NCBI RefSeq assembly: GCF_003932785.1
Contig: NZ_RQYT01000002.1
Span: 62,001-126,000 of the forward strand
From: Arachnia propionica
GTDB taxonomy: Bacteria > Actinomycetota > Actinomycetes > Propionibacteriales > Propionibacteriaceae
Length of the DNA stretch: 64,000 nucleotides
Direction of reading: 5' to 3'
The notes beneath the pieces are model-generated. The model was not told the origin of the DNA. It searched no databases and worked only from the letters and a program-made list of their open reading frames with translations. The position numbers were made by a program, and so were the translations under genes. Positions 1 through 64,000 of the stretch are shown here, piece by piece (positions within the stretch are counted from its first letter, which is position 1; every line of letters starts with the position of its first letter).

Positions 1-387
1 GTGACGCAGCCGCGGCAGCTGGTCCCGGCTCGCGCCGAGCTCCAGCCATGACGCGTCCAGGCCACTGTGCTCCTGGATCCTACGGTGCAGTTCCTCGTCC
101 GTTCCGGTCATGGCGCAACGGGTGTGGGGGATGATCATGATGCGGTTGACCTCGAGCAGTTGCACCGCGAGGGCGAGACCGGTCATCGTCCAGGGAGCCA
201 CGCGTCCCCCCGGGGAGCGCAGTATCTTGGCGTCCCCGCACCTCAACCCGACGATGGAGAGCGGTTCGATCCGCGAGTCCATGCACGTCACGATCGCGAT
301 ACCGGCCTGGGCCACCCCTGTCATCCCCGGAGGGTGGAAGTGGGAGGCGTACTCCCGGTTGGCGTCGAGGAGATCGGAGAAGCTCAT
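1..387 (-). CDS. Beta-class carbonic anhydrase, 3' end outside window
   Basis: This protein probably interconverts CO2 and bicarbonate in the cytoplasm. The first 129 residues are visible. They carry the beta-class zinc site pattern: Cys35-x-Asp37-x-Arg39 in the stretch TCMDSR, then His87 and Cys90 in IIPHTRC. The SPGGR loop before them is also typical of the small actinobacterial type (about 160 aa), so about 30 residues are missing. The ATG lies 4 nt after the parC stop on the same strand. A CAGGGT box ends 6 nt before the ATG and could give an additional leaderless transcript. The family assignment is firm; activity is inferred. Confidence 0.88.
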   Translation of the reverse strand, partial: MSFSDLLDANREYASHFHPPGMTGVAQAGIAIVTCMDSRIEPLSIVGLRCGDAKILRSPGGRVAPWTMTGLALAVQLLEVNRIMIIPHTRCAMTGTDEELHRRIQEHSGLDASWLELGASRDQLPRLRH

Positions 388-391
388 GGCT

Positions 392-2815
392 CTACCCTGC
401 CACGTCGGGAACCGGGCGTGCCCCGAGCCCCTCGATCGTCCCGTCGACGGGTTCCCCGGACCCGTCCCGTCGCGGATTGACCGCGGGAAGCTCCACGGGA
501 GCACCCCGGCCGTCGGCGGCGGTCACCGAGCCACCGATGCAGGCGGCCCTGAGAAGGCCTTCACCTTTGAGGAAGCGCTGGCAGCGCACGCCGCCCGTGG
601 CACGGCCCTTGGTGGGGTACTCGGTGAGCGGGGTGACCTTCACCCCGCCCGAGGAGGGCCCGAACAGGTCCTCGGATGCTCCCGCCACCGTGACCACGAC
701 GTCGCGGTCGGGGTCGACGCCCCCGAAGAAGACGACCTCGGCGCCAGGGCTCAGTTTGATTCCCGCCACGCCGCCCCCGGACCGACCCTGGGGACGCACC
801 ACGTCCGCCGGGTAGTGGAGGAGCTGGGCATCCGAGGTGACGAACGCAAGGCCGGGGGAACGCAGTTCGACCGCGCCGACGACCTCGTCCCCCTCCTCCA
901 GCCGGATGACGTCCCAGGAATCCTTGCCGATCACCTCCGGGTTGACCCGCTTCACCACCCCGCGGCGGGTCCCCAGCGCCAGCCCCGGTCCCTCCGGGTC
1001 GAGGGAGGTCAGGCCGACGACACGCTCGCCGGGCTCCAGCGGCCACAACTCGGCCACCTTCGTACCCCCCTTGAGATTGGGTGCGGTGGCGGTGAGTGGA
1101 ACCGTGGGGAGCTCGATGGCTCGGGCCCGCACGAGGCGACCCGTGTTGGTGATCACCCCGAACTCAGCGTGGGCCGAGGCCGGGATGGCGGCGACGATGA
1201 CGTCGTGCTTGGCGCGTGGGCCTGTGGTGGGGATGGGCGCGGAGGAATCGGTGCGGGCCGCCCGCGAGGTGCTGGACAACAGGACCCAGCACGGATCATC
1301 CGGGACCTCCAGCGGGCCGGCGGCCCCGGCGACGCCGTCGCTGGCGAGGAGCACGGTGCGTCGGGCGTCACCGAACCGGGACGCCACCTCATCGAGTTCG
1401 GTGGCCACGAGACGGTTGAGCACGGCCGGGTCCTCGAGGATCTCCCGGAGGCCGGCGATCCGCGTCGCCAGCTCGTCGGCCTCCGCCGAGAGTTCCAGCG
1501 TGGAGTACTTCGTCAGGCGGCGCAGCTGCATGTCGAGGATGTAGTTGGCCTGGACCTCGTCGAGATCGAAGGCCGACATGAGGCGGGCCCTCGCCTCCGC
1601 GGCGTCCTCGCTGGTGCGGACGATCGCGATGACGTCGTCGATGTCGGCGATCGCCACGAGGAGGCCGCGGACGAGGTGGAGTCGATCCTCTGCCTTCCCG
1701 AGCCGGTGCTCGGTGCGTCGAATCGTCACCTGGATGCGGTGGTCGAGGTAGACCTCGAGCATCTCCTTGAGGGGGAGGGTCCTGGGCTGTCCCTCCACCA
1801 GGGCGACGGCGTTGATGGCGAAGGTGTCCTCGAGCTTGGTCGTGCGGTAGAGCTGCTCCAGCAGGGCCTCGGGGTTGATCCCGTTCTTCACCTCGATGAC
1901 GAGCCGCATGCCGTTGGCCAGGTCGGTGAGGTCCTTCACATCGGCGATGCCGGTGAGCTTCTTCGCGTCGACCCCCTTCTTGATCTGCTCGATGATCTTC
2001 TCGGGGCCGATCATGTACGGCAGTTCCGTCACCACGATGCCACGGCGGCGGGGGCTGACCTGTTCGATCCTGGCCGTGGCCCGGACCTTGAAGGACCCGC
2101 GGCCGGTTTCGTACGCCTCGCGGATGCCATCCAGTCCGATGATACGGCCGCCACCCGGGAAGTCAGGACCCGGCAGGTGCCTCATGAGGGCATCCAGGCC
2201 GATCTCCCGGTCGGCGAGCAGGGCCTTGAGTGCAGCCACCACCTCCACGAGGTTGTGGGGGGCGATGTTGGTGGCCATGCCCACCGCGATGCCGGTGGCG
2301 CCGTTGACCATGAGGTTGGGGAGGGCTGCCGGCAGCACCTCCGGTTCGGAGTCCTTGCCGTCGTAGTTGGGGCGGTAGTCGACGACGTCCTCGTCCAGGC
2401 TGGCCGTCATCGCCACGGCGGGATGGGCCATCCGGCACTCGGTGTAACGCATGGCGGCCGGACCGGCATCGGGGGAGCCGAAGTTGCCGTGACCGTCGAT
2501 CAACGGCAGCCGCATCGCCCACGGCTGCGCCATGCGCACCAGCGCGTCGTAGATGGCGCCATCGCCGTGGGGGTGGAGGACACCCATCACCTGACCGACG
2601 ACCCGAGCGCACTTGACGTGCGGTTTGGTCGGGTCCACGCCCATGTCGTCCATCGAGAACAGGATGCGCCGCTGCACGGGCTTCAGACCGTCCCGCGCGT
2701 CCGGCAGTGCCCGCGAGTAGATGACGGAGTACGCGTACTCGAGGAAACTCGCCTCCATCTCCTCGGTCACGTCCACGTCGAGGATGTGCTCCTCGAACTC
2801 CTCAATGCCTCTCAT
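392..2815 (-). CDS. parC: DNA topoisomerase IV subunit A (ParC/GyrA family)
   Basis: This is the breakage-reunion subunit of a type IIA topoisomerase, which decatenates or relaxes DNA together with a ParE partner not seen here. The 807 residues open with the winged-helix/tower core. The catalytic Tyr124 sits in AAMRYTECRM. The quinolone-determining helix reads HPHGDGAIYDALVRMAQPW (81-99). Glycine 86 occupies the place of E. coli GyrA Ser83, while Asp90 keeps the Asp87 position. The C-terminal beta-pinwheel is short and diverged, which favours ParC over GyrA. The gene lies 20 nt downstream of the App1-type gene on the same strand. The GyrA/ParC family is certain; ParC rather than a second GyrA is the likely reading. 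Confidence 0.9.
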   Translation of the reverse strand: MRGIEEFEEHILDVDVTEEMEASFLEYAYSVIYSRALPDARDGLKPVQRRILFSMDDMGVDPTKPHVKCARVVGQVMGVLHPHGDGAIYDALVRMAQPWAMRLPLIDGHGNFGSPDAGPAAMRYTECRMAHPAVAMTASLDEDVVDYRPNYDGKDSEPEVLPAALPNLMVNGATGIAVGMATNIAPHNLVEVVAALKALLADREIGLDALMRHLPGPDFPGGGRIIGLDGIREAYETGRGSFKVRATARIEQVSPRRRGIVVTELPYMIGPEKIIEQIKKGVDAKKLTGIADVKDLTDLANGMRLVIEVKNGINPEALLEQLYRTTKLEDTFAINAVALVEGQPRTLPLKEMLEVYLDHRIQVTIRRTEHRLGKAEDRLHLVRGLLVAIADIDDVIAIVRTSEDAAEARARLMSAFDLDEVQANYILDMQLRRLTKYSTLELSAEADELATRIAGLREILEDPAVLNRLVATELDEVASRFGDARRTVLLASDGVAGAAGPLEVPDDPCWVLLSSTSRAARTDSSAPIPTTGPRAKHDVIVAAIPASAHAEFGVITNTGRLVRARAIELPTVPLTATAPNLKGGTKVAELWPLEPGERVVGLTSLDPEGPGLALGTRRGVVKRVNPEVIGKDSWDVIRLEEGDEVVGAVELRSPGLAFVTSDAQLLHYPADVVRPQGRSGGGVAGIKLSPGAEVVFFGGVDPDRDVVVTVAGASEDLFGPSSGGVKVTPLTEYPTKGRATGGVRCQRFLKGEGLLRAACIGGSVTAADGRGAPVELPAVNPRRDGSGEPVDGTIEGLGARPVPDVAG
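394..399 (-). promoter_or_regulatory. Putative -10 box of carbonic anhydrase gene
   Basis: CAGGGT (minus strand) ends 6 nt before the ATG at 387, the spacing seen at many starts in this window. It overlaps the last codons and stop of parC, so the gene may be read both from upstream and from here. It is weak on its own. Confidence 0.35.
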
Positions 2816-2835
2816 GCCGCCGTCACGCTCCCGGT

Positions 2836-3864
2836 TCAGTCAACGATGTCGCGCAGTTTATCCGCGAGACCATCCCCGTCGGGTGCACGAACCTCCGGGG
2901 CGAGGTCCGGCGTCCACTCCCAGGTGTTGCCCCCGCTCGGCAGGATGCCGTGCGCGAGGGCGTGCTCACCCGGGGTGAGTTCCCTGATCGCCCGCGCCCG
3001 GACGTGTTCGGGCTGGAGGGTCGCGAACTCCGCGTAGAGGTCAGGGTCGTGCTGGCCGTCGTCGCCCACGAGCAACCAACGGATGTTCGGCAGGTCACGT
3101 GCCAACTCCCGCAGACAGGTGCGCTTGTGCTGTGCGCCGCTGCGGAACCAGCCGGTGTTGGTCGGCCCCCAGTCGGTCAACAGCAACGCGCCGGGGGGGA
3201 AGCCGTGTCGTTTCAGGAAGCGGGTCACCATCGGATACGTGTTCCAGGCCCCGGTGGACACGAAGATGAGGGGAGCCCCGGGGTGGTCGGCCAGGAGCTG
3301 CTGGTACAGGCGAGCCATGCCGGGGACCGCCTGTCTCGCGCCCTCGGTGAGGATGAAGGAGTTCCAGGCGGCGACGAGGGGGCGGGGCAGCCAGGTGGAG
3401 AGGATCGTGTCGTCGATGTCCGAGACGATGCCGAAGCTCTCGGTCTCGTCGATGATCTGCACCGGCGCGATCGTGGAGGAGCCGTCACCGCCGCGGATCT
3501 CCACCTCGTGCCAGCCGACGGGGAGACCGTGGTCCCGGATGCGTACATCGATGTAGCCACCCCGGTCCGAGACGACGGGGAAGGAGAGATCCCCGATGAC
3601 GATCTCCGCAGGGCTCTTGACCCTCGTGGCCGAGATGAAGTTGCGCCAGCCACGCCGGTGCATGAGTTCGGTCGCGGCCTGGACGATGCCGAGCCGCTGT
3701 GGGGGCTTGAGGGACATCCGAGCCAGGATGCGCAGCTGACGAGGGGTCCCGAAACCCGTGTACGCGGTGATCGACTCGTGCCACCCCATGCGGACGAGGA
3801 TTCTCTCGAGGAACCGGTTGAAGCGATCCTCGAGACGGGCGGCGAAGAAGGGCCGGGACTTCAT
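2836..3864 (-). CDS. App1-type phosphatase domain protein (DUF2183)
   Basis: This 342-aa protein carries the catalytic domain named after yeast phosphatidate phosphatase App1, a HAD-like fold. The signature DIDDT lies at residues 149-153 and supplies the nucleophilic aspartate. TNTGWFRSGAQHKR and LVGDDGQHD follow as later HAD motifs. The N-terminal half, about 140 residues, is a beta-rich domain seen in many bacterial homologues. The bacterial substrate is unknown. A TTG codon 9 nt upstream is in frame, but a TATTTT box ends 7 nt before ATG 3864, so I take the ATG as a leaderless start. The gene is divergent from the DUF5998 gene with 29 nt between starts. Confidence 0.8.
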   Translation of the reverse strand: MKSRPFFAARLEDRFNRFLERILVRMGWHESITAYTGFGTPRQLRILARMSLKPPQRLGIVQAATELMHRRGWRNFISATRVKSPAEIVIGDLSFPVVSDRGGYIDVRIRDHGLPVGWHEVEIRGGDGSSTIAPVQIIDETESFGIVSDIDDTILSTWLPRPLVAAWNSFILTEGARQAVPGMARLYQQLLADHPGAPLIFVSTGAWNTYPMVTRFLKRHGFPPGALLLTDWGPTNTGWFRSGAQHKRTCLRELARDLPNIRWLLVGDDGQHDPDLYAEFATLQPEHVRARAIRELTPGEHALAHGILPSGGNTWEWTPDLAPEVRAPDGDGLADKLRDIVD

Positions 3865-3871
3865 GGCAGAC

Positions 3872-3877
3872 AAAATA
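3872..3877 (-). promoter_or_regulatory. -10 box of App1-type gene (leaderless)
   Basis: TATTTT on the minus strand ends 7 nt before ATG 3864, with no ribosome binding site between. It decides the ATG over the upstream TTG. Confidence 0.5.
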
Positions 3878-3893
3878 GTGGAAGAATGGCCGG

Positions 3894-4472
3894 GTGATTT
3901 CGCAGTCCCCCGAGACCCCCCTCGCCGCCGCGCTCAAGGGCGAGGTCGAGGAGTGCCGGTTCTTCCCCGAACTCGTGTGGAGCACCGTCGCCGGTGCCCT
4001 CGGTGACCAGCAGATGCTGGGATATCTCGTCCACCACGAGGCCAGTTTCGCGACGGGGGATCTCCAGCGACACCTCACCGTTCTGGTGCTCACACCGAAG
4101 CAGTTGCTCATCTCCCACACCGACGAGCAGGACGCCGGTGACCCCAACCGGGCCATCACGAGTGCGGAGGTCGTGGCGTTGCGGGCGATCCACTCCGCCG
4201 TGGTGACCCGGTCGGTGGCCCAGCCGGAACGATGGCCGCGGCCGGGGTCCCAACTGGTGGAGGCCTGGCTGACGATCGCCTGGGGGGCGGCTTCGCGTCT
4301 CGACATCGGTCCCGCCAGCTGCGAGGACCCCCAGTGCAGCGCCGACCACGGCTGGACCGGGATGTCGGTGCCCAACGATCTCACCGTGCGCATGTCACCC
4401 ACCGGGGACGGCTGGCAGAGTGTGGAGCGCCTCATGGCGTTCGGGGCGTTGCTCCAGGAGAACATCGGATGA
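3894..4472 (+). CDS. DUF5998 family protein
   Basis: This 192-aa cytoplasmic protein is of an actinobacteria-specific family without known function. Traits seen are the start SPETPLAAALKGEVEECRFFPELV and the central stretch HEASFATGDLQRHLTVLVLTPKQLLISHTDE, which resembles a small beta-barrel module. There is no signal peptide and no membrane segment. In many actinobacteria the gene stands directly before the same phosphodiesterase and tdk genes, as here, and its stop overlaps the next start in ATGA. It is read from GTG. A TAGTGG box lies 12 nt upstream, giving only a very short leader. Confidence 0.8.
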   Translation: MISQSPETPLAAALKGEVEECRFFPELVWSTVAGALGDQQMLGYLVHHEASFATGDLQRHLTVLVLTPKQLLISHTDEQDAGDPNRAITSAEVVALRAIHSAVVTRSVAQPERWPRPGSQLVEAWLTIAWGAASRLDIGPASCEDPQCSADHGWTGMSVPNDLTVRMSPTGDGWQSVERLMAFGALLQENIG

Positions 4473-5584
4473 CCGGGTTCGTCCTGCCCAGCTACGACGG
4501 TCCCTGCCTGAGTGGCGTCCTGCCCGCCGTCGTCGCTTCGCTCCGGGGCGAGGCGTCCCTCATCCCGATCCCGCAGGCGCGTCGCCACGTCGTGTTCATG
4601 GTGGACGGACTCGGCTGGGAGGCGCTGTCGACCCACCGGGCGGACAGCACGTTCCTGGCCCCCCGGCTGGCGCAGGCCACCCGGCTCACCTGCGCCGTAC
4701 CGTCGACGACGGCCACGTCGCTGACCAGCCTCGGCTGTGGCATGGCGCCGGGTGGTCACGGCGTCGTCGGTTACAGCTTCCGCGACCCCGACCGCGACGA
4801 GGTCCTCAACGCCTTGACGTGGGAGGGCGGGCCGGAGGATGTGGCGGGGTTCAGGTGCGCCCCCACGGTGTACGAGCAGCTCCGGGCCGAGGGCATCGGC
4901 TCCAGCTGCGTCAGCCTGGCACGCTTCGAGACCAGCGGCCTGCAGCAGACCGGCTTCGCGGGAACGACCTTCCGAGGGGTGGACAAGGAATCCGACGCGG
5001 AGACCCTCATCTCCCTGATCCTCGGGGAACTCGAGCACTCGCGTGTCGTGTACGTCTACGAGCGTCTCCTCGATCATGACGGGCACGCGCACGGGGTCGG
5101 CAGCTGGCAGTGGCTCGACCGGCTGGGGGTCGTCGAGGACCTCGTTCAGGCCGTCAGCGAGGCGCTGCCCAGTGACACCGCGCTGCTCATCACCGGCGAC
5201 CACGGAATGATCAATGTCCCGAAACACCGGCAGATCGTCATCGAGGACCATCCCGCACTGGCCGGGGCCCGCCTGGTGGGAGGGGAGCCCCGACTGCGGC
5301 AGCTGTACACGGACGAGCCCCAGGACCTCGCCGCCCGATGGCGTGACGAACTCGGGGAGCGCGCGGAGGTCTGGCTTCGTGATGATGCGATCGACGCCGG
5401 GTGGTTCGGGAAGGTCCGGGATCGGGTGCGTCCGAGGATCGGGGACGTCCTCGTCGCCATGAGGGAGGACTGGGCCGTCAACACGACGGCTCGCCCGAAG
5501 GAGTTCGGCCTCGTCGGACAGCACGGTTCCCTGACGTCGGCGGAGATGTACGTCCCACTGTTCACGATCGGACCCCGTCGATGA
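4469..5584 (+). CDS. Alkaline phosphatase-superfamily nucleotide pyrophosphatase/phosphodiesterase
   Basis: This 371-aa metal-dependent hydrolase belongs to the alkaline phosphatase superfamily (type I phosphodiesterase/nucleotide pyrophosphatase). The metal ligands and nucleophile are in place: Asp46 in VDGLGW, a Thr nucleophile in PSTTATS (78-84), DHDGHAHG (202-209) and TGDHGM (242-247). There is no signal peptide, so it is probably cytoplasmic. The start is the ATG that overlaps the DUF5998 stop; the open frame extends further upstream only inside that gene. The substrate cannot be read from sequence. The three-gene run continues into a glycosyltransferase with another ATGA overlap. Confidence 0.82.
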   Translation: MTGFVLPSYDGPCLSGVLPAVVASLRGEASLIPIPQARRHVVFMVDGLGWEALSTHRADSTFLAPRLAQATRLTCAVPSTTATSLTSLGCGMAPGGHGVVGYSFRDPDRDEVLNALTWEGGPEDVAGFRCAPTVYEQLRAEGIGSSCVSLARFETSGLQQTGFAGTTFRGVDKESDAETLISLILGELEHSRVVYVYERLLDHDGHAHGVGSWQWLDRLGVVEDLVQAVSEALPSDTALLITGDHGMINVPKHRQIVIEDHPALAGARLVGGEPRLRQLYTDEPQDLAARWRDELGERAEVWLRDDAIDAGWFGKVRDRVRPRIGDVLVAMREDWAVNTTARPKEFGLVGQHGSLTSAEMYVPLFTIGPRR

Positions 5585-6810
5585 GGGTTGCCATCCTCAT
5601 CGACGACTTCTATCCCTCCTCGGGGGGGATCGGGCGTTCCGTCGAGACGCAGATCCAGGAACTGACCGACATGGGGCACGAGGTCAGCCTCATCGCCCCC
5701 GACCGGCACCTGGAGAAGCCACGACACTGCCGGATCATCGAGTGCCCGACCATCTACATCGAGGGGCTGCCCGCTCATCTCAGCATCCTGCACAGCACCG
5801 AGCGCAGGGCGGATCTGATCTCCCGGTGCGCCAGGTTCGACATCATCCACAGCCAGACCGAGCGGGGCGCACTCATCCTGGGGGCCCGATTGGCCCGGGT
5901 CCAGGGCATCCCCCACGTGCACACCTTCCACGCGAACGTCGCCGGCACCCACCAGACGGTCAGGGCAGCGATCTTCGGGACCTGGCTCTACCAGGTCCTC
6001 ATCAATCCGATGCTGACCCGAGCGGCGGGCAGGAAGTCGCCCCGGTCGCGGCTGGTCCCCCCTCGGGACGAACCGGGTGGGCTCGCGGCACGCATGGACT
6101 GGGCATCCTTCGCGGACATCGCGGGCAAGGTCGACGCCTGGAGCGTTCCGAGCCCCTTCATGTTGAACCTCGTTCAACAGGCGGCCGCGCACGAGGTTCC
6201 CGGTTTCGTGGTTCCCACCGGGGTGGGGCGGGCGATGCTTGAGGCCATCGGGCACGCCCGACGGGAGCGGACTGACACCCGGATCCGGTTCTTGTCCATC
6301 GGGCGCCTCGCGAAGGAGAAACGTCTCGACGTGCTCGTCAGGGCGTTTCGGCGTGCCGCCATCCCGAACTCCGAACTCGTCCTCGTCGGCGACGGGGATC
6401 AGCGCAACCTCCTCAAGGGGCTGGCGGCCGGGGCGGACAACATCGACTTCCGCGGACACCTGCGCTCCCACGAGGCCATCGCCTTCGAACTCGTCAACGC
6501 CGACGCCCTCGCACTGACCAGCCACCGGTTCGATTCGCAGGCGCTGGTGCTCTCCGAGGCGGTCGCCGCCGGGTTGCCCGTCCTCTACTGTGACGACCGG
6601 CTCACGGTGGCCACGTCCCCCGACACGGCGATCCTGACCGAGCCCGACGTGGAATCGGTGGCCAGGGGGCTCGTCCAGCTGGCGGACCGGAACCGCCTGC
6701 AACGCATGCGTGCCGCCACGGCGGGGCTGCAGGAGAGAATCACCCCGCGGCACACCGCGGAGCAGTACACGGCGATCTATGACCGCCTGAGGGGAGAACG
6801 ACGTGCCTGA
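5581..6810 (+). CDS. GT4-family glycosyltransferase
   Basis: This 409-aa GT-B glycosyltransferase has the family-4 layout. The N-terminal Rossmann half starts MRVAILIDDFYPSSGGIGRSVE, with its glycine-rich acceptor loop. The C-terminal donor half holds SIGRLAKEKRLDVLVRAF and the E-x7-E region, here as D-x7-E in FDSQALVLSEA with the first acid changed to Asp. Mid-sequence HTFHANVAGTHQTV resembles mannosyl/glucosyl transferases that build cell-surface glycolipids, but donor and acceptor are unknown. The start ATG overlaps the previous stop and the end overlaps tdk by 8 nt, so it belongs to that operon. Confidence 0.82.
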   Translation: MRVAILIDDFYPSSGGIGRSVETQIQELTDMGHEVSLIAPDRHLEKPRHCRIIECPTIYIEGLPAHLSILHSTERRADLISRCARFDIIHSQTERGALILGARLARVQGIPHVHTFHANVAGTHQTVRAAIFGTWLYQVLINPMLTRAAGRKSPRSRLVPPRDEPGGLAARMDWASFADIAGKVDAWSVPSPFMLNLVQQAAAHEVPGFVVPTGVGRAMLEAIGHARRERTDTRIRFLSIGRLAKEKRLDVLVRAFRRAAIPNSELVLVGDGDQRNLLKGLAAGADNIDFRGHLRSHEAIAFELVNADALALTSHRFDSQALVLSEAVAAGLPVLYCDDRLTVATSPDTAILTEPDVESVARGLVQLADRNRLQRMRAATAGLQERITPRHTAEQYTAIYDRLRGERRA

Positions 6811-7465
6811 ACTCGTGTTCCACACGGGACCGATGGACTGCGGGAAGTCCACATTGGCGCTGCAGCTGCACCACACCCAGTCGACGCACGGCCGGCAGGG
6901 ACGGATCTTCACCCGCAACGACCGTTCGGGCCAGCCGAGGATCTCCTCACGGCTCGGGCTGTCCGAGGCGGCGCTCGAGGTCAACGAGGACTTCGACTTC
7001 TGGCGCTACGTCATCGCGGAACTGATCGCGGGGCAACGTATCGACTACCTCGTGTGTGACGAGGCGCAGTTCTACGTCGGCTCCCAGATCGAGCAGCTCG
7101 CGAGGATCGTCGACGAACTCCAGATGGACGTCTACGCCTTCGGGATCCTCGCTGACTTCCGCACCAGGCTGTTCCCCGGATCACAGCGTCTCGTGGAACT
7201 CGCCGATCGGGTGGAGACCCTGCCGCTCGGACCGTTGTGCTGGTGTGGCGCCAGGGGCACCCACAACGCGCGAACCGTGGACGGCGTGATGGTGACGGAG
7301 GGATCGCAGGTGGTCGTGGGGGACACCGTGCAGGGGGAGATCCGTTACGAGGTGCTCTGCCGCGCCCACCATCGTCGCGGGGTGACCGCCATGCGAGCCA
7401 AGGCGACGTTGGGGGCGGACCCCTTGCCCTTCGCGCAACCGCTCAGCGGGGGCCCCCGAACATGA
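6803..7465 (+). CDS. tdk: Thymidine kinase
   Basis: This enzyme phosphorylates thymidine with ATP in pyrimidine salvage. The 220-aa protein is a type II (TK1-like) kinase. The P-loop GPMDCGKST is at 9-17, and DEAQF follows with catalytic Glu87. The lasso/zinc domain has Cys146 and Cys148 in CWC and Cys186 plus His189 in CRAH. It starts at GTG, inside the end of the glycosyltransferase gene. Its last 23 bases overlap the oppositely oriented sepH 3' end, so the two transcripts are antisense to each other at their tails. Confidence 0.95.
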   Translation: MPELVFHTGPMDCGKSTLALQLHHTQSTHGRQGRIFTRNDRSGQPRISSRLGLSEAALEVNEDFDFWRYVIAELIAGQRIDYLVCDEAQFYVGSQIEQLARIVDELQMDVYAFGILADFRTRLFPGSQRLVELADRVETLPLGPLCWCGARGTHNARTVDGVMVTEGSQVVVGDTVQGEIRYEVLCRAHHRRGVTAMRAKATLGADPLPFAQPLSGGPRT

Positions 7466-8315
7466 TCTCGTCCCAGCTGGGGACGCTGACCCGCCGTGAC
7501 CGCTTCCTGGCAGGGGGTTCGGCGGGTTTCTCGCCCTCGATGAGCGATTCCTGCACCGGTGGCGCCGCTCGGCGGGCGGGGGCGCTCTCCTCGACCGGTT
7601 CGGGCTCGGGGGCGGGCTCTGGTTCTGGCTCCCGCGCGGTCTGGGTCGTCTCCTCGGCGTCGGTCTCCTGAGCCTCGTCGTCGAGACCCACGTAGATCCG
7701 CACCGAATCCTCGCTGACGCCGCTGAGCATGTCGTACAGGTCGTCGAGCTCGGAGGTGGCAGGGCCCTCCTCGAAGTCATCGGGGGGAACGTCGTCGCCG
7801 GGGACGGCGGGGGGCGGTGAGGGCTGCGACGTGGCCCGAACCAGCGCGAACTCGTCGTCGAAATCGACGGTGTTCTCGTTGTCGGGATCGGCGGGGCCGG
7901 GCAGTTCCTCGCCGATCATCCACCGGGCGTCGGCGTTGTCGGCGACAGAGAACCGCCCGCGCGTGTCGAACAGGAACTCGGCGCTGCGGTCGAGGGCCGC
8001 CAGGCGTCCGACGACACGCCAGCGGAGATCGGGTTCACGCCATGCGTCCCATTCGATGTCATCCGCGTCGACGCTGCGAGCCTGGAGTCGGGCGGCCAGG
8101 AGTTCCTTCAGACGACGGTGCCCGGCACCGTCGCCACGGCGGCGAACGGCACAGGACAGCGCTGTGAGGGCGATGTGCTCGCGCTCCGCGATCACAGGCC
8201 TCGCGAAACCTTCGATACGGGACTCCTCCACCCCCGCCTCCGCAGCAACCTCTGCGAGGGTGGCTCCACTGCGGATGCGGGTCTGGATCTCCCTGGGGGT
8301 CAGAGCGCTTTCCAT
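7443..8315 (-). CDS. sepH: Septation protein SepH (short form)
   Basis: SepH is an actinobacterial division protein that binds FtsZ and promotes Z-ring assembly. This 290-aa copy has the conserved helix-turn-helix region near the start (about 8-50, LTPREIQTRIRSGATLAEVAAEAGV) and the following conserved block up to about 150. A long acidic and proline-rich tail with EPEPEPAPEPEP ends in a short conserved basic segment (RKRSRRVSVPSWDEI). ATG 8315 has a clear GAGGGAGA ribosome binding site. A TTG 30 nt upstream is also open, but a stop lies just beyond it, so the roughly 45-residue N-terminal segment that I recall from Streptomyces SepH is absent. Confidence 0.85.
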   Translation of the reverse strand: MESALTPREIQTRIRSGATLAEVAAEAGVEESRIEGFARPVIAEREHIALTALSCAVRRRGDGAGHRRLKELLAARLQARSVDADDIEWDAWREPDLRWRVVGRLAALDRSAEFLFDTRGRFSVADNADARWMIGEELPGPADPDNENTVDFDDEFALVRATSQPSPPPAVPGDDVPPDDFEEGPATSELDDLYDMLSGVSEDSVRIYVGLDDEAQETDAEETTQTAREPEPEPAPEPEPVEESAPARRAAPPVQESLIEGEKPAEPPARKRSRRVSVPSWDEIMFGGPR

Positions 8316-8457
8316 AAAGTTCTCCCTCAACGTCTGGTCAACCAACCTACCAGCAGACAGCCGTCAACCCTTGGACTTGCGCGCCGCGCAGGATGTGATA
8401 CACATACCCCGATCGATTTCGAGGGATTGCACAACAGGCACACAGGAGGGACCGCCC

Positions 8458-8754
8458 ATGGCCACCGACTACGACGCGCCACGCAAGAGTGAAGAGGAGA
8501 TGAGCGAGGATTCGCTCGAGGAACTCAAGACGCGCCGAAACGACAAGAACTCGGGCAAGGTTGACGAGGACGAGGTCGAGGCGGCGGAATCCTTCGAGCT
8601 CCCGGGGGCTGACCTGTCCCACGAGGAGCTCACGGTGCGGGTCCTGCCCCGGCAGGCGAACGAGTTCACCTGCGCCTCGTGCTTCCTGGTGAAGTCCATG
8701 AGCCAGTTGGCCGAGTCCAAGGGGAATCTCCAGTACTGCGTGGACTGCGTGTGA
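8458..8754 (+). CDS. DUF4193 family zinc-ribbon protein
   Basis: This is a 98-aa acidic protein found across actinobacteria, function unknown. The first half is charged and probably disordered (KSEEEMSEDSLEELKTRRNDK). The second half is compact and ends with two Cys pairs, CASC and YCVDC, consistent with one bound zinc. AGGAGGG stands 8 nt before the ATG. The gene is divergent from sepH and is followed by a strong hairpin. In mycobacteria a homologue also sits near dut. The family call is firm; a role cannot be stated. Confidence 0.85.
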   Translation: MATDYDAPRKSEEEMSEDSLEELKTRRNDKNSGKVDEDEVEAAESFELPGADLSHEELTVRVLPRQANEFTCASCFLVKSMSQLAESKGNLQYCVDCV

Positions 8755-8759
8755 CAAAC

Positions 8760-8794
8760 GGGGCGCCGGAGGAGTGATGCTCCTCCAGCGCCCC
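8760..8794. terminator. Bidirectional hairpin between DUF4193 and DUF4235 genes
   Basis: Two 15-nt arms (8760-8774 and 8780-8794) pair with one mismatch around a 5-nt loop. It lies between two convergent stops, so it probably ends both transcripts. There is no long T-run on either side. Confidence 0.75.
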
Positions 8795-8807
8795 GCGTCA
8801 ACCGCTG

Positions 8808-9101
8808 TCACATGTCCATCTTCGTGCGCAGGCGGCCGGGTCCCTTGTGCCCCGTCGCCGCCTGCCAACGGTTGTGCATGAACCGATTCATCGTCAGCTG
8901 GGCCATGCCGACGCCCAACCCGCTGGCAGCCGCCCAGATGACGGCGTGGATGAGGGGGGTCTCGGGATCGTTCGGGTCCGGTGGGACGTCCCCCGTCGCG
9001 GCCTCCCAGGCCTTCGTGACCAGCTTCTGGGCGACGAGGGTGGTCAGGGCCCCGACAGCACCCGCGTAGAGCTTCCAGATCAGCTTCTCCTCAACAGCCA
9101 T
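8808..9101 (-). CDS. DUF4235 family small membrane protein
   Basis: This 97-aa protein probably sits in the membrane. One hydrophobic segment is near the N-terminus (LYAGAVGALTTLVAQKLV) and a second is in HAVIWAAASGLGVGMAQL, separated by a Pro/Asp-rich loop. The family is actinobacterial and of unknown function. The start chosen is ATG 9101, preceded by AAAGGA at 7 nt. The longer open frame upstream lacks a site and would run into the promoter region shared with dut. Confidence 0.78.
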   Translation of the reverse strand: MAVEEKLIWKLYAGAVGALTTLVAQKLVTKAWEAATGDVPPDPNDPETPLIHAVIWAAASGLGVGMAQLTMNRFMHNRWQAATGHKGPGRLRTKMDM

Positions 9102-9132
9102 GAGCAGTCCTTTCACAGTTGGGCCGATGGCC

Positions 9133-9138
9133 ATTATC
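9133..9138 (-). promoter_or_regulatory. Putative -10 box of DUF4235 gene
   Basis: GATAAT on the minus strand predicts a start near 9126 and a 25-nt leader that contains the AAAGGA ribosome binding site. It is divergent from the dut promoter 23 bp away. Confidence 0.4.
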
Positions 9139-9160
9139 CCGTCCCGGCCGGACTCCGCGC

Positions 9161-9166
9161 TACATT
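9161..9166 (+). promoter_or_regulatory. -10 box of dut (leaderless)
   Basis: TACATT ends 6 nt before GTG 9173, and no Shine-Dalgarno sequence precedes that codon. This decides the start and predicts a leaderless mRNA. Confidence 0.5.
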
Positions 9167-9172
9167 GACTGG

Positions 9173-9613
9173 GTGCAAGGGACACCAGTACCGGTGGTAC
9201 TCAGCGATCCCGGGAGCCTGCCCGGGTACGCCCGGCCGGGGGACGCGGGCGCGGATCTGCGTGCCACCCACGACGTCACACTGGCGCCAGGGGAACGGGC
9301 GCTGGTCGGAACGGGGGTGCGGGCCGCCCTGCCGGAGGGCACCTTCGGGATGATCACACCCCGCTCGGGGCTGGCCGCGCGTCACGGACTGAGCATCGTC
9401 AACAGCCCAGGGGTCGTGGATTCCGGATACCGAGGGGAGATCAAGGTGTGTCTGGTCAACCTGGATCCCGTCGATCCTGTCGTCATTCTGGCTGGCCAAC
9501 GCATCGCCCAGCTCGTCGTCATGCCGTTCCTGAGGGCAGAGTTCGTGCCCGTCGTGGAGTTGGATGAGACGGTCCGCGGGGAAGATGGCTATGGTTCAAC
9601 CGGTAAGGCCTGA
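9173..9613 (+). CDS. dut: dUTP diphosphatase
   Basis: This enzyme hydrolyses dUTP to dUMP and pyrophosphate, keeping uracil out of DNA and feeding dTMP synthesis. The 146-aa subunit is of the trimeric all-beta type. Motif 1 is RPGDAGADLRA, motif 2 PRSGLAARHGL, motif 3 GVVDSGYRGEI with the catalytic Asp and Tyr, motif 4 GQRIAQLVV, and motif 5 the flexible tail RGEDGYGSTG. A longer frame exists upstream, but GTG 9173 fits the family length and the promoter spacing. DUF3710 follows after 13 nt, as in mycobacteria. Confidence 0.95.
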   Translation: MQGTPVPVVLSDPGSLPGYARPGDAGADLRATHDVTLAPGERALVGTGVRAALPEGTFGMITPRSGLAARHGLSIVNSPGVVDSGYRGEIKVCLVNLDPVDPVVILAGQRIAQLVVMPFLRAEFVPVVELDETVRGEDGYGSTGKA

Positions 9614-9626
9614 GTCGAGGAGCAGC

Positions 9627-10229
9627 ATGGCAGACAGCAACGAGAAGTGGACGACGATCGACGAGGAGTTCGACCGCGATCAGGGTCCCTTCGACATCAA
9701 CGAGGTCGACCTCGAGGCCGACGACGTCAAGCGCCTCGATCTCGGCGCCCTGGTGGTGACCCCCTTCGAGGGGATGTCCCTGCAGCTCCAGGTGGACCAG
9801 TCACGGGAGAAGGTGCAGGCGGTCATCGTGGGCGACGGTGTCTCCGCGATGGAGGTGGCGTTGTTCGCGGGGCCGCGTTCCTCCTCCATGCTGGCCGAGG
9901 TGCGTGACGAGATCACCGAGGCGACGGGGAGGGGTGGCGGCTCGGTCGCCCTGCACGAGGGGCCCTTCGGCGTCGAGATCCGTCGGACCCAGCCGGTGAA
10001 GGACCCCGAGGGGCGCGATGCGTTGCACCTGTCCCGGACGTGGCTGGTTGCCGGCCCCGGATGGATGCTGCGGGGTGTCGTCGTCGGCAAGGCTGCCCTC
10101 GAACCCGACAACGAGGACGCCACCGTGGCCCTCGAGGAGTGCTTCGGGAACCTCGTGGTGCGTCGCGGCACCAATGCGGCTGCCCCCGGGAGCCTCATCA
10201 CGCTGTCCGTCCCGACCGGGGAGGGATGA
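9627..10229 (+). CDS. DUF3710 family protein
   Basis: This 200-aa soluble protein is of unknown function, conserved next to dut in actinobacteria. It opens with an acidic stretch (DEEFDRDQGPFDINEVDLEADD). A beta-rich body follows, with the conserved region KDPEGRDALHLSRTWLVAGPGWMLRG. ATG 9627 is preceded by GAGGAG. The stop overlaps the start of the OB-fold gene, so the two are probably translated together. No catalytic motif is visible. Confidence 0.82.
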   Translation: MADSNEKWTTIDEEFDRDQGPFDINEVDLEADDVKRLDLGALVVTPFEGMSLQLQVDQSREKVQAVIVGDGVSAMEVALFAGPRSSSMLAEVRDEITEATGRGGGSVALHEGPFGVEIRRTQPVKDPEGRDALHLSRTWLVAGPGWMLRGVVVGKAALEPDNEDATVALEECFGNLVVRRGTNAAAPGSLITLSVPTGEG

Positions 10230-10588
10230 TGAATGACCGGAGGACCGGGCTGTTGAACCGGATCAGGCGTGTCTTCGCGAGTCCCGAGGAACTGGACGAC
10301 GAGGATCTCCAGGAGCGGGCCCACGACTCGGGGGCCTGTCCGTTGTCCCAGTGCCAGGAGCGGGCCCGGGTGAAGGTCCGGGGCACGGTGCGTTGGATCT
10401 CGAGGATGCCCTCCGGCGGTATGGAGGCCCAGCTGTCGGACGGCACGGGGAATCTCGGACTCGTCTGGATGGGGCCACGGCGTCTCGAGTGCATCCAGCC
10501 GGGGTGCAACCTGGTGGTCTCCGGGCGGGTGTGCTCCCGGGACGACGGGCCGGTGATGTACAACCCGGAGTTCGAGATCGTCAGCTGA
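10226..10588 (+). CDS. OB-fold nucleic-acid-binding domain protein
   Basis: This 120-aa protein has a tRNA/helicase-type OB-fold over about residues 45-120 (RVKVRGTVRWISRMPSGG through PVMYNPEFEIVS). An acidic helical start precedes it. It probably binds single-stranded nucleic acid, but the target is unknown. Two consecutive ATG codons (10226 and 10229) are possible; the first overlaps the DUF3710 stop. The same pair stands between dut and the ceoB/ceoC genes in mycobacteria, so the neighbourhood is conserved. Confidence 0.78.
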   Translation: MMNDRRTGLLNRIRRVFASPEELDDEDLQERAHDSGACPLSQCQERARVKVRGTVRWISRMPSGGMEAQLSDGTGNLGLVWMGPRRLECIQPGCNLVVSGRVCSRDDGPVMYNPEFEIVS

Positions 10589-10656
10589 GAGCGGTGTGGG
10601 CCCTGCCCCTGACCCGGTGGGGGAGGTGGGGACCTGACGCGGGCCGCAGCTGTTGG

Positions 10657-11325
10657 TCAGTACTCCTCCACGACGGCGAACATCGCACTCAGCTCTGCCT
10701 CCGCGTCCTGACTGACGACGAAGAGCATCTCGTCGAGGGCCTCCAGGGCGGCGTCCCGTTCGGGAACGATGGGCACCCCGTCGCGGATGATGGCCACCAG
10801 GACGACCTCCCGCGGCAACTCCACGTCCCGAATCCTTCGGCCGACGAACGGGCTGTTCTGCGGCAGCCGGATCTCGGACAGGTTCGTCGTCGACTTGTTG
10901 AAGGTGAAGAGCCGAACCAGCTCGCCGGTGGCAACGGCCTCCTCCACGAGTGCGGACATGATGCGGGGGGTGGACACGGCGACGTCAACGCCCCAGGTCT
11001 CGTCGAACATCCACTCGTTACCGGGATGGTTGATCCGGGCCACGGTCCTCGGCACTCCGAACTCCGTTTTCGCCAGCAGCGAGTGAACCAGGTTCACCTT
11101 GTCGTCGCCGGAGGCCGCGATGGCCACGTCGCAGTTGTCCAGTTCGGCATCCTCGAGGCTCTGGACCTCGCAGGCGTCGGCCTGGAACCACTCCGCCCCG
11201 GGCACGGAATCGGGTTTGATGGCGTTGGGGTCCTTGTCGATGAGGAGGACCTGATGACCGTTGCTGATGAGTTCCCGGGCGATGGATCGGCCGACGTTGC
11301 CGGCCCCGGCGATGGCGACTCGCAT
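10657..11325 (-). CDS. ceoC: TrkA-family K+ transport regulator, CeoC-like
   Basis: This is a 222-aa cytosolic RCK protein that gates K+ transport in response to bound nucleotide. The N-terminal Rossmann fold starts MRVAIAGAGNVGRSIA (GxGxxG), with the acidic ribose-binding residue in LLIDKDP. The C-terminal TrkA_C region begins near residue 140. It is the second gene of a pair with ceoB, 14 nt apart. Two such subunits plus a permease resemble the mycobacterial ceoB-ceoC locus. The family is certain; the partner channel is inferred. Confidence 0.87.
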   Translation of the reverse strand: MRVAIAGAGNVGRSIARELISNGHQVLLIDKDPNAIKPDSVPGAEWFQADACEVQSLEDAELDNCDVAIAASGDDKVNLVHSLLAKTEFGVPRTVARINHPGNEWMFDETWGVDVAVSTPRIMSALVEEAVATGELVRLFTFNKSTTNLSEIRLPQNSPFVGRRIRDVELPREVVLVAIIRDGVPIVPERDAALEALDEMLFVVSQDAEAELSAMFAVVEEY

Positions 11326-11339
11326 GACGAACTCCTGGA

Positions 11340-12002
11340 TCAGTTGCGGGCGGGGGGAGCGGCGAAGAGGGATTCGACGGCGTCGGTGCGTTCCGTCTCA
11401 CATGCCACGAAGATGAGATCCCCGTCCTGGAAACGGGTCTCCGAGTCAGGCACGATTCCTCGGCCGGTGCGGCTGAGGAAGGGGATGGGGGCCTGGGCCG
11501 CCTGTGACAGGGCATGGACACGCTGGCCGACCCAACCGTGATGCACGTGGACCTGCAGCAACCGCACCGTGCCGGACGGGTCGCGCCACACCGGCTCGCT
11601 GCCCTCGGGAAGGAGTCGCCGCATCACCTGGCCGACGGTCCACCGCACCGTGGCGACGGTGGGGATGCCCAGACGTTCGTAGACGGCGGCCCGGCCCTGG
11701 TCGTAGATGCGGGCCACGACGTTGTCGACCCCGTACTGCTCCCTCACGACCCGGGCGGCGAGGATGTTGGAGTTGTCCCCGCTCGAGACGGCCGCGAAGC
11801 CGTCGGCGTGTCGGATGTCGGCGGCCTCCAACACCTCACGGTCGAAGCCGACACCCTTCACGGTGATGCCCTGGAAGTCGCTGCCGAGGCGACGGAAGGC
11901 CTCGACCGTGACGTCGATGACGGCGACGGAGTGACCTCGTCTCTCCAGCCCCCGCGCCAGCATCGAGCCCACCCGCCCGCAGCCCATGATGACGATGTGC
12001 AT
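11340..12002 (-). CDS. ceoB: TrkA-family K+ transport regulator, CeoB-like
   Basis: This 220-aa paralog of the next gene starts MHIVIMGCGRVGSMLARGLE (GxGxxG) with the dinucleotide acid in VAVIDV. A TrkA_C segment ends in RFQDGDLIFVACETERTDAVESLF. Together with CeoC it should form the gating ring of a Trk-type K+ system. ATG 12002 has a TAACGT box ending 7 nt upstream and no ribosome binding site, so it is read as leaderless. It is divergent from the KimA-like permease gene, 50 nt between starts, which suggests joint control. Confidence 0.87.
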   Translation of the reverse strand: MHIVIMGCGRVGSMLARGLERRGHSVAVIDVTVEAFRRLGSDFQGITVKGVGFDREVLEAADIRHADGFAAVSSGDNSNILAARVVREQYGVDNVVARIYDQGRAAVYERLGIPTVATVRWTVGQVMRRLLPEGSEPVWRDPSGTVRLLQVHVHHGWVGQRVHALSQAAQAPIPFLSRTGRGIVPDSETRFQDGDLIFVACETERTDAVESLFAAPPARN

Positions 12003-12009
12003 GGCCAGC

Positions 12010-12015
12010 ACGTTA
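12010..12015 (-). promoter_or_regulatory. -10 box of ceoB (leaderless)
   Basis: TAACGT on the minus strand ends 7 nt before ATG 12002. The divergent permease gene has TACCGT at 12039-12044, 8 nt before its GTG, so the two promoters sit within 35 bp. Confidence 0.4.
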
Positions 12016-12052
12016 TCGCAATCCTCCGGCGATGGGTCTACCGTAGGGCCTC

Positions 12053-14029
12053 GTGAACATTGTCGCGGGACTGAAGCGCGTGCTGGTTGGGAGGAGGCTG
12101 TCGAACTCTCAACTGGGGGAGACGCTGCTGCCCCGCCGTCTCGCACTGCCCGTCTTCGCCTCCGACGCGTTGAGTTCAGTGGCGTACGCCCCGGACGAGA
12201 TCCTCATCACGCTGGCCCTCGCCGGTATGACCGGCTATCTCTTCTCATGGCAGATCGGTCTGGCGGTGGGTCTCGTCATCGCCATCGTGGTGCTGTCCTA
12301 CCGACAGACCGTCCGGGCCTATCCGTCCGGCGGCGGGGACTACGAGGTCGCGGCCGCGAACCTGGGCCGCCACGCCGCGGTGACGGTGGCCTCCGCGCTG
12401 CTGGTCGACTACGTGCTGACCGTGGCGGTCTCGGTCTCCGCCGGCGTGCTCCAGGCGAAGGCGATCCTGCCTTGGCTGGAGGGCATCGAGACCCCCGTCG
12501 CGGTGGGGGTGATCGGATGCCTTGCCCTCATCAACCTCCGTGGCATGCGTCCCTCCGCGGGGGTCTTCGCATGGCCCACCTACCTGTTCGTGTTCTCCAT
12601 GCTCATGATGGTCGTCATCGGGCTCATCCGTATCCTGGTGCTCGGCCAGCCGCTGCGGAGCGAGACCGCCCACCTCGTCGTCGTGAACCCGGAGGGATCC
12701 ACGACCGCCGCGGGCTGGCTGCTCGTGGCCGTCATCACGCGTGCTTTCTCGTCGGGCTGCGCGGCCCTCACGGGAGTGGAGGCGGTGGCAGCGGGGGTCC
12801 CAGCGTTCCGCCCCCCGAAGAGCCGCAACGCGGCGACGGTCCTGGCCACCCTGGCCGCGATCGCGGTGCCCATGTTCGTCGGCATCGTGGCCCTGGCCCG
12901 ACTCACGGATGTCCACCTCATCGACGAGCTGACGGGGGCGCACTACGTCGCCCCGGACGGCTCCACCATCCACAATGCGGCCGTCACCGTGACGGGGCAG
13001 CTGGCGCGCACCGTGTTCGGGGACTGGTTCGCCCCGGGATTCTACGTGGTGGTCCTCGCCGCCATCGCGATCCTCCTGCTCGCGGCGAACACACCCTTCA
13101 ATGGTTTCCCCGGACTGGCCTCGATCCTGGCGAAGGACGGATACCTGCCCCGGCAGCTCCACGCCCGTGGCGACCGGCTGGCCCATTCCAACGGCATCAT
13201 CTCCCTCGCCATCGCGGCGATCCTGCTGGTCGTCGTGTTCGACGCATCGGTCACCGCCCTGATCCAGCTGTACGTCGTGGGCGTGTTCATCTCCTTCACC
13301 CTGGGACAGGCGGGGATGGTGCGGCACTGGACGAAGGCGCTGCGCACCGAGCTCGACCGGGGCAAACGCGCCAGGATGCAGCGCTCCCGGGTCATCAATC
13401 TCATCGGTACGGCCTGCACCGGGACGGTGCTGGCGGTGGTGCTCGTGTCCAAGTTCACCCACGGCGCCTGGCTGGCGCTCCTCGCGATGGCCGCGGTCTT
13501 CCTGGCGATGCTCAAGGTGCACCAGCACTACAACCAGGTCCGTGAGGAGCTGGCCCTCGACGCGGGGACGGATCGGATCCTGCCCAGCCGGGTCCATGCC
13601 GTCGTCCTCGTCCAACACATCAACCGTCCCACGGCCAAGGCCATCGCCTACGCGAAGGCCAGCCGTGCCACCACCCTCACCGGGGTGACCATCGCCGTGG
13701 ACAACGAGGAGACCCGGGACGTGGTGGCGGCCTGGGACGAGGAGGACTTCGGTATTCCGTTGCGCGTCATCGCCTCCCCGTACCGGGAGATCACGCAGCC
13801 GTTCCTCCGTTTCGTCTCCGAGCTGCGCAGTGAGAACCCCCGTGACGTGGTGGCGGTCTACATCCCCGACTACGTCGTGGGGCGCTGGTGGGAACGTGTC
13901 CTTCACAATCAGTCCTCGCGACTCATCCGGGACCGGCTTCATGTCATGAAAGGGGTCATGGTGATCTCGGTGCCCTACCAGCTGAGCAGTTCGCTGCGGC
14001 GTCCCGAGAACCAGGCGCGCAGATCATGA
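12053..14029 (+). CDS. APC-superfamily permease, KimA-like K+ importer candidate
   Basis: This 658-aa membrane protein has about twelve hydrophobic segments (residues 40-490). The opening LPVFASDALSSVAYAPDEIL is typical of the APC/KUP-related group that includes Bacillus KimA. The C-terminal 170 residues are soluble and resemble the universal-stress-like domain of that group (RVHAVVLVQHINRPTAKAIAYAKAS). The annotation amino acid permease is common. The divergent ceoB/ceoC pair and the KimA-like build make K+ uptake the better guess. The stop overlaps the methyltransferase start (ATGA). Confidence 0.75.
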   Translation: MNIVAGLKRVLVGRRLSNSQLGETLLPRRLALPVFASDALSSVAYAPDEILITLALAGMTGYLFSWQIGLAVGLVIAIVVLSYRQTVRAYPSGGGDYEVAAANLGRHAAVTVASALLVDYVLTVAVSVSAGVLQAKAILPWLEGIETPVAVGVIGCLALINLRGMRPSAGVFAWPTYLFVFSMLMMVVIGLIRILVLGQPLRSETAHLVVVNPEGSTTAAGWLLVAVITRAFSSGCAALTGVEAVAAGVPAFRPPKSRNAATVLATLAAIAVPMFVGIVALARLTDVHLIDELTGAHYVAPDGSTIHNAAVTVTGQLARTVFGDWFAPGFYVVVLAAIAILLLAANTPFNGFPGLASILAKDGYLPRQLHARGDRLAHSNGIISLAIAAILLVVVFDASVTALIQLYVVGVFISFTLGQAGMVRHWTKALRTELDRGKRARMQRSRVINLIGTACTGTVLAVVLVSKFTHGAWLALLAMAAVFLAMLKVHQHYNQVREELALDAGTDRILPSRVHAVVLVQHINRPTAKAIAYAKASRATTLTGVTIAVDNEETRDVVAAWDEEDFGIPLRVIASPYREITQPFLRFVSELRSENPRDVVAVYIPDYVVGRWWERVLHNQSSRLIRDRLHVMKGVMVISVPYQLSSSLRRPENQARRS

Positions 14030-15148
14030 GGCTCAGGCTGGAGCGGGTCGCCCACAAGGGAACGGTGGTGGGACGGGTCGAGGGAAAGGTCGTCTTCGTC
14101 TCGGGTGGTCTGCCGGGTGAACTGGTCGATGTCGAGGTCACCGAGTCGGGGCGTCGATTCGACCGTGGCGTGGTGCGACGCGTCATCGAACCTGCCCCGG
14201 GACGGGTGGAGCCGCCGTGCCCTGTGGCAGGGGAGTGCGGCGGCTGCGACTGGCAGCACGCCGATGCCGCGACCCAGCTTGAGTTGAAGCGCTCCGTCGT
14301 GGCCGAGCAACTCTTCCGTCTGGCGGCGGTCGACTGGGAAGGTTCGGTCGAGGCGGTGGCCCCCACCACCGGATGGCGGACCCGGATGCGTTACGCCTCC
14401 CGGGCGGGAGAGGTGGGGCTGAGGGGGCGGCGTTCCCATGACATCGTCCCGCTTCCCTCTGAGGGGTGCCTCGTCGCTGCCCCGGGTCCTCCCCCCCGCC
14501 GAGTTGAGGCACTGGGGGCAGGGCCATGACGAGGTGAGCGTCGTCGTCAGCGAGGACGCGACGACGGTGCTGGCGGATGGCCGGGTCCTCCGCGGTCCCG
14601 GGGTCGTTCGGCAACGAGCCGGGGGCCGAAGCCACCAGGTGTCGGCCGATGGTTTCTGGCAGGTGCATCCACTGGCTGCGGACACCCTGCTGACAGCGGT
14701 GCTGTCCGGATTGGAACCCCGCGCCGGTGAGCGCGCCCTTGATCTGTACTGCGGTGCAGGACTCTTCGCGGGAGGTCTGGCGGCTGCCGGGGCCGATGTC
14801 TTCGGCGTCGAATTCGACCCGGGTGCCATTGCGCACGCCCGGAGGAACGTACCGGGCGCACGTTTCCTGGCGTCATCGTTGGAGCGCGCGTTGCGGCGCC
14901 TGCCACGACGGGTGGACCTGGTGGTGCTCGACCCACCCCGCAGAGGGGCGGGATCCGCCGTGGTGCGTCATGTCGCCGGGCTGAGGCCCCGGGCGATTGC
15001 GCACGTCGCCTGTGACCCCGCGAGCCTCGGACGCGACATCGCCTCGTTCCGGGAGTGCGGGTACGAGCCGAGCAGCATCCGGGCGTTCGACCTGTTCCCC
15101 ATGACCCATCACGTGGAATGTGTCGCCGTCCTGCAGCCGGCGTCCTGA
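14026..15148 (+). pseudogene. TrmA/RumA-type RNA (uracil-5-)-methyltransferase, frameshifted
   Basis: The two halves lie in different frames. 14026 onward encodes a TRAM-like start and a [4Fe-4S]-type cysteine cluster (Cys65, Cys71, Cys74 in CPVAGECGGCDW). The second half, in the +1 frame, ends at 15148 and holds the SAM fold (LDLYCGAGLFAGGL), DPPRRGAG and the catalytic Cys in HVACDP. The switch falls at a run of seven C (14491-14497). With one C fewer the gene reads as a continuous 373-aa enzyme without gap, close to family length. Such enzymes make m5U in rRNA or tRNA. A sequencing error, a recent mutation and slippage are all possible. Confidence 0.85.
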
Positions 15149-15224
15149 ACCCGAGGGCCTAAACTGTCGCCCGGGCCCGGTGGCAGGGTCCGACCGCTCC
15201 TTGGCGCTCAGGAACCCGAGGTGG

Positions 15225-15242
15225 TATCTTGATGTCAAGATA
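15225..15242. promoter_or_regulatory. 18-bp perfect palindrome upstream of acnA, probable operator
   Basis: TATCTTGA-TG-TCAAGATA is a perfect inverted repeat ending 28 nt before the acnA ATG. A TAAACT box lies about 60 bp further up (15161-15166), which would place the palindrome downstream of the start of transcription as a repressor site. Dimeric regulators of the MarR type bind sites of this size. Streptomyces TamR, which controls aconitase, is a candidate class, but I could not compare sites. Confidence 0.6.
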
Positions 15243-15270
15243 AGTGGCGGGAAGCAAACAAAGGAGAACG

Positions 15271-17946
15271 ATGAGCGTCAACAGCTTCGGAGCCAAATCC
15301 ACACTCGAGGTGGGTGGCACCACCTATGAGATCTTCCGCATCGATGCGGTCGAGGGTCACGAGAAGCTGCCCTACAGCCTCAAGGTGCTGCTGGAGAACC
15401 TGCTCCGCACCGAGGACGGGGCCAACATCACCGCGGAGGACATCCGGGCCCTCGGGTCGTGGGACGCCACGGCCGAGCCGAACCACGAGATCCAGTTCAC
15501 CCCTGCCCGGGTCATCATGCAGGACTTCACGGGTGTGCCCTGCGTCGTCGACCTCGCCACCATGCGGGAGGCCGTCACGGCTCTCGGTGGGGACCCGGCC
15601 AAGGTGAACCCGCTCTCCCCGGCGGAGATGGTGATCGACCACTCGGTCATCGCGGAGGTGTTCGGTGTGGCGGACGCCTTCCAGCGCAACACCGAGATCG
15701 AGTACCAGCGCAACCGCGAGCGCTACCAGTTCCTGCGGTGGGGTCAGACCGCCTTCGACGACTTCAAGGTCGTCCCGCCCGGCACCGGCATCGTCCATCA
15801 GGTCAACATCGAGCACCTGGCGCGGGTCATCTTCCCCCGCACGGTCGACGGGGTGCTGCAGGCCTACCCCGACACCTGCGTCGGCACCGACTCGCACACG
15901 ACCATGGTCAACGGCCTCGGCGTCGTCGGCTGGGGTGTGGGCGGCATCGAGGCGGAGGCCGCCATGCTCGGGCAGCCGGTCTCCATGCTCATCCCGCGCG
16001 TCGTCGGTTTCAAGCTGACCGGGAAGCTCAACGAGGGCACCACCGCGACCGACCTCGTCCTCACGATCACCGAGATGCTCCGCGAGCACAAGGTCGTGGG
16101 CAAGTTCGTCGAGTTCTACGGCGAGGGGGTCTCCCAGGTTCCGCTGGCGAACCGCGCAACGATCGGCAACATGAGCCCGGAGTACGGCTCCACCATCGCC
16201 GTCTTCCCGATCGACGACAAGACCACCGACTACCTGCGACTGACCGGGCGCGACGAGCAGCAGATCGCGCTCGTCGAGGCCTACGCCAAGGCCCAGGGAC
16301 TGTGGCACGAGGACGACCGTGAGCCGGTCTACTCGGAGTACATCGAGCTCGATCTCAGCACCGTGGTGCCCTCCATCGCCGGACCGAAGCGTCCCCAGGA
16401 CCGGATCCTCCTCAGCGAGTCCAGGTCGAACTTCGCCGCGGCCCTGCCGGGCTACACCGACAACGTCGACGCCGTGGTGCCGGTCACCCTGGCCGACGGG
16501 ACCAGCTTCGAGCTGCGCAACGGGGCGGTGACCGTCGCCTCGATCACCTCCTGCACGAACACCTCGAACCCGAGCGTCATGCTGGGCGCGGCACTCGTGG
16601 CCAAGAAGGCCGTCGAGAAGGGGCTGACCCGCAAGCCGTGGGTCAAGACCTCGCTCGCCCCCGGGTCCCAGGTCGTCACGGACTACTACGAGAAGGCCGG
16701 GCTCACCCAGTACCTCGACGCGATCGGTTTCAACCTCGTCGGCTACGGCTGCGTCACCTGCATCGGCAACACCGGCCCGCTCATCCCCGAGGTGTCCAAG
16801 GCGATCAACGAGCACAACCTCGCCGTCACGGCAGTGCTCTCCGGCAACCGGAACTTCGAGGGCCGCATCAGCCCCGACGTCAAGATGAACTACCTGGCGA
16901 GCCCGATGCTCGTCATCATCTACGCCCTCGCCGGCACGATGGACATCGACCTCTTCAACGATCCCATCGGGCAGGACAAGGACGGCAACGACGTCTTCAT
17001 GCGTGACCTGTGGCCCAGCCAGGCGGAGATCGACGAGGTGATCGGCTCGTCCATCTCCCAGGAGATGTTCGCCTCCCGTTACGCCGACGTGTTCCGCGGC
17101 GACGAGCGGTGGCGTTCCCTGCCGACGCCCGACGGCGCGGTCTTCGAGTGGGACGAGGAGTCCACCTACGTCCGCAAGGCCCCGTACTTCGACGGGATGC
17201 CCGTCGAGCCCACCCCGGTGGGTGACATCCACGGCGCCCGGGTGCTGCTCAAGCTCGGGGATTCGGTCACCACCGACCACATCTCACCGGCGGGCAACAT
17301 CAAGGCGGACTCCCCGGCCGGTCTCTACCTCGCGGGGCACGGAGTGGCGCGGCAGGACTTCAACTCCTACGGATCGCGTCGCGGCAACCACGAGGTCATG
17401 ATCCGCGGGACCTTCGCCAACATCCGGCTGCGCAATCAGGTGGCCCCCGGGACCGAGGGCGGATTCACCCGCGACTTCACCGTCGCCGAGGCGCCCGTGA
17501 CCACCGTCTACGACGCCGCGCAGAACTACGCTGCCAAGGACATCCCGCTGGTCGTCCTGGCGGGCAAGGAGTACGGCTCCGGATCGTCGCGTGACTGGGC
17601 CGCGAAGGGTACGGCCCTGCTCGGGGTGAAGGTCGTCATCGCTGAGAGCTACGAGCGGATCCACCGTTCCAACCTCATCGGCATGGGCGTCCTGCCGTTG
17701 CAGTTCCCGGAGGGCACCTCGGCGGATTCGCTGGGGCTCGATGGTGAGGAGACCTTCGAGGTGACCGGGATCACCGAGTTGAACAACGGGGTGACCCCGC
17801 GGACCGTCCGCGTCAAGGCCACCAAGGCCGACGGGACGGTCGTCGAGTTCGACGCGGTCGTGCGCATCGACACCCCCGGTGAGCGCAGCTACTACCTCAA
17901 CGGCGGCATCATGCCCTACGTGCTGAGGAACCTCGCGAAGGCCTGA
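15271..17946 (+). CDS. acnA: Aconitate hydratase A
   Basis: Aconitase isomerises citrate to isocitrate through cis-aconitate in the TCA cycle. The 891-aa monomer has the AcnA/IRP1 domain order. The [4Fe-4S] ligands are Cys428 in [11 protein letters not shown] and Cys494 plus Cys497 in [13 protein letters not shown]. The swivel domain includes [13 protein letters not shown] and [17 protein letters not shown] 15271 has AAGGAG 6 nt upstream; an in-frame GTG 27 nt earlier has none. The gene is monocistronic, with its own palindromic operator and a downstream hairpin. Confidence 0.97.
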
Positions 17947-17960
17947 GCCAGCGCATCGTC

Positions 17961-18015
17961 AGGAGTCCGGGCGCCCCTCGAACAGTCATGAGAGGACGGG
18001 GTGGCCCGGATTCCT
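17961..18015. terminator. Hairpin between acnA and zinc-ribbon gene
   Basis: Arms at about 17961-17977 and 17998-18015 pair over some 15 positions with few mismatches around a 20-nt loop. It lies between two convergent genes and probably serves both. Confidence 0.5.
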
Positions 18016-18032
18016 GCGTCCGCACGGGCTGC

Positions 18033-18644
18033 TCAACGGTGTGATCCAGCGGCCCGTTCCGCCATTTCACGCAGTCGAGTGAGCCCTCGCAACACCTTGG
18101 CCCGGTTCCTCGCGAGGATCATCCAACGTGGCAGATGGTGCCCCAGTTCCTGGGCTGCGCCCGGTTCCTTCCGGGGGCGGTGGTGGGCCCCGATGAACTC
18201 CTCGAGGTAGGCGACGTGGGCGAGGTTGGCCGCCCACAGCGTGTGTCCGGCGCAGTCGGTGCGCAGATGATAGGGCAGACCTGTCAACTGGTCGTGGTCG
18301 ACGGCGGTCGGTTCGATCGCGGCGTACCAGGCCGTTCGGACGTACATCAGGGTCCCACAGCGACAGGTGGGGGAGTCGGGGGTGTGGTTCCGGTGCAGTG
18401 GCCGGACCTCCTCGAGGACTGTGCCGCAGTACTGGCAGCGGAACTCGATCCGGGTCTCCATCGCCGGGGTGCTGGGGCCGGGGCAACGCCGTCCCGGGCC
18501 CTGACAACGGCACCTCGGACTGGCCTCCCACACCCACGCGCATCCCGAGCATCGGGCCCGGCCATCGCGTACCCGGACCGCGGCACCGCAGCGGGGGCAG
18601 GACACGAGCACGTCATCCCTGGGAACGAACAACAACCTGGGCAT
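18033..18644 (-). CDS. Zinc-ribbon protein, tandem paralog 1
   Basis: This 203-aa protein of unknown function has several Cys clusters: CPRCG and CSGCAW in the first 35 residues, then CRCQG, CQYCG and CRCG. These suggest two or three zinc ribbons. The C-terminal half is the conserved block LRTDCAGHTLWAANLAHVAYLEEFIGAHHRPRKEPGA followed by LPRWMILARNRAKVL, as in TFIIB-type zinc-ribbon proteins of unknown role. A TATGAT box ends 6 nt before ATG 18644, so I prefer this leaderless start over longer frames. Its neighbour at 18712-19395 is a clear paralog. Confidence 0.75.
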   Translation of the reverse strand: MPRLLFVPRDDVLVSCPRCGAAVRVRDGRARCSGCAWVWEASPRCRCQGPGRRCPGPSTPAMETRIEFRCQYCGTVLEEVRPLHRNHTPDSPTCRCGTLMYVRTAWYAAIEPTAVDHDQLTGLPYHLRTDCAGHTLWAANLAHVAYLEEFIGAHHRPRKEPGAAQELGHHLPRWMILARNRAKVLRGLTRLREMAERAAGSHR

Positions 18645-18650
18645 GACACG

Positions 18651-18656
18651 ATCATA
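18651..18656 (-). promoter_or_regulatory. -10 box of zinc-ribbon paralog 1 (leaderless)
   Basis: TATGAT on the minus strand, one base from consensus, ends 6 nt before ATG 18644 and decides the start. Confidence 0.55.
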
Positions 18657-18711
18657 GGAGCGGGCGATGCCATCGGTTTCAGCCATGGGGTGCACCCGTC
18701 GGGACCTGGGT

Positions 18712-19395
18712 TCAGCGAACGCGGCAGCCGGTGCCGATGTCCTTTCTCGTCGTAACCGCCAGGGCCCGCGCCGCCAGCACGCGCAGGTGGGTCAGCGCCG
18801 CCAGCACCTCGGCTCGATTGCCTGCCCGGATCATCCAGCGGGGCAGGCTGTGGCCCAGATCGTGCGGGGCCCCGGGCTCCTTGCGGGGGCGCCGGGCCGC
18901 CCCGACGAACTCCTCAAGGTGCGAGAGGTGATCGAGGTTGGCGGCCCACAGGATGTGTCCGGCGCAACGGGTCCGCAGATGGAAGGGCAGGCCGGTGAGA
19001 CCGTCGTGATCCACAGGCACGTTGTGGGCGGCCTGGATCCGGTCACGGTTCAGCCCCCGGGGAGTCAACTGCATCCTGGCGCCGCAGGCGCACATGGGCG
19101 GGGTGGGGGAGTGATCGGGGCGAAGGGGGCGCACCTCCTCCCGCACGCTGCCGCACCGGGGGCAGTGCAACTCGAGGGTGTGGTCCCAGGCAGGGGCCGC
19201 TGGATCCGGGCAGCGCCACCCCTGACAACGACACCGTGGCCCGGGCGCGGGGGTCCAGGCACAGTGCAGGCAGGAGATGCGTCGCCCCACCACACGCTCG
19301 AAACCGTTGCCACACCGCGGACACGTCACGAGCGCGACGTCGGCGTTGATGAAGGTGGTGAAGTTGAGGAAGTTGTTGGGCCTGCTCCTCGACAT
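18712..19395 (-). CDS. Zinc-ribbon protein, tandem paralog 2
   Basis: This 227-aa paralog of the previous entry has the same order of Cys clusters (CPRCG, CLHCAW, CRCQG, CPRCG, CACG). The same C-terminal block is present (LRTRCAGHILWAANLDHLSHLEEFVG, LPRWMIRAGNRAEVL). By eye about half of the residues are the same. The function is unknown. It differs at the N-terminus (NFLNFTTFINADVALV) and has about 25 extra residues in total. A TAGCCT box ends 7 nt before the ATG. Each copy has its own promoter, so they can be expressed separately. Confidence 0.77.
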   Translation of the reverse strand: MSRSRPNNFLNFTTFINADVALVTCPRCGNGFERVVGRRISCLHCAWTPAPGPRCRCQGWRCPDPAAPAWDHTLELHCPRCGSVREEVRPLRPDHSPTPPMCACGARMQLTPRGLNRDRIQAAHNVPVDHDGLTGLPFHLRTRCAGHILWAANLDHLSHLEEFVGAARRPRKEPGAPHDLGHSLPRWMIRAGNRAEVLAALTHLRVLAARALAVTTRKDIGTGCRVR

Positions 19396-19402
19396 GGAGC
19401 CA

Positions 19403-19408
19403 AGGCTA
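19403..19408 (-). promoter_or_regulatory. -10 box of zinc-ribbon paralog 2 (leaderless)
   Basis: TAGCCT on the minus strand ends 7 nt before ATG 19395. No ribosome binding site is present. Confidence 0.4.
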
Positions 19409-19498
19409 CCCCGGAGGTGCGAGCACCTCCCCTGTGTCGGAAGGGACCCGGAGGGGACGAGCTGCAGGCGCCTTCCAGCGACCGGGTGGCGTGACCAC

Positions 19499-19504
19499 TA
19501 GACT
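19499..19504 (+). promoter_or_regulatory. -10 box of dxs (leaderless)
   Basis: TAGACT ends 7 nt before ATG 19512. The same hexamer is used before the DUF151 and yggS genes. Confidence 0.55.
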
Positions 19505-19511
19505 TGCCGCC

Positions 19512-21440
19512 ATGTCCCTGCTTGAGAAGATCCGTGACCCGCGCGCACTGCGATCCCTCTCAAGACAGCAGCTGGACGACCTCGCCGACGAGATCCGCCG
19601 TTTCCTCATCAACCGGGTCAGCCGCACCGGAGGACACCTCGGCCCCAACCTCGGGGTGGTGGAACTGACGATCGGCATCCATCGGGTGTTCAACTCGCCC
19701 CATGACCCCATCATCTTCGACACCGGCCACCAGTCCTACGTCCACAAGATCCTGACCGGACGGGCCGAGGGTTTCGCGGGACTCCGCCAGCGCGGGGGTC
19801 TCTCCGGCTACCCGGATCGTTCGGAGTCGGAACATGACTGGGTGGAGAACTCGCACGCCTCGACGGCCCTGTCGTGGGCCGAGGGGCTGGCCAAGGGATT
19901 CCGTCTCCGTGGCGAGGAACGCACCGTCGTCGTCGTGGTGGGCGACGGCGCCCTCACCGGTGGCATGGCCTGGGAGGCCCTCAACAACATCGCGGCCCAG
20001 CCCGATCTGAGGATCGTGATCGTCGTCAACGACAACGGACGGTCCTACACCCCGACGGTGGGGGGACTGGCGAATCACCTCGCCGGGCTCCGCACCGACC
20101 AGCGTTACGAACGAACCCTCAGCTTCATCAAACGTCGGCTCCATCGGATGCCGATCCTGGGACGTCCCGTCTACGACCTGCTGCACGGCTTCAAGACCGG
20201 GGTCAAGGATGTCCTGGCCCCGCAGGGCATGTTCTCCGACCTCGGCTTGAAGTACACGGGGCCGATCGACGGGCACGACATCCGCGCCGTCATCGGGCAC
20301 CTGGAACAGGCCCGGCACTTCGGGGGCCCGGTCCTCGTCCACGCCATCACCCGCAAGGGCAAGGGATTCAAGGCGGCGGAGGAACACGAGGAGGACCAGT
20401 TCCATGCCGTGGGACGCATCGACGAGGTGACCGGAGAGCCCGTCAGCGACGCGGTGCAGGCCACGTGGACGGACGCGTTCGCCGAGGCGATGGTGCGCAT
20501 CGGTGAACGGGACGAGAAGGTGGTCGCCATCACGGCGGCCATGCTCCACCCCGTCGGGTTGGCGCGCTTCGCCGCCGCGTTCCCTGAGCGGACCTTCGAT
20601 GTCGGGATCGCGGAGCAGCACGCGGTGGTGTCGGCCGCAGGGCTGGCGCGGGCCGGCCTGCATCCGGTCGTGGCGGTGTACGCCACCTTCCTCAACCGGG
20701 CCTTCGACCAGGTGCTCATGGATGTGGCCCTGCACGGGGAGGGCGTCACCTTCGCCCTGGACCGTGCCGGGGTGACGGGGACCGACGGACCCAGCCACAA
20801 CGGCATGTGGGACCTGTCGCTGCTGGGGCTGGTGCCGGGGATCGAGATCGCGGCCCCGCGCGACCAGGCGAGACTCGTGGCCGCCCTCGAACGCGCCGTC
20901 ACCGTCGACGACGCCCCCACCGTGGTCCGTTACTCGAAGGAGAAGCTTCCCGACGAGATCCCGGCGGTCCAGAGCCTCGGCGAAGGACGCGATCAGGTCG
21001 ACCTGCTCCGCATCGACCGTGGTGCGCGGGTGCTGATCGTCGGGCACGGCCAGTTCGCGGGTCTGGCGATGGAGGTCGCCTCCCGCCTCGCGGCGGAGGG
21101 TGTGACGAGCGATGTCGCGGATCCCCTGTGGTGTCTGCCGCTCGGGCGTCAGCTGCTGGAACTCGCCTCCCGCTACGACCTCGTCGTGACCCTGGAGGAC
21201 AACCTCCTGGTCGGTGGGCTGGGGGAGCGGATCCGTGGCCGACTTGCGGCCACCGCCCCCACCACGACGGTGCTGTGCTTCGGTATCGAGCAGCGGTTCC
21301 TCGGGCACGGATCCCGGGAGCAGGTCCTCGAGGAACTGGGACTCACGCCGAAGGATGTCACCCGGAAGGTTCTCGAGACCTCACTCGGGGCAGGGATCTG
21401 CGAGGCACCGCCGTCCGTCGCGCAGTTGCTCCCGGAGTAG
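19512..21440 (+). CDS. dxs: 1-deoxy-D-xylulose-5-phosphate synthase
   Basis: This enzyme condenses pyruvate and glyceraldehyde 3-phosphate with thiamine diphosphate, the first step of the MEP isoprenoid route. The 642-aa protein has the Dxs order. The catalytic His is in DTGHQSYVHK, and the ThDP/Mg motif is GDGALTGGMAWEALNNI through VVNDNGRSYTPTVGG. The pyrimidine domain follows with DVGIAEQHAV and DRAGVTGTDGPSHNG, then the transketolase C domain. Its products feed the polyprenols used by ppm and possibly the RetSat-like enzyme later in the window. The frame opens 78 nt earlier, but the -10 spacing and family length favour ATG 19512. Confidence 0.96.
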   Translation: MSLLEKIRDPRALRSLSRQQLDDLADEIRRFLINRVSRTGGHLGPNLGVVELTIGIHRVFNSPHDPIIFDTGHQSYVHKILTGRAEGFAGLRQRGGLSGYPDRSESEHDWVENSHASTALSWAEGLAKGFRLRGEERTVVVVVGDGALTGGMAWEALNNIAAQPDLRIVIVVNDNGRSYTPTVGGLANHLAGLRTDQRYERTLSFIKRRLHRMPILGRPVYDLLHGFKTGVKDVLAPQGMFSDLGLKYTGPIDGHDIRAVIGHLEQARHFGGPVLVHAITRKGKGFKAAEEHEEDQFHAVGRIDEVTGEPVSDAVQATWTDAFAEAMVRIGERDEKVVAITAAMLHPVGLARFAAAFPERTFDVGIAEQHAVVSAAGLARAGLHPVVAVYATFLNRAFDQVLMDVALHGEGVTFALDRAGVTGTDGPSHNGMWDLSLLGLVPGIEIAAPRDQARLVAALERAVTVDDAPTVVRYSKEKLPDEIPAVQSLGEGRDQVDLLRIDRGARVLIVGHGQFAGLAMEVASRLAAEGVTSDVADPLWCLPLGRQLLELASRYDLVVTLEDNLLVGGLGERIRGRLAATAPTTTVLCFGIEQRFLGHGSREQVLEELGLTPKDVTRKVLETSLGAGICEAPPSVAQLLPE

Positions 21441-21497
21441 CAGGTCGTCCGGGGACCGGCTCCGGTCAGCTGATCGGTGCATCGGAACCCTGGTGGC

Positions 21498-22709
21498 TCA
21501 CTCGGGCTGGAGCAGAGGCTGGATGACGGGGGCCAGCAGTTCCACCTGCCACGGCCGAGCACCCCACCGGTGAAGACCCTCAACGGCGGCGGTCCCCTCC
21601 CATTCGAAGAGGAAACCCTGCAGGACCGCCGGTGGTGCGAGGAGACTCGGCTGGACGCCCAAGGACTCGGCGAGGGCGTCCACCGCCTTGCGCACGGGCT
21701 TCCATCGTTGCCAGGCTTCCGGGAAGTTCCGCTCCCACGACCGCGGGTGGGGTACCCCGTCCCGGGTGGGTCGTGCGCTCGGGTACTTCTCGCTTCCCAT
21801 CCCGGCGACGGTGTCGAGGGCCCGCAGCCAGTTCGTCCGGTAGCGACTCGCCCCTCGATGCTGGAATCCCTCGATCGTCGCCATGACGGCCCGACCCGGT
21901 AGGGCGCCCGTGGCGGCCACCTTGGAGGCGAACTCCACGATCGCCTGGTCGTTCAGGATGCGCCCCGGGGGGCGATCCCGTTCCTGAGCGATGGCGTCCC
22001 GTTCCTCCCACAGTGCTCGCGCCACGGCCAGCTGCCGGGGTTTCCGCAGTGTCTGGACGCCGGAGAGGCGACGCCATGGCTCGGGCCTCGGCGTGGGCGT
22101 CGTGGTGAGCAGGTGGGCGAACTCCTGTTCCGCCCAGCCGTCCCGGCCCGCGGCCGCGAGTTCGGAGCGAAGCACCTCGGCGAGCTCCACGAGATGATCG
22201 ACGTCGAGCGCGGCGTAGACGAGCCAGGAATCGGGCAGCGGTCGTCTGGACCAGTCCGCCGCCGAGTGGGCCTTGCGCAGCCGGATGCCCAGCTTGGTCT
22301 CCAGGAGCGCCGCCAGGGAGACATGGGGCTCCCCGAGGAGCCGGGCGGCCAGCTCGGTGTCGAAGAGTCGCGGCGGACTGATGCCCACCTCGACCATGCA
22401 CGGCAGATCCTGCGGGGCCGCATGCACGAGCCACTCGGACCCACCCACCGCGGACACCAGGGCGTGGAGGTCGGCCCGATGACGATTCCCCTCCAGGGCG
22501 ACGGGATCGATGAGCCAGGTCCCGGCCCCTTCCCGCCGGATCTGGAACAGGTAGGCCTTGGGCCAGTAGCGATGCCCGTGCGCCCGCTCGGCGTCGAAGG
22601 CCACCGGGCCGGACCCCTCGGCGAGGCGGTCCAAACAGGTCCGGAACGCCTCCGGGCTCGTCACCACCGGGCGCAACGGTTCCCGGGGGGCGTCGAGATA
22701 GTCAGTCAT
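21498..22709 (-). CDS. rnd: Ribonuclease D-like 3'-5' exonuclease with HRDC domain
   Basis: This is a 403-aa DEDD-family exoribonuclease, probably for tRNA or other stable RNA 3' ends. The first acid pair is Asp39 and Glu41 in FDAERAHGHRYWPKAYLFQI. AAPQDLPCM and YAALDVDHL supply later acids. An HRDC domain covers about 205-285 (LRKPRQLAVARALWEERDAIAQERDRPPGRIL). It is the last gene of the CbiX-like/msrB/DUF3000/rnd operon and overlaps DUF3000 by 8 nt. The DUF3000-RNase D-dxs neighbourhood is shared with mycobacteria. Confidence 0.88.
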   Translation of the reverse strand: MTDYLDAPREPLRPVVTSPEAFRTCLDRLAEGSGPVAFDAERAHGHRYWPKAYLFQIRREGAGTWLIDPVALEGNRHRADLHALVSAVGGSEWLVHAAPQDLPCMVEVGISPPRLFDTELAARLLGEPHVSLAALLETKLGIRLRKAHSAADWSRRPLPDSWLVYAALDVDHLVELAEVLRSELAAAGRDGWAEQEFAHLLTTTPTPRPEPWRRLSGVQTLRKPRQLAVARALWEERDAIAQERDRPPGRILNDQAIVEFASKVAATGALPGRAVMATIEGFQHRGASRYRTNWLRALDTVAGMGSEKYPSARPTRDGVPHPRSWERNFPEAWQRWKPVRKAVDALAESLGVQPSLLAPPAVLQGFLFEWEGTAAVEGLHRWGARPWQVELLAPVIQPLLQPE

Positions 22710-23271
22710 GACGTCCGGGGAACTGGACGACCCCGTTCGGCAGCGGAGGTCGCCCAGAGATGCGGAGCAGCAGGTCCTGCCACGCACGAAGGTGCGGCAG
22801 GAAGCCGAACTTGGCGTCGAGGAACGGGGTCCAGGAGGCCCTGATCTCGGCCTCGGACTGGCGATTGGACAGCTGCCCGAAACCCTGCCCGAAGGACACG
22901 GTGACGGTGCCGGCGAGACTGTGGTGGCGTGCCCCTTGATCGGTCAGGGCATCCGTGAGCCAGGACCAGGCCACCTCGGGCAGGAGCGGGTCCGTCACGG
23001 ACTCCTTGTCGAGGTCGGATCGCACATAGGTCACGACGCGGAAGTCCCCCTCCCATGCCTCGTTGCCCGCGGGGTCGTGCAGCAGGATGAGGCGACCGGT
23101 CCCGATCGTCTCGGTGCCGTCGCTGAGGTCACCCGAGATCGCCACACCGTAAGGGGCGATGCGCTGGGGAGTGCCGATCTCCTGCACGGCCATTCCGGGG
23201 CGCCAGGTCATCGTGGACAACTCCGCGACGGCGCGACGGAAGGCGGGAGAGGCCAAGGTCGTGGAACTCAC
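22702..23271 (-). CDS. DUF3000 family protein
   Basis: This 189-aa soluble protein is of an actinobacterial family without known function. Conserved parts seen are FRRAVAELSTMTWRPGMAVQEIGTPQRIAPYG near the start, GRLILLHDPAGNEAWEGDFRVVTYVRSDLD in the middle and the end SWTPFLDAKFGFLPHLRAWQDLLLRISGRPPLP. The open frame runs far upstream inside msrB. The start is taken as GTG 23271, 10 nt after the msrB stop. There is no good ribosome binding site, so translation may depend on coupling. Confidence 0.8.
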   Translation of the reverse strand: MSSTTLASPAFRRAVAELSTMTWRPGMAVQEIGTPQRIAPYGVAISGDLSDGTETIGTGRLILLHDPAGNEAWEGDFRVVTYVRSDLDKESVTDPLLPEVAWSWLTDALTDQGARHHSLAGTVTVSFGQGFGQLSNRQSEAEIRASWTPFLDAKFGFLPHLRAWQDLLLRISGRPPLPNGVVQFPGRHD

Positions 23272-23281
23272 GAAGGAGAGC

Positions 23282-23722
23282 CTAGGCTTGAGCGGGGCCC
23301 TTCTCGTCGCGGCGCGCCGAGACCAGACGCAGGCAAACGGAGTTGATGCAGTACCGGTCATCCGTCGGCGTGTCGTATCCCTCACCGGAGAACACGTGTC
23401 CGAGGTGGGAATTGCAGGCGGCGCATCGGACCTCGACGCGCGGGCGGCCCGGCAGGCTCCGATCCTCGAGATAGCGGACACGATCCTCGGCCAACGGCTC
23501 GAAGAAACTCGGCCAGCCGCAGTGGGAGGCGAACTTGGCTTCGCTGCGGAAGAGTTCCGTGCCGCAGGCCCGGCACTCGTAGACACCCTCGGAGAACTCG
23601 TCGGTGTATTCCCCGGTGAACGGGGCCTCCGTGCCCGACTCCCGCAGAACGTGGTATTCAAGTGCGCTCAGGCGCTCCCGCCAAGTCGCGTCGGGTTGGT
23701 CGAGGGGGAATTCGGTTGTCAT
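23282..23722 (-). CDS. msrB: Peptide-methionine (R)-S-oxide reductase MsrB
   Basis: MsrB repairs methionine-R-sulfoxide in proteins. The 146-aa enzyme has the zinc site Cys50-x2-Cys53 and Cys100-x2-Cys103, the HCGWPSFFEP substrate block and catalytic Cys125 in RYCIN. The end reads SVCLRL instead of the usual SASLRF. That Cys130 is additional and could act as a resolving cysteine, which is speculation. GAGGAG precedes ATG 23722. One base separates it from the stop of the CbiX-like gene. Confidence 0.95.
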   Translation of the reverse strand: MTTEFPLDQPDATWRERLSALEYHVLRESGTEAPFTGEYTDEFSEGVYECRACGTELFRSEAKFASHCGWPSFFEPLAEDRVRYLEDRSLPGRPRVEVRCAACNSHLGHVFSGEGYDTPTDDRYCINSVCLRLVSARRDEKGPAQA

Positions 23723-23723
23723 C

Positions 23724-24482
23724 TCACTCCTCATGAGGGTCGACGTCAAGAAGCCGCATGGCGGCGAAGGCGTAGCGGGCCAGGATGAGTTCCGTGACGC
23801 GCGGGTCCTCCGTGATGGGGGAGGTCACCGCGAGTGCCCCCGCGCGTAACGCCGCCTGGTGGTGGGCGCGGAAGACGGGGCCCGAGGTGAGGAACATGGA
23901 ACCGACGGCGATGTGACGGCGTCCCTGGGAACGTAACGCCGCGATGGCCAGGGCGGTGGCGCGTCCCGTGACATCGTTCTGGGCCAGCTGGACGGGGAGT
24001 TTGTGGTGGGCCCCCCACTGGCGGGCACGCCGTGCAAGGAGGGAAGTACCCCGCACGTCGCCCCCGTCGGGGCAGGCCAGCACGAGGGAGTCCACCTCCA
24101 CGGCGTTGACCCGCTGCAGGGCTTCACGGAGCTTGGCATCGAGGACGTTGAGCAGTTCCACGGCGGGACCGATGGGTCGAGCGATGACGATGTTGAGCTC
24201 CGGATGCCGCGAGCCCACGACCTCCGCGGCCCGGCTCAGCACGGGGGAGTGGTCCGTGGCGGAGGTGAGATCCATCGGAACCATCGCGATCTCCGCCGCA
24301 CCAGTGGCGGCCAGCGCCTGCACGGCCTCCTGCACCGTCGGGGACTCGGTGTTGAGCAGTCCCAGCGCCACCTGGAGATCCGGGCGTTGGGTCTGGAGGC
24401 GTCGCGTCACGAGATTGAGGGAGGCGACCGCGGCGGGATCATCATCACCGCGTGCCACAAGGACGATTCCGGGAGCTGCCAT
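23724..24482 (-). CDS. CbiX-like (sirohydrochlorin chelatase family) protein, active-site His replaced
   Basis: This 252-aa protein has two chelatase-like repeats, as in CbiX/SirB proteins that insert Co or Fe into sirohydrochlorin. The usual N-terminal AHGSRDP is read here as VARGDDDPAA, so the metal-binding His is Arg11. The second repeat begins LVLACPDGGDVRGT, also without His. His residues occur at HHKLP and RAHHQAAL, but not at the usual site. No other cobalamin or siroheme gene is near. It may be a non-enzymatic descendant with another role. GGAAAGGGAG precedes the ATG. It heads the msrB/DUF3000/rnd operon. Confidence 0.72.
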   Translation of the reverse strand: MAAPGIVLVARGDDDPAAVASLNLVTRRLQTQRPDLQVALGLLNTESPTVQEAVQALAATGAAEIAMVPMDLTSATDHSPVLSRAAEVVGSRHPELNIVIARPIGPAVELLNVLDAKLREALQRVNAVEVDSLVLACPDGGDVRGTSLLARRARQWGAHHKLPVQLAQNDVTGRATALAIAALRSQGRRHIAVGSMFLTSGPVFRAHHQAALRAGALAVTSPITEDPRVTELILARYAFAAMRLLDVDPHEE

Positions 24483-24524
24483 GTCACTCCCTTTCCAACA
24501 GTCAACGAAGCGACCCAGTCACGG

Positions 24525-24596
24525 TGGGCGATGGCGGTTTCGAACCGCCGACCTCTTCGGTGTGAACGAAGCGCGCTACCACTGCGCCAATCGCCC
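24525..24596 (-). tRNA. tRNA-Val (CAC)
   Basis: A 72-nt cloverleaf folds completely: a 7-bp acceptor stem starting GGGCGAT, an anticodon stem CTTCG/CGAAG with loop TTCACAC (anticodon CAC, reading GTG), and a T-loop TTCGAAA. The discriminator is A and CCA is not encoded. It is closely similar to the Val-GAC gene 440 bp away on the other strand. Confidence 0.95.
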
Positions 24597-24608
24597 GTGC
24601 GAGGTCAC

Positions 24609-24637
24609 ACACTACCCGAGCGACGTGAGCCTGACAA
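24609..24637 (-). promoter_or_regulatory. Promoter of tRNA-Val (CAC)
   Basis: TTGTCA, 17-bp spacer, TAGTGT on the minus strand, with the predicted transcript start a few bases before the tRNA 5' end. This is one of the best two-box promoters in the window. Confidence 0.7.
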
Positions 24638-24787
24638 TTCGACGGCGGTCCGCGGTGGCGCCCGGGGAGAGCTGAGATGGCCCTGCCCACCAGCAGACGG
24701 GGGGGAGGGGCTGTCCCCTCCGGGACCGTGGCGCATGTTTCCTGGCCCCGTCCAGCGGGGATTGGGCAGGTGCGTGGAACCGTGGAT

Positions 24788-24817
24788 TTGTGCATCGTCG
24801 AAACAGTGCGCTAGAGT
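24788..24817 (+). promoter_or_regulatory. Promoter of tRNA Gly-Cys-Val cluster
   Basis: TTGTGC, 18-bp spacer, TAGAGT, with a start near 24824 and tRNA-Gly beginning at 24868. Between this and the minus-strand tRNA promoter (24638-24787) I see no gene or RNA. Confidence 0.6.
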
Positions 24818-24867
24818 CCTCCATGCGCCGAACGCGACAGGCCGACAGGCAGGTCGAGGAAGTGCAT

Positions 24868-24940
24868 GCGGACGTGGCTCAGTTGGTAGAGCATCACCTT
24901 GCCAAGGTGAGGGTCGCGAGTTCGAATCTCGTCGTCCGCT
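24868..24940 (+). tRNA. tRNA-Gly (GCC)
   Basis: A 73-nt cloverleaf with acceptor GCGGACG/CGTCCGC, anticodon stem TCACC/GGTGA and loop TTGCCAA, so anticodon GCC reading GGC/GGT. T-loop TTCGAAT. The discriminator is T and CCA is not encoded. First gene of a three-tRNA transcript. Confidence 0.96.
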
Positions 24941-24958
24941 CGGAGACAAACTCCACCC

Positions 24959-25029
24959 GGTGGAGTGGCCGAGAGGCGAGGCAACGGACTGCAAATCCGT
25001 GTACACGGGTTCAAATCCCGTCTCCACCT
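24959..25029 (+). tRNA. tRNA-Cys (GCA)
   Basis: A 71-nt cloverleaf with acceptor GGTGGAG/CTCCACC, anticodon stem ACGGA/TCCGT with loop CTGCAAA (anticodon GCA). It has the T (U73) discriminator that identifies tRNA-Cys. The variable loop is short (4 nt) and CCA is not encoded. Confidence 0.96.
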
Positions 25030-25030
25030 C

Positions 25031-25105
25031 GGGCGGTTGGCGCAGTGGTAGCGCGCTTCCTTGACACGGAAGAGGTCGCCAGTTCAAACCTGGCATCGCC
25101 CACCA
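25031..25105 (+). tRNA. tRNA-Val (GAC), CCA encoded
   Basis: A 72-nt body with acceptor GGGCGGT/ATCGCCC (one G-T pair), anticodon stem CTTCC/GGAAG and loop TTGACAC (anticodon GAC, reading GTC/GTT), followed by discriminator A at 25102 and an encoded CCA at 25103-25105. Only 1 nt separates it from tRNA-Cys. Confidence 0.96.
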
Positions 25106-25118
25106 ACACACCGGAATC

Positions 25119-25144
25119 GCCGGGCCTGAGGGCCCGGCTTTTTT
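25119..25144 (+). terminator. Rho-independent terminator of the tRNA cluster
   Basis: A perfect 8-bp stem GCCGGGCC/GGCCCGGC with a 4-nt loop is followed by six T. It is the clearest intrinsic terminator in the window and ends 7 nt before an upstream ATG of the acetyltransferase frame. Confidence 0.93.
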
Positions 25145-25146
25145 GG

Positions 25147-25152
25147 TTCAAT
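25147..25152 (+). promoter_or_regulatory. Putative -10 box of small acetyltransferase gene
   Basis: TTCAAT ends 7 nt before ATG 25160, directly after the tRNA terminator. It overlaps the alternative ATG at 25151, which argues for the later start. Confidence 0.35.
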
Positions 25153-25159
25153 GGCTCCC

Positions 25160-25444
25160 ATGAGTGACATCGAACTGATCAAGAACGACGAGGCCTCCCG
25201 CTACGAGTTGAAGCAGGACGGCCAGGTCGCGGCCTTCGTGGACTACGTCATCGACGGTGACGTCATCGACCTCAACCACACCGAGACGATCCCCGCCTTC
25301 CAGGGACAGGGACTGGGGGGCAAGGTCGTTGACTTCGCCCTGGCCGACATCCTGCCGACCGACAAGAAGGTGCGGCCGAGCTGCCCCTTCGTCGCCGACC
25401 GGGTGGCCGGGCGCGACGACTTCGCGGGACGCGTCGTCAAGTGA
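25160..25444 (+). CDS. Small GNAT-like N-acetyltransferase (YidJ/GCN5-related)
   Basis: This 94-aa protein belongs to the minimal GNAT-like group. It contains SRYELKQDGQVAAFVDYVIDGDVIDLNHTETIPAFQGQGLGGKVVDFAL, where QGQGLG is the acetyl-CoA pyrophosphate loop. CPFVADRVAGRDDF at the end is the usual C-terminal signature (CPFV). Substrate unknown. ATG 25151 is an alternative that adds three residues. The stop overlaps the next gene in GTGA, so the two form an operon. Confidence 0.85.
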   Translation: MSDIELIKNDEASRYELKQDGQVAAFVDYVIDGDVIDLNHTETIPAFQGQGLGGKVVDFALADILPTDKKVRPSCPFVADRVAGRDDFAGRVVK

Positions 25445-26463
25445 CGCTCGCCCCTGAGCCGACAGGACCCGGCTGGCTGGTTGCCGAGAGCACCCGGCTC
25501 AGCCGGGTCCTTCCGGATGGGGCCGCCTCGGTCGTCGCCCCACTCCCCGAGTTGGAGGGAGAACTGGAGCTTCGAGCCCTGGGGCGCTGGGCCTGCGTGG
25601 CGGAACGCTTCGGACTGCACGCGGTCCTGATCGACCTGGACACCGGCGCCACGAGGCCGTATTCCCGGGAGGACTACCACTGCGATGTCTCCAGCTATTC
25701 GGTTGCCCTCCTGCGCATCGACGGCCGGGTGGTGGTGGCGCTCCAGACCCAGTGGTGCCGACTGGACCTCTTCGATGCCGAGACAGGCGCCCTCCTCACG
25801 GATCGCGAGATCATCCGTCGGGAGGACGGGAGCACCGAGAATCACGTCGACTTCTTCCATTCCCGGCTGCTGGTCTCCCCGGGGCACACCCGATTGGTCA
25901 GCAACGGCTGGGCCTGGGCCCCGGTGGATGTTCTCATGATGTTCCGACTCGAGGATTTCTTGGCGCGTTGGGAGCCCAGTGGCGCCCGGTTCCAGGGCAG
26001 TGGTTACAACTGGGACCGTCCCATCGCCTTCATCGGCGAGGATCACCTCATCGTGGCCTTGGATCGGATGGAGGACGCATGGTGTGGGCGGATGCCGCAG
26101 GCTGACGAGGCCTGCTGTACGGACAATGTCGATCCCCACCATCCCTTCGTGCTGCTGAACCTGACGGAGCCGGACCAGGAGGGATACCTCGTCGTGGAGC
26201 GTTTCCTCGGCCCGGACTTTCTTGCCGTCGACCCTCAGTACGGCGAGGTGAAGGGCGACCTGGCCTTTGATTCGACCTCCGGGCTGGTGGTCGCCACGGA
26301 TGCCGCCAAGGGCAGCATCGCCTTCGACCTCGACGGCATGGTTCGGCACGAGTGGCCGGAGCTCTCCTCCGCGGCTGGCTGGCGCTTCTTCCCCGAGCGA
26401 CGCCGCTTCGCCCGCCTGAGAGACGGGATGGGCGTGGAGGAGCGGGCTTTCCTGTCGGCGTGA
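25441..26463 (+). CDS. Uncharacterised 340-aa protein, repeat-like beta architecture
   Basis: I do not recognise this protein. It is soluble, acidic and rich in Trp, Asp and Leu. Recurrent strand-turn patterns such as [32 protein letters not shown] and [16 protein letters not shown] resemble the blades of a beta-propeller. Cysteines cluster at [16 protein letters not shown] (about 216-231). There is no signal peptide. GTG 25441 overlaps the stop of the GNAT-like gene. Coupling to that gene suggests a joint role, which is inference only. Confidence 0.65.
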
Positions 26464-26501
26464 TGGCAGAATGGGCCAGTCCGCTACCGAAAGGAAGACC
26501 T

Positions 26502-28514
26502 GTGTCCACAATCGTCGTCATCCGTCCTGATTCGCGCGAGAGCGTGGAGCTGACGACGACCACCACGGGGCTCGACCTGTTCGGAGCGGACCGGGGGATC
26601 GTCGCCATGAAGGTGGACGGGGAACTCCAGGACCTCCAGCGCGAGCTGGGCGACGGCGCCGAGGTGGAACCGGTGCTGGCCACGAGCGATGAGGGACTCA
26701 GCATCATCCGGCACTCGTGCGCCCACGTCACCGCCCAGGCCCTGCAGGCGCTCTTCGTCGAGGCGAAGCTCGGCATCGGCCCGCCCATCGTCGACGGGTT
26801 CTACTACGACTTCGCCACCGCTCCGTTGACCCCGGAGGACCTGACGGCGATCGAGAAGCAGATGAACCAGATCGTGCGCGAGAAGCAGCGTTTCGTGCGG
26901 CGGGAGGTCTCCGACGACGCTGCCCGCGACGAACTCGCCGCCGAACCCTTCAAGCTCGAACTCATCGCCGACAAGGGCGGGGCGTCGGCCGCCGACGGAT
27001 CGTCCGTGGAGGTCGGCGAGGGGCAGCTCACCATCTACGACAACGTGCGCCGCGACGGATCGGTGGCGTGGCGGGACCTGTGCCGGGGCCCGCACGTGCC
27101 GCACACCGGATACCTGCAGGCCTTCGCGCTGACCAAGTCCAGCGCCGCCTACTGGCGGGGCGACCAGCGCAACACCGGATTGCAGCGGGTCTACGGCACC
27201 GCCTGGGCCAGCAAGGATGACCTCAAGGCCTACCAGACCCGAATGGCCGAGGCCGCGAAACGCGATCACCGCAAGCTCGGCACGGAGCTGGACCTGTTCA
27301 GCTTCCCCGATGAGATCGGCTCTGGGTTGGCCGTCTTCCATCCCAACGGGGCCATCGTGCGCATGGAGATGGAGGACTACTCGCGTCGGCAGCACGTGGC
27401 CGCGGGCTACCAGTTCGCCTATTCCCCGCACCTGACCAAGGCGTCGCTGTTCCAGACCTCGGGCCACCTCGACTGGTACGCCGACGGGATGTACCCGCCC
27501 ATGCAGATGGATGAGGAACGTGACGCCGAGGGCAACGTGCGCAAGCAGGGGCAGGACTACTACCTCAAGCCGATGAACTGCCCGATGCACAACCTCATCT
27601 TCCGTTCGCGTGGGCGGTCCTACCGGGAACTGCCGCTCCGGCTGTTCGAGTTCGGCACCGTGTACCGCAACGAGAAGTCCGGGGTGGTGCACGGCCTGAC
27701 CCGGGCCCGCGGTTTCACCCAGGACGACGCCCACATCTATTGCACCCGGGAGCAGATGCGGGACGAGTTGACCCGCCTGCTCACCTTCGTGCTCAACCTG
27801 CTCAAGGACTACGGACTCGACGACTTCTACCTGGAACTGTCGACGAAGAACCCGGAGAAGTTCGTCGGCGACGACGAGGTCTGGGAGGAGGCGACAGCGG
27901 TGCTCCAGGAGGTGGCGACCGCGTCAGGTCTCGACCTCGTCCCGGATCCTGGCGGGGCGGCCTTCTACGGCCCGAAGATCTCGGTTCAGGCGAAGGACGC
28001 CATCGGTCGCACCTGGCAGATGTCGACCATCCAGCTGGACTTCAACCTTCCGGAGCGTTTCGGACTGGAGTACCAGGCCGCCGACGGCACCCGTCAGCGT
28101 CCGGTGATGATCCACCGCGCCCTCTTCGGATCGATAGAGCGGTTCTTCGGGGTGCTGACCGAGCACTATGCGGGTGCCTTCCCCGCCTGGCTGGCTCCCG
28201 TGCAGGTGCTCGGTGTGCCGGTGGCCGACGAGTTCAACGAGCACCTCGAGGCGGTGGCGGACCGGCTTCGTTCCTACGGGGTTCGCGTCGAGCTCGACCT
28301 CTCCGACGACCGCTTCGGCAAGAAGATCCGCAACGCCTCGAAGTCCAAGGCACCCTTCATCCTCATCGCGGGTGGGGAGGATCGCGACGCCGGTGCCGTG
28401 AGTTTCCGGTTCCGTGACGGATCACAGCTCAACGGGGTCCCCGTCGAGGATGCCGTGGCCCGCATCGTCTCCCACATCAACTCCCGCAGCAATGCCGATC
28501 CGGGAGCGGAGTGA
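26502..28514 (+). CDS. thrS: Threonine--tRNA ligase
   Basis: This class II synthetase charges tRNA-Thr. The 670-aa protein shows a divergent N-terminal TGS-like domain and the editing domain with RHSCAHV (HxxxH-like) near 66-72. The catalytic core follows, with motif 2 [30 protein letters not shown], the zinc-site Cys in KPMNCPMHN and motif 3 [19 protein letters not shown]. The anticodon-binding domain is at the end. GTG 26502 is preceded by AAAGGAAG. The longer frame upstream lies in the previous gene. The stop overlaps the HIT gene (GTGA). Confidence 0.97.
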
Positions 28515-29041
28515 ACGAGATGAGCCCCGACCTGTGTGGGGTCCCTGACGCCTTCCAGCGGCTGTGGACCCCACACCGCATGGTCTACATCAAGGGTGAG
28601 GGCAAGCCGCGGCATGAGGGGGAGTGCCCGTTCTGCACCTCCCCGAGACGTTCGGACGCCGAGGGTCTGATCGTCTTCCGGGGTGAGCACGCCTTCGTCG
28701 TGATGAATCTCTTCCCCTACTCACCCGGCCACCTGCTGGTGTGCCCCTACCGGCACGTGAGTGGATACGTCGACGCCACCGAGGAGGAGACCTTGGAGAT
28801 CGCGAGGCTGACGCAGCAGGGCATCGCCACCTTGACGAAGGTGTCTGCGCCCGCGGGCTTCAACATCGGGATGAACCAGGGCGACGTCGCGGGCGCGGGG
28901 ATCGCCGCGCACCTGCACCAGCACATCGTTCCGCGCTGGGCGGGGGACATGAACTTCATGCCCGTCGTGGCCCGGACCCGCGTGCTTCCCCAGCTGCTCG
29001 AGGACGCCCGGGCCCAACTCGCCGAGGCGTGGCCGAGGTGA
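28511..29041 (+). CDS. HIT-family nucleotide hydrolase/phosphorylase
   Basis: This 176-aa protein has the histidine triad [10 protein letters not shown] near 137-146, preceded by [18 protein letters not shown]. Its N-terminal CPFCTSPR contributes Cys ligands as in the actinobacterial AP4A-phosphorylase-like HIT proteins. It probably cleaves dinucleoside polyphosphates or related nucleotides. Two starts are possible (GTG 28511 overlapping the thrS stop, or ATG 28520). The thrS-HIT order is conserved in actinobacteria. Confidence 0.9.
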
Positions 29042-29820
29042 CCAGCCGACCGGGTCGACGCGTCGACGCGAGCATGAGCCTGCTCAGCGAGATCGCGGAC
29101 AACGCACTCGAACCCGAGTACCACACCACGACGGGGCCGCGCAGTTCCCCGTGGCACCTCGCGGTGGCCCTCGCCGTGGCGGCGACCCTCATCGTCATCG
29201 CCATCCTCACCACGACGGCGTCCCGCTCCGATGTCGCGGATGAACGCGCGTACCTGCGGGACCAGGTCAGCGCTGCGACGAAGGCTCGCGACGACCTCGA
29301 GGCGGAGGTGGCTGCCCTGGAGGAGGAGATCGATGGACTCCAGGACGCGCTGGTGACGGACCCCCAGGTGGCCGCCACCATCCACGAACTCGACCTCGTC
29401 TCAGGGGGATCGCCGGTGGTGGGTCCCGGGATCGTGATCCGGGCGAATGACGCCCCGTCCCAGGTGGACAACTCCCGGGGCCTGGTCTTCGACTCCGACC
29501 TCAGCCGCCTTGTGAACGGGCTGTGGGAGGCCGGGGCGGAGGCGATCGCCATCAACGGCCACCGGATCACGTCGATGACGCCGATCCGTTCGGCGGGCTC
29601 CGCGATCACCGTCGACTACGTGTCCATCAGCCCGCCCTACGTCATCGAGGCGATCGGGGACCCGGCGACCCTCCAAGCCCGCTTCGGCCGGACCACGGCC
29701 GCTTCCTGGTGGCAGTACATCCACATGAACTACGGGATAGGCTTCGAGATCAGGGCGGCCGACACCGTCCTGGAACTGCCGGCCGATCCCGGCATGGTGT
29801 TGAGAAGCGCAGAGAGCTGA
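29038..29820 (+). CDS. DUF881 membrane-anchored protein, copy 1
   Basis: This 260-aa protein has a cytoplasmic start, one membrane segment at about 43-62 (WHLAVALAVAATLIVIAIL) and a coiled-coil stretch (AYLRDQVSAATKARDDLEAEVAALEEEIDGL). An extracytoplasmic DUF881 domain follows, with GPGIVIRANDAP and AEAIAINGHRITSMTPIR. Members are found beside division and envelope genes, function unknown. GTG 29038 overlaps the HIT stop; ATG 29074 is the alternative. It is the first of a DUF881-Sbp-DUF881 trio. Confidence 0.82.
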   Translation: MTSRPGRRVDASMSLLSEIADNALEPEYHTTTGPRSSPWHLAVALAVAATLIVIAILTTTASRSDVADERAYLRDQVSAATKARDDLEAEVAALEEEIDGLQDALVTDPQVAATIHELDLVSGGSPVVGPGIVIRANDAPSQVDNSRGLVFDSDLSRLVNGLWEAGAEAIAINGHRITSMTPIRSAGSAITVDYVSISPPYVIEAIGDPATLQARFGRTTAASWWQYIHMNYGIGFEIRAADTVLELPADPGMVLRSAES

Positions 29821-29830
29821 GGGAGGAACC

Positions 29831-30163
29831 ATGATCGCCATCCTGGGGCTGGTCGTCGGCGTGGTCGTCGGCCTTCTCGTGGAGCCCAACCTCCCCACCG
29901 CCCTGCAGCCCTACCTGCCCATCGCCATCGTCGCGGCACTCGACGCCATCCTCGGAGCCACCCGCGCCTGGCTGGAGGGCATCTTCTCCGATCGGGTCTT
30001 CGTGGTGTCCTTCCTGTCCAACGTTCTCATCGCCGGTTTGATCGTCTTCGTGGGCGATCAAATCGGCGTGGGCTCCCAGCTGTCGACGGGAGTGGTGGTG
30101 GTGCTCGGCATCCGGATCTTCAACAACGTCGCCGCGATCCGGCGGGCGGTGCTCCATGCCTGA
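29831..30163 (+). CDS. sbp: Small basic protein Sbp (DUF1290)
   Basis: This 110-aa integral membrane protein has three hydrophobic segments (about 2-18, 25-42, 58-100). The conserved core reads LPIAIVAALDAILGATRAWLEGIFSDRVFVVSFLSNVL. The Bacillus homologue Sbp lies in the ftsA/ftsZ region, but its function is not settled. GGGAGG precedes the ATG. It overlaps the second DUF881 gene by 8 nt. Confidence 0.88.
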   Translation: MIAILGLVVGVVVGLLVEPNLPTALQPYLPIAIVAALDAILGATRAWLEGIFSDRVFVVSFLSNVLIAGLIVFVGDQIGVGSQLSTGVVVVLGIRIFNNVAAIRRAVLHA

Positions 30164-30884
30164 GGAACCAACGAGGCGCAACTACCTGGCCGCCTTCCTG
30201 CGCCCTGGTCGGGGACAGCTCACCGTTGGGGTGGTGCTGTGCGTCACCGCCCTGCTGGTGGTCTGGACCCTGCGCTCGCAGGCGGCCCGACCGGACTACT
30301 CGAATCTCCGGCGCGACGATCTCGTCCAGTTGCTGGACAATCTCAGCGCGGAGACGAGGCGCCTCGAGGCGGAGCTGAGAGGACTCACCGCGACCCGCGA
30401 CGAACTCCGCTCCGGCGTGGCAGGCGCCAACGCGGCGGAGGCCGAGGCGCAGCGTCGCCTCGAACGGCTCCAGATCATCGCAGGGACCGTGCCCGCCCAG
30501 GGGCCGGGGATCCGGATCACGATCGAGGATCCGCAGGCTCAGGTGACCCCTGAACTGGTGCTCAATGCCCTGGAGGAACTGCGCGACGCCGGTGGCGAGG
30601 TCATCGAGTTCAACGACTCCGTCAGGGTCGTGACGGGGACGTGGGTCGGGCAGGATCCCCAGGGGCGTCTCGTCGTCGATGGCACCCCCCTCACCACCCC
30701 GCTCCAGATCGAGGTCATCGGCGACGCGGCCACCCTCGAGGCCGGTGCCCGGTTCCGCGGTGGGCTGGTCAGTCAGGTGGAGGGAACCAGGGTCCAGGGG
30801 AGAGTCACGATCTCCCAGGAGGTGCAGCTGGAGATCTCCTCCACCGTGACACCTGAGCAACCACGCTTCGCAAAACCCCGCTGA
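30156..30884 (+). CDS. DUF881 membrane-anchored protein, copy 2
   Basis: This 242-aa protein has one membrane segment (about 23-40, LTVGVVLCVTALLVVWTL) and a coiled coil of about 45 residues (LVQLLDNLSAETRRLEAELRGLTATRDEL). The DUF881 domain contains GPGIRITIEDPQ and LRDAGGEVIEFNDSVRVVTG. It has the same layout as copy 1 but with the C-terminal end extended. The trio DUF881-Sbp-DUF881 is conserved in actinobacteria and stands before the GarA-like gene. A role at the division site is often supposed, not shown here. Confidence 0.85.
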   Translation: MPEEPTRRNYLAAFLRPGRGQLTVGVVLCVTALLVVWTLRSQAARPDYSNLRRDDLVQLLDNLSAETRRLEAELRGLTATRDELRSGVAGANAAEAEAQRRLERLQIIAGTVPAQGPGIRITIEDPQAQVTPELVLNALEELRDAGGEVIEFNDSVRVVTGTWVGQDPQGRLVVDGTPLTTPLQIEVIGDAATLEAGARFRGGLVSQVEGTRVQGRVTISQEVQLEISSTVTPEQPRFAKPR

Positions 30885-30921
30885 AACCGGCCGACACTGA
30901 CACGAGTCGTGCGGGGCGAGC

Positions 30922-30949
30922 TTGTATATCTGACTTCCCCCGATAGTCT
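30922..30949 (+). promoter_or_regulatory. Putative promoter of FHA-ftsR pair
   Basis: TTGTAT, 16-bp spacer, TAGTCT, giving a leader of about 37 nt before ATG 30993. It separates the FHA gene from the DUF881 operon. Confidence 0.45.
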
Positions 30950-30992
30950 TGGGTCTGCTGAGAGAGTCACAGATCGAAAAAGGGGGCAGGCG

Positions 30993-31439
30993 ATGTCGAC
31001 CAATGTGGGCGATAACGGCGAGCTCAGGGAACCGGGCAACGACAGCACTGGAGTGCTCCAGGTTCTCACGGACGAGCATCTTTCCATCGTCGGCGCTGGT
31101 CTGGCAGCCACCACGGGGGAGCTCGCCCCCGGGAATGCGCTGCTCATCGTCACCCGCGGCGGGGTCAAGGAATCACAGTTCCTGATCGACGCGGACGAGA
31201 CCACGCTCGGGCGTCACCCGGAATCGGACATCTTCCTCGATGACATCACGGTGTCCAGGCATCACGCCCGGCTCCTGCGCGAGGACGGACGCATCGCCAT
31301 CGAGGATCGGGGCAGCCTCAACGGCACCTACGTCAACCGCACCCTCATCGAGGGCCGGGCGCAGCTGCGTCACGGCGATGAGATCCAGATCGGCAAGTAC
31401 CGGGCCACGATCCTCATGAGCGAGTCCGGGCGGGGCTGA
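30993..31439 (+). CDS. FHA-domain protein, GarA/OdhI-like
   Basis: This 148-aa protein has a C-terminal FHA domain (about 50-148) with the phosphothreonine-binding residues of GRHPESD, SRHHARL and NGTYVN. GarA and OdhI inhibit 2-oxoglutarate metabolism when unphosphorylated and are switched off by Ser/Thr kinases at an N-terminal ETTS motif. Here the equivalent stretch reads GNDSTGVLQ (Ser18-Thr19), so the motif is reduced. The gene order with ftsR, DUF151 and MerR matches the garA locus of mycobacteria. The start is ATG 30993, taken over a GTG 84 nt upstream that lies in the promoter. Confidence 0.85.
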   Translation: MSTNVGDNGELREPGNDSTGVLQVLTDEHLSIVGAGLAATTGELAPGNALLIVTRGGVKESQFLIDADETTLGRHPESDIFLDDITVSRHHARLLREDGRIAIEDRGSLNGTYVNRTLIEGRAQLRHGDEIQIGKYRATILMSESGRG

Positions 31440-32122
31440 TGCCGAGCGCACCGCGCACGATCGGGCAGGTGCTGGATGCCATCCGGGGGGAATTCCCCGA
31501 CATCTCCGTCTCCAAGCTGCGTTATCTGGAGTCGGAGGGGCTGATCTCGCCAGAGCGGGACCACCCGTCGGGTTATCGTCGTTTCCGGCAGGAGGACGTG
31601 GATCGGCTCCTGTTCGTGCTGCGTGCGCAACGAGATCGCTATCTGCCGCTCAAGGTGATCCGGGAGCAGTTGGACGCCCTCGACCGCGGCGAACCCATCC
31701 CGGAGGATGCCGAGCCGCCACCGACCGCGGAGCAACCTCCCGCCGCCACCCCGGCGCCCGCTCCGCGTCCGGTCAACCAGGTCTTCACCCGACGCCAGCT
31801 CATGGCGGAGTCCGGTCTGGGGGAGGCGGCCATGATCGAGTTGGAACGGCTGAAGTTGGTGAGCCACCGCAAGGGCACCCAGGTCTACGGGCGTGAATCC
31901 CTGGGGGTCGCCGTCGCGGCCAAGCGGTTGGGGGACTTCGGTATCGACATCCGCCAGCTGCGTTCCGTCCAGCAGGCGGCCACCATGGAGGCTGCCCTGG
32001 TGGAGCAGGTGCTGGCCCAGTTCCGACGCCGGTCGGGGGTGCCGGCGGAGGTGCGCAACGATGTGTACCGAACCGTGATCAGCGCCCACACCGCGCTCAT
32101 GCTGCAACAGCTCATGAACTGA
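31439..32122 (+). CDS. ftsR: MerR-family transcriptional regulator FtsR
   Basis: This 227-aa regulator has an N-terminal MerR winged helix (about 6-80: TIGQVLDAIRGEFPDISVSKLRYLESEGLISPERDHPSGYRRF). A proline-rich linker (about 92-113) and an all-helical C-terminal part follow. In Corynebacterium FtsR activates ftsZ. No metal-binding Cys pattern is present, so it is not a metal sensor. The ATG overlaps the stop of the FHA gene by one base, indicating tight coupling. Confidence 0.87.
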   Translation: MPSAPRTIGQVLDAIRGEFPDISVSKLRYLESEGLISPERDHPSGYRRFRQEDVDRLLFVLRAQRDRYLPLKVIREQLDALDRGEPIPEDAEPPPTAEQPPAATPAPAPRPVNQVFTRRQLMAESGLGEAAMIELERLKLVSHRKGTQVYGRESLGVAVAAKRLGDFGIDIRQLRSVQQAATMEAALVEQVLAQFRRRSGVPAEVRNDVYRTVISAHTALMLQQLMN

Positions 32123-32151
32123 ATCGTCCCCACGAGCGGGGCCGACGCCGT

Positions 32152-32360
32152 CAGGGGGTCACCGGGGGGCCGCTGCGGATGTGCTTGTCCGCGTGCCCTC
32201 AGAGGGGGTGCGGACAGGGGGGTCGTGTCGAGGATCGTCACGGTGGCGTCCTGGCAAGGCGGACGACGAGGAGCGCACTGGAGCGTGCGGTCGAGGAGGA
32301 CAACGCAGCCAGGGGGTCACCGGGGCGGCCGCAGTCGATTTCTCCTGTCCGCGCGCCCTC
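32152..32360 (+). repeat. Imperfect direct repeat (32152-32200 and 32310-32360) in intergenic region
   Basis: Two copies of about 50 bp both open with CAGGGGGTCACCGGGG and both end TGTCCGCGYGCCCTC. Copy 2 runs straight into the TAGACT promoter box of the DUF151 gene; copy 1 continues with agaggg instead. The 250-bp stretch between ftsR and the DUF151 gene holds no convincing ORF apart from this. Confidence 0.7.
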
Positions 32361-32366
32361 TAGACT
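32361..32366 (+). promoter_or_regulatory. -10 box of DUF151 gene (leaderless)
   Basis: TAGACT ends 6 nt before ATG 32373 with no ribosome binding site. Confidence 0.55.
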
Positions 32367-32372
32367 CGTGTC

Positions 32373-32852
32373 ATGGCAGAACTGGTGGTTGAGGGTATAC
32401 GGATGATCGAGGACTCCCCGGTGCTGCTCCTCCGGGAACGGGATGGGGACCGCATCCTTCCCATCTGGATCTCCTCGATGGATGCCGCGGCCATCGCCGT
32501 CGCTCTCGACGGTGAGGTCCTCGGACGTCCACTCACCCACGACCTGCTCGCCCAGACCCTGGATTTGCTTGCGGCCGGGGCGCCTCCCAGCCTGACCATC
32601 AGCAGTGTCGAGGAGGGGATCTTCCTCGGGGAGATCCGGGTCGGGGGACAGGTGCTGGATGCTCGCCCGAGCGACATCGTCGCCGTCGCCGTACGTCGGG
32701 GCTGGGACATCGAATGCCCGGGTAAACTGCTCGACGAGGTGGGGGTTGCGGCTGAGCCCGACGGGGGAGACGAGGTCGAGCGGTTCCGTGAGTTCCTGGA
32801 TCATGTGGACCCGGACGACTTCTTCCCGCCCGGTGGCCAGGGGCAACCCTGA
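32373..32852 (+). CDS. Bifunctional nuclease family protein (DUF151)
   Basis: This 159-aa protein has a DUF151 domain over about 1-130 (RILPIWISSMDAAAIAVALDGEVLGRPLTHDLLAQTL; LDARPSDIVAVAVRRG). Plant and bacterial members have been reported to have RNase and DNase activity; the catalytic residues are not well defined. An acidic tail follows. The gene lies between two MerR regulators, as in the mycobacterial garA region, and has its own promoter. Confidence 0.87.
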   Translation: MAELVVEGIRMIEDSPVLLLRERDGDRILPIWISSMDAAAIAVALDGEVLGRPLTHDLLAQTLDLLAAGAPPSLTISSVEEGIFLGEIRVGGQVLDARPSDIVAVAVRRGWDIECPGKLLDEVGVAAEPDGGDEVERFREFLDHVDPDDFFPPGGQGQP

Positions 32853-32902
32853 ACCTCGGCTCGAAGGTTTGCGATCCGATGCGCCGGGTTCCGGGCGTGT
32901 CG

Positions 32903-32932
32903 TTGACCCGCCGGGACGCAGAGGGTTAGCTT
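32903..32932 (+). promoter_or_regulatory. Promoter of second MerR gene
   Basis: TTGACC, 18-bp spacer, TAGCTT, giving a leader of about 34 nt that ends with AGGATGAG before GTG 32973. Confidence 0.55.
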
Positions 32933-32972
32933 CGATGTGCCGCGACCGCGGTGACGGACGACAGGATGAGAA

Positions 32973-33527
32973 GTGGCTGACATGGCACCGAAACAGGATT
33001 CGTTGCAGGAGACCCTGTTCGATGGGGACTTCGCGCCGGTCGCCAAGGACCTCGGCTTCCGCGGGCCGGTCGCCCATCGGGTCGCAGGGATCACCTACCG
33101 TCAGCTGGACTACTGGGCCCGCACCGGGCTCGTGGTCCCGGAACTGCGTGACGCGAACGGGTCCGGTTCCCAGCGCCTGTACTCGTTCCGGGACATCCTG
33201 CTGCTTCGCGTGGTGAAGCGTTTCCTGGACGTGGGAATCTCCCTCCAGCAGATCCGGGTGGCCATCGAGCACCTGCGGGCGCGGGGGGTTGAGGACATCA
33301 CGGAGATCACCCTGGTCAGCGACGGCTTCAGCGTCTACGAGTGCACCTCCGCGAATGAGCTGTTCGATCTCACCAAGGGTGGGCAGGGCATGTTCCTGAT
33401 CTCGGTGTCGAGCGTGTGGCACGAGATCGAGGGCACACTCAACGATCTCCCGAAGGAACGGGTCACGGACACCTCCGAGCATCCTGGTGACGAGCTCGCC
33501 TCCCGCCGCAAGGCGAAGGCCGTATGA
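32973..33527 (+). CDS. MerR-family transcriptional regulator
   Basis: This 184-aa regulator has a MerR helix-turn-helix (about 35-105: GPVAHRVAGITYRQLDYWARTGLVVPELRDANGSGSQRLYSFRDILLLRVVKRFLDVG). A C-terminal helical part has no Cys metal site (the single Cys is in YECTSANELF). It is the orthologue of the second MerR gene of the mycobacterial garA cluster; its targets are unknown. GTG 32973 is favoured over ATG 32982 by the AGGA site. It overlaps the yihY-like gene (ATGA). Confidence 0.87.
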   Translation: MADMAPKQDSLQETLFDGDFAPVAKDLGFRGPVAHRVAGITYRQLDYWARTGLVVPELRDANGSGSQRLYSFRDILLLRVVKRFLDVGISLQQIRVAIEHLRARGVEDITEITLVSDGFSVYECTSANELFDLTKGGQGMFLISVSSVWHEIEGTLNDLPKERVTDTSEHPGDELASRRKAKAV

Positions 33528-34669
33528 AAGCCCTCCTGGAGAAGCCGGCGGTGAAGCGGCTGCTGGCCTCCTGGCAGCGTTTCACTGAACGTCAGGGCCC
33601 GCAACATGCCGCGGCGATCACGTACTTCTCCGTTCTGACGATCATCCCGGTCCTCATGCTCTTCGGCGCGGTGACCGGCTTCACCCTCACCGTGGTGCGT
33701 CCGGACTGGCTCGAGGTCGTGCGTTCCACCATCAACGAGGTGCTCGGTGGCAGCCAGATCTCGCAGAGTGTCGTGGCCACCCTCGACCGAGCCCTGGAGA
33801 GCTGGCGAGGCCTCGGCATCACGGCTCTCCTGACCGCTTCCTACACCGGGTCCGGATGGATCGGTAACCTCCGCGTCGGATTCTGCGAGATGCTGCGCCC
33901 GGAGGACGCCGACAGCCAGCTGCAGAAGCAGGGATTCCTGAAATCCCTGATCCGCAACCTCGCCGTCTTCTTCGGCCTGCTGCTGTGCATGGTCGTGGTC
34001 CTCGCCATCACGATCCTCGGCATGGCCTTCGCCGAACAGCTGGGCGTCCTGGGCGGCATCGCCCGGATCCTCCTGACCGTGGGTGTGAGCTGGATCATGT
34101 TCGCGTTCCTGTTCCTCACCCTGCCTGAGGAGAAGCTGCCCGTCCGTCACTGGGCGACCGGCGCCTTGGGAGGGGCAGTGCTCGTGACCACTCTGGAGCA
34201 CTTCGCCGGGCTCATCATCGGTGCCTTCTCGGGGAATCCGACGGCTGCTGTGTTCGGCAATGTCATCATCATCATGCTCCTGCTCAACCTCGTGGCGATG
34301 ATCATGCTCGTCACCTCTTCCTGGACCGGGGTGCGACAGGCATGGGAGGGGGGTGAGCCGCTCACGGCATCGACGGATGACACCCCAGATGGGTCGGAGC
34401 CCTCATCCGAGGAGGAGACCGTCCACACCTGGGCCGAGAAGCGACGCAGGGAACGGGTGGCTGCACGCCGGGATCTGGACGAGCTGCGCAGTGACAACTT
34501 CGATCCGCTCGACGTACCGACCCCCGATCCGAACCGTTCGGTTCCGGAGGACGTCGCCGCCCGTGGGGTCAAGGTGGGCATGGGCGTGGGTTACGGCGTG
34601 GGAGCCGCCACCGGCCTGGGCCTCGGGGCCGTGCTGACGGCGGTCGTGGCCTGGTTGAGGCGTCGCTGA
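33524..34669 (+). CDS. YihY/BrkB-family membrane protein
   Basis: This 381-aa inner membrane protein has about six hydrophobic segments between residues 30 and 275. The family motifs are HAAAITYFSVLTIIPVLM at the start and an RHWATGALGGAVLV loop. A long charged cytoplasmic tail (about 285-360) ends in a glycine-rich hydrophobic segment (GMGVGYGVGAATGLGLGAVLTAVV), which looks like an extra membrane helix. The family was once misnamed RNase BN; its function is unknown. It is the last gene of the MerR operon and ends at a strong hairpin. Confidence 0.87.
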   Translation: MKALLEKPAVKRLLASWQRFTERQGPQHAAAITYFSVLTIIPVLMLFGAVTGFTLTVVRPDWLEVVRSTINEVLGGSQISQSVVATLDRALESWRGLGITALLTASYTGSGWIGNLRVGFCEMLRPEDADSQLQKQGFLKSLIRNLAVFFGLLLCMVVVLAITILGMAFAEQLGVLGGIARILLTVGVSWIMFAFLFLTLPEEKLPVRHWATGALGGAVLVTTLEHFAGLIIGAFSGNPTAAVFGNVIIIMLLLNLVAMIMLVTSSWTGVRQAWEGGEPLTASTDDTPDGSEPSSEEETVHTWAEKRRRERVAARRDLDELRSDNFDPLDVPTPDPNRSVPEDVAARGVKVGMGVGYGVGAATGLGLGAVLTAVVAWLRRR

Positions 34670-34677
34670 CATCGACA

Positions 34678-34715
34678 GTGTGGCCCGACTCCCTTGCCGG
34701 GGAGCCGGGCCACAC
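34678..34715. terminator. Bidirectional terminator between yihY-like gene and pfp
   Basis: The outer stem GTGTGGCCCG/CGGGCCACAC is perfect over 10 bp, and a further inner pairing CTCCC/GGGAG closes a 5-nt loop. It stands between convergent genes. Confidence 0.85.
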
Positions 34716-34735
34716 TTCGTCATGGCGCGTCAGCG

Positions 34736-35953
34736 TCAGTGGCTGGCGGGCACCGGGGCGGGCTGTCCGATGGCGGAGAGCATCTCGGTGTACCAGGGCA
34801 GCGTGATGTCGAAGGGCTTGCCGCCCTTGATCCGGTCGAAGGCGATGGCGGTCAGTTCGTCGCCGTGTTCTTCGTCCTGGCCGATGACGCCGGGCTTGCC
34901 CGCGAGAGCGCAGTCCACGGCCAGATCGGTGCACTGCTTGATCAGGGCGAGGTCGGCCTCGTTGGCGGCGGCAGAGCGGGAGAAGTAGCCGGACTTCTGG
35001 ATCATGACCTTCTCCGCGCCGAGCTTCTCGGCGAACTTGTCGCCGAACCACTTGCCGGGGTTGATCTTGTCGAGCTTGACGTGGCCGAAGGGATCGCGGG
35101 GGACCTCCTCGCCGGCGGCCTCCATCTCCGCGACGATGGCGTCGAGTCCCGCGCCCTCGGAGAGGAAGATCGTCACGTTGCCGAGCTCGTCCATGACGGC
35201 GCCGAGTCGCTTGGCCTCGGCGTCGATGTCGATGACCGCCTCGGGGACGTAGACGGCGTGGACGTCCCAGGCCTCGCGGGACAGGCCGATCTCCGGCAGC
35301 CACTCCTGGGTGTCGAGCCACTTGCGGTACTCGGCGGCCGTGGCGGCGGTCAACCAGCCGCAGTGCCGGCCCATCACCTCGTGCACGATGAGCATGCGCG
35401 AGCCCGAGTTGTGCTCGGCCACGATGTTCTTGGCGAAGATGGCCCCCTGCTCCGCGGCGGTCCAGGCCCCCAGCGACTGGCGGATCGGGATCACGTCGTT
35501 GTCGATGGTCTTGGGCAGGCCGACGACGGTCAGCGGGTAGTTGTTGGTGGCGAGGAAGGCGGCCAGGTCGGCTGCGGTGGTGTTGGTGTCGTCGCCGCCG
35601 ATGGTGTGGAGGACGTCGACGCCGTCGGCGACGAGCCGGTCGGCGGCGACCTTCAGCGGATCGGCCCCCTCCTCGACGAGGCCGCGCTTGACGAGGTCCT
35701 TGGTGTTGGTCAGCTTCACGCGGGAGTTGCCCACGGGGGAGCCACCGAAGAGGTGCAGCAGTCCGGCCTTGGCGCGGACCTTCTCGTCCACCACGAGGTA
35801 GTCGCCCTGGAGGAGCCCCTGGTAGCCGTGACGGTAGGCGATGATCTCCACGTCGGGAGCCACCTCCGTGTAGCGCTGGATGAGGCCGCCGATGGCCGAC
35901 GACAGGCACGGTGCGAACCCGCCGGCCGTGAGAATGGCTACCTTCTTGACCAT
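34736..35953 (-). CDS. pfp: Pyrophosphate-dependent 6-phosphofructokinase
   Basis: This enzyme phosphorylates fructose 6-phosphate with pyrophosphate, reversibly, in glycolysis. The 405-aa protein has the PPi signature: GGDDTNT at 119-125, with Asp where ATP enzymes have Gly, and PKTIDND at 147-153, whose Lys blocks ATP use. Length and sequence type match the well-known Propionibacterium PFP. ATG 35953 has AAAGGACT upstream. An in-frame start 18 nt earlier lies beyond that site. The gene stands alone, with a TAGGGT promoter box and a terminator hairpin. Confidence 0.93.
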   Translation of the reverse strand: MVKKVAILTAGGFAPCLSSAIGGLIQRYTEVAPDVEIIAYRHGYQGLLQGDYLVVDEKVRAKAGLLHLFGGSPVGNSRVKLTNTKDLVKRGLVEEGADPLKVAADRLVADGVDVLHTIGGDDTNTTAADLAAFLATNNYPLTVVGLPKTIDNDVIPIRQSLGAWTAAEQGAIFAKNIVAEHNSGSRMLIVHEVMGRHCGWLTAATAAEYRKWLDTQEWLPEIGLSREAWDVHAVYVPEAVIDIDAEAKRLGAVMDELGNVTIFLSEGAGLDAIVAEMEAAGEEVPRDPFGHVKLDKINPGKWFGDKFAEKLGAEKVMIQKSGYFSRSAAANEADLALIKQCTDLAVDCALAGKPGVIGQDEEHGDELTAIAFDRIKGGKPFDITLPWYTEMLSAIGQPAPVPASH

Positions 35954-35986
35954 GAAGAGTCCTTTCAACAAGTAATTCCTGCCCTT

Positions 35987-35992
35987 ACCCTA
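35987..35992 (-). promoter_or_regulatory. Putative -10 box of pfp
   Basis: TAGGGT on the minus strand, about 34 nt before the ATG, leaves a leader with a good ribosome binding site. No convincing -35 box is seen. Confidence 0.4.
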
Positions 35993-36038
35993 TCGCCGCT
36001 CTGGCGATTGCCCTCGACAGGTGGCAGGATCTTGGATC

Positions 36039-36485
36039 GTGAGTACCGGTGGGCCTCAACGTCGAGGCCGGGAACGAGGTCTGGCCACGGCCGTGGAGGC
36101 GGCGATCGTGCTGCCCGTGATGATGCTTCTCGTCGGGCTGGTGGTGGTGCTCGCGGGGCGCGCCCTCGCGCAACAGGCCGTCAGTGGAGCCGCCTTCGCC
36201 GCCGCCCGGGCGGCCTCCCTCGAACGCACGGCCGGTGCGGCCGATCGCGCGGCCCGTGACATGGCGCAGGTGGATCTGGGCAGTTCGCGTGTCACGTGTG
36301 AGAGCATCACGGTCGGTGTCGACGCGTCGGGGCTCGCGGCCCCGCGGGGCGCCGAGGCCTTCGTCGAGGTCTCCGTCAGCTGCGTGGCGGTCTTTCCGGT
36401 GTCACTGCCGGGGCTGCCCGAGCGCGCCACCCTCGTCGGTCACGGGCGGTCACCCGTCGACACCTTCCGGAGTCGCCGTGGCTGA
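36039..36485 (+). CDS. TadE-like membrane protein, copy 1
   Basis: This 148-aa protein has a short basic start, one hydrophobic segment with the TadE pattern (RGLATAVEAAIVLPVMMLLVGLVVVLAGRALAQQ, Glu inside the helix) and an outside domain with two Cys. TadE/TadF proteins are minor pilins of tight-adherence pili. GTG 36039 is placed 8 nt after a CAGGAT box. GTG 36021 in the same frame is an alternative. No tad ATPase or prepilin peptidase is visible nearby. Confidence 0.72.
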   Translation: MSTGGPQRRGRERGLATAVEAAIVLPVMMLLVGLVVVLAGRALAQQAVSGAAFAAARAASLERTAGAADRAARDMAQVDLGSSRVTCESITVGVDASGLAAPRGAEAFVEVSVSCVAVFPVSLPGLPERATLVGHGRSPVDTFRSRRG

Positions 36486-36813
36486 ACGGGGGCTGTCCAA
36501 CGGGGTGCAGGCGGCGCTGCTGTTGCCCCTGGCTTTCAGCGTGCTTCTCGGGCTGCTGCAGTGGTCCCTGCTGCTCTGGGCGGAGGCGGGGGCGCGAGGA
36601 GCTGCGGGGGACATCGCCTGGGACGCGGCGAGCCTCGGCGCCAGGGGGACCCGGCGGGTCAGCGTCGACGGCCTGACCAGTCCCGAGGTCGATGTCCGGC
36701 AGGAGGGGACCCACACGGTGGTGACGGTCTCGGGGGAGGCGATCCGGGTCGTGCCGTTCGTTGACGTCTCTGTCGCCCAGAAGGTCCGAGTTCCCACGGA
36801 GCGGCTCGGGTAG
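36478..36813 (+). CDS. TadE-like membrane protein, copy 2
   Basis: This 111-aa protein starts AERGLSNGVQAALLLPLAFSVLLGLLQWSLLLWAE. That is one membrane helix of the TadE type, but with Gln where the conserved Glu usually is. About 75 outside residues end in DVSVAQKVRVPTERLG. GTG 36478 overlaps the previous gene by 8 nt. The pair probably gives a heterodimeric surface component; the secretion partner must lie elsewhere. Confidence 0.68.
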   Translation: MAERGLSNGVQAALLLPLAFSVLLGLLQWSLLLWAEAGARGAAGDIAWDAASLGARGTRRVSVDGLTSPEVDVRQEGTHTVVTVSGEAIRVVPFVDVSVAQKVRVPTERLG

Positions 36814-36816
36814 GGC

Positions 36817-36822
36817 TAGGGT
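36817..36822 (+). promoter_or_regulatory. -10 box of YciO/Sua5-like gene (leaderless)
   Basis: TAGGGT ends 6 nt before ATG 36829. It lies just after the stop of the second TadE-like gene. Confidence 0.5.
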
Positions 36823-36828
36823 GCCTGA

Positions 36829-37449
36829 ATGGCCCAGTACTTCGACGTCCACCCCCAGAATCCGCAGCCCCGAGCCCTCAGCCAGATCAGCCACATCCTC
36901 GACGGGGGAGGACTCGTGGCCTATCCCACGGACTCCTGCTACGCGTTGGGGTGTCGGCTCGGCAACGCCGAGGGACTCGAGCGGATCCGACGCATCCGAC
37001 ACCTTGGGGACCGGCATCATTTCACCCTGGTCATCTCCGAGTTCTCCCAGCTGGGGGCGTTCGTGGAGATGGACAACTGGGTGTTCCGGGCGGTGAAGGC
37101 GGCCACTCCGGGGCCGTACACCTTCATTCTCAGGGCGACGAGGGAGGTGCCCAGGATGATGCAGCACCCCAAGAAGCGCACGATCGGGGTGCGGGTCCCG
37201 CAGCATCGAACGACCCTGGCCCTGCTGGAGACGATCGGGCAGCCGCTGGTGTCGTCGACGCTCCTGCTGCCCGGCCACGACGAGCCGCTCGTCGATGGGT
37301 GGGGGATCAAGGAACTGCTGGACCACGAGATCGACGCCGTGCTCGACTCGGGCGACTGCGGAACCGAGCCGACCACGGTGGTGGATCTCAGCGGGGACGA
37401 GCCGGAGGTGCTGCGGGTGGGGGCCGGGGATCCCGCGCAGTTCGAGTGA
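36829..37449 (+). CDS. YciO/YrdC/Sua5-family protein (L-threonylcarbamoyladenylate synthase-like)
   Basis: This 206-aa protein has a YrdC-type fold. GGGLVAYPTDSCYALGCRLGN and the KxR/SxN region are represented by RIRRIRHLGDRHHFTLVISEFSQL. The carbamoyl-AMP site is at GPYTFILRATREVP and GVRVPQH. Sequence details (PTDSCYALG, MMQHPKKRTIGVRVP) fit the YciO subgroup, whose activity is weaker or uncertain compared with TsaC. It could therefore act in t6A tRNA modification, or not. It abuts the amidohydrolase stop with no spacer. Confidence 0.83.
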   Translation: MAQYFDVHPQNPQPRALSQISHILDGGGLVAYPTDSCYALGCRLGNAEGLERIRRIRHLGDRHHFTLVISEFSQLGAFVEMDNWVFRAVKAATPGPYTFILRATREVPRMMQHPKKRTIGVRVPQHRTTLALLETIGQPLVSSTLLLPGHDEPLVDGWGIKELLDHEIDAVLDSGDCGTEPTTVVDLSGDEPEVLRVGAGDPAQFE

Positions 37450-38841
37450 TCACTGCAGGTGGGTGATGCGCCCGTCCACCATCGTCGCGACGACCGCACC
37501 GGGAGCGCTGGCCACCACGAGGTCGGCTGGTTGCCCCACCTCGAGGGTGGTGTGCGACGAGGCCCGCAGGGCCGTCGCGAGATCCAGGGCCTCCTCACCC
37601 CGGTAGGGCTGATGACAGGCCGCGTGAATGGCGAGCCATGGATCCAGTGGGGCGACGGGGGCGTCGGAGCCAAGGGCCAGCCGGGCCCCGTGGGAAACCA
37701 GGGAGCGCATCGGGTAGGCGTACCGGTGGGCCGTGGGCCAGACCGTCGCGATGACCTCCGCATCGTCGATCTGGTGGGCGGGCTGGATGCTCGCCGTCAA
37801 GCCGAGGGCGCCAAACCGGGGCAGTTCATGGGGCGGCACACACTGGGCGTGCTCGACGGAGCCCGGGCACCCTGACGCCTCGAAGGCGTCGAGGACGTCC
37901 CGACATGCGGCGTCACCGATGGCGTGGACCGCCGCGTGGAGCCCGGCGGCGTGTGCCCTGACCAGCAACTCCGTCAGTTGGGAGCGGTCAAGGTTGGAGC
38001 GCCCGTGGGGCAGATGGGGGAGGGGAGCGGGGTAGGGGTCGACGCAGTGGGCGGTGCGGCTGCCCATCGAGCCGTCGGCGATGATCTTGAGCGGTCCCAC
38101 CCGTACGTCCGGGGCGACCTCGTGGCCGTGGGGGAGTCCGAGCCCCAACAGATCGTCGAATCGTTCCGGATAGGTGGCGGCCACCACGCGGAGTCCAAGC
38201 CTTCGGTGGCCTGCCCGCCGCTGCCAGGCCGCGAGGGCCCAGTCCATCTCCATGTCGACGATCCCGACCACGCCGAGGCGTGCCGCTTCCCGTTCGGCCG
38301 CCAGGACGGCGCGGTCGACGAGTTCAGTCTGGGTGGCCATGAGGTGACGGATGGCGGCGAAGGCCTCGTCCTCGACGAGGAACCCGGTGGGATGGCCGGG
38401 CAGCCCTGCCAGCCCCAGTCCTGCTGTGTTGCACCAGAGGCTGTGCAGATCCCGCGCCATGAGTGCCACGGGGCGGCCCGTCACCGCGTCGAGATCGGCT
38501 GCCGTGGGGATCTCGTCCCAGGTGGAGGACCGGAATCCGAAACCGATCAGGTGCGTGACGTCGGGGGAGAGGTGGGCCCTCACGGTGTCCAGGGTCCCGG
38601 CCATGGTCGCGTCGGGGGAGAGCCGTGCCGCCTGCTGGATGAGGGCATGGGTGGAGAAGTGCACGTGGTGATCCCACAGCCCCGGCCACAGCTGGGCGCC
38701 GTCGCAGTCCAGATCCCCGTCGGCGTGGCCCCTGCTCGGTTGGATGTCGGAGATGACGCCGCCGGTGATCGTCACGTCGACCAGCGAGTCGTACCAGGGG
38801 CCGAGGACCGGTCGGACCCGAGAGATGCGATAGGACTCCAC
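37450..38841 (-). CDS. Amidohydrolase family protein (YtcJ-like, Amidohydro_3)
   Basis: This 463-aa metal-dependent hydrolase has the first metal motif His59-x-His61 in WDHHVHF. Further ligands are expected from HAAVHAIGDAACRDVLDAF, SVEHAQCV and LGSDAPVAPLDPWLAI. The closing segment TTLEVGQPADLVV is the usual C-terminal beta domain. The substrate is unknown. The start is GTG 38841, with a TAGGAT box ending 6 nt upstream. It is divergent from yggS and only 23 nt separate the two start codons. Confidence 0.83.
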   Translation of the reverse strand: MESYRISRVRPVLGPWYDSLVDVTITGGVISDIQPSRGHADGDLDCDGAQLWPGLWDHHVHFSTHALIQQAARLSPDATMAGTLDTVRAHLSPDVTHLIGFGFRSSTWDEIPTAADLDAVTGRPVALMARDLHSLWCNTAGLGLAGLPGHPTGFLVEDEAFAAIRHLMATQTELVDRAVLAAEREAARLGVVGIVDMEMDWALAAWQRRAGHRRLGLRVVAATYPERFDDLLGLGLPHGHEVAPDVRVGPLKIIADGSMGSRTAHCVDPYPAPLPHLPHGRSNLDRSQLTELLVRAHAAGLHAAVHAIGDAACRDVLDAFEASGCPGSVEHAQCVPPHELPRFGALGLTASIQPAHQIDDAEVIATVWPTAHRYAYPMRSLVSHGARLALGSDAPVAPLDPWLAIHAACHQPYRGEEALDLATALRASSHTTLEVGQPADLVVASAPGAVVATMVDGRITHLQ

Positions 38842-38847
38842 GTCCGA

Positions 38848-38857
38848 ATCCTAGACT
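38848..38857. promoter_or_regulatory. Overlapping divergent -10 boxes of amidohydrolase and yggS genes
   Basis: On plus, TAGACT (38852-38857) ends 7 nt before GTG 38865. On minus, TAGGAT (38853-38848) ends 6 nt before GTG 38841. The two hexamers share the TA at 38852-38853, so both leaderless genes appear to use one symmetric element. Confidence 0.55.
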
Positions 38858-38864
38858 TGCACCC

Positions 38865-39593
38865 GTGACCGACATCGCCGCCAATCTTCGAGCCGTCCAG
38901 ACCCGCATCGCCACGGCAGCCGCCCGGGTGGGTCGCGATGCCGCTGACATCAGGCTGCTGCCCGTGTCCAAGACCAAGCCGCCGGAGTGCGTGCTCGAGG
39001 CGCATCGGGCGGGCTGCGTGCGATTCGGCGAGAACAAGGTCCAGGAGGCCATGGACAAGTGGGAGGCCCTGGCGGGAACCGCTGTGGAATGGGCGGTCAT
39101 CGGTCATCTGCAGTCGAACAAGGCCAAGTACGTCGCCCGGTTCGCCACCGAGTTCCAGGCCCTGGACTCCCTGAGGCTCGCCCGGGAACTCGACCGGCGA
39201 CTCCAGCAGGAGGGACGCCGCCTCGAGGTGCTCATCCAGGTGAACAGCTCCGGCGAGCCGCAGAAGTTCGGGGTGGAACCGGAGGAGACCGTGGAGCTCG
39301 CCAGGCAGCTCACCGCCTTCGACGCCTTGGCGGTTCGCGGACTGATGACCCTGGCCGTGTTCACCTCGGATCGTGAGCGGGTCTCGCAGTGCTTCCGCCG
39401 CATGCAGGAGGTGCAGCGCGAGTTGCAGCAGGCGACAGGGGAGCCGTGGCCGGAACTGTCCATGGGTATGTCTGGTGACTTCGAACTGGCCATCGAGCAC
39501 GGCGCCACCTGCCTGCGCGTCGGGCAGGCGATCTTCGGCAACCGACTCGACCCCAACCACTACTGGCCGGGCAGCATGCCTGTTCAGAGCTGA
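38865..39593 (+). CDS. yggS: YggS/PROSC-family PLP homeostasis protein
   Basis: This 242-aa pyridoxal-phosphate carrier is of the PLPBP family (alanine racemase-like barrel without known catalysis). The PLP lysine is Lys36 in LLPVSKTKPPE. FGENKVQEAMDKW, WAVIGHLQSNKAKYV and LSMGMSGDFELAIEHGATCLRVGQAIFG are family blocks. Such proteins buffer PLP; in many actinobacteria the gene is near the division cluster, here not. GTG start with a leaderless promoter. The 3' end overlaps the ORFan gene by 10 nt. Confidence 0.92.
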   Translation: MTDIAANLRAVQTRIATAAARVGRDAADIRLLPVSKTKPPECVLEAHRAGCVRFGENKVQEAMDKWEALAGTAVEWAVIGHLQSNKAKYVARFATEFQALDSLRLARELDRRLQQEGRRLEVLIQVNSSGEPQKFGVEPEETVELARQLTAFDALAVRGLMTLAVFTSDRERVSQCFRRMQEVQRELQQATGEPWPELSMGMSGDFELAIEHGATCLRVGQAIFGNRLDPNHYWPGSMPVQS

Positions 39594-39994
39594 GCCCTGA
39601 AGGTGGTGTGGTCCTGCTTCTTGTCGTGGAAGAAGCTCAGTTCACGCCATGACCCCTCGGGACAGTTGAACCCCACCCACGCAAGGCCGTGCACGCTGTG
39701 GGGCAGCGCCGGGTGGCGCTTGATGAATCGCTTCACCTGCAGCAGGCTCATCACGCTGTCGGGGTCGGCATAGCCGTCGAAGGACACGACCAGCGAGATG
39801 GCGTTCAGGAACAGCCGACACGGTGTCCCGAGAAACTCCAGACCTGATGCGTATCGGTGGCGGTCCCCGTCGACGGCGACGAACTGCTGCCCGGCAAGCA
39901 CCGACCGCAGCTGGTCCGCATTGTGGAAGTCCAGGATGAGGCGGTCACCGATACGCACCACCGGGCGATCGACGAGGACGGTCAACTTCTCCAT
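39584..39994 (-). CDS. Uncharacterised 136-aa protein downstream of GH3 gene
   Basis: I do not recognise this family. It is a soluble protein without membrane segment or signal peptide, with a run of hydrophobic strands in the middle (CRLFLNAISLVVSFDG). His, Lys and Phe are concentrated near the end (FFHDKKQDHTTF). It starts 3 nt after the GH3 stop, so it is very likely cotranscribed. The base composition looks less GC-rich than its neighbours by eye. A regulatory or accessory role for the glycosidase is possible but not supported by any motif. Confidence 0.6.
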   Translation of the reverse strand: MEKLTVLVDRPVVRIGDRLILDFHNADQLRSVLAGQQFVAVDGDRHRYASGLEFLGTPCRLFLNAISLVVSFDGYADPDSVMSLLQVKRFIKRHPALPHSVHGLAWVGFNCPEGSWRELSFFHDKKQDHTTFRAQL

Positions 39995-39997
39995 CGA

Positions 39998-42289
39998 TCA
40001 GCCCCCGAACCGCGCGACGAGGTGGTCGAGCTGTGTCAAGGTGGGCTTGTTGAACATCAAGGCCGCCTTGCAGGCCGGCAGGTCGAGGAGGAAGAAGGCC
40101 TCGGGGTTGATCTCGCCCGGGCCGTCCATGAGCTCCCCGAACTCTCCCAGGGCCTCACGCATCATGGGCCAGGCCACAGGATCAGCCCTCCACTGCCTGA
40201 GCGTGGACCAGTGCGTGAGCGCCGGGCGCAGTGACGGCGCGGTGATCGTGGCCGTGGCCCGGAGCCGGATGTCAGCCGAGGACTCACCGATCTCCACTGT
40301 GACCGGGCCGGGTTCGACCTGCCAGTCGTGGGACGGGGTGTGCCACAACGACATGGAGCGTCGATCCACGGTGATCGTGACCCGATTGGACTCCCCGGGG
40401 CAGAGTGCGATCCGGGAGAAGCCCCGCAGTTCGCGGACCGGACGGGCAAAGGCAGAGCAGGGGTGGCCGAGGTAGAGCTGCGGCACGGCCACCCCGTCAC
40501 GATCACCACAGTTGGTCACCGTGACCGCGACCTGCAGCACGGGTGCGGCGAGCGGCAGTTCCGGGGTCACCTCGGCCGCCTCGACGACCAGGTCCGAGTA
40601 GCTGAACCTCGTGTAGGTCAGGCCGTGACCGAAGGGGAACGAGGGATGGGCGCCAAGGGCATCGAGGCCGCGGTACCCGATGAAGAGCCCCTCCCCGTAA
40701 CGCACGACTCCGTTCTCCCCGGGGAAGTTCAGCTGGGCGGGGAACTGGTCCACGCGGACCGGAATGGTCTCCGCCAGTCGTCCTGACGGCGAGACCTCCC
40801 CGGTGATGAGACGGGCCGCCCCCTCGCCGCCGCCCTGGCCGCCCAACCAGAGCTCCAGGATGGCATCAGCGGAATCCTGCCACGGGGCGGTGGCCACGGC
40901 CGACCCGTTGGCGAGCAGGACCACGGTGCGCCCGGCGACCTCAGCCACCTCACGCAGCAGCCTGATGTGGCTGGCAGGTAGATCGATGTGGCTCCGGTCG
41001 TACCCCTCGGACTCGTCAGCGGAGGGCAACCCCAGCACCATGAGAACGGTACGTCCCCGAGCCGCTGCCACCGCTGCCCGGCGCAGGACCTCGTCGTTGC
41101 TCTCGGCGGTGGGGGAGTCGGCCAGGACGTATCCCGGTTCAAAGGGCACCTCGGCCCGGCGCCGAAGCGCGTCCAGAATGCTCACGAGCCGTGTCGGGCT
41201 GACCTGGGAGGACCCGGCTCCTTGGTACCTGGGGGTGCGCGCCAGCTCCCCGATGACGACGACATCTTCGAGCCCGGACAGCGGGAGGGTCTCCGCGTCG
41301 TTCTTCAGCAGCACGGCGGAGGCGGCAGCAGCACGGCAGGCGAGCTCGTGGTGGGCCTCGAGATCAGGGGCGCTCTCGTCCGTGGGCCGATGTTGCCGTG
41401 CCACCAGGCGGAGCACCCGGGCGACCGCGCGGTCCAGCTCCTCCTCGCTCAGGTCGCCCCGCCGCACTGCCTCAGCCACCAGACGATCGTTGACACCCCG
41501 TGAGGAGGGCATCTCCAGGTCCAGACCACCGCGCACCCCGGCCACACGGTCGTTGACGGCACCCCAGTCGGTCATCACGAGTCCGTCGAAACCCCACTCG
41601 TCGCGCAGCACCCGCGTGAGCAGCCACGGGTTCTCCGAGCAGTAGGCACCGTTGATGCGGTTGTAGGAACACATCAACGTGGCCGGGTTCGCCGCGGTCA
41701 CGACACGTTCGAACGGGGCCAGGTAGATCTCGCGGAGGGTACGCTCGTCCACCTCGACGCTGATGCGCATCCGGTCGGTCTCCTGGTTGTTGGCGGCGAA
41801 GTGCTTGACCGAGGTGCCGACACCCTCGGCCTGCACACCTCGGACCAGGCAGGCCGCGAGTTCCCCGGCCAACAATGGATCTTCGGAGAAGTACTCGAAA
41901 TTGCGACCGCACAGGGGAGTGCGTTTGATGTTGACCCCTGGTCCCAGCAGCACGTGCACGCCCAGGGCCCGGCATTCCCGGCCGAGTGCGTGGCCGATCT
42001 CGGCGACGAGGTGCGGGTCCCAGGTCGAGGCCAGTCCGGCGGCGGTCGGGAAGCAGGTGGCAGGCATGGAGTTGCCGACGTCGAGGCCCTCGGAGGTCTG
42101 CGACTGTTTTCGAACCCCGTGCGGGCCGTCGGTCAACATCAGCGCCGGGATCTCGAGCCGCTCGATCGGTTCGGTGTGCCAGAAGTCGCTTCCCGAGAGC
42201 AGGGAGCACTTCTCTTCAAGGGTGAGTCGGGTCAGGAGCTGGGGGATCGCGTCGTCATTGAACACGACCCCAGCTTGATGGAGGAACAC
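39998..42289 (-). CDS. Glycoside hydrolase family 3, beta-glucosidase-like
   Basis: This 763-aa hydrolase releases terminal beta-linked sugars and is probably cytoplasmic since no signal peptide is seen. The GH3 N-terminal barrel holds DGPHGVR, KHFAANNQETDRM (162-174) and the nucleophile Asp241 in LVMTDWGAVND. The second domain (LPLSGLEDVVVIGELA to the FGHGLTYT block) and a fibronectin-like domain follow. The start GTG 42289 is almost leaderless relative to a CATTTT box; GTG 42265, 8 codons on, is the alternative. An ATAATG/CATTAT palindrome upstream suggests sugar-responsive repression. Confidence 0.88.
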   Translation of the reverse strand: MFLHQAGVVFNDDAIPQLLTRLTLEEKCSLLSGSDFWHTEPIERLEIPALMLTDGPHGVRKQSQTSEGLDVGNSMPATCFPTAAGLASTWDPHLVAEIGHALGRECRALGVHVLLGPGVNIKRTPLCGRNFEYFSEDPLLAGELAACLVRGVQAEGVGTSVKHFAANNQETDRMRISVEVDERTLREIYLAPFERVVTAANPATLMCSYNRINGAYCSENPWLLTRVLRDEWGFDGLVMTDWGAVNDRVAGVRGGLDLEMPSSRGVNDRLVAEAVRRGDLSEEELDRAVARVLRLVARQHRPTDESAPDLEAHHELACRAAAASAVLLKNDAETLPLSGLEDVVVIGELARTPRYQGAGSSQVSPTRLVSILDALRRRAEVPFEPGYVLADSPTAESNDEVLRRAAVAAARGRTVLMVLGLPSADESEGYDRSHIDLPASHIRLLREVAEVAGRTVVLLANGSAVATAPWQDSADAILELWLGGQGGGEGAARLITGEVSPSGRLAETIPVRVDQFPAQLNFPGENGVVRYGEGLFIGYRGLDALGAHPSFPFGHGLTYTRFSYSDLVVEAAEVTPELPLAAPVLQVAVTVTNCGDRDGVAVPQLYLGHPCSAFARPVRELRGFSRIALCPGESNRVTITVDRRSMSLWHTPSHDWQVEPGPVTVEIGESSADIRLRATATITAPSLRPALTHWSTLRQWRADPVAWPMMREALGEFGELMDGPGEINPEAFFLLDLPACKAALMFNKPTLTQLDHLVARFGG

Positions 42290-42306
42290 ATCTCCCGCAA
42301 AATGAC

Positions 42307-42320
42307 ATAATGCACATTAT
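42307..42320. promoter_or_regulatory. Palindrome ATAATG-CA-CATTAT, probable operator of GH3 gene
   Basis: A perfect 6-2-6 inverted repeat sits in an AT-rich patch between GH3 and the divergent Eis-like gene. On the minus strand it falls between TTGTCC and CATTTT (17-bp spacer), where a bound repressor would block RNA polymerase. Confidence 0.55.
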
Positions 42321-42353
42321 CGGACAATTACGAGAGTGCCGCCCGAGGCGGGT

Positions 42354-42359
42354 TAGGGT
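42354..42359 (+). promoter_or_regulatory. -10 box of Eis-like gene (leaderless)
   Basis: TAGGGT ends 6 nt before GTG 42366 with no ribosome binding site. Confidence 0.5.
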
Positions 42360-42365
42360 TGATGC

Positions 42366-43628
42366 GTGCTTGAACCGTATCGCCTGGAGACCCTCCCGCT
42401 CGACACCGCCGACGACGACCCCCGCTGGGCCGCGTACCGGGACCTGTTCGACAACGCGTTTCTCGACGGTCGGCCGAGCGACGAGGCGCTGCGGGTCTAC
42501 CGCGAGAACCAGCGCGCCGACCAGGGCACGCTCAGCATGGTCACCACCGAGGGCCCGGGGCTGGACGGCAGGCAGCCCGTCGCGGGATTCGCCTGGAGCG
42601 ACATCACCGTCAACTGCGGGCGCGGCCCCGTCTCGGCCATGGTCGTCAAGACCGTCGCCGTGCGCTCCACGCATCGTCGCCGAGGGCTGGCCAGGGCCAT
42701 GATGGAACACAACCTCACCCTGGGGCGCGACCGTGGACACTGCCTCGCGGTCCTCACCGTGAGTGAGGCCACCATCTACGGCAGGTTCGGTTTCGGCATC
42801 GCCAACCGCTACGAGTCCTGGGAGATCGACACCCGCCGTTTCGCCCTGCGACCCGAGGTTGAGGTGGCGCCCGGAAGCCTCGAACTGGTCTCCCCCGATG
42901 ACATCTCGGAGATATTCGAACAGGTGTCCCGGGCGCACTTCGATGCCCATCGGGGTGCTCATTCCCCCTTGGCGGTCCACCGTCTCATCGCCCAGGGGCG
43001 CTGGAACCGCGGCGAGAACGGCCCGGATCGCGGGCTGCGACACCTCGTGCACTTCGACCCCGAGGGACGCCCGGACGGCTTCGCCAGCTTCAAGCACGGC
43101 GGCTGGCCGGAGGAACCGCGACCCACGGATGTATGGGCCGTGTGCTCCCCTGATCCGGCGATTGATCGCGCACTGTGGCAGGGTCTGGCCTCGTTCGATC
43201 TGGTGACCCAGCTCAACTGCGAGGCCGTCCCCCGGGGCGACGCCCTGCCGAACTCGCTGGTCGACAGCTGGGCGGTGAAGCGCAAGTCGACCCACGACGG
43301 GGTGTGGCTGCGCATCCTGGACCTGCCCTCGGCGACCGCCCAGCGCGGATTCGACGCCGATGGTGAGGTGACGATCCGGGTGATCGATCCGATGGGGTTC
43401 TGCGACGGGGTCTGGCGGATCAGGGTGGTCGACGGTGAGGGCGGGGCCGAGCGGACCGACGACTCCCCCACCGTCGAACTGACCGTGGACACCCTGGCCC
43501 GTCTCTGGCACGGCGACGTCACGGCCCGGGAGCTCGCCCGCGCCGGCATCATCCGCGGGGAGGGGGTGGCGACGTTGAGCGCCCTCTTCGCCACCCACAC
43601 TCCCCCGGCGAACTTCATCCACTTCTGA
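42366..43628 (+). CDS. Eis-like GNAT N-acetyltransferase
   Basis: This 420-aa protein has the three-part Eis layout: a GNAT domain with the acetyl-CoA loop VAVRSTHRRRGLARAMM, then SEATIYGRFGFGIA, where the catalytic Tyr is expected, then a second degenerate GNAT region and a C-terminal SCP2-like domain. It ends in NFIHF. In Eis the terminal Phe carboxylate takes part in catalysis, and a terminal Phe is present here. Mycobacterial Eis acetylates aminoglycosides and other amines; whether this one does cannot be told. Confidence 0.87.
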   Translation: MLEPYRLETLPLDTADDDPRWAAYRDLFDNAFLDGRPSDEALRVYRENQRADQGTLSMVTTEGPGLDGRQPVAGFAWSDITVNCGRGPVSAMVVKTVAVRSTHRRRGLARAMMEHNLTLGRDRGHCLAVLTVSEATIYGRFGFGIANRYESWEIDTRRFALRPEVEVAPGSLELVSPDDISEIFEQVSRAHFDAHRGAHSPLAVHRLIAQGRWNRGENGPDRGLRHLVHFDPEGRPDGFASFKHGGWPEEPRPTDVWAVCSPDPAIDRALWQGLASFDLVTQLNCEAVPRGDALPNSLVDSWAVKRKSTHDGVWLRILDLPSATAQRGFDADGEVTIRVIDPMGFCDGVWRIRVVDGEGGAERTDDSPTVELTVDTLARLWHGDVTARELARAGIIRGEGVATLSALFATHTPPANFIHF

Positions 43629-43630
43629 TT

Positions 43631-43645
43631 CCCCGTCGAACGGGG
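43631..43645. terminator. Short hairpin between Eis-like and CsoR-family genes
   Basis: CCCCGT-CGA-ACGGGG lies in the 18-nt gap between two convergent stops. The 6-bp GC-rich stem has no T-run. Confidence 0.45.
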
Positions 43646-43646
43646 C

Positions 43647-43910
43647 TCAGGACAGCGACAGGAAGAGCTTCTCCAGTTTCTCCGTGTCGATGGAGTCGCC
43701 GCTGGGATCCGTCGCGAGGCACTTCCGCATGCTGTGCGCGATGATCTTGTAGCCCGCCCTGTCGATGGCCTTGGAGACGGCCGCCAACTGGGTGATGATC
43801 TCCTCACAGTCGCGGCCCTCCTCCAGCATCCGGATGACAGCGGTCAACTGGCCGCTCGCACGCTTCAGCCTCAACAAGGCTGGCGAGAGTTCCTCCGGAT
43901 CGAGTTTCAT
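43647..43910 (-). CDS. CsoR/RcnR-family sensor repressor
   Basis: This 87-aa all-helical DNA-binding protein of the DUF156 family keeps the C-H-C positions Cys35 (RDCEEI), His59 and Cys63 (AHSMRKC). That set binds Cu(I) in CsoR, and the two Cys react with persulfide in the related CstR. The operon around it encodes a persulfide-type reductase with rhodanese domain, so sulfane-sulfur sensing is favoured, with Cu sensing the alternative. Its ATG overlaps the reductase stop (ATGA). The operator candidate lies before the first gene of the operon (45756-45769). Confidence 0.85.
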   Translation of the reverse strand: MKLDPEELSPALLRLKRASGQLTAVIRMLEEGRDCEEIITQLAAVSKAIDRAGYKIIAHSMRKCLATDPSGDSIDTEKLEKLFLSLS

Positions 43911-45553
43911 GACCCCATCCCCGAGCGCTGCACGGCCTGCCAGGTGCGCCAGCCTCCGTCGAGATTGCTGACCTCGACGCCCGCCTGGCGGAGTATCTGC
44001 ACGGCACTGTGTGCCCGGATCCCCACGCCGCAGTACACGACGACCTCGCGGTCCGTCGGGACCTCCGAGAGGCGCTCCCGGAGCTCGTCCAGGGGGATGT
44101 TCACCGCACCGGGGATGGCCCCTGCCGAGAACTCCCCCTCCGTACGGACGTCGAGGATGTGGGCCCCGGCCGCCTTCAGTGCGCCGATCTCGTGGAACTG
44201 GCGCATCCTGATGAGCCCGCTTCGGATGTTGTCGGCCACGAAACCCAGCATGGTGATCGGGTCCTTCGCGGAACCAAACTGAGGGGCATACGCCAGGTCG
44301 ATCTCCGCCAGGTCGGGAGCGCTGAGACCGCCCTTGATGGCGGTCGCGATGACGTCGATGCGTTTGTCCGTCCCGGCTCCTCCCACGGCCTGGGCGCCCA
44401 GGATGCGCTGGGATCCACGTTCGATCACCAGCTTCAGGGAGATGACCTCCGCGCCGGGATGGTAGGTGGCGTGGTTGAAGGGATGCGTGTGGATCGCCTC
44501 GACATCCAGCCCTTCGGCCCTGGCGCGTCGTTCGTTCCATCCGGTGGTGGCGGCGGTGAGGCCCAGGACCCCGACGACGGCGGTTCCGGTGACCCGTCCA
44601 CTCCGGCGTGGCCCGTTCGGGCCCTCAAGCCCTGCGATGACATCCGCGACGAGCCTTCCGTCACGGTTGGCCGCGTTCGCCAGCGGCACCATCACGGGCT
44701 CGCCCGTGTGGACATCGCGCTTCTCGGCGGCATCGCCCACGGCGAAGATCGCCGGATCGCTCGTGCGCTGCGACTCGTCGACGCGGATACCTCCCCGCTC
44801 CCCCACCGCCAGGCCCGCCTCCGCGGCCAGCCCGGAGTCGGGACGCACTCCGATGGAGACGACGACGAGATCAGCCGGGAGCAGGGTGCCGTCGTCGAGG
44901 CGGACCTCGTCGGGTGTCACCTCGGTGGCGGATGCCGAGGTCACCACCGCGATCCCCGCGTCCTCGAGGTGGGCCTGCACGATGGCGGCCATCTCCTCAT
45001 CGAGTGGGGTCAGCACCTGCGGGGCCAGCTCGACGATGGTGACGCGGATCCCCAGGCGGTGGAGGTTCTCCGCGACCTCCACACCGATGAACCCGCCCCC
45101 GAGAACGACGGCGTGGCGTGGTTTGGTCGCGACCGCGGCCACCAGTTCGTCCATGTCGCGGATGTTGCGCAACGTGAGGGCCCGTTCGATGCCGGGAATC
45201 GGCGGGATGACGGGACTGGCGCCCGGCGCGAGGATGAGGTGGTCGTAGTCGATGAGTTCCGTGCCGTCGGGGGTGGTCACCTCGACCTGTTTGGCATCAC
45301 GGTCGATGTGGGTGACCTCGTGGCGGATCCGCACGTCGATCCGGAATCGGGTGCCGAGGGACTCCGGCGTCTGGAGCAGCAACTGCTCACGGTTCGGGAT
45401 CACCCCGGAGACGTGGTACGGCAGTCCGCAGTTGGCGAAGGACACGTGTTCGCCCCGCTCGAGGACGATGATCTCCACCTTCTCGTCGAGGCGACGCAAC
45501 CGGGTGGCGGCGGACATCCCGCCTGCCACCCCTCCGACGATGACGACGCGCAT
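43907..45553 (-). CDS. FAD-dependent CoA-disulfide/persulfide reductase with C-terminal rhodanese domain
   Basis: This 548-aa enzyme joins a pyridine nucleotide-disulfide reductase (about 1-445) to a rhodanese domain (about 455-548). FAD motif VGGVAGGMSAATRLRR; the single active Cys42 in SFANCGLPYHVSG, typical of CoA-disulfide reductases; NAD(P) motif LGGGFIGVEVAENL; second FAD block IFAVGDAAE. The rhodanese Cys508 is in VVYCGVGIRAHSA. Related proteins (NADH-dependent persulfide reductase, CoADR-RHD) reduce polysulfide or CoA persulfide. The ATG overlaps the stop of the small Cys-rich gene. Confidence 0.9.
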   Translation of the reverse strand: MRVVIVGGVAGGMSAATRLRRLDEKVEIIVLERGEHVSFANCGLPYHVSGVIPNREQLLLQTPESLGTRFRIDVRIRHEVTHIDRDAKQVEVTTPDGTELIDYDHLILAPGASPVIPPIPGIERALTLRNIRDMDELVAAVATKPRHAVVLGGGFIGVEVAENLHRLGIRVTIVELAPQVLTPLDEEMAAIVQAHLEDAGIAVVTSASATEVTPDEVRLDDGTLLPADLVVVSIGVRPDSGLAAEAGLAVGERGGIRVDESQRTSDPAIFAVGDAAEKRDVHTGEPVMVPLANAANRDGRLVADVIAGLEGPNGPRRSGRVTGTAVVGVLGLTAATTGWNERRARAEGLDVEAIHTHPFNHATYHPGAEVISLKLVIERGSQRILGAQAVGGAGTDKRIDVIATAIKGGLSAPDLAEIDLAYAPQFGSAKDPITMLGFVADNIRSGLIRMRQFHEIGALKAAGAHILDVRTEGEFSAGAIPGAVNIPLDELRERLSEVPTDREVVVYCGVGIRAHSAVQILRQAGVEVSNLDGGWRTWQAVQRSGMGS

Positions 45554-45720
45554 CAGCGTCCCATCAGCTTGGCGAAGAAGCCGCTCCCCTTGGGTTGGGC
45601 GTTCTGGTCGCAGGTGCACCGCTCGCTCTGCGGCACCCCGGCCAGGGCCTGCTCGATGTGCTGACCGCATCCGGCCCACGTCGCCTTCCGGCACTCCTTG
45701 CAGGTGACCTTGCGACACAT
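45553..45720 (-). CDS. Small Cys-rich protein (55 aa), likely metal- or sulfur-binding
   Basis: This 55-aa protein has six Cys in pairs or near pairs (MCRKVTCKECRK, GCGQH, RCTCDQ) and a Lys-rich end. It resembles a small zinc-binding family found beside metal or sulfur genes in other bacteria; function unknown. GAGAGGAG precedes the ATG. It is the first gene of the operon and overlaps the reductase start by 3 nt. The Cys content fits a carrier or buffer of metal or sulfane sulfur, which is inference. Confidence 0.78.
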   Translation of the reverse strand: MCRKVTCKECRKATWAGCGQHIEQALAGVPQSERCTCDQNAQPKGSGFFAKLMGR

Positions 45721-45755
45721 GATGACTCCTCTCGTGGTGACAGGACTCGATGATA

Positions 45756-45769
45756 TACCCCGGGGGGTA
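45756..45769. promoter_or_regulatory. CsoR/CstR-type operator TACCCC-GG-GGGGTA
   Basis: A perfect palindrome inside a longer TATACCCC...GGGGTACCCC stretch, the sequence type bound by CsoR-family repressors. A TATATC box on the minus strand overlaps it, so binding would block the operon for the Cys-rich protein, reductase and repressor. Confidence 0.7.
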
Positions 45770-45794
45770 CCCCGGCAAGGCGCCGGAGACGACG

Positions 45795-45830
45795 AGGACG
45801 GTCGATCCTCCGGGAAGGACCGACCGTCCT
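45795..45830 (-). terminator. Terminator hairpin after lpd
   Basis: AGGACGGTCG at 45795-45804 pairs perfectly with CGACCGTCCT at 45821-45830, with inner pairing of TCCT and AGGA. It follows the lpd stop and insulates the CsoR operon. Confidence 0.7.
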
Positions 45831-45845
45831 GGTGCTCGAGGAGGA

Positions 45846-47249
45846 TCAGAAGTTGATCATGTGTCCACCGATGCCGTGGGCCGCCTCCTTGATCGCCTCG
45901 GAGAGCGTCGGGTGGGCGTGCACGGCGGCGGCGATCTCGTCCGTGGTCAGGTCGAACTGCTGCGCGAGGATGAACTCGGGGAGCAGCTCCGTCACGTCCG
46001 GACCGATCATGTGGGCGCCGAGGAGTTCGTTGTAGCGGGCATCGGCGACGATCTTGACGAAACCGATCCCCTCCCCCAGCCCCCAGGCCTTGCCGTTGGC
46101 GGCGAACGGGAACTTCGAGACCTTCACCTCGTAGCCCTTCTCCTTCGCCTGCTCCTCGGTGTAGCCGAAGGAGGCGATCTGGGGCTGGCAATAGGTCGCC
46201 CGCGGGATCATGTCGTAGTTGACCGGGTGGGTCTCGACGCCCGCGATGGTCTCGGCGGCCACCATGCCCTGGGCCTCCGCCACGTGGGCGAGCATCATCT
46301 TGGCCGTGCAGTCGCCGATGGCGTACACGCCCGGGACATTCGTGCGCATGTTCTCGTCGACGGCGATGGCGCCGCGCTCGGTCAGGGCGACGCCGGTCCT
46401 CTCCAGCCCGTAGCCCTCCGTCCGCGGCGCGAATCCGACGGCGGAGAGGAAGCGCTCGGCCTCGAGCACCTTCGCCTCGCCCCCCTTGGCGGGGCTCACG
46501 GTGACCTTCACGCCGGAACCGGTGTCCTCGATGCCCTCGACCTTCGTGCCGACGAGGACGTTGATACCGAGCTTCTTGTAGGCCTTGGTGAGTTCGGCGG
46601 AGACCTCGGCGTCCTCGTTGGGCACCATGCGATCCGCGTACTCCACGATCGTCACGTCGGTCCCGTAGGAGCGGAGCACGTAGGCGAACTCGGTACCGAT
46701 GGCGCCGGAGCCCCCGATGATGATCGATTTCGGCGCGGTCTCCGAGAGGATCTGCTCCTCGTAGGTGACGACGTTCTGCGACACCCGGGTCCCGGGGAGC
46801 ATCCGGGTGACGGATCCGGCGGCGATGATGATGTTGCGCCCCCGCACCTGCGTGGTCTCGCCGGAATCCTTCGCGACGTCGATGGTGTGGGAGTCGACGA
46901 AGGTGCCCCAGCCGTCGAACTCGGTGATCTTGTTCTTCTTCATGAGGAAGTGAATGCCCTTGGTCATCCGCTCCGAGACCTGCCGGCTGCGGCTGAAGGC
47001 CTTGCCATAGTCGACGGTGATGTCGCCCGAGATGCCGAACTGGTCGGCCTCCTTGGTGACGATGTGGGCGAGCTCCGCGTTGCGCAGCAGCGACTTGGTG
47101 GGGATGCACCCGACGTTGAGGCAGACCCCTCCCCAGTAGCGCTTCTCGATGATGGCGGTCCTCAGTCCCAGTTGAGCGGCGCGGATCGCGGCGACGTAGC
47201 CGCCCGGGCCCGCCCCGAGCACGATGACATCAAATTCTTGGGCAGTCAT
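45846..47249 (-). CDS. lpdA: Dihydrolipoyl dehydrogenase
   Basis: This E3 subunit reoxidises lipoamide in 2-oxoacid dehydrogenase complexes and glycine cleavage, passing electrons to NAD+. The 467-aa flavoprotein has [17 protein letters not shown] and the redox pair Cys43/Cys48 in [13 protein letters not shown]. The NAD motif is [16 protein letters not shown] and the acid-base pair lies in HAHPTLSEA near the end. ATG 47249 is 7 nt after a TAGAGT box; an in-frame ATG 9 nt upstream would lie against that box. The gene appears to stand alone, as in corynebacteria and mycobacteria. Confidence 0.95.
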
Positions 47250-47256
47250 GAACCCC

Positions 47257-47262
47257 ACTCTA
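47257..47262 (-). promoter_or_regulatory. -10 box of lpdA (leaderless)
   Basis: TAGAGT on the minus strand ends 7 nt before ATG 47249 and selects that start. Confidence 0.5.
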
Positions 47263-47363
47263 GGCCCTGTCGCGAAAGTAGCGCCAAGGTCGACCCGGTG
47301 GGGGGTGGCGAGTCAGGGCGTGCGACCGGGCCAGCCGGATGGGCGACAACCCTGTCAAACGGA

Positions 47364-47385
47364 TATCTCAAATATGAGATAGATT
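47364..47385 (+). promoter_or_regulatory. Palindromic operator overlapping -10 box of the HTH-MurA gene
   Basis: TATCTCA-AATA-TGAGATA (47364-47381) is a perfect 7-4-7 inverted repeat. Its last two bases open the -10 box TAGATT (47380-47385), which ends 6 nt before ATG 47392. The likely binder is the XRE helix-turn-helix carried by the encoded protein itself. Confidence 0.65.
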
Positions 47386-47391
47386 GCGTCC

Positions 47392-48930
47392 ATGACCGCT
47401 ACCAGCCAGTCCCTTGGAATCATGATCCGCGAGGCCCGCGTCGCACGCGGGTGGTCCCAGCAGCGTCTCGCTGATGAACTCGGCACCGCCCAATCCGCGG
47501 TCCACCGCATCGAGAACGGCCAGCAGAACCTCTCGCTCAACATGATCGACCGGCTGGCGGGGGCGCTGGACATGCCCCTCATCCAGGCGGCGACGGAGGG
47601 CAAGGTGAACTTCGAGATCACCGGCCCCACGACGCTCCAGGGGGAGATCGAGGTGCGCACCTCGAAGAACGCGGCCGTCGCGCTCCTGTGCGCGTCGCTG
47701 CTCAACCGGGGGCGGACGGTGCTGCGTGGGATCGCCCGGATCGAGGAGGTCGACCGGATCTGTGATGTCCTCGAGTCCATCGGGGTGAAGGTCAACTGGA
47801 TCGGCGGCGGCGATGACCTGGAGTTGATCCGCCCGGAGCGACTCACCCCCGAGAGCATCGACCAGAAGGCCGCCAGGCGGACACGTTCGATCCTCATGCT
47901 GCTCGGCCCCCTCATGCACGAGTTCGACACCTTCGAGCTTCCCTACGCCGGCGGGTGCGACCTCGGGGCGCGCACCGTCCATCCGCACATGTCGGCGCTC
48001 AAGAAGCTCGGGTTGTCCGTCGAGGCGCACGACAGCCAGTACCGGGCCACGGTCTCCCGGGATGGCGAGCCCGAACACCACATCACCTTGGTGGAGCGGG
48101 GCGACACGGTCACCGAGAACGCGATCATGGCCGCTGCCCGGACCCCGGGACTGACGGTGATCCGGAACGCCTCCGGCAACTACATGGTCCAGGACCTCTG
48201 CTTCTACCTCCGCAAGCTCGGCGTCGAGATCGACGGCATCGGCACCACCACGCTGCGGATCATGGGAGTGCCCCACATCGACGCCGACGTCGAGTACTTC
48301 ATCTCCGAGGACCCGATCGAGGCCATGAGCCTGCTCACGGCGGGGATCGTGACGCGCTCCCGGATCACCGTGCGTCGTTGCCCCATCGAGTTCCTCGAGG
48401 TGGAGATGGCCGTGCTGGCCGAGATGGGTCAGCGGTTCGAGGTCAGCGAGGAGTACACCAGCCGCAACGGGCTGACCCGTCTCGTCGACCTCACCGTCAT
48501 CCCGTCCGATCTCGTGGCCCCCCTCGACAAGATCCACCCCATGCCGTTCCCGGGGCTCAACATCGACAACCTGCCGTTCTTCGCCGTCATCTGCGCCATG
48601 GCGGAAGGGCAGTCGATCATCTACGACTGGGTCTACGACAACAGGGCGATCCACCTGAAGCGGCTCGCGGACCTCGGGGCCAACGTGACGGTCATGGACG
48701 CGCACAAGATCATGGTGATCGGCCCCACCAAGTGGCGAGGCCGGGACATCGAGTGCCCGCCGGCCCTGCGCCCTTCCGTGTGTCTGTTCCTGGCCGCCCT
48801 GGCGGCACGCGGCACGACCGTCCTCCGCGACGTGTACGTCATCAACCGCGGATACGAGGATCTTCCGCAGCGATTCAACCGCCTCGGCGCCCAGATCAAC
48901 ACCTTCTGGGGCGACGCGGCGACCGAATGA
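47392..48930 (+). CDS. XRE-type HTH fused to MurA-like UDP-GlcNAc 1-carboxyvinyltransferase
   Basis: This 512-aa fusion has residues 8-62 as a Cro/XRE helix-turn-helix (IREARVARGWSQQRLADELGTAQSAVHRIENGQQNLSLNMI). Residues about 73-508 are the EPSP/MurA double fold. MurA active-site elements are present: Lys92-Asn93 in TSKNAAVALL, and the Cys115 equivalent Cys189 in AGGCDLGARTVHPH, though the usual RPVDLH is changed. The DKIHPMPFPGLNIDNLPFF block is typical of this actinobacterial subfamily, which exists beside a normal MurA. Enzyme activity and DNA binding are both plausible and unproven here. Leaderless ATG start. Confidence 0.87.
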   Translation: MTATSQSLGIMIREARVARGWSQQRLADELGTAQSAVHRIENGQQNLSLNMIDRLAGALDMPLIQAATEGKVNFEITGPTTLQGEIEVRTSKNAAVALLCASLLNRGRTVLRGIARIEEVDRICDVLESIGVKVNWIGGGDDLELIRPERLTPESIDQKAARRTRSILMLLGPLMHEFDTFELPYAGGCDLGARTVHPHMSALKKLGLSVEAHDSQYRATVSRDGEPEHHITLVERGDTVTENAIMAAARTPGLTVIRNASGNYMVQDLCFYLRKLGVEIDGIGTTTLRIMGVPHIDADVEYFISEDPIEAMSLLTAGIVTRSRITVRRCPIEFLEVEMAVLAEMGQRFEVSEEYTSRNGLTRLVDLTVIPSDLVAPLDKIHPMPFPGLNIDNLPFFAVICAMAEGQSIIYDWVYDNRAIHLKRLADLGANVTVMDAHKIMVIGPTKWRGRDIECPPALRPSVCLFLAALAARGTTVLRDVYVINRGYEDLPQRFNRLGAQINTFWGDAATE

Positions 48931-48988
48931 GGTGAGCGCCGACTCCCCGAAGTGTGCAACTTGCCTGCACACCCGGGGGGAATCTTGT

Positions 48989-48994
48989 CATAAT
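48989..48994 (+). promoter_or_regulatory. -10 box of GDPD gene (leaderless)
   Basis: CATAAT ends 7 nt before ATG 49002. Earlier in-frame starts (48954, 48993) fall before or inside the box. Confidence 0.5.
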
Positions 48995-49001
48995 GGCCTT
49001 C

Positions 49002-49784
49002 ATGGCAGAGGGCTACCTTGATCCGGAGTTCGCCCCGATGGCCCACCGGGGCGGGGCGTTGTTGACCGCCAATCTGGGGATCGAGAACACCTTGGCCGCG
49101 TTCCAGAACGCGGTGGACCTCGGCTACACCTACATGGAGACGGACGTGCACGCCACCTCTGACGGGGTGGCGCTCGCCTTTCATGACCCGAATCTCGCCC
49201 GAGTGACCGACATCGACGCGCGCATCAGCGACCTGCCCTTCGCCGCCCTCAAAGAGGTGAGGGTCGCCGGCAAGGAGCCCATCCCCCGGGTCGAGGAACT
49301 CCTGGAGGCCTTCCCACGGCAACGTTTCAACTTCGACATCAAGTCGCCCGGGGCCATCGAACCCCTCGCCCGGGTCATCGAGAGGTCGAAGGCTCAGCAA
49401 CGGGTGTGCGTGGCGTCCTTCTCGCAGGCGAGGATCAGCCGGTTCCGCAGGCGCCTGCCCGGGGTCACGACGGCGTTCGGTCCCGTGGGGGTCTCCCGCA
49501 TGGTGGGGGGGCTGCTTCCCCGCCGCAGGGACAGGGGACCCGCGGTCTTCCAGGTCCCCGTCGAACAACGCATCGCGGGAGTCCGCATCAGGGTGCTCAC
49601 ACCTGAGAGGGTGGCCGCCATTCACCGAGCCGGGTTCAAGGTCCACGTCTGGACCATCGACACGCCGGGACAGATGCACACACTGATCGACTGGGGAGTC
49701 GACGGGATTGTCACGGATCGCCCTGACCTGCTCAAGAACGTGCTGCAGGCTCGGGGCATGTGGGAAAGAAGCACGGGAACCTGA
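49002..49784 (+). CDS. Glycerophosphodiester phosphodiesterase
   Basis: This enzyme hydrolyses glycerophosphodiesters to glycerol 3-phosphate and an alcohol. The 260-aa GDPD barrel has MAHRGGALLTANLGIENTLAAFQNAVDLGYTYMETDVHATSDGVALAFHDPNLARVTD, containing the catalytic His pair (HRG and FHD) and the Glu-x-Asp metal site. WTIDTPGQMHTLIDWGVDGIVTDRPDLL closes the barrel. There is no signal peptide, so it is probably intracellular. rbpA follows after 38 nt and may be cotranscribed in part. Confidence 0.92.
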   Translation: MAEGYLDPEFAPMAHRGGALLTANLGIENTLAAFQNAVDLGYTYMETDVHATSDGVALAFHDPNLARVTDIDARISDLPFAALKEVRVAGKEPIPRVEELLEAFPRQRFNFDIKSPGAIEPLARVIERSKAQQRVCVASFSQARISRFRRRLPGVTTAFGPVGVSRMVGGLLPRRRDRGPAVFQVPVEQRIAGVRIRVLTPERVAAIHRAGFKVHVWTIDTPGQMHTLIDWGVDGIVTDRPDLLKNVLQARGMWERSTGT

Positions 49785-49822
49785 ACGGTTCCCGGATCGT
49801 TGGGAGTCACAGGAGGTGGAAC

Positions 49823-50161
49823 ATGGCTGATCGTGCACTCAGAGGAGTCGGACTGGGGGCAAAGAGTTTCGAGGACGAGCAGGGCATCGAGTTCGCTGAG
49901 CGCAGCAGAGTGGGTTTCGACTGCCCCAAGGGGCACCATTTCGAGGTGACCTTCGCCGTCGAGGCCGATCTCCCCTTCGAATGGGAGTGCAAGAAGTGTG
50001 GACTCATGGCTGCCCGGTCGGACGGGACCACCGGCGAGGCCAAGGAGGCCAAGCCGGCCAGGACCCACTGGGACATGCTCCGTGAGCGACGCAGCATCCC
50101 GGAGCTGGAGGACATCCTGGCCGAGCAGCTGGACAAGCTGCGCGAACAGGGCCGGGTCTGA
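49823..50161 (+). CDS. rbpA: RNA polymerase-binding protein RbpA
   Basis: RbpA binds RNA polymerase and the principal sigma factor in actinobacteria and helps open promoters. The 112-aa protein has the N-terminal tail (MADRALRGVGLGAKSFEDEQG), the core domain with FDCPKGHHFEVTFA and WECKKCG (two Cys pairs), a basic linker, and the sigma-interaction end ARTHWDMLRERRSIPELEDILAEQLDKLRE. GGAGGTGG precedes ATG 49823. It ends 7 nt from the oppositely oriented flavoprotein gene. Confidence 0.96.
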   Translation: MADRALRGVGLGAKSFEDEQGIEFAERSRVGFDCPKGHHFEVTFAVEADLPFEWECKKCGLMAARSDGTTGEAKEAKPARTHWDMLRERRSIPELEDILAEQLDKLREQGRV

Positions 50162-50168
50162 GCGCGGC

Positions 50169-52415
50169 TCAGAACGACTCGTGGTACACGTGGTCGAGGA
50201 TGCCTCGACTGCGCAGTGCAGCACGCCATCGCGCGACGAACGAGGCGCCGCCGCTCAGGTAGAACTCCGTTGAGGCCGGGTCGAACCGTACCTCGGCGAG
50301 TGCCCCGTGGGGCCGGCCGGGAGTGACCTCGGCGGCGCCGTGGCTCTCGATGACCTCCGCGGGCACGGGCCGTTGCAGTCGTGTGACCAAGCGGTCGTCG
50401 GGATGGCGTGCCTCGTGGATGAGCGTGGCCGACGTCAGCGCGGGTCCCATCGACTGGAACATCGGCAGGAAGGGCGCGATCCCGACATCCTCGGCCACGA
50501 AGATCCGTCGTTCCTGGGAGTCCCTCAGATGGAAACGCCCGAGCGGCAGTTCCACGACCGTCGGGGTCCCCGGTGTCGCATTGCCGAAGAAGGTCGAGCC
50601 GATGCCCTGCCCATGGGTGCTGATGAGCAGATCGAGTCGATTCTCCGCCCAAGCCACGATCGAGTGGTCCCGCCAGTCCCACTCCCCCACCCTGACGCGG
50701 ACGAACTGCCCCGGCTCGAAGCCGGGCTCGGCGCCGTCGACCTCCAGGCTGACGAGCCACGCCGTGTCGGTGAGCTGAAACCTCTCGAGGACACGGGCGT
50801 GGTATCTGTCCCTAGGAAGGCCGCGCGAGGACGTCGACGGCGTGGGTGCTGGTCGGCGCCCACGGCTCAGCTGCTGGATCTCGGACCAGCAGCGGGGGCC
50901 GACGATCTGGGCGGCGGCTGTCACCCCGCCCATGAGAGCCCCTCCGAATCCGGGGCAACCGGCATCCTCGCCCGAGAGGAACAGCCCCGGGATCGGCGTG
51001 ATGGGACCGAGAAGATTGGCCCGTTGTTCCTTCGACGGCACGGCGGGTCCGTGGATGGCGCCACGGCGCTTCGCGGCTCCATCGACCGATGCCCAGGGCG
51101 TCGACAGCTCCGAGTACTCCGTCAGATCCGTCAACCCGGGCACCACCGTCTCCGCCAGTTGCAGCAGACCCTGCCCGATCCGGTCCTTCAAGGCCTCGTG
51201 GCCGATCCCGGCGTCGAAACGTTCCCACCGGTGAAACGCCTCCGGTGGGGCGAACGCGATGATGTGTGCGGTGTGGCTGAGGCTCTGCCCGGACTTGAGA
51301 CCGGGGAAGGAGATCTGGCACCGGGTGGGCACCCCGGCGAAGAGCCGCCTCGTGTGGGTCTCGCTGTCGGCGTCGTCGAGATCGGCGTGTACCCAGATGT
51401 CCTGGTTCGTGACGCCGAGTGAACTGGGTGACTCCCGCAGGCGCAGCAGGAGCACCACCGCGGCATGCCCCGGACCGGTGTCGCCCACCCGATTCCGGAG
51501 CTCAGCGGTCGCGGCCGCGACCTCCCCGGAACGCGGGAGCAACTGACCGTAGGTGGTTGCGGCACCGGCCGCCGAGATGATGATCGGCGCCCGGTACTCC
51601 ACCACCCTCGGCCGGGGGCCGCGACCGTCGATGACCTCGACCCCGACGGCCCTGCCGTCCTCGAGCAGGATGCGGGCCACCTCGCAGCCCACCCGCACGG
51701 CTCCACCGCTGGCCTCGATGACGGCCTCGATGGTGCGGGCCACCCGGGCGCTGCCACCTTCCGGGAACCACGCACCCTGGAAGAAGTGATCCACGACGAG
51801 CGAATGAACCCTGAAGGCGCTGCTGGCGGGAGGAAAACCGTAGTCCCCCCATTGATTGGCGAGGATTTCCTTCAACTGGAGGGATTGGAAGTTGCGATCC
51901 AGGTATTCCCTGACCGTCATGGCCGCCAAGCGATGACGAGGGCGCCTGAGAAGACGGATGAAGGGCTTCGCCCGCTCGGGGACGAGGAACTCGGCAAAGC
52001 TCAACCGGGCCCATCGAGCAACACGGTCGGCGTCCTTGAAATAACGGCGAATCGCCGGCTCCTCGTCGGGAAAAGCCGTGATGAGCCGGTGGAGATACTC
52101 GTCGCGATCGGTGCTGACCTCGATCTGGAAACCGGGATAGACGAGCCGCTGGAAATCCTTGGGGAGCTGCCGCCACTCGAGCTGTCCGGCCGTGACGACG
52201 TCGCTGACACCCCGCATGGAGGTGCCGGGGCCCATCTCCCCCACGTGGTTGACGCCGACGTCCCACGAGGCGCCCTCGCGACGGATCGGGCGAGTGAGGC
52301 CTCCGGGTTCCAGGCTGCGTTCCAGGACGAGGATTCTGCTCCCGTTGAACCGGGCGAGAAGAGCCGCAGTGGTCAATCCACCGATCCCGGAACCGATGAC
52401 GATTCCATCAAACAC
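50169..52415 (-). CDS. RetSat/CrtI-type flavoprotein fused to a ferredoxin-NADP reductase-like domain
   Basis: This 748-aa fusion has residues 1 to about 520 as an FAD amine-oxidase/phytoene-desaturase fold. Its dinucleotide motif is IVIGSGIGGLTTAALLA and a RetSat-like middle reads WGDYGFPPASSAFRVHSLVVDHFFQGAWFPEGG. LFLSGEDAGCPGFGGALMGGVTAAA closes the FAD fold. Residues 535-748 form a flavodoxin-reductase module: GQFVRVRV, the flavin site RDHSIV (582-587), GQGIGSTFF, and the NAD(P) site AEDVGIAPFLPM. Such a build could bring electrons from NAD(P)H to a saturase. The start GTG 52415 is placed by GGGGAGA. Substrate unknown; a polyprenol or carotenoid is a guess. Confidence 0.8.
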   Translation of the reverse strand: MFDGIVIGSGIGGLTTAALLARFNGSRILVLERSLEPGGLTRPIRREGASWDVGVNHVGEMGPGTSMRGVSDVVTAGQLEWRQLPKDFQRLVYPGFQIEVSTDRDEYLHRLITAFPDEEPAIRRYFKDADRVARWARLSFAEFLVPERAKPFIRLLRRPRHRLAAMTVREYLDRNFQSLQLKEILANQWGDYGFPPASSAFRVHSLVVDHFFQGAWFPEGGSARVARTIEAVIEASGGAVRVGCEVARILLEDGRAVGVEVIDGRGPRPRVVEYRAPIIISAAGAATTYGQLLPRSGEVAAATAELRNRVGDTGPGHAAVVLLLRLRESPSSLGVTNQDIWVHADLDDADSETHTRRLFAGVPTRCQISFPGLKSGQSLSHTAHIIAFAPPEAFHRWERFDAGIGHEALKDRIGQGLLQLAETVVPGLTDLTEYSELSTPWASVDGAAKRRGAIHGPAVPSKEQRANLLGPITPIPGLFLSGEDAGCPGFGGALMGGVTAAAQIVGPRCWSEIQQLSRGRRPAPTPSTSSRGLPRDRYHARVLERFQLTDTAWLVSLEVDGAEPGFEPGQFVRVRVGEWDWRDHSIVAWAENRLDLLISTHGQGIGSTFFGNATPGTPTVVELPLGRFHLRDSQERRIFVAEDVGIAPFLPMFQSMGPALTSATLIHEARHPDDRLVTRLQRPVPAEVIESHGAAEVTPGRPHGALAEVRFDPASTEFYLSGGASFVARWRAALRSRGILDHVYHESF

Positions 52416-52447
52416 GTACACTCTCCCCACGAACGGGCATGGCGAAG

Positions 52448-52478
52448 AATATATCGGGACCGGACATGTGGTTGTCAA
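52448..52478 (-). promoter_or_regulatory. Promoter of RetSat-FNR fusion gene
   Basis: TTGACA (perfect), 19-bp spacer, TATATT on the minus strand in a local AT-rich patch. It overlaps the fxsA stop, so the gene is separated from the overlapping operon upstream. The leader is about 25 nt with GGGGAGA. Confidence 0.6.
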
Positions 52479-52972
52479 TTCAACTTGTCGTTGTCCTCGA
52501 TCTCAGGAATGAGGGTGACGGGCTCGGATTCCTCGACCACTTCCCCTTGGATGACATCGGATTCAGGTCGTGTGCGGGCGACGGCCCGCCCGAACAGCCG
52601 TCCGAGCACCATGCGGATGAAAGGACGGGTGAAGGGCAGGAGAAGCAGCAGGCCCGCCACATCCGAGAGGAACCCCGGCGCGATGAGCAGGACGCCGCCC
52701 AGCAGCACCAGGACGGCATCGGCGGTCTGCCCCGCGGGCAGGGACCCGGTGACGAGGGAACGGGACAGGGCCTGCCAGGTCCGGCGCCCCTCCCGCTGGG
52801 AGAGCCAGACCCCGAGCATCGTGGTCGCGGCGATGAGGAGCAGGGTCCACCACCCCAACTGGGTGGCGACCATGATGAGCACCGTGATCTCGGCGAAGAG
52901 GAAGAGCAACACCGGGACGATGAGGAACAACACGGCGGTGGAGGCGCGAATCCCCTCCTGACGCTCACCCAC
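52475..52972 (-). CDS. fxsA: FxsA-family membrane protein
   Basis: This 165-aa protein has four hydrophobic segments (about 11-35, 38-52, 84-100 and 104-115). The FxsA core reads LFLFAEITVLIMVATQLGWWTLLLIAATTMLGVWL and LLIAPGFLSDVAGLLLLLPFTR. The E. coli protein counters F-plasmid exclusion of phage T7; its cellular role is unknown. An acidic tail (VVEESEPVTLIPEIEDND) ends it. GTG 52972 overlaps the ppm stop by 8 nt. It is the last gene of the overlapping string. Confidence 0.88.
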   Translation of the reverse strand: MGERQEGIRASTAVLFLIVPVLLFLFAEITVLIMVATQLGWWTLLLIAATTMLGVWLSQREGRRTWQALSRSLVTGSLPAGQTADAVLVLLGGVLLIAPGFLSDVAGLLLLLPFTRPFIRMVLGRLFGRAVARTRPESDVIQGEVVEESEPVTLIPEIEDNDKLN

Positions 52973-53726
52973 GGCGTCGTCCCAACAGGGAGGCCAGCTG
53001 CCGCCAGCGATGCCTCAGCCCCATCCGGGTCGTGGTGAGGATCGCCTCGACCACGACGTTCCTACCCATCTTGGAATCGCCGAACTCGCGCTCGACGAAG
53101 TCGATGGGGACCTCGACGATGCGGTGTCCCGCCCGGTGGGAGTGCCAGGTCAGATCTCGCTGAATGCCGTAGCCGCGCTTGTCGATGGGGAGATGCAGGA
53201 TGGAGCGCAGGGCCTCGGCCCGGAACGCGTTGAAGCCCCCCGTGATGTCCCGGTACGGCATGCCCAACATGATCCTGATGTAGAGGGAACCCCCTCGGGA
53301 CAGCACCAGTCGGTGCCACGGCCAGTTGACCACCGAGCCGCCGGGGACGTAGCGCGATCCCTTCACCATGTCAGCGTGCTCGAGTGCGTCGAGCAACCGC
53401 GGCAGCTGTTCGGGCTGATGGGAACCGTCGGCGTCGTGCTCCACGAGGACGTCGTAGTCGCGCTCCAGTCCCCACCGGAAACCGGCGAGATACGCGGCGC
53501 CGAGTCCCTCCTTGCCTGCGCGGTGGAGGACGTGGACGTGGTCGTCCTGCTCCGCCAGCGCGTCGGCCAGCTTCCCGGTTCCGTCGGGTGACTGATCGTC
53601 CACCACCAGGATGTCGGCTGCGGGAACACTGTTGCGCAGCCTCGCGACGATGGCCTCGATGTTCTGGGCCTCATTGAACGTGGGAATGATGACGAGCACC
53701 CGCTCGAGGGACGCACCATCGATCAT
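52965..53726 (-). CDS. ppm1: Polyprenol monophosphomannose synthase
   Basis: This GT2 enzyme moves mannose from GDP-mannose to polyprenyl phosphate, the donor for mannosyl lipids and mannoproteins. The 253-aa protein has VLVIIPTFNEAQNIEAIV, VDDQSPDGT and the metal-binding DxD in EHDADGSHQPE. The family block PYRDITGGFNAFRAEAL and GDSKMGRNVVVEAI follow. It is soluble, with no membrane helices of its own. In mycobacteria this domain is fused to Lnt; here the two genes are separate but overlap in ATGA. Confidence 0.92.
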   Translation of the reverse strand: MIDGASLERVLVIIPTFNEAQNIEAIVARLRNSVPAADILVVDDQSPDGTGKLADALAEQDDHVHVLHRAGKEGLGAAYLAGFRWGLERDYDVLVEHDADGSHQPEQLPRLLDALEHADMVKGSRYVPGGSVVNWPWHRLVLSRGGSLYIRIMLGMPYRDITGGFNAFRAEALRSILHLPIDKRGYGIQRDLTWHSHRAGHRIVEVPIDFVEREFGDSKMGRNVVVEAILTTTRMGLRHRWRQLASLLGRRRG

Positions 53727-55231
53727 CGGTGATCCTTCCTGGTTGACGGTTTATCAAGGTTACTGGACCGGCGCGCCCCGAGGAGGGCACCCCCGATTGA
53801 GGCCAGCGCGCAGAAGGCCTGGATGGGGATGCCGATGACCGCCGCGGGAGTGATGTCGTCTCGGACCGGGAGCGTGAGGATCCGGTGGGCCGCCGTCCCC
53901 TCCACCGTCGGCTCGTGGACCCTGCCACGGGAATCGATCAGGCCCGAGTGGCCGTTGAGGGTCGTGGCCACGAACTCCCTGCCCAACTCCGCCGCCCGGA
54001 CCCGGTTGATCGCCATCTGCTGGTGGGGCTCGGCGGTTCCCGTGAAGTTGTGCGTGGTGCTCTGGGACACCAACACCTCAGCGCCGTGCCAGACCAGCTC
54101 CGACATCGTCTGGTCGTAGGCCAGTTCGTAGCAGATCGCGGTCCCCACCCTCAGCTCGCCGTGACGGGGGGTGGAGACCTTCATGACCCCCGGCTCCTCG
54201 CCGGGGATGGACTGTGCGCCTGCTCGTTTGACGTCAGGGAACAGCGGTTCGATCAGGTCCCGGTAGGGAACCCATTCCCCGAACGGGGCGAGGTTGCGTT
54301 TCGCGTAGCGGTCGGTGATGCCCTCCGCAGGGGTCCACCACAGGCTCACCGTCTGCCGGGTCCGTGGCTCGGGCCCCACCATGACGGCGCCGACGAGAAC
54401 CGGCACCTCGGCGAGCCGGACGCTCCACTCGACCTGCCTCCTCGTCGTCTCGTCGAGCAGCGGATCGCGGTCCGTGGAGTTCTCCGCCCACACCACGAAG
54501 TCCAGTTCCGCTCCCCTGGTACGGGCCTCAGCGAGCAGGAACACCGTCTCGCTCAGATGGTTGGGAGTGGCGCCGGTGGCGGCGATGAAGCCGGTGTCCA
54601 GATCGAGGGCCACATTGCCCTGGACCATCCCGACCGTCACCTGCTGGTCCGCAGGTGGGATCGGCCGCAGCGTGAGGAGCCCGCCGACAAGGACCACCGC
54701 CGCACCCACCAGGGCGGGACGGAGCCTGCGTGGCGAGGTGATGAGGCGCAGCAGCAGGCATCCGAGGAAGGCGACGAGCCAGGTGGTGCCGGGCGTGGCG
54801 ATGATGGGGAGCCAACCGGCCAGCGGCTGGTCGATGACGGTGTGTCCCAGCCGCAGCCACGGGAACCCTTTGAAAGGAAAGGTGCCGGCCCCGAACTCAA
54901 CGAGCACCCACGCCGTCGGCACCCAGAGATCGGGAGCTCGCAGCCGGAGCAGGACGTTGGTCAACGTGGCCGCCAGCCCCACCCAGCAGGCCATGACGAC
55001 GACCAGGGCGTGAATGGCTGGCCCGGCCTGGGCGCTGACCCACCAGATGGCGAGGTAGTTGAGGACCAACCCCGCCAGGAACCCGTGGCCGAAGCTGGCC
55101 GCGGGGGAAAGATCCGTGACGACCCAGGTCAGGAGGGCCACCCCCGGGATGGCGAGGAACCACAGGTTCCACGGCTGGAAGCTCAGGGCGAGGCAGGCCC
55201 CGGCGAGGAGGGCGAGGGGGATCCGGCGCAT
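53723..55231 (-). CDS. lnt: Apolipoprotein N-acyltransferase
   Basis: This enzyme adds the third acyl chain to lipoproteins at the outer face of the membrane. The 502-aa protein has about seven membrane segments in the first 190 residues and a nitrilase domain up to about 465, followed by one more helix. The triad is visible: Glu250 in VVWAENSTD, Lys311 in AKRNLAPFGEW and Cys367 in TAICYELAY. The frame extends upstream in metW; ATG 55231 fits the family start and overlaps the metW stop by one base. Confidence 0.93.
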   Translation of the reverse strand: MRRIPLALLAGACLALSFQPWNLWFLAIPGVALLTWVVTDLSPAASFGHGFLAGLVLNYLAIWWVSAQAGPAIHALVVVMACWVGLAATLTNVLLRLRAPDLWVPTAWVLVEFGAGTFPFKGFPWLRLGHTVIDQPLAGWLPIIATPGTTWLVAFLGCLLLRLITSPRRLRPALVGAAVVLVGGLLTLRPIPPADQQVTVGMVQGNVALDLDTGFIAATGATPNHLSETVFLLAEARTRGAELDFVVWAENSTDRDPLLDETTRRQVEWSVRLAEVPVLVGAVMVGPEPRTRQTVSLWWTPAEGITDRYAKRNLAPFGEWVPYRDLIEPLFPDVKRAGAQSIPGEEPGVMKVSTPRHGELRVGTAICYELAYDQTMSELVWHGAEVLVSQSTTHNFTGTAEPHQQMAINRVRAAELGREFVATTLNGHSGLIDSRGRVHEPTVEGTAAHRILTLPVRDDITPAAVIGIPIQAFCALASIGGALLGARRSSNLDKPSTRKDHR

Positions 55232-55821
55232 CAGCGTCTCGCATGCAGCAGGTAGATGACGGAGCTGGCACGCCAGTTCGCGCCGAGACGCCGAGCGGGC
55301 AACGGGGCTCCGCCCTCCCCGAGGGGAATCCACTGCGCGACGGTGAGCCCCAGGGAGTCGAACAGCGGGGAGAGATCCTTCAGCGACGTGTAGTGGATGT
55401 TCGGTGTGTCGTACCACTCGTAGGGAAGGTTCCGGCTCACGGGCATGCGTCCCCTCAAAAGCCGGAGCCGGTTTCGCCAGTGGACGAAGTTCGGCATGGA
55501 CACCACGCATCGACGGGCGATCCGGGAGATGTCCCGGAGCACCTTGGCGGGGCTGCGGAGGTTCTGCAGGGTTCCTGACAGCACGACCACGTCGTAGGAG
55601 TCGTCGTCGAACTCGTCGAGCTGGGTGTTGATGTCGAGGTCGATGACGTCGACTCCGCTGCGCAACGCCGCGAGGAACGGCCCGCCCTCGATCTCGACCC
55701 CGGTTCCGCTGCCGCCCCGCGCGGCCAGGATCCTCAGCAACTCCCCGTCGCCGCAGCCGAGGTCCAGGACCTTGGCGCCGGTGGGGATCAGGTCAGCGAT
55801 GAGTCTCAGGTCGGGTCTCAT
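55231..55821 (-). CDS. metW: Methionine biosynthesis protein MetW
   Basis: MetW is a SAM-dependent methyltransferase-like partner of MetX, reported to stimulate homoserine acylation. The 196-aa protein has RLIADLIPTGAKVLDLGCGDGELLRIL (SAM loop), VIDLDINTQLDEFDDDSYDVVVLSGTLQNL and PYEWYDTPNIHYTSLKDLSPLFDSLG, all family-typical. The ATG overlaps the metX stop. The metX-metW order strongly supports the role. Confidence 0.92.
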   Translation of the reverse strand: MRPDLRLIADLIPTGAKVLDLGCGDGELLRILAARGGSGTGVEIEGGPFLAALRSGVDVIDLDINTQLDEFDDDSYDVVVLSGTLQNLRSPAKVLRDISRIARRCVVSMPNFVHWRNRLRLLRGRMPVSRNLPYEWYDTPNIHYTSLKDLSPLFDSLGLTVAQWIPLGEGGAPLPARRLGANWRASSVIYLLHARR

Positions 55822-56954
55822 CCCGGGACCTCCTCGTGGGCACGATCCAGGAAGGCGCGGACGGTGGCGTGGTAGGCCGGGATCTCCAGCAGGAACGAGT
55901 CGTGGCCCCACGGTGAGTGGATCTCGCGGAAGGAGACCGGCGTCCCTGCCCGCTGCAGGTGCCGCACGATGCGGCGGGACTGCCGGGTGCTGAAACGCCA
56001 GTCGCTGTCGAAACTCATGACCAGGACCTTGACGGGATCCGCGGCGAGAGCCGCCAGGGCGTCGGGGGTGGCGAAGGGGTCGAAGTAGTCCATCACTCGG
56101 GTCAGGTACAGGTAGCTCAACGCGTCGAATCGGGTGAGGAAGGCCTCTCCCTGGTGTTCGAGGTAACTCTCCACGGCGAAGTCGACCCCGAAGCCGGGGG
56201 CCAGCTCGCCGGCCTGCGCGGCGCGGCCGAACTTCTCGCTGAAGGCCTCCTCCGACAGGTAGGTGATGTGGGCCATCATCCTCGCCACCGACAGCCCCCG
56301 GTCGGGGGAGCTTCCCGCGGCGGTGAACCGACCGTCGTGGAACTCGGGATCCCGCATGATCGCCTGACGCCCGACGGCGGAGAAGGCGATGTTCTCAGCC
56401 GTCAGTCGCGACGAGGAGGCGATGATGATCGCGTTGCGGACCTCCTGCGGATGTGACAGGCACCACTGGAGCACCTGCATCCCGCCCAACGATCCGCCGA
56501 GGAGCACCGCCCACTGGTCGATGCCGAGGTGTCGCCCGAGGGCCCGGTGCACGGCGACGAAGTCCGCCATGGCGAGCAGGGGGAAGGTGAGCCCGTACGC
56601 TTCGCCGGTGCGGGGATCCGGGGAGGACGGTCCAGTGGTGCCGCGACACCCGCCGAGGATGTTCGCGCACACGACGTACCAGCGATCGGTGTCCACCGGC
56701 TTGCCGGGACCGATGAGGGTGTCCCACCATCCGGGGCGCCTGTCCCCCGGTCGGAGACCGGCGGCGTGCGCGTCCCCGGTCAGGGCGTGGCAGACGAAGA
56801 CCGCATTGGAACGGTCACCGTTGAGACGCCCGTAGGTCTCGAAGGACACGTCGACCTCGGGCAGGATCTCACCGTTGGACAGGACCAACGGATCGTCGGG
56901 GGTGTGCAGCCGCACCGTCCCCGGGGTCGTGTTCAGGGGGTCGGAGACGCTCAC
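55818..56954 (-). CDS. metX: Homoserine O-acetyltransferase
   Basis: This alpha/beta hydrolase-fold enzyme acylates homoserine from acetyl-CoA (or succinyl-CoA) as the first committed step to methionine. In the 378-aa protein the nucleophile Ser155 sits in LLGGSLGGMQ. Asp lies in SFDSDWRFS and His in SPWGHDSF near the end; CANILGGCRGTTGPSS is the conserved oxyanion block. GTG 56954 overlaps the metY stop (GTGA); longer frames upstream run through metY. Acetyl versus succinyl specificity cannot be settled from this. Confidence 0.94.
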   Translation of the reverse strand: MSVSDPLNTTPGTVRLHTPDDPLVLSNGEILPEVDVSFETYGRLNGDRSNAVFVCHALTGDAHAAGLRPGDRRPGWWDTLIGPGKPVDTDRWYVVCANILGGCRGTTGPSSPDPRTGEAYGLTFPLLAMADFVAVHRALGRHLGIDQWAVLLGGSLGGMQVLQWCLSHPQEVRNAIIIASSSRLTAENIAFSAVGRQAIMRDPEFHDGRFTAAGSSPDRGLSVARMMAHITYLSEEAFSEKFGRAAQAGELAPGFGVDFAVESYLEHQGEAFLTRFDALSYLYLTRVMDYFDPFATPDALAALAADPVKVLVMSFDSDWRFSTRQSRRIVRHLQRAGTPVSFREIHSPWGHDSFLLEIPAYHATVRAFLDRAHEEVPG

Positions 56955-58231
56955 AGGAGGGCCAGGGCCTGGTCCAGGTCGGCGATGAGGTCCTGCACGT
57001 GCTCGATCCCCACGGACAACCGCACCATCTCCGGGGGCACGCCAGCGGCAAGCAACTCCTCCTCGGACAGCTGGGAGTGCGTGGTGGAGGCGTTGTGGAT
57101 GACGAGCGATTTCGCGTCGCCGATGTTGGCGAGATGGCTGAACAGGGACAGGGCATCGACGAGGCGGGATCCCGCGTCCCGTCCCGCCTTCAGCCCGAAG
57201 GACACGAGTCCCCCGTGGCCTCCGGTGAGGACGCGTCGGGCCACCTCGTGGGACGGGCTGGACTCGAGTCCCGGATAGTTGACCCACGCCACCTTCGGGT
57301 GGTTCTGCAGGTACCTGGCGATCTCGAGGGCGTTGGCACAGTGGCGTTCGATCCTCAGATGGAGGGTCTCCAGCCCCTGCAGCATGAGCCACGCATTGAG
57401 TGGGGCGATCGCGGCTCCCGTGTTGCGCAGCATGACGGTCCTGGCGCGCACGATGAACGCCGCCTCACCCGCCGCCTCGGTCCACACCACGTCGTGGTAG
57501 GCCGCATCCGGCCCCGTGAGTCCGGGGAAGCGTTCCGGGTGGGCGGCCCAGTCGAAGCGACCGGAGTCGACGATGACACCACCGAGTGCGGTGCCGTGAC
57601 CGCCGATGTACTTCGTCGCGGAGTGCACGACGATGTCCGCACCGAGGTCGAAGGCGCGGGTCAGCATCGGGGTGGCGACGGTGTTGTCCAGGATGAAGGG
57701 AAGCCCCTGTTCGTGCGCCGCATCGGCCCAGGCGGGCACGTCGATGACGTTGAGGGCCGGGTTGCCGATGATCTCGCCGAAGACCAGCCTGGTCCGGTCA
57801 TCCACCAGTGCCGCGAGGTCCTCCGGACGATCGGGGTCGACGAACCGGGCCTCAATGTCGAACTGCGCGAGCGTGTGCGAGAACAACGCGAACGTCCCCC
57901 CGTACAGGGTGGACAGCGCGACGATGTTGTCGCCCGAGCGTGCCAGCGTCAGCACGGCGTAGGTGATCGCCGACGCCCCGGACGCGGTGGCCAGTGCTCC
58001 GATCCCGCCCTCGAGCGCGGTCATGCGCTCCTCGAAGACGTTCTGGGTCGGGTTCATGATCCGGGTGTAGATGTTGCCGGGACGACGCAGGGCGAACAGG
58101 TCGGCTGCGTGTTCCGCGTCGTCGAAGACGTAGCTCGTGGTCTGGTAGATGGGAACCGCCCGGGAGTTCGTGGTCGGGTCCGCGGTCTCCTGACCGGCGT
58201 GAACGGCAAGTGTGTCCAGATGACGCTTCAC
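56951..58231 (-). CDS. metY: O-acetylhomoserine sulfhydrylase
   Basis: This PLP enzyme makes homocysteine from O-acetylhomoserine and sulfide. The 426-aa protein has the Cys/Met metabolism fold with SRAVPIYQTTSYVFDDAEHAADLFAL, TRIMNPTQNVFE and the PLP lysine Lys207 in VVHSATKYIGGHGTALGG. SVGIEHVQDLIADLDQAL is at the end. GTG 58231 has AGGAG 6 nt upstream. The start overlaps the mrpG stop (GTGA), so the met genes are joined to the antiporter operon. No SAM riboswitch is possible between them. Confidence 0.94.
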   Translation of the reverse strand: MKRHLDTLAVHAGQETADPTTNSRAVPIYQTTSYVFDDAEHAADLFALRRPGNIYTRIMNPTQNVFEERMTALEGGIGALATASGASAITYAVLTLARSGDNIVALSTLYGGTFALFSHTLAQFDIEARFVDPDRPEDLAALVDDRTRLVFGEIIGNPALNVIDVPAWADAAHEQGLPFILDNTVATPMLTRAFDLGADIVVHSATKYIGGHGTALGGVIVDSGRFDWAAHPERFPGLTGPDAAYHDVVWTEAAGEAAFIVRARTVMLRNTGAAIAPLNAWLMLQGLETLHLRIERHCANALEIARYLQNHPKVAWVNYPGLESSPSHEVARRVLTGGHGGLVSFGLKAGRDAGSRLVDALSLFSHLANIGDAKSLVIHNASTTHSQLSEEELLAAGVPPEMVRLSVGIEHVQDLIADLDQALALL

Positions 58232-58572
58232 GGGGTGCTCCTGAGGTCGTTCGGTTCGGTCCCGGGGTCCAGTGTCGCATCCGAGCGGCAGGCCGCCCGG
58301 GCCAGGACGTTCGAGGCGACGGAGCTGACGATCACCAGCGCCGCGACGGTGATGGCCGTCTTGATCCACAGCAGCGGATCCAACCCCTGCTCCAGCGTCC
58401 AGCCGATGGCGACCGCCAGCATGATCATCGGCGCGCCGAGCGCCGTCGCAGGACCGATGGCGTTGATCCGTGAGAGAGCATCCCTGGCGCGGAACTGGGC
58501 GACCCCCACCACCAGGAACAGGACGGAGCCGGTGACGGCGAGGATGGAGGCGAGCCACTCGAACGGGTTCAT
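58228..58572 (-). CDS. mrpG: Na+/H+ antiporter subunit MrpG
   Basis: This 114-aa membrane subunit has three helices. The MnhG/PhaG pattern is GSVLFLVVGVAQFRARDALSRINAIGPATALGAPMIMLAVAI, where the RxxDxxSRxH-like segment reads RARDALSRINA. It belongs to the Mrp complex that exchanges Na+ (or K+) for H+. The ATG overlaps the mrpF stop and the stop overlaps the metY start, 4 nt each. Confidence 0.92.
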   Translation of the reverse strand: MNPFEWLASILAVTGSVLFLVVGVAQFRARDALSRINAIGPATALGAPMIMLAVAIGWTLEQGLDPLLWIKTAITVAALVIVSSVASNVLARAACRSDATLDPGTEPNDLRSTP

Positions 58573-58829
58573 CGTTGCCCCCTCGTGATGATCCGTGCCA
58601 GGGCGATCGTGGCGAGGATGCCGAGGATCGCGGCGATGAGCGCCAGGTCGACGCTGACGGTCGAGGTCCGGGCCATGCCGAACAGGGCAAGGATCCCCAC
58701 GCAGGAGAAGAAGATGAGGTCCCCCATCACGGCACGGGTGGCGGAGTCCTTGGCCGTGAGGACCCGGACGATGCCGAGGAGGACCGTCACGGCGAGGAAA
58801 CCGCCCGCGATCCAGAAAGCGACGATCAT
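58569..58829 (-). CDS. mrpF: Na+/H+ antiporter subunit MrpF
   Basis: This 86-aa subunit has three hydrophobic helices. The family stretch is RVLTAKDSATRAVMGDLIFFSCVGILALFGM, here following the first helix. It overlaps mrpE and mrpG by 4 nt each. Mrp subunits E, F and G are small and needed for complex assembly. Confidence 0.92.
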   Translation of the reverse strand: MIVAFWIAGGFLAVTVLLGIVRVLTAKDSATRAVMGDLIFFSCVGILALFGMARTSTVSVDLALIAAILGILATIALARIITRGQR

Positions 58830-59179
58830 GAGCGGGCCTCCACGATTCCGTTGCGACGCAGGGCACGAAGCAGGTACCACTCCAACTCGGCGAGGCCCTC
58901 CTCGATGGCGTCCCGGTCGTTGTCGAACAGGCTGTGCACGAAGATGATGACCTCCTCCTCGCCCGGTACCCCGGCCACGCCGAGGACGAGGGTGCCTGGG
59001 GTGATGGTGATGGCCGAGGTGAACAACGCCAGTTCGAGCTCCGTCGCCACCCGGCTGCGGTACTCCACGATCGCGGGACGGCTGTACCCGGTGAGGGCCA
59101 ATCGCGCCACCCGCGCCGACCCGATGACGATCTGGACGGTGAGGTACCACAGCCAGCGAAGCATGCGCAGCACGATCAT
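58826..59179 (-). CDS. mrpE: Na+/H+ antiporter subunit MrpE
   Basis: This 117-aa subunit has an N-terminal membrane segment (LRWLWYLTVQIVIGSARVA) and the family core TELELALFTSAITITPGTLVLGV (ITLTPGT motif). A charged cytoplasmic end follows. At 117 aa it is shorter than many MrpE proteins (about 160 aa), lacking much of the first helices. It overlaps mrpD and mrpF. Confidence 0.9.
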   Translation of the reverse strand: MIVLRMLRWLWYLTVQIVIGSARVARLALTGYSRPAIVEYRSRVATELELALFTSAITITPGTLVLGVAGVPGEEEVIIFVHSLFDNDRDAIEEGLAELEWYLLRALRRNGIVEARS

Positions 59180-60687
59180 CGACCCAGCACCGCCTTCACG
59201 TATCCGGCGGTGTCGACGAGGTTCGATGCGGCGGTCTCGAAGACGGGCCACACCACGCCGATCCCGGCGAACAGGAGCAGCGAGACTCCCATCAGTGCCA
59301 TCGCCGGCCACTGGAACCGCCGCTCCACGTGGGCGTCGTCGGCGATGGGGATGGGGGTGCCCCGCGAGGTGGTGGGATCGTCCGGCAGGTAGTCCTTCAT
59401 GGGCGCCCCCCAGAACGCCTCACGCCACACCCGCTGCAACGCCATGGCGGAGACCACGGAGGCGAGGGCGATGGCGCCGAGGAGCCACCACCTCAGGGCC
59501 GGCTGAGCCGTCGCCGAACCGAGCACGAGCCCGAGTTTGCCCCACAGACCGGAGGTGGGCGGCAGACCCACGAGGGCGAGGAACCCGACGGCGACCGCGG
59601 CGGACAGCCACGGGTCCCGCCTCATGAGGCCGCTCAATCGGTCGAAGCGACCCGAGCCGTACGTGTGCTCGAAGGCCCCGCTGGCCAGTACGAGGGCTCC
59701 CATCGTCACCATGTGGTGCACCATGTAGAACAGGCCCGCGGCCAAGGAGGCCTGGGTGAGCACGACCAGACCGATGAGGATCTGGCCGACGCCGGCGACC
59801 ATCTGGAAGGCGAGCGCCCCCCGGATCCGGCGCTCCCCGAAGGTGGACAGGGAGGCGACGACGATGGTGGCCACCACGACCGCCGCCAGGATGGGAAGCC
59901 ACGGGGCCGGACCGTCGAAGACGGTCACGTAGACCCGGTAGGCGGCATACAGGGCCACCTTGGTGTGGATGGCCGCGAACAGTGACATCACCCCGGCCGA
60001 CGTCGCGGGATAGGCCCTGGGCAGCCAGCCGTGGACCGGGACGACGCCGGCCTTGACCAGCAGTGCGAAGAGGATGATGCCCGTGGCCAGGGAGATCTGC
60101 GGGTCCGCTCCCCTGTCGGCGAGAGCGGCGAGGTTCACCGTCCCCGCAGCCCCGTAGAGCAGACCGACCCCGGTGAGGAGGATTGTCGAGGTCACGATGT
60201 TCACGATGACGAACATCCGGCCGATGCCCAGGCGCCGCCAGTACCCGGTCACGGCGATGAGGGCGTAGGACGGCAGGAGCATGACCTCCACCCACACGAA
60301 CAGGTTGAACATGTCGCCCGTGAGGATGGCACCGGCCACTCCCCCGGTGAGCATGAGAATGAGCGGCACCACGAAGCGGTACCGGTCCTCACCCGTGAGG
60401 ATCAGGAAGGCCGACGAGAACACCGTCATGAAGGAGGTCGCGATGAGCATGAGCGAGCTCAGGGTGTCCGAGACGAACACGATGCCCACCCCGGGAAGGT
60501 AGGAACCGACCGAGTGCGAGATGACGGGCTCGACGCGGTGGACCAGCAGCAGTGTCACCGCCCCCACCAGTGTCAGCAGGGAGCTGCCCACCAGCGCCGT
60601 GCGCTGGATGAGGGGTTGACGCAGCAGCACCGTCGCTCCCGCCAGCAGCAGCGGAAGGGCGGCGAAGAGGGGGAGAAGAACGCTCAT
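59176..60687 (-). CDS. mrpD: Na+/H+ antiporter subunit MrpD
   Basis: This 503-aa membrane subunit has about fourteen helices and is homologous to complex I NuoM/NuoN. The proton-channel Glu is in FNLFVWVEVMLLPSYALIAVTGY and the Lys in FALLVKAGVVPVHGWLPRAYPATSAGVMSLFAAIHTKVALYA. The C-terminal part carries FWGAPMKD. MrpA and MrpD form the ion-translocating part of the complex. The ATG overlaps the mrpC stop. Confidence 0.94.
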   Translation of the reverse strand: MSVLLPLFAALPLLLAGATVLLRQPLIQRTALVGSSLLTLVGAVTLLLVHRVEPVISHSVGSYLPGVGIVFVSDTLSSLMLIATSFMTVFSSAFLILTGEDRYRFVVPLILMLTGGVAGAILTGDMFNLFVWVEVMLLPSYALIAVTGYWRRLGIGRMFVIVNIVTSTILLTGVGLLYGAAGTVNLAALADRGADPQISLATGIILFALLVKAGVVPVHGWLPRAYPATSAGVMSLFAAIHTKVALYAAYRVYVTVFDGPAPWLPILAAVVVATIVVASLSTFGERRIRGALAFQMVAGVGQILIGLVVLTQASLAAGLFYMVHHMVTMGALVLASGAFEHTYGSGRFDRLSGLMRRDPWLSAAVAVGFLALVGLPPTSGLWGKLGLVLGSATAQPALRWWLLGAIALASVVSAMALQRVWREAFWGAPMKDYLPDDPTTSRGTPIPIADDAHVERRFQWPAMALMGVSLLLFAGIGVVWPVFETAASNLVDTAGYVKAVLGR

Positions 60688-61016
60688 GCCTGCCTGCTCT
60701 CCCCCGTCTCGGGATGACGGGACAACATGTCATCGCGCCCGATCACGGCCATTGCGAGCATCAGGATGGTGACCGCGAGGGTGATGACGATGGCCGTGAG
60801 GACGAAGGCCTGAGGCAGTGGGTCCGCGAAGGACCGGATGTCACTGCCGTCGGTGATCGGTTCTGCCCGCCACCCCGGCACGCCCGTGCTCAACAGGATG
60901 AAGTTCGCGGCGTGGCTGAGGAGGCTCAGTCCGAAGACCGCCCGCACCATGGAGCGCTGCAGTAGCAGGTAGACACCCCCGGTGACGAGAACGAAGATCG
61001 TGGCGATGAGGATCAT
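60684..61016 (-). CDS. mrpC: Na+/H+ antiporter subunit MrpC
   Basis: This 110-aa NuoK-like subunit has three helices: VTGGVYLLLQRSMVRAVFGLSLLSHAANFILL, then DPLPQAFVLTAIVITLAVTILMLAMAV, which holds the family motif DPLPQALVLTAIVI almost unchanged. It overlaps mrpA and mrpD by 4 nt each. Confidence 0.94.
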   Translation of the reverse strand: MILIATIFVLVTGGVYLLLQRSMVRAVFGLSLLSHAANFILLSTGVPGWRAEPITDGSDIRSFADPLPQAFVLTAIVITLAVTILMLAMAVIGRDDMLSRHPETGESRQA

Positions 61017-63841
61017 GTGTGGCTCCCCTCTCCACGCACGGTCTCCATGGGTCCGGGCAGTTCACCCTCGAGGACCTCGTCCACCCGTTCTCGGGTGCCC
61101 TCGCCGCCGGCGCCGGATCCACGGGTGGTGCCCAACAGGTTGATCGAGATCATGATGAGACCGACGACGGCGAGATAGACGCCTGCGTCGAAGATCATCG
61201 ACGTGGTCAGGTGGACCCCGAGGAAGGTGCCGTGGATGGGCTGCAGGAAGGAGCCGGCCGCGACGAGACCGAGAATGCCGGTGCTCACCGCGATGAGGAT
61301 GCCTCCGCCGATGAGGACGAGTGGGAGTCGGGGCGGCCCGATCTGGCGGTCGCTGGTCGTCGACAGGTAGATGAGACCCACGACCGAGGACGCCACCAGC
61401 GCCGCGTTGAACCCGCCGCCCGGGTTGTTGTGCCCGCGCCAGAACAAGGCGATCGACACGACGATGAGCAACGGCACGATGATCCTGAGCACCACACGGA
61501 GCGGAATCGCGTTGGCCGTGGGGTCGAGAATGGCCCGCTGGGCGCGGGAGAGGGGATCCTGGTTGATCCACAGCTGGGAGGTGGCCAGGGCGTCGCGATC
61601 CGGTCCGGGCGGGTCGAGGAAGCGATCCCGGACGGTGGAGAGGATCGCGAGCATCGCGACACCCGCCATGCCGAGGACGGTCAGTTCGCCGAGGGTGTCG
61701 AAACCACGGAACTCGACGAGGATGACGTTGACGACGTTCTGCCCTGACGACAGGGCCTCGGTGTTGCCGAGGAAGTAGTCGGCGAGCTTGGACCGCTCCC
61801 GTCGCGCCACGAGTGCCCACACCAGCGCCGAGACTCCCGCGCCGACCAGGATCGCCGCTCCGAGGGTGATGAAGCTGCGGTGTGTCTGGCGCGGTGGGAA
61901 CCGTGTGGGCAGTTTCTGCATCACCAACATGATGACGATGATGGTGAGGCTCTCCACGAGCAGCTGGGTCATGGCGACATCAGGTGCGCCGAGGGCGAGG
62001 ATCTGGACGGTGGCCAGGATGCCGACCGCGGAGAGCGAGACCACCGCTGCAAGCCGCACCCGGGAGATGCAGACCCCCAGGGTGGCGGCAGCGATGAGGA
62101 GGAACACCACGAGGTCGATACGTCGGCTCAGGCCTCCCAGCTGGGGAGGCAGTCCCTGCTGGGAGGCCCACCAGGCGCCGGTGAGGCCGAGTACTCCGAG
62201 ACCACCGAGGATCGGGATGATGTGCCTGGTGACGGTGTCGGTGGCGACGGTTCGGTCCGCGAGGGTGCCGACCCGCTTGACGAGGTTCTCGATGTGCCGG
62301 ATGACGGTGGGGCCGTCGGGGGCCCTGCGGTTCGCCGTGATCCAGGCGGCGACCTCCTGTCGTCGCCACGTGGCCAGGCTGCCCAACCCGATCACCACGA
62401 TCGTCGCGATGAGTTCTGCGTTGAATCCGTGCCAGGTGAGCACCCCGGGCACGAACACGGCAGGGATTGACACGGCCACCGGCGCGGCGGCCGCACCGAC
62501 GAGCAGGAGGTCGTGGCTGTCGACGTCCCGGTCCTCGTCGGTGCCGTCGACGAACATCCCGAGGAGCGCACGGGTGCAGTACAGGAAGGTCAGTACCGAG
62601 CCGAGAGTGGCCACGACGAGCAATGGCAGTCCGGGGGTGAAGTGCGCGTGGTGGAGCGCGGCCAGCACGGCCTCCTTGGAGGCGAACCCGAGCATGGGCG
62701 GCAGCCCGGCCATGGAGGCAGCGCCCAGCACCGTGAATGCGAACGTCACGGGGAGTCGTCGATACAGCTTGGGTGGGAACCGCCTCAGGTCCCGGGTGCC
62801 GGTGGCATGGTCGACCACACCGACGAGCATGAACAGGCTGGACTTGAACAGGGCGTGGGCGATGGTGTGGAGGGTGGCTGCGGCCAACGCCTGGTCGGTT
62901 CCGACGCCGATCGTTGCGGTGATCAGGCCCAACTGGGAGACCGTCGAGTAGGCCATGAGCTTCTTGACGTCTGTCTGCTGGAGGGCGCACCAACCACCCA
63001 GGACCATGGTGACCAGACCCACGGGCACCAGGAGCCAGTTCCACACCGCCACTCCCTGGAAGGCGGGGCTGAAACGCATCATGAGGAAGATGCCGGCCTT
63101 GACGACGGCGGCGGCGTGGAGATAGGCGCTCACCGGTGTGACGGCAGCCATGGCGTCGGGCAGCCAGACGTGGAAGGGGAACTGCGCCGCCTTCGTGCAC
63201 GCAGCGATACCGACGAGCAGGGCGACGATGCTGGCGAAGGCGTGGTCCTCGCCCCAGATGGGGGACGCGAGGATGGTGGTGAGATTGGTGGTGCCGAGGC
63301 GCGCCCACATCAATGCTGCGGCGACGATGAACGCCACCCCGCCGGTGAAGGTGATGAGCAGGGTCCTCATGGCGGGGCCCTCGGCGCCGTGCCCCGACCG
63401 CGCGATGAGCAGGAACGAGGCCAGTGAGGTGATCTCCCAGCAGATGAACATCACGGCGAGGTCATCGGCGCACACCAGCCCCACCATGGCGGTGGTGAAG
63501 GCCACCATGACGAGGTAGAAACTACGATGCCGTCCCTTGGGGAGGTATCTCGTGGCGTAGACGAGGACCACGGCGCCGATGAGCAGCGCCAGGAGGCTGA
63601 AGATGGCTGCTGTTCGGTCGTAGGAGAAGGCGACGCGCACCCCGAGGCCCGGCACCCAGTCGAAGCCCCACACCACGGCATGGCCGGACAGGGCACGTAC
63701 CGTGTCCGGGGCCATGATCCCCGCGGCCGCGACGTAGACGACTGCGAGGAACCATCCGGTGTGACGGTCGAGGACCTTGGACACGCTGGGTGTCAGGGCA
63801 AGGGAAACCCCCAACAGGCACAGGGAGATCAAGACAGTCAT
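61013..63841 (-). CDS. mrpA: Na+/H+ antiporter subunit MrpA with fused MrpB domain
   Basis: This 942-aa membrane subunit has a NuoL-like part (about 1-480) with the channel Glu in VMFICWEITSLASFLLIARSGH, Lys in CTKAAQFPFHVWLPDAMAAVTPVSAYLHAAAVVKAG, and ALFKSSLFMLVGVVDHATGTRD. A DUF4040/MbeE region follows, then a C-terminal MnhB domain with RGHNNPGGGFNAALVASSVVG. The fusion explains the absence of a separate mrpB. The ATG has a TAGGAT box 10 nt upstream, giving a nearly leaderless start. The preceding gene ends 34 bp before on the same strand. Confidence 0.95.
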   Translation of the reverse strand: MTVLISLCLLGVSLALTPSVSKVLDRHTGWFLAVVYVAAAGIMAPDTVRALSGHAVVWGFDWVPGLGVRVAFSYDRTAAIFSLLALLIGAVVLVYATRYLPKGRHRSFYLVMVAFTTAMVGLVCADDLAVMFICWEITSLASFLLIARSGHGAEGPAMRTLLITFTGGVAFIVAAALMWARLGTTNLTTILASPIWGEDHAFASIVALLVGIAACTKAAQFPFHVWLPDAMAAVTPVSAYLHAAAVVKAGIFLMMRFSPAFQGVAVWNWLLVPVGLVTMVLGGWCALQQTDVKKLMAYSTVSQLGLITATIGVGTDQALAAATLHTIAHALFKSSLFMLVGVVDHATGTRDLRRFPPKLYRRLPVTFAFTVLGAASMAGLPPMLGFASKEAVLAALHHAHFTPGLPLLVVATLGSVLTFLYCTRALLGMFVDGTDEDRDVDSHDLLLVGAAAAPVAVSIPAVFVPGVLTWHGFNAELIATIVVIGLGSLATWRRQEVAAWITANRRAPDGPTVIRHIENLVKRVGTLADRTVATDTVTRHIIPILGGLGVLGLTGAWWASQQGLPPQLGGLSRRIDLVVFLLIAAATLGVCISRVRLAAVVSLSAVGILATVQILALGAPDVAMTQLLVESLTIIVIMLVMQKLPTRFPPRQTHRSFITLGAAILVGAGVSALVWALVARRERSKLADYFLGNTEALSSGQNVVNVILVEFRGFDTLGELTVLGMAGVAMLAILSTVRDRFLDPPGPDRDALATSQLWINQDPLSRAQRAILDPTANAIPLRVVLRIIVPLLIVVSIALFWRGHNNPGGGFNAALVASSVVGLIYLSTTSDRQIGPPRLPLVLIGGGILIAVSTGILGLVAAGSFLQPIHGTFLGVHLTTSMIFDAGVYLAVVGLIMISINLLGTTRGSGAGGEGTRERVDEVLEGELPGPMETVRGEGSHT

Positions 63842-63875
63842 AGAGCTTCAGATCCTACCCTGCCCGGCGGGTTCA

Positions 63876-64000
63876 TCAGCTCGCCGCTGACAGCTGTTGC
63901 CATTCCTCCCACGAGTAGAGCCACACGCCGATGCCCTCGCTCGGTTCCATCATGCGGTCCGACCCGGTGAACTCGACGACATCCCCGATGTTGGTCCGTG
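63876..64000 (-). CDS. C-terminal end of an unidentified gene
   Basis: Only the last 40 codons lie in the window. They end TNIGDVVEFTGSDRMM... and, before the stop, WLYSWEEWQQLSAAS. The frame is supported by the stop placement and codon bias (G/C in third positions). I do not recognise the protein. It runs toward mrpA with 34 bp between and may be in the same transcript. Confidence 0.6.
   Translation of the reverse strand, partial: RTNIGDVVEFTGSDRMMEPSEGIGVWLYSWEEWQQLSAAS

Follow-up and report, generated by a model that had tools for sequence, protein, structure and literature searches.

Comparative analysis of a fusion protein in Arachnia propionica, in which an XRE-type helix–turn–helix (HTH) domain is joined to MurA, indicates that this MurA very probably represses its own leaderless promoter and would belong among the trigger enzymes as a single-target member. 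The fusion would bind as a dimer to one 18-bp palindrome of its own promoter; the bound protein would fill the promoter spacer and overlap the −10 box, shutting out RNA polymerase. The first committed peptidoglycan enzyme would thereby hold down its own level through direct negative feedback, without any further target in the genome. Comparative evidence strongly favors regulation by the fusion of the transcription of its own gene, and from sequence comparison we infer DNA binding, dimerization, repression and catalytic activity of the protein.

Architecture of the HTH-MurA gene and its promoter

The window analyzed is a stretch of 64,000 nucleotides from a 3.49-Mb Propionibacteriaceae genome. 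The features on which the argument draws are as follows.

47358–47363, + strand: −35 position, AACGGA, a poor match to TTGnnn in A. propionica
47364–47381, no strand: operator TATCTCAAATATGAGATA, a perfect 7-4-7 palindrome (TATCTCA-AATA-TGAGATA), with an operator at this position in 235 of 245 orthologues
47380–47385, + strand: predicted −10 box TAGATT (consensus TANNNT), whose TA is also the end of the operator
47392–48930, + strand: HTH-MurA fusion gene, ORF of 512 amino acids, ATG at 47392, probable leaderless start
47425–47580, + strand: XRE/HTH_3 DNA-binding domain, residues 12–63 (Pfam HTH_3, 1.6e-13)
47488–47511, + strand: recognition helix AQSAVHRI, residues 33–40, with Q[SG]A in 236 of 245 orthologues
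47608–48903, + strand: MurA catalytic domain, residues 73–504 (PRK09369, 1e-95)

The sequence-only reading had described an XRE HTH joined to a MurA-like enzyme with Lys92-Asn93 and Cys189 kept, and both parts of that description hold. The N-terminal region belongs to the XRE/HTH_3 domain family (50.9 bits against a Pfam cut-off of 23), EPSP_synthase matches residues 77–493, PRK09369 scores over its cut-off and all three residues lie within MurA motifs. The closest named relatives of the protein are from Arachnia propionica OH887_COT-365 (91%) and Tessaracoccus species, and among solved structures its HTH is nearest to C.AhdI, C.BclI, HipB, SinR and the 434 repressor. An AlphaFold2 model built from 33 orthologues (mean pLDDT 87.7, pTM 0.87) gave an HTH of five helices (5–18, 23–30, 34–41, 49–58 and 62–67, with 34–41 as the recognition helix) joined by a short linker to the MurA fold; both domains were modeled confidently, the model being a monomer and hence silent on dimerization or gating. 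As judged by sequence and model, an intact enzyme and a DNA-binding domain are combined in one protein, which is the architecture of a trigger enzyme.

The −10 box TAGATT begins with the operator's final two bases, and six nucleotides (47386–47391) separate this box from the ATG; every coordinate of the earlier claim that a palindrome overlaps a −10 box 6 nt before the ATG was verified in the sequence. In a logo of 57 non-redundant orthologues (<85% identical), the site reads TAtCTCa-tATr-TGAGaTA, with a left half-site that is degenerate in some lineages. The TANNNT element combines the operator's terminal TA with a T four bases further on (T in 100%, A in 96% and the final T in 89%; n = 57), and TTG is weakly favored at positions −6 to −4 counted from the operator (T 47%, G 40%, G 57%; n = 57). 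This placement leaves a 16-bp spacer to the −10 box, so that the operator fills the spacer and part of the −10.

Because the operator covers the spacer and part of the −10 box, repression by the fusion is far more likely than activation. HTH proteins of the same class can activate, as C proteins such as C.AhdI do, and the fusion might likewise stimulate its own promoter; however, the site occupies a blocking position, and an essential enzyme that stimulated its own promoter and had no second one would be in danger of being shut off. We consider activation very unlikely.

The start codon lies 10–11 nt past the operator and 6–7 nt past the −10 box in 44 of the 57 orthologues. With so short a distance from the −10 box, the murA transcript is predicted to be leaderless, and the spacing across orthologues lends strong support to the leaderless promoter proposed earlier. 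In four loci, from Acidipropionibacterium and two neighboring genera, the operator and −10 box are shifted together 32–107 nt upstream, and a Shine–Dalgarno-like GAAAGGA precedes the start codon. The operator has thus kept to the promoter rather than to the start codon, which indicates that it marks the promoter.

Several features of the surroundings were also recorded. On the opposite side of the operator from murA, about 100 bp away, lies a divergent dihydrolipoyl dehydrogenase gene (45846–47258, − strand), whose promoter seems near-leaderless too (CTAGAGT near the start). Downstream of murA lies a glycerophosphodiester phosphodiesterase-like gene with an apparent −10, CATAAT, a few bases 5′ of an ATG. 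An inverted repeat between the murA stop and this gene (GTGTGCA-ACTTGCC-TGCACAC, 48952–48972) was absent from the close relatives examined. The downstream gene varies among close relatives; an operon was therefore rejected, and murA probably stands alone. Elsewhere in the window, a tRNA cluster at 24523–25105 encodes Val(CAC) on the − strand and Gly(GCC), Cys(GCA) and Val(GAC) on the + strand.

Specificity of the palindrome and its joint loss with the recognition helix

Perfect 7-4-7 palindromes are not enriched in the window (8 seen versus 8.9 expected), and palindrome abundance, being at chance level, was ruled out as evidence; the site was taken as an operator because of cross-genome comparison rather than palindromy alone. 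The specific motif TATCTCANNNNTGAGATA has an expectation of 0.0002 copies in a 3.5-Mb genome. Of 117 Propionibacteriales genomes, 45 contained it, each in a single copy (a palindrome scores on both strands), and comparison of gene coordinates placed all 45 exact sites just upstream of the HTH-MurA gene. A control pattern gave 0 matches in the same 117 genomes. Genomes without the exact motif mostly contain a 1- or 2-base variant at the same promoter place.

The sequence-only reading had also suggested that the enzyme reports to other wall genes, a suggestion that the genome scan did not uphold: at ≤2 mismatches, the A. propionica genome contains one site, with no second conserved site, and its 3-mismatch sites look like coding-sequence noise. 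The extra sites found at ≤2 mismatches in 21 genomes and at ≤3 mismatches in the A. propionica genome were sporadic and mostly of the form GATCTC/GAGATC, and a regulon was accordingly rejected.

Another of the window's perfect 7-4-7 palindromes, TATCTTGATGTCAAGATA, lies at 15225–15242 in the likely promoter region of an aconitase gene, 28 bp before its ATG (15271). This palindrome was absent from all HTH-MurA loci fetched and is possibly an operator for a TCA-cycle regulator.

Helix and operator were compared across 245 orthologues with non-identical MurA domains, drawn from Propionibacteriaceae, Nocardioidaceae, Kribbella, Actinopolymorpha, Streptomyces, Brachybacterium and others. An operator was called present if it had ≤4 mismatches of 14 and lay at the promoter, and the helix motif was defined as Q[SG]A. 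Both elements were present in 235 orthologues and both absent in nine; one orthologue had the helix only and none had the operator only. Apart from that one orthologue, palindrome and recognition helix are kept or lost together, a clearly positive answer to the question, raised in the sequence-only reading, of whether conservation of the palindrome follows the HTH. Both this conservation and the co-loss strongly support the self-operator that had been proposed from the A. propionica sequence. In the nine orthologues that have neither element, two of which come from the same genus, the recognition helix is decayed and a relic HTH domain persists beside an intact MurA part; one of them (L234) looks frameshifted in its assembly. 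The exception (L255) keeps QSAVAR and has only a right half-site, TGATCTA, before the −10 box, and its genome also carries a second, unfused MurA.

On a FastTree phylogeny of the MurA domain alone, the joint loss of helix and operator corresponds to about eight independent events; the helix changes eight times and the operator nine times. On well-supported branches there are six independent pairs, a modest number, and all point the same way (sign test, p ≈ 0.03). Base changes in the operator also follow the protein: where the second helix residue is Gly instead of Ser, which took four changes on the tree, 5/5 orthologues have TAACTCA....TGAGTTA, with both halves changed, compared to 2/228 of those with Ser. 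One sequence in this comparison has an A-to-C change at the outermost base. Joint loss together with residue–base covariation points to the HTH-MurA protein as the reader of its promoter palindrome.

Two other accounts of the palindrome were weighed against these data. In the first, the palindrome would be bound by a different XRE-type protein, with the fused HTH left as a relic; the many XRE proteins per genome, and weak HTH matches elsewhere in the A. propionica genome, would offer candidates. A separate regulator would not, however, track changes in the fusion's helix, whereas the operator is lost when that helix changes (9/9), covaries with its second residue and occurs once per genome, at the fusion gene. 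We judge binding by another protein to be highly improbable. The second account, in which the palindrome acts as an RNA structure or a core-promoter quirk rather than as a protein operator, could appeal to the palindromes of the same size that arise by chance in the window; but the palindrome lies upstream of the predicted transcription start, its half-site sequence is conserved beyond what pairing alone would require and it vanishes with the HTH helix, so that this account is hardly credible.

Enzyme identity, taxonomic range and possible ligand control

The enzyme domain scored 320.9 against the cut-off of 297 for PRK09369, an NCBIfam MurA subfamily, and matched MurA structures in the PDB with up to 186 bits (to 9.6e-54). 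The TIGR01072 murA equivalog score was 307.8 bits, below the cut-off of 392.7; the exact equivalog label was therefore withheld and the protein is treated as one of a divergent subfamily. Practically all of 209 orthologues retain Lys92, Asn93, Cys189, Arg194, Asp307, Asp392, Arg418, Arg460 and Arg486, and Lys22, Asn23, Cys115, Arg120, Asp305 and Arg397 of the Escherichia coli enzyme correspond to Lys92, Asn93, Cys189, Arg194, Asp392 and Arg486 here. The position of E. coli Asp369 is occupied by Ala458 (48763–48765) and by Ala throughout the HTH-MurA family. In E. coli, Asp369 has been linked to fosfomycin and PEP binding (PMC4062475, PMC4790336), and its substitutions to lower fosfomycin susceptibility (PMC4790336). 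With Ala at this position, fosfomycin or PEP may be bound differently across the HTH-MurA family.

PF00275 detected only two genes in the A. propionica genome, AroA and the HTH-MurA fusion. The same pair alone was found in nearly all Propionibacteriaceae and Nocardioidaceae checked, the exceptions being split genes or fragmentary assemblies. Both families make peptidoglycan, and the fusion is the sole candidate for the MurA step; it should therefore be an active MurA, and we infer that it works as a UDP-GlcNAc enolpyruvyl transferase. Six Propionibacteriaceae without helix and operator still have the fusion as their sole MurA, which indicates that the enzyme can do without the HTH and that the HTH is conserved for the sake of the operator. 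Kribbella, Actinopolymorpha relatives and some others contain an additional, unfused MurA of about 30% identity.

The distribution of the fusion within its class is patchy. Among 148 genomes sampled evenly from the class, it occurred in eight of about 40 families drawn and was absent from most; the families of Kribbella and Actinopolymorpha also have it besides those eight, and in one further family of the class it was found in 36/40 genomes. In an even draw of 80 genomes of the phylum, no match <1e-100 fell outside its own class.

UDP-GlcNAc, PEP, the product or fosfomycin bound in the MurA cleft might alter HTH dimerization and switch repression, making the fusion an active-site-gated autorepressor. 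Such gating would extend plain self-repression rather than oppose it. An intact enzyme domain and the reader of the enzyme's own promoter are parts of one polypeptide, both domains are modeled confidently by AlphaFold and known trigger enzymes are mostly ligand controlled (PMC8249747); on the other side, no coupling is visible in the sequence, and plain feedback on the enzyme level requires no ligand. We regard gating as plausible and somewhat short of probable.

Relation to known regulators and significance

Enzymes with DNA-binding domains of their own are a known kind. PutA is a trigger enzyme with a single target at its own gene (PMC8249747), and BirA is a ligase and HTH repressor (PMC6391492). 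As in these proteins, a metabolic enzyme with its own DNA-binding domain would repress the promoter of its own pathway. HTH-MurA differs in being a peptidoglycan enzyme, with a MurA fold and an XRE HTH, and in having its operator within the predicted leaderless promoter of the gene that encodes the enzyme. PutA and BirA are known to be under ligand control; HTH-MurA may be.

BzdR/BoxR resemble HTH-MurA in the combination of an N-terminal XRE HTH with an enzyme domain, which in their case is of the shikimate-kinase type, and NCBIfam PRK08154 matches the HTH part of the HTH-MurA fusion. For BzdR, loss of enzyme activity was essential for becoming a regulator (PMC3602430). HTH-MurA, by contrast, retains its catalytic residues and is the only MurA in the genome, and it was therefore not placed among noncatalytic regulators of the BzdR type. 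The HipB operator, TATCCN8GGATA (PMC3376134), has the same 18-bp TATC...GATA frame, and HipB has an HTH of the same XRE subclass (E 0.001; TIGR03070 couple_hipB matched the fusion at 1.4e-12 but below its cut-off). HipB is, however, a separate antitoxin with four operators, whereas HTH-MurA has one operator and its HTH lies within the enzyme.

The Streptomyces fusions fetched share architecture and operator with HTH-MurA of A. propionica; Streptomyces differs in having a second, unfused MurA. SCO5998 of Streptomyces coelicolor, presumably the orthologue, has been called MurA2, one of two UDP-GlcNAc transferases (PMC12161575), and a SigB promoter and a DmdR1 site have been proposed for it, with no autoregulation described there (PMC8346170, PMC12161575). 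A description of HTH-MurA autorepression was not found in open-licence literature, and an older or subscription paper may exist. The trigger-enzyme kind is thus already known, and MurA as its own repressor is apparently new within the open-licence literature.

MurA commits carbon to peptidoglycan and is the target of fosfomycin. Known control at the MurA step is mostly post-translational, through ReoM/ClpC in Firmicutes and CwlM in mycobacteria. A group of actinobacteria seems instead to place a sensor of MurA level in MurA itself, with one dedicated operator per genome, and feedback at the entry to the cell wall becomes open to direct test with a single protein and a single 18-bp DNA. The roughly eight lineages without the loop form a natural series for asking when self-repression of an essential enzyme pays. 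If gating by the active site were true, the first committed wall enzyme would read precursor supply or antibiotic attack and reset its own transcription in cis, as a one-protein feedback loop for fosfomycin and wall precursors across actinobacteria.
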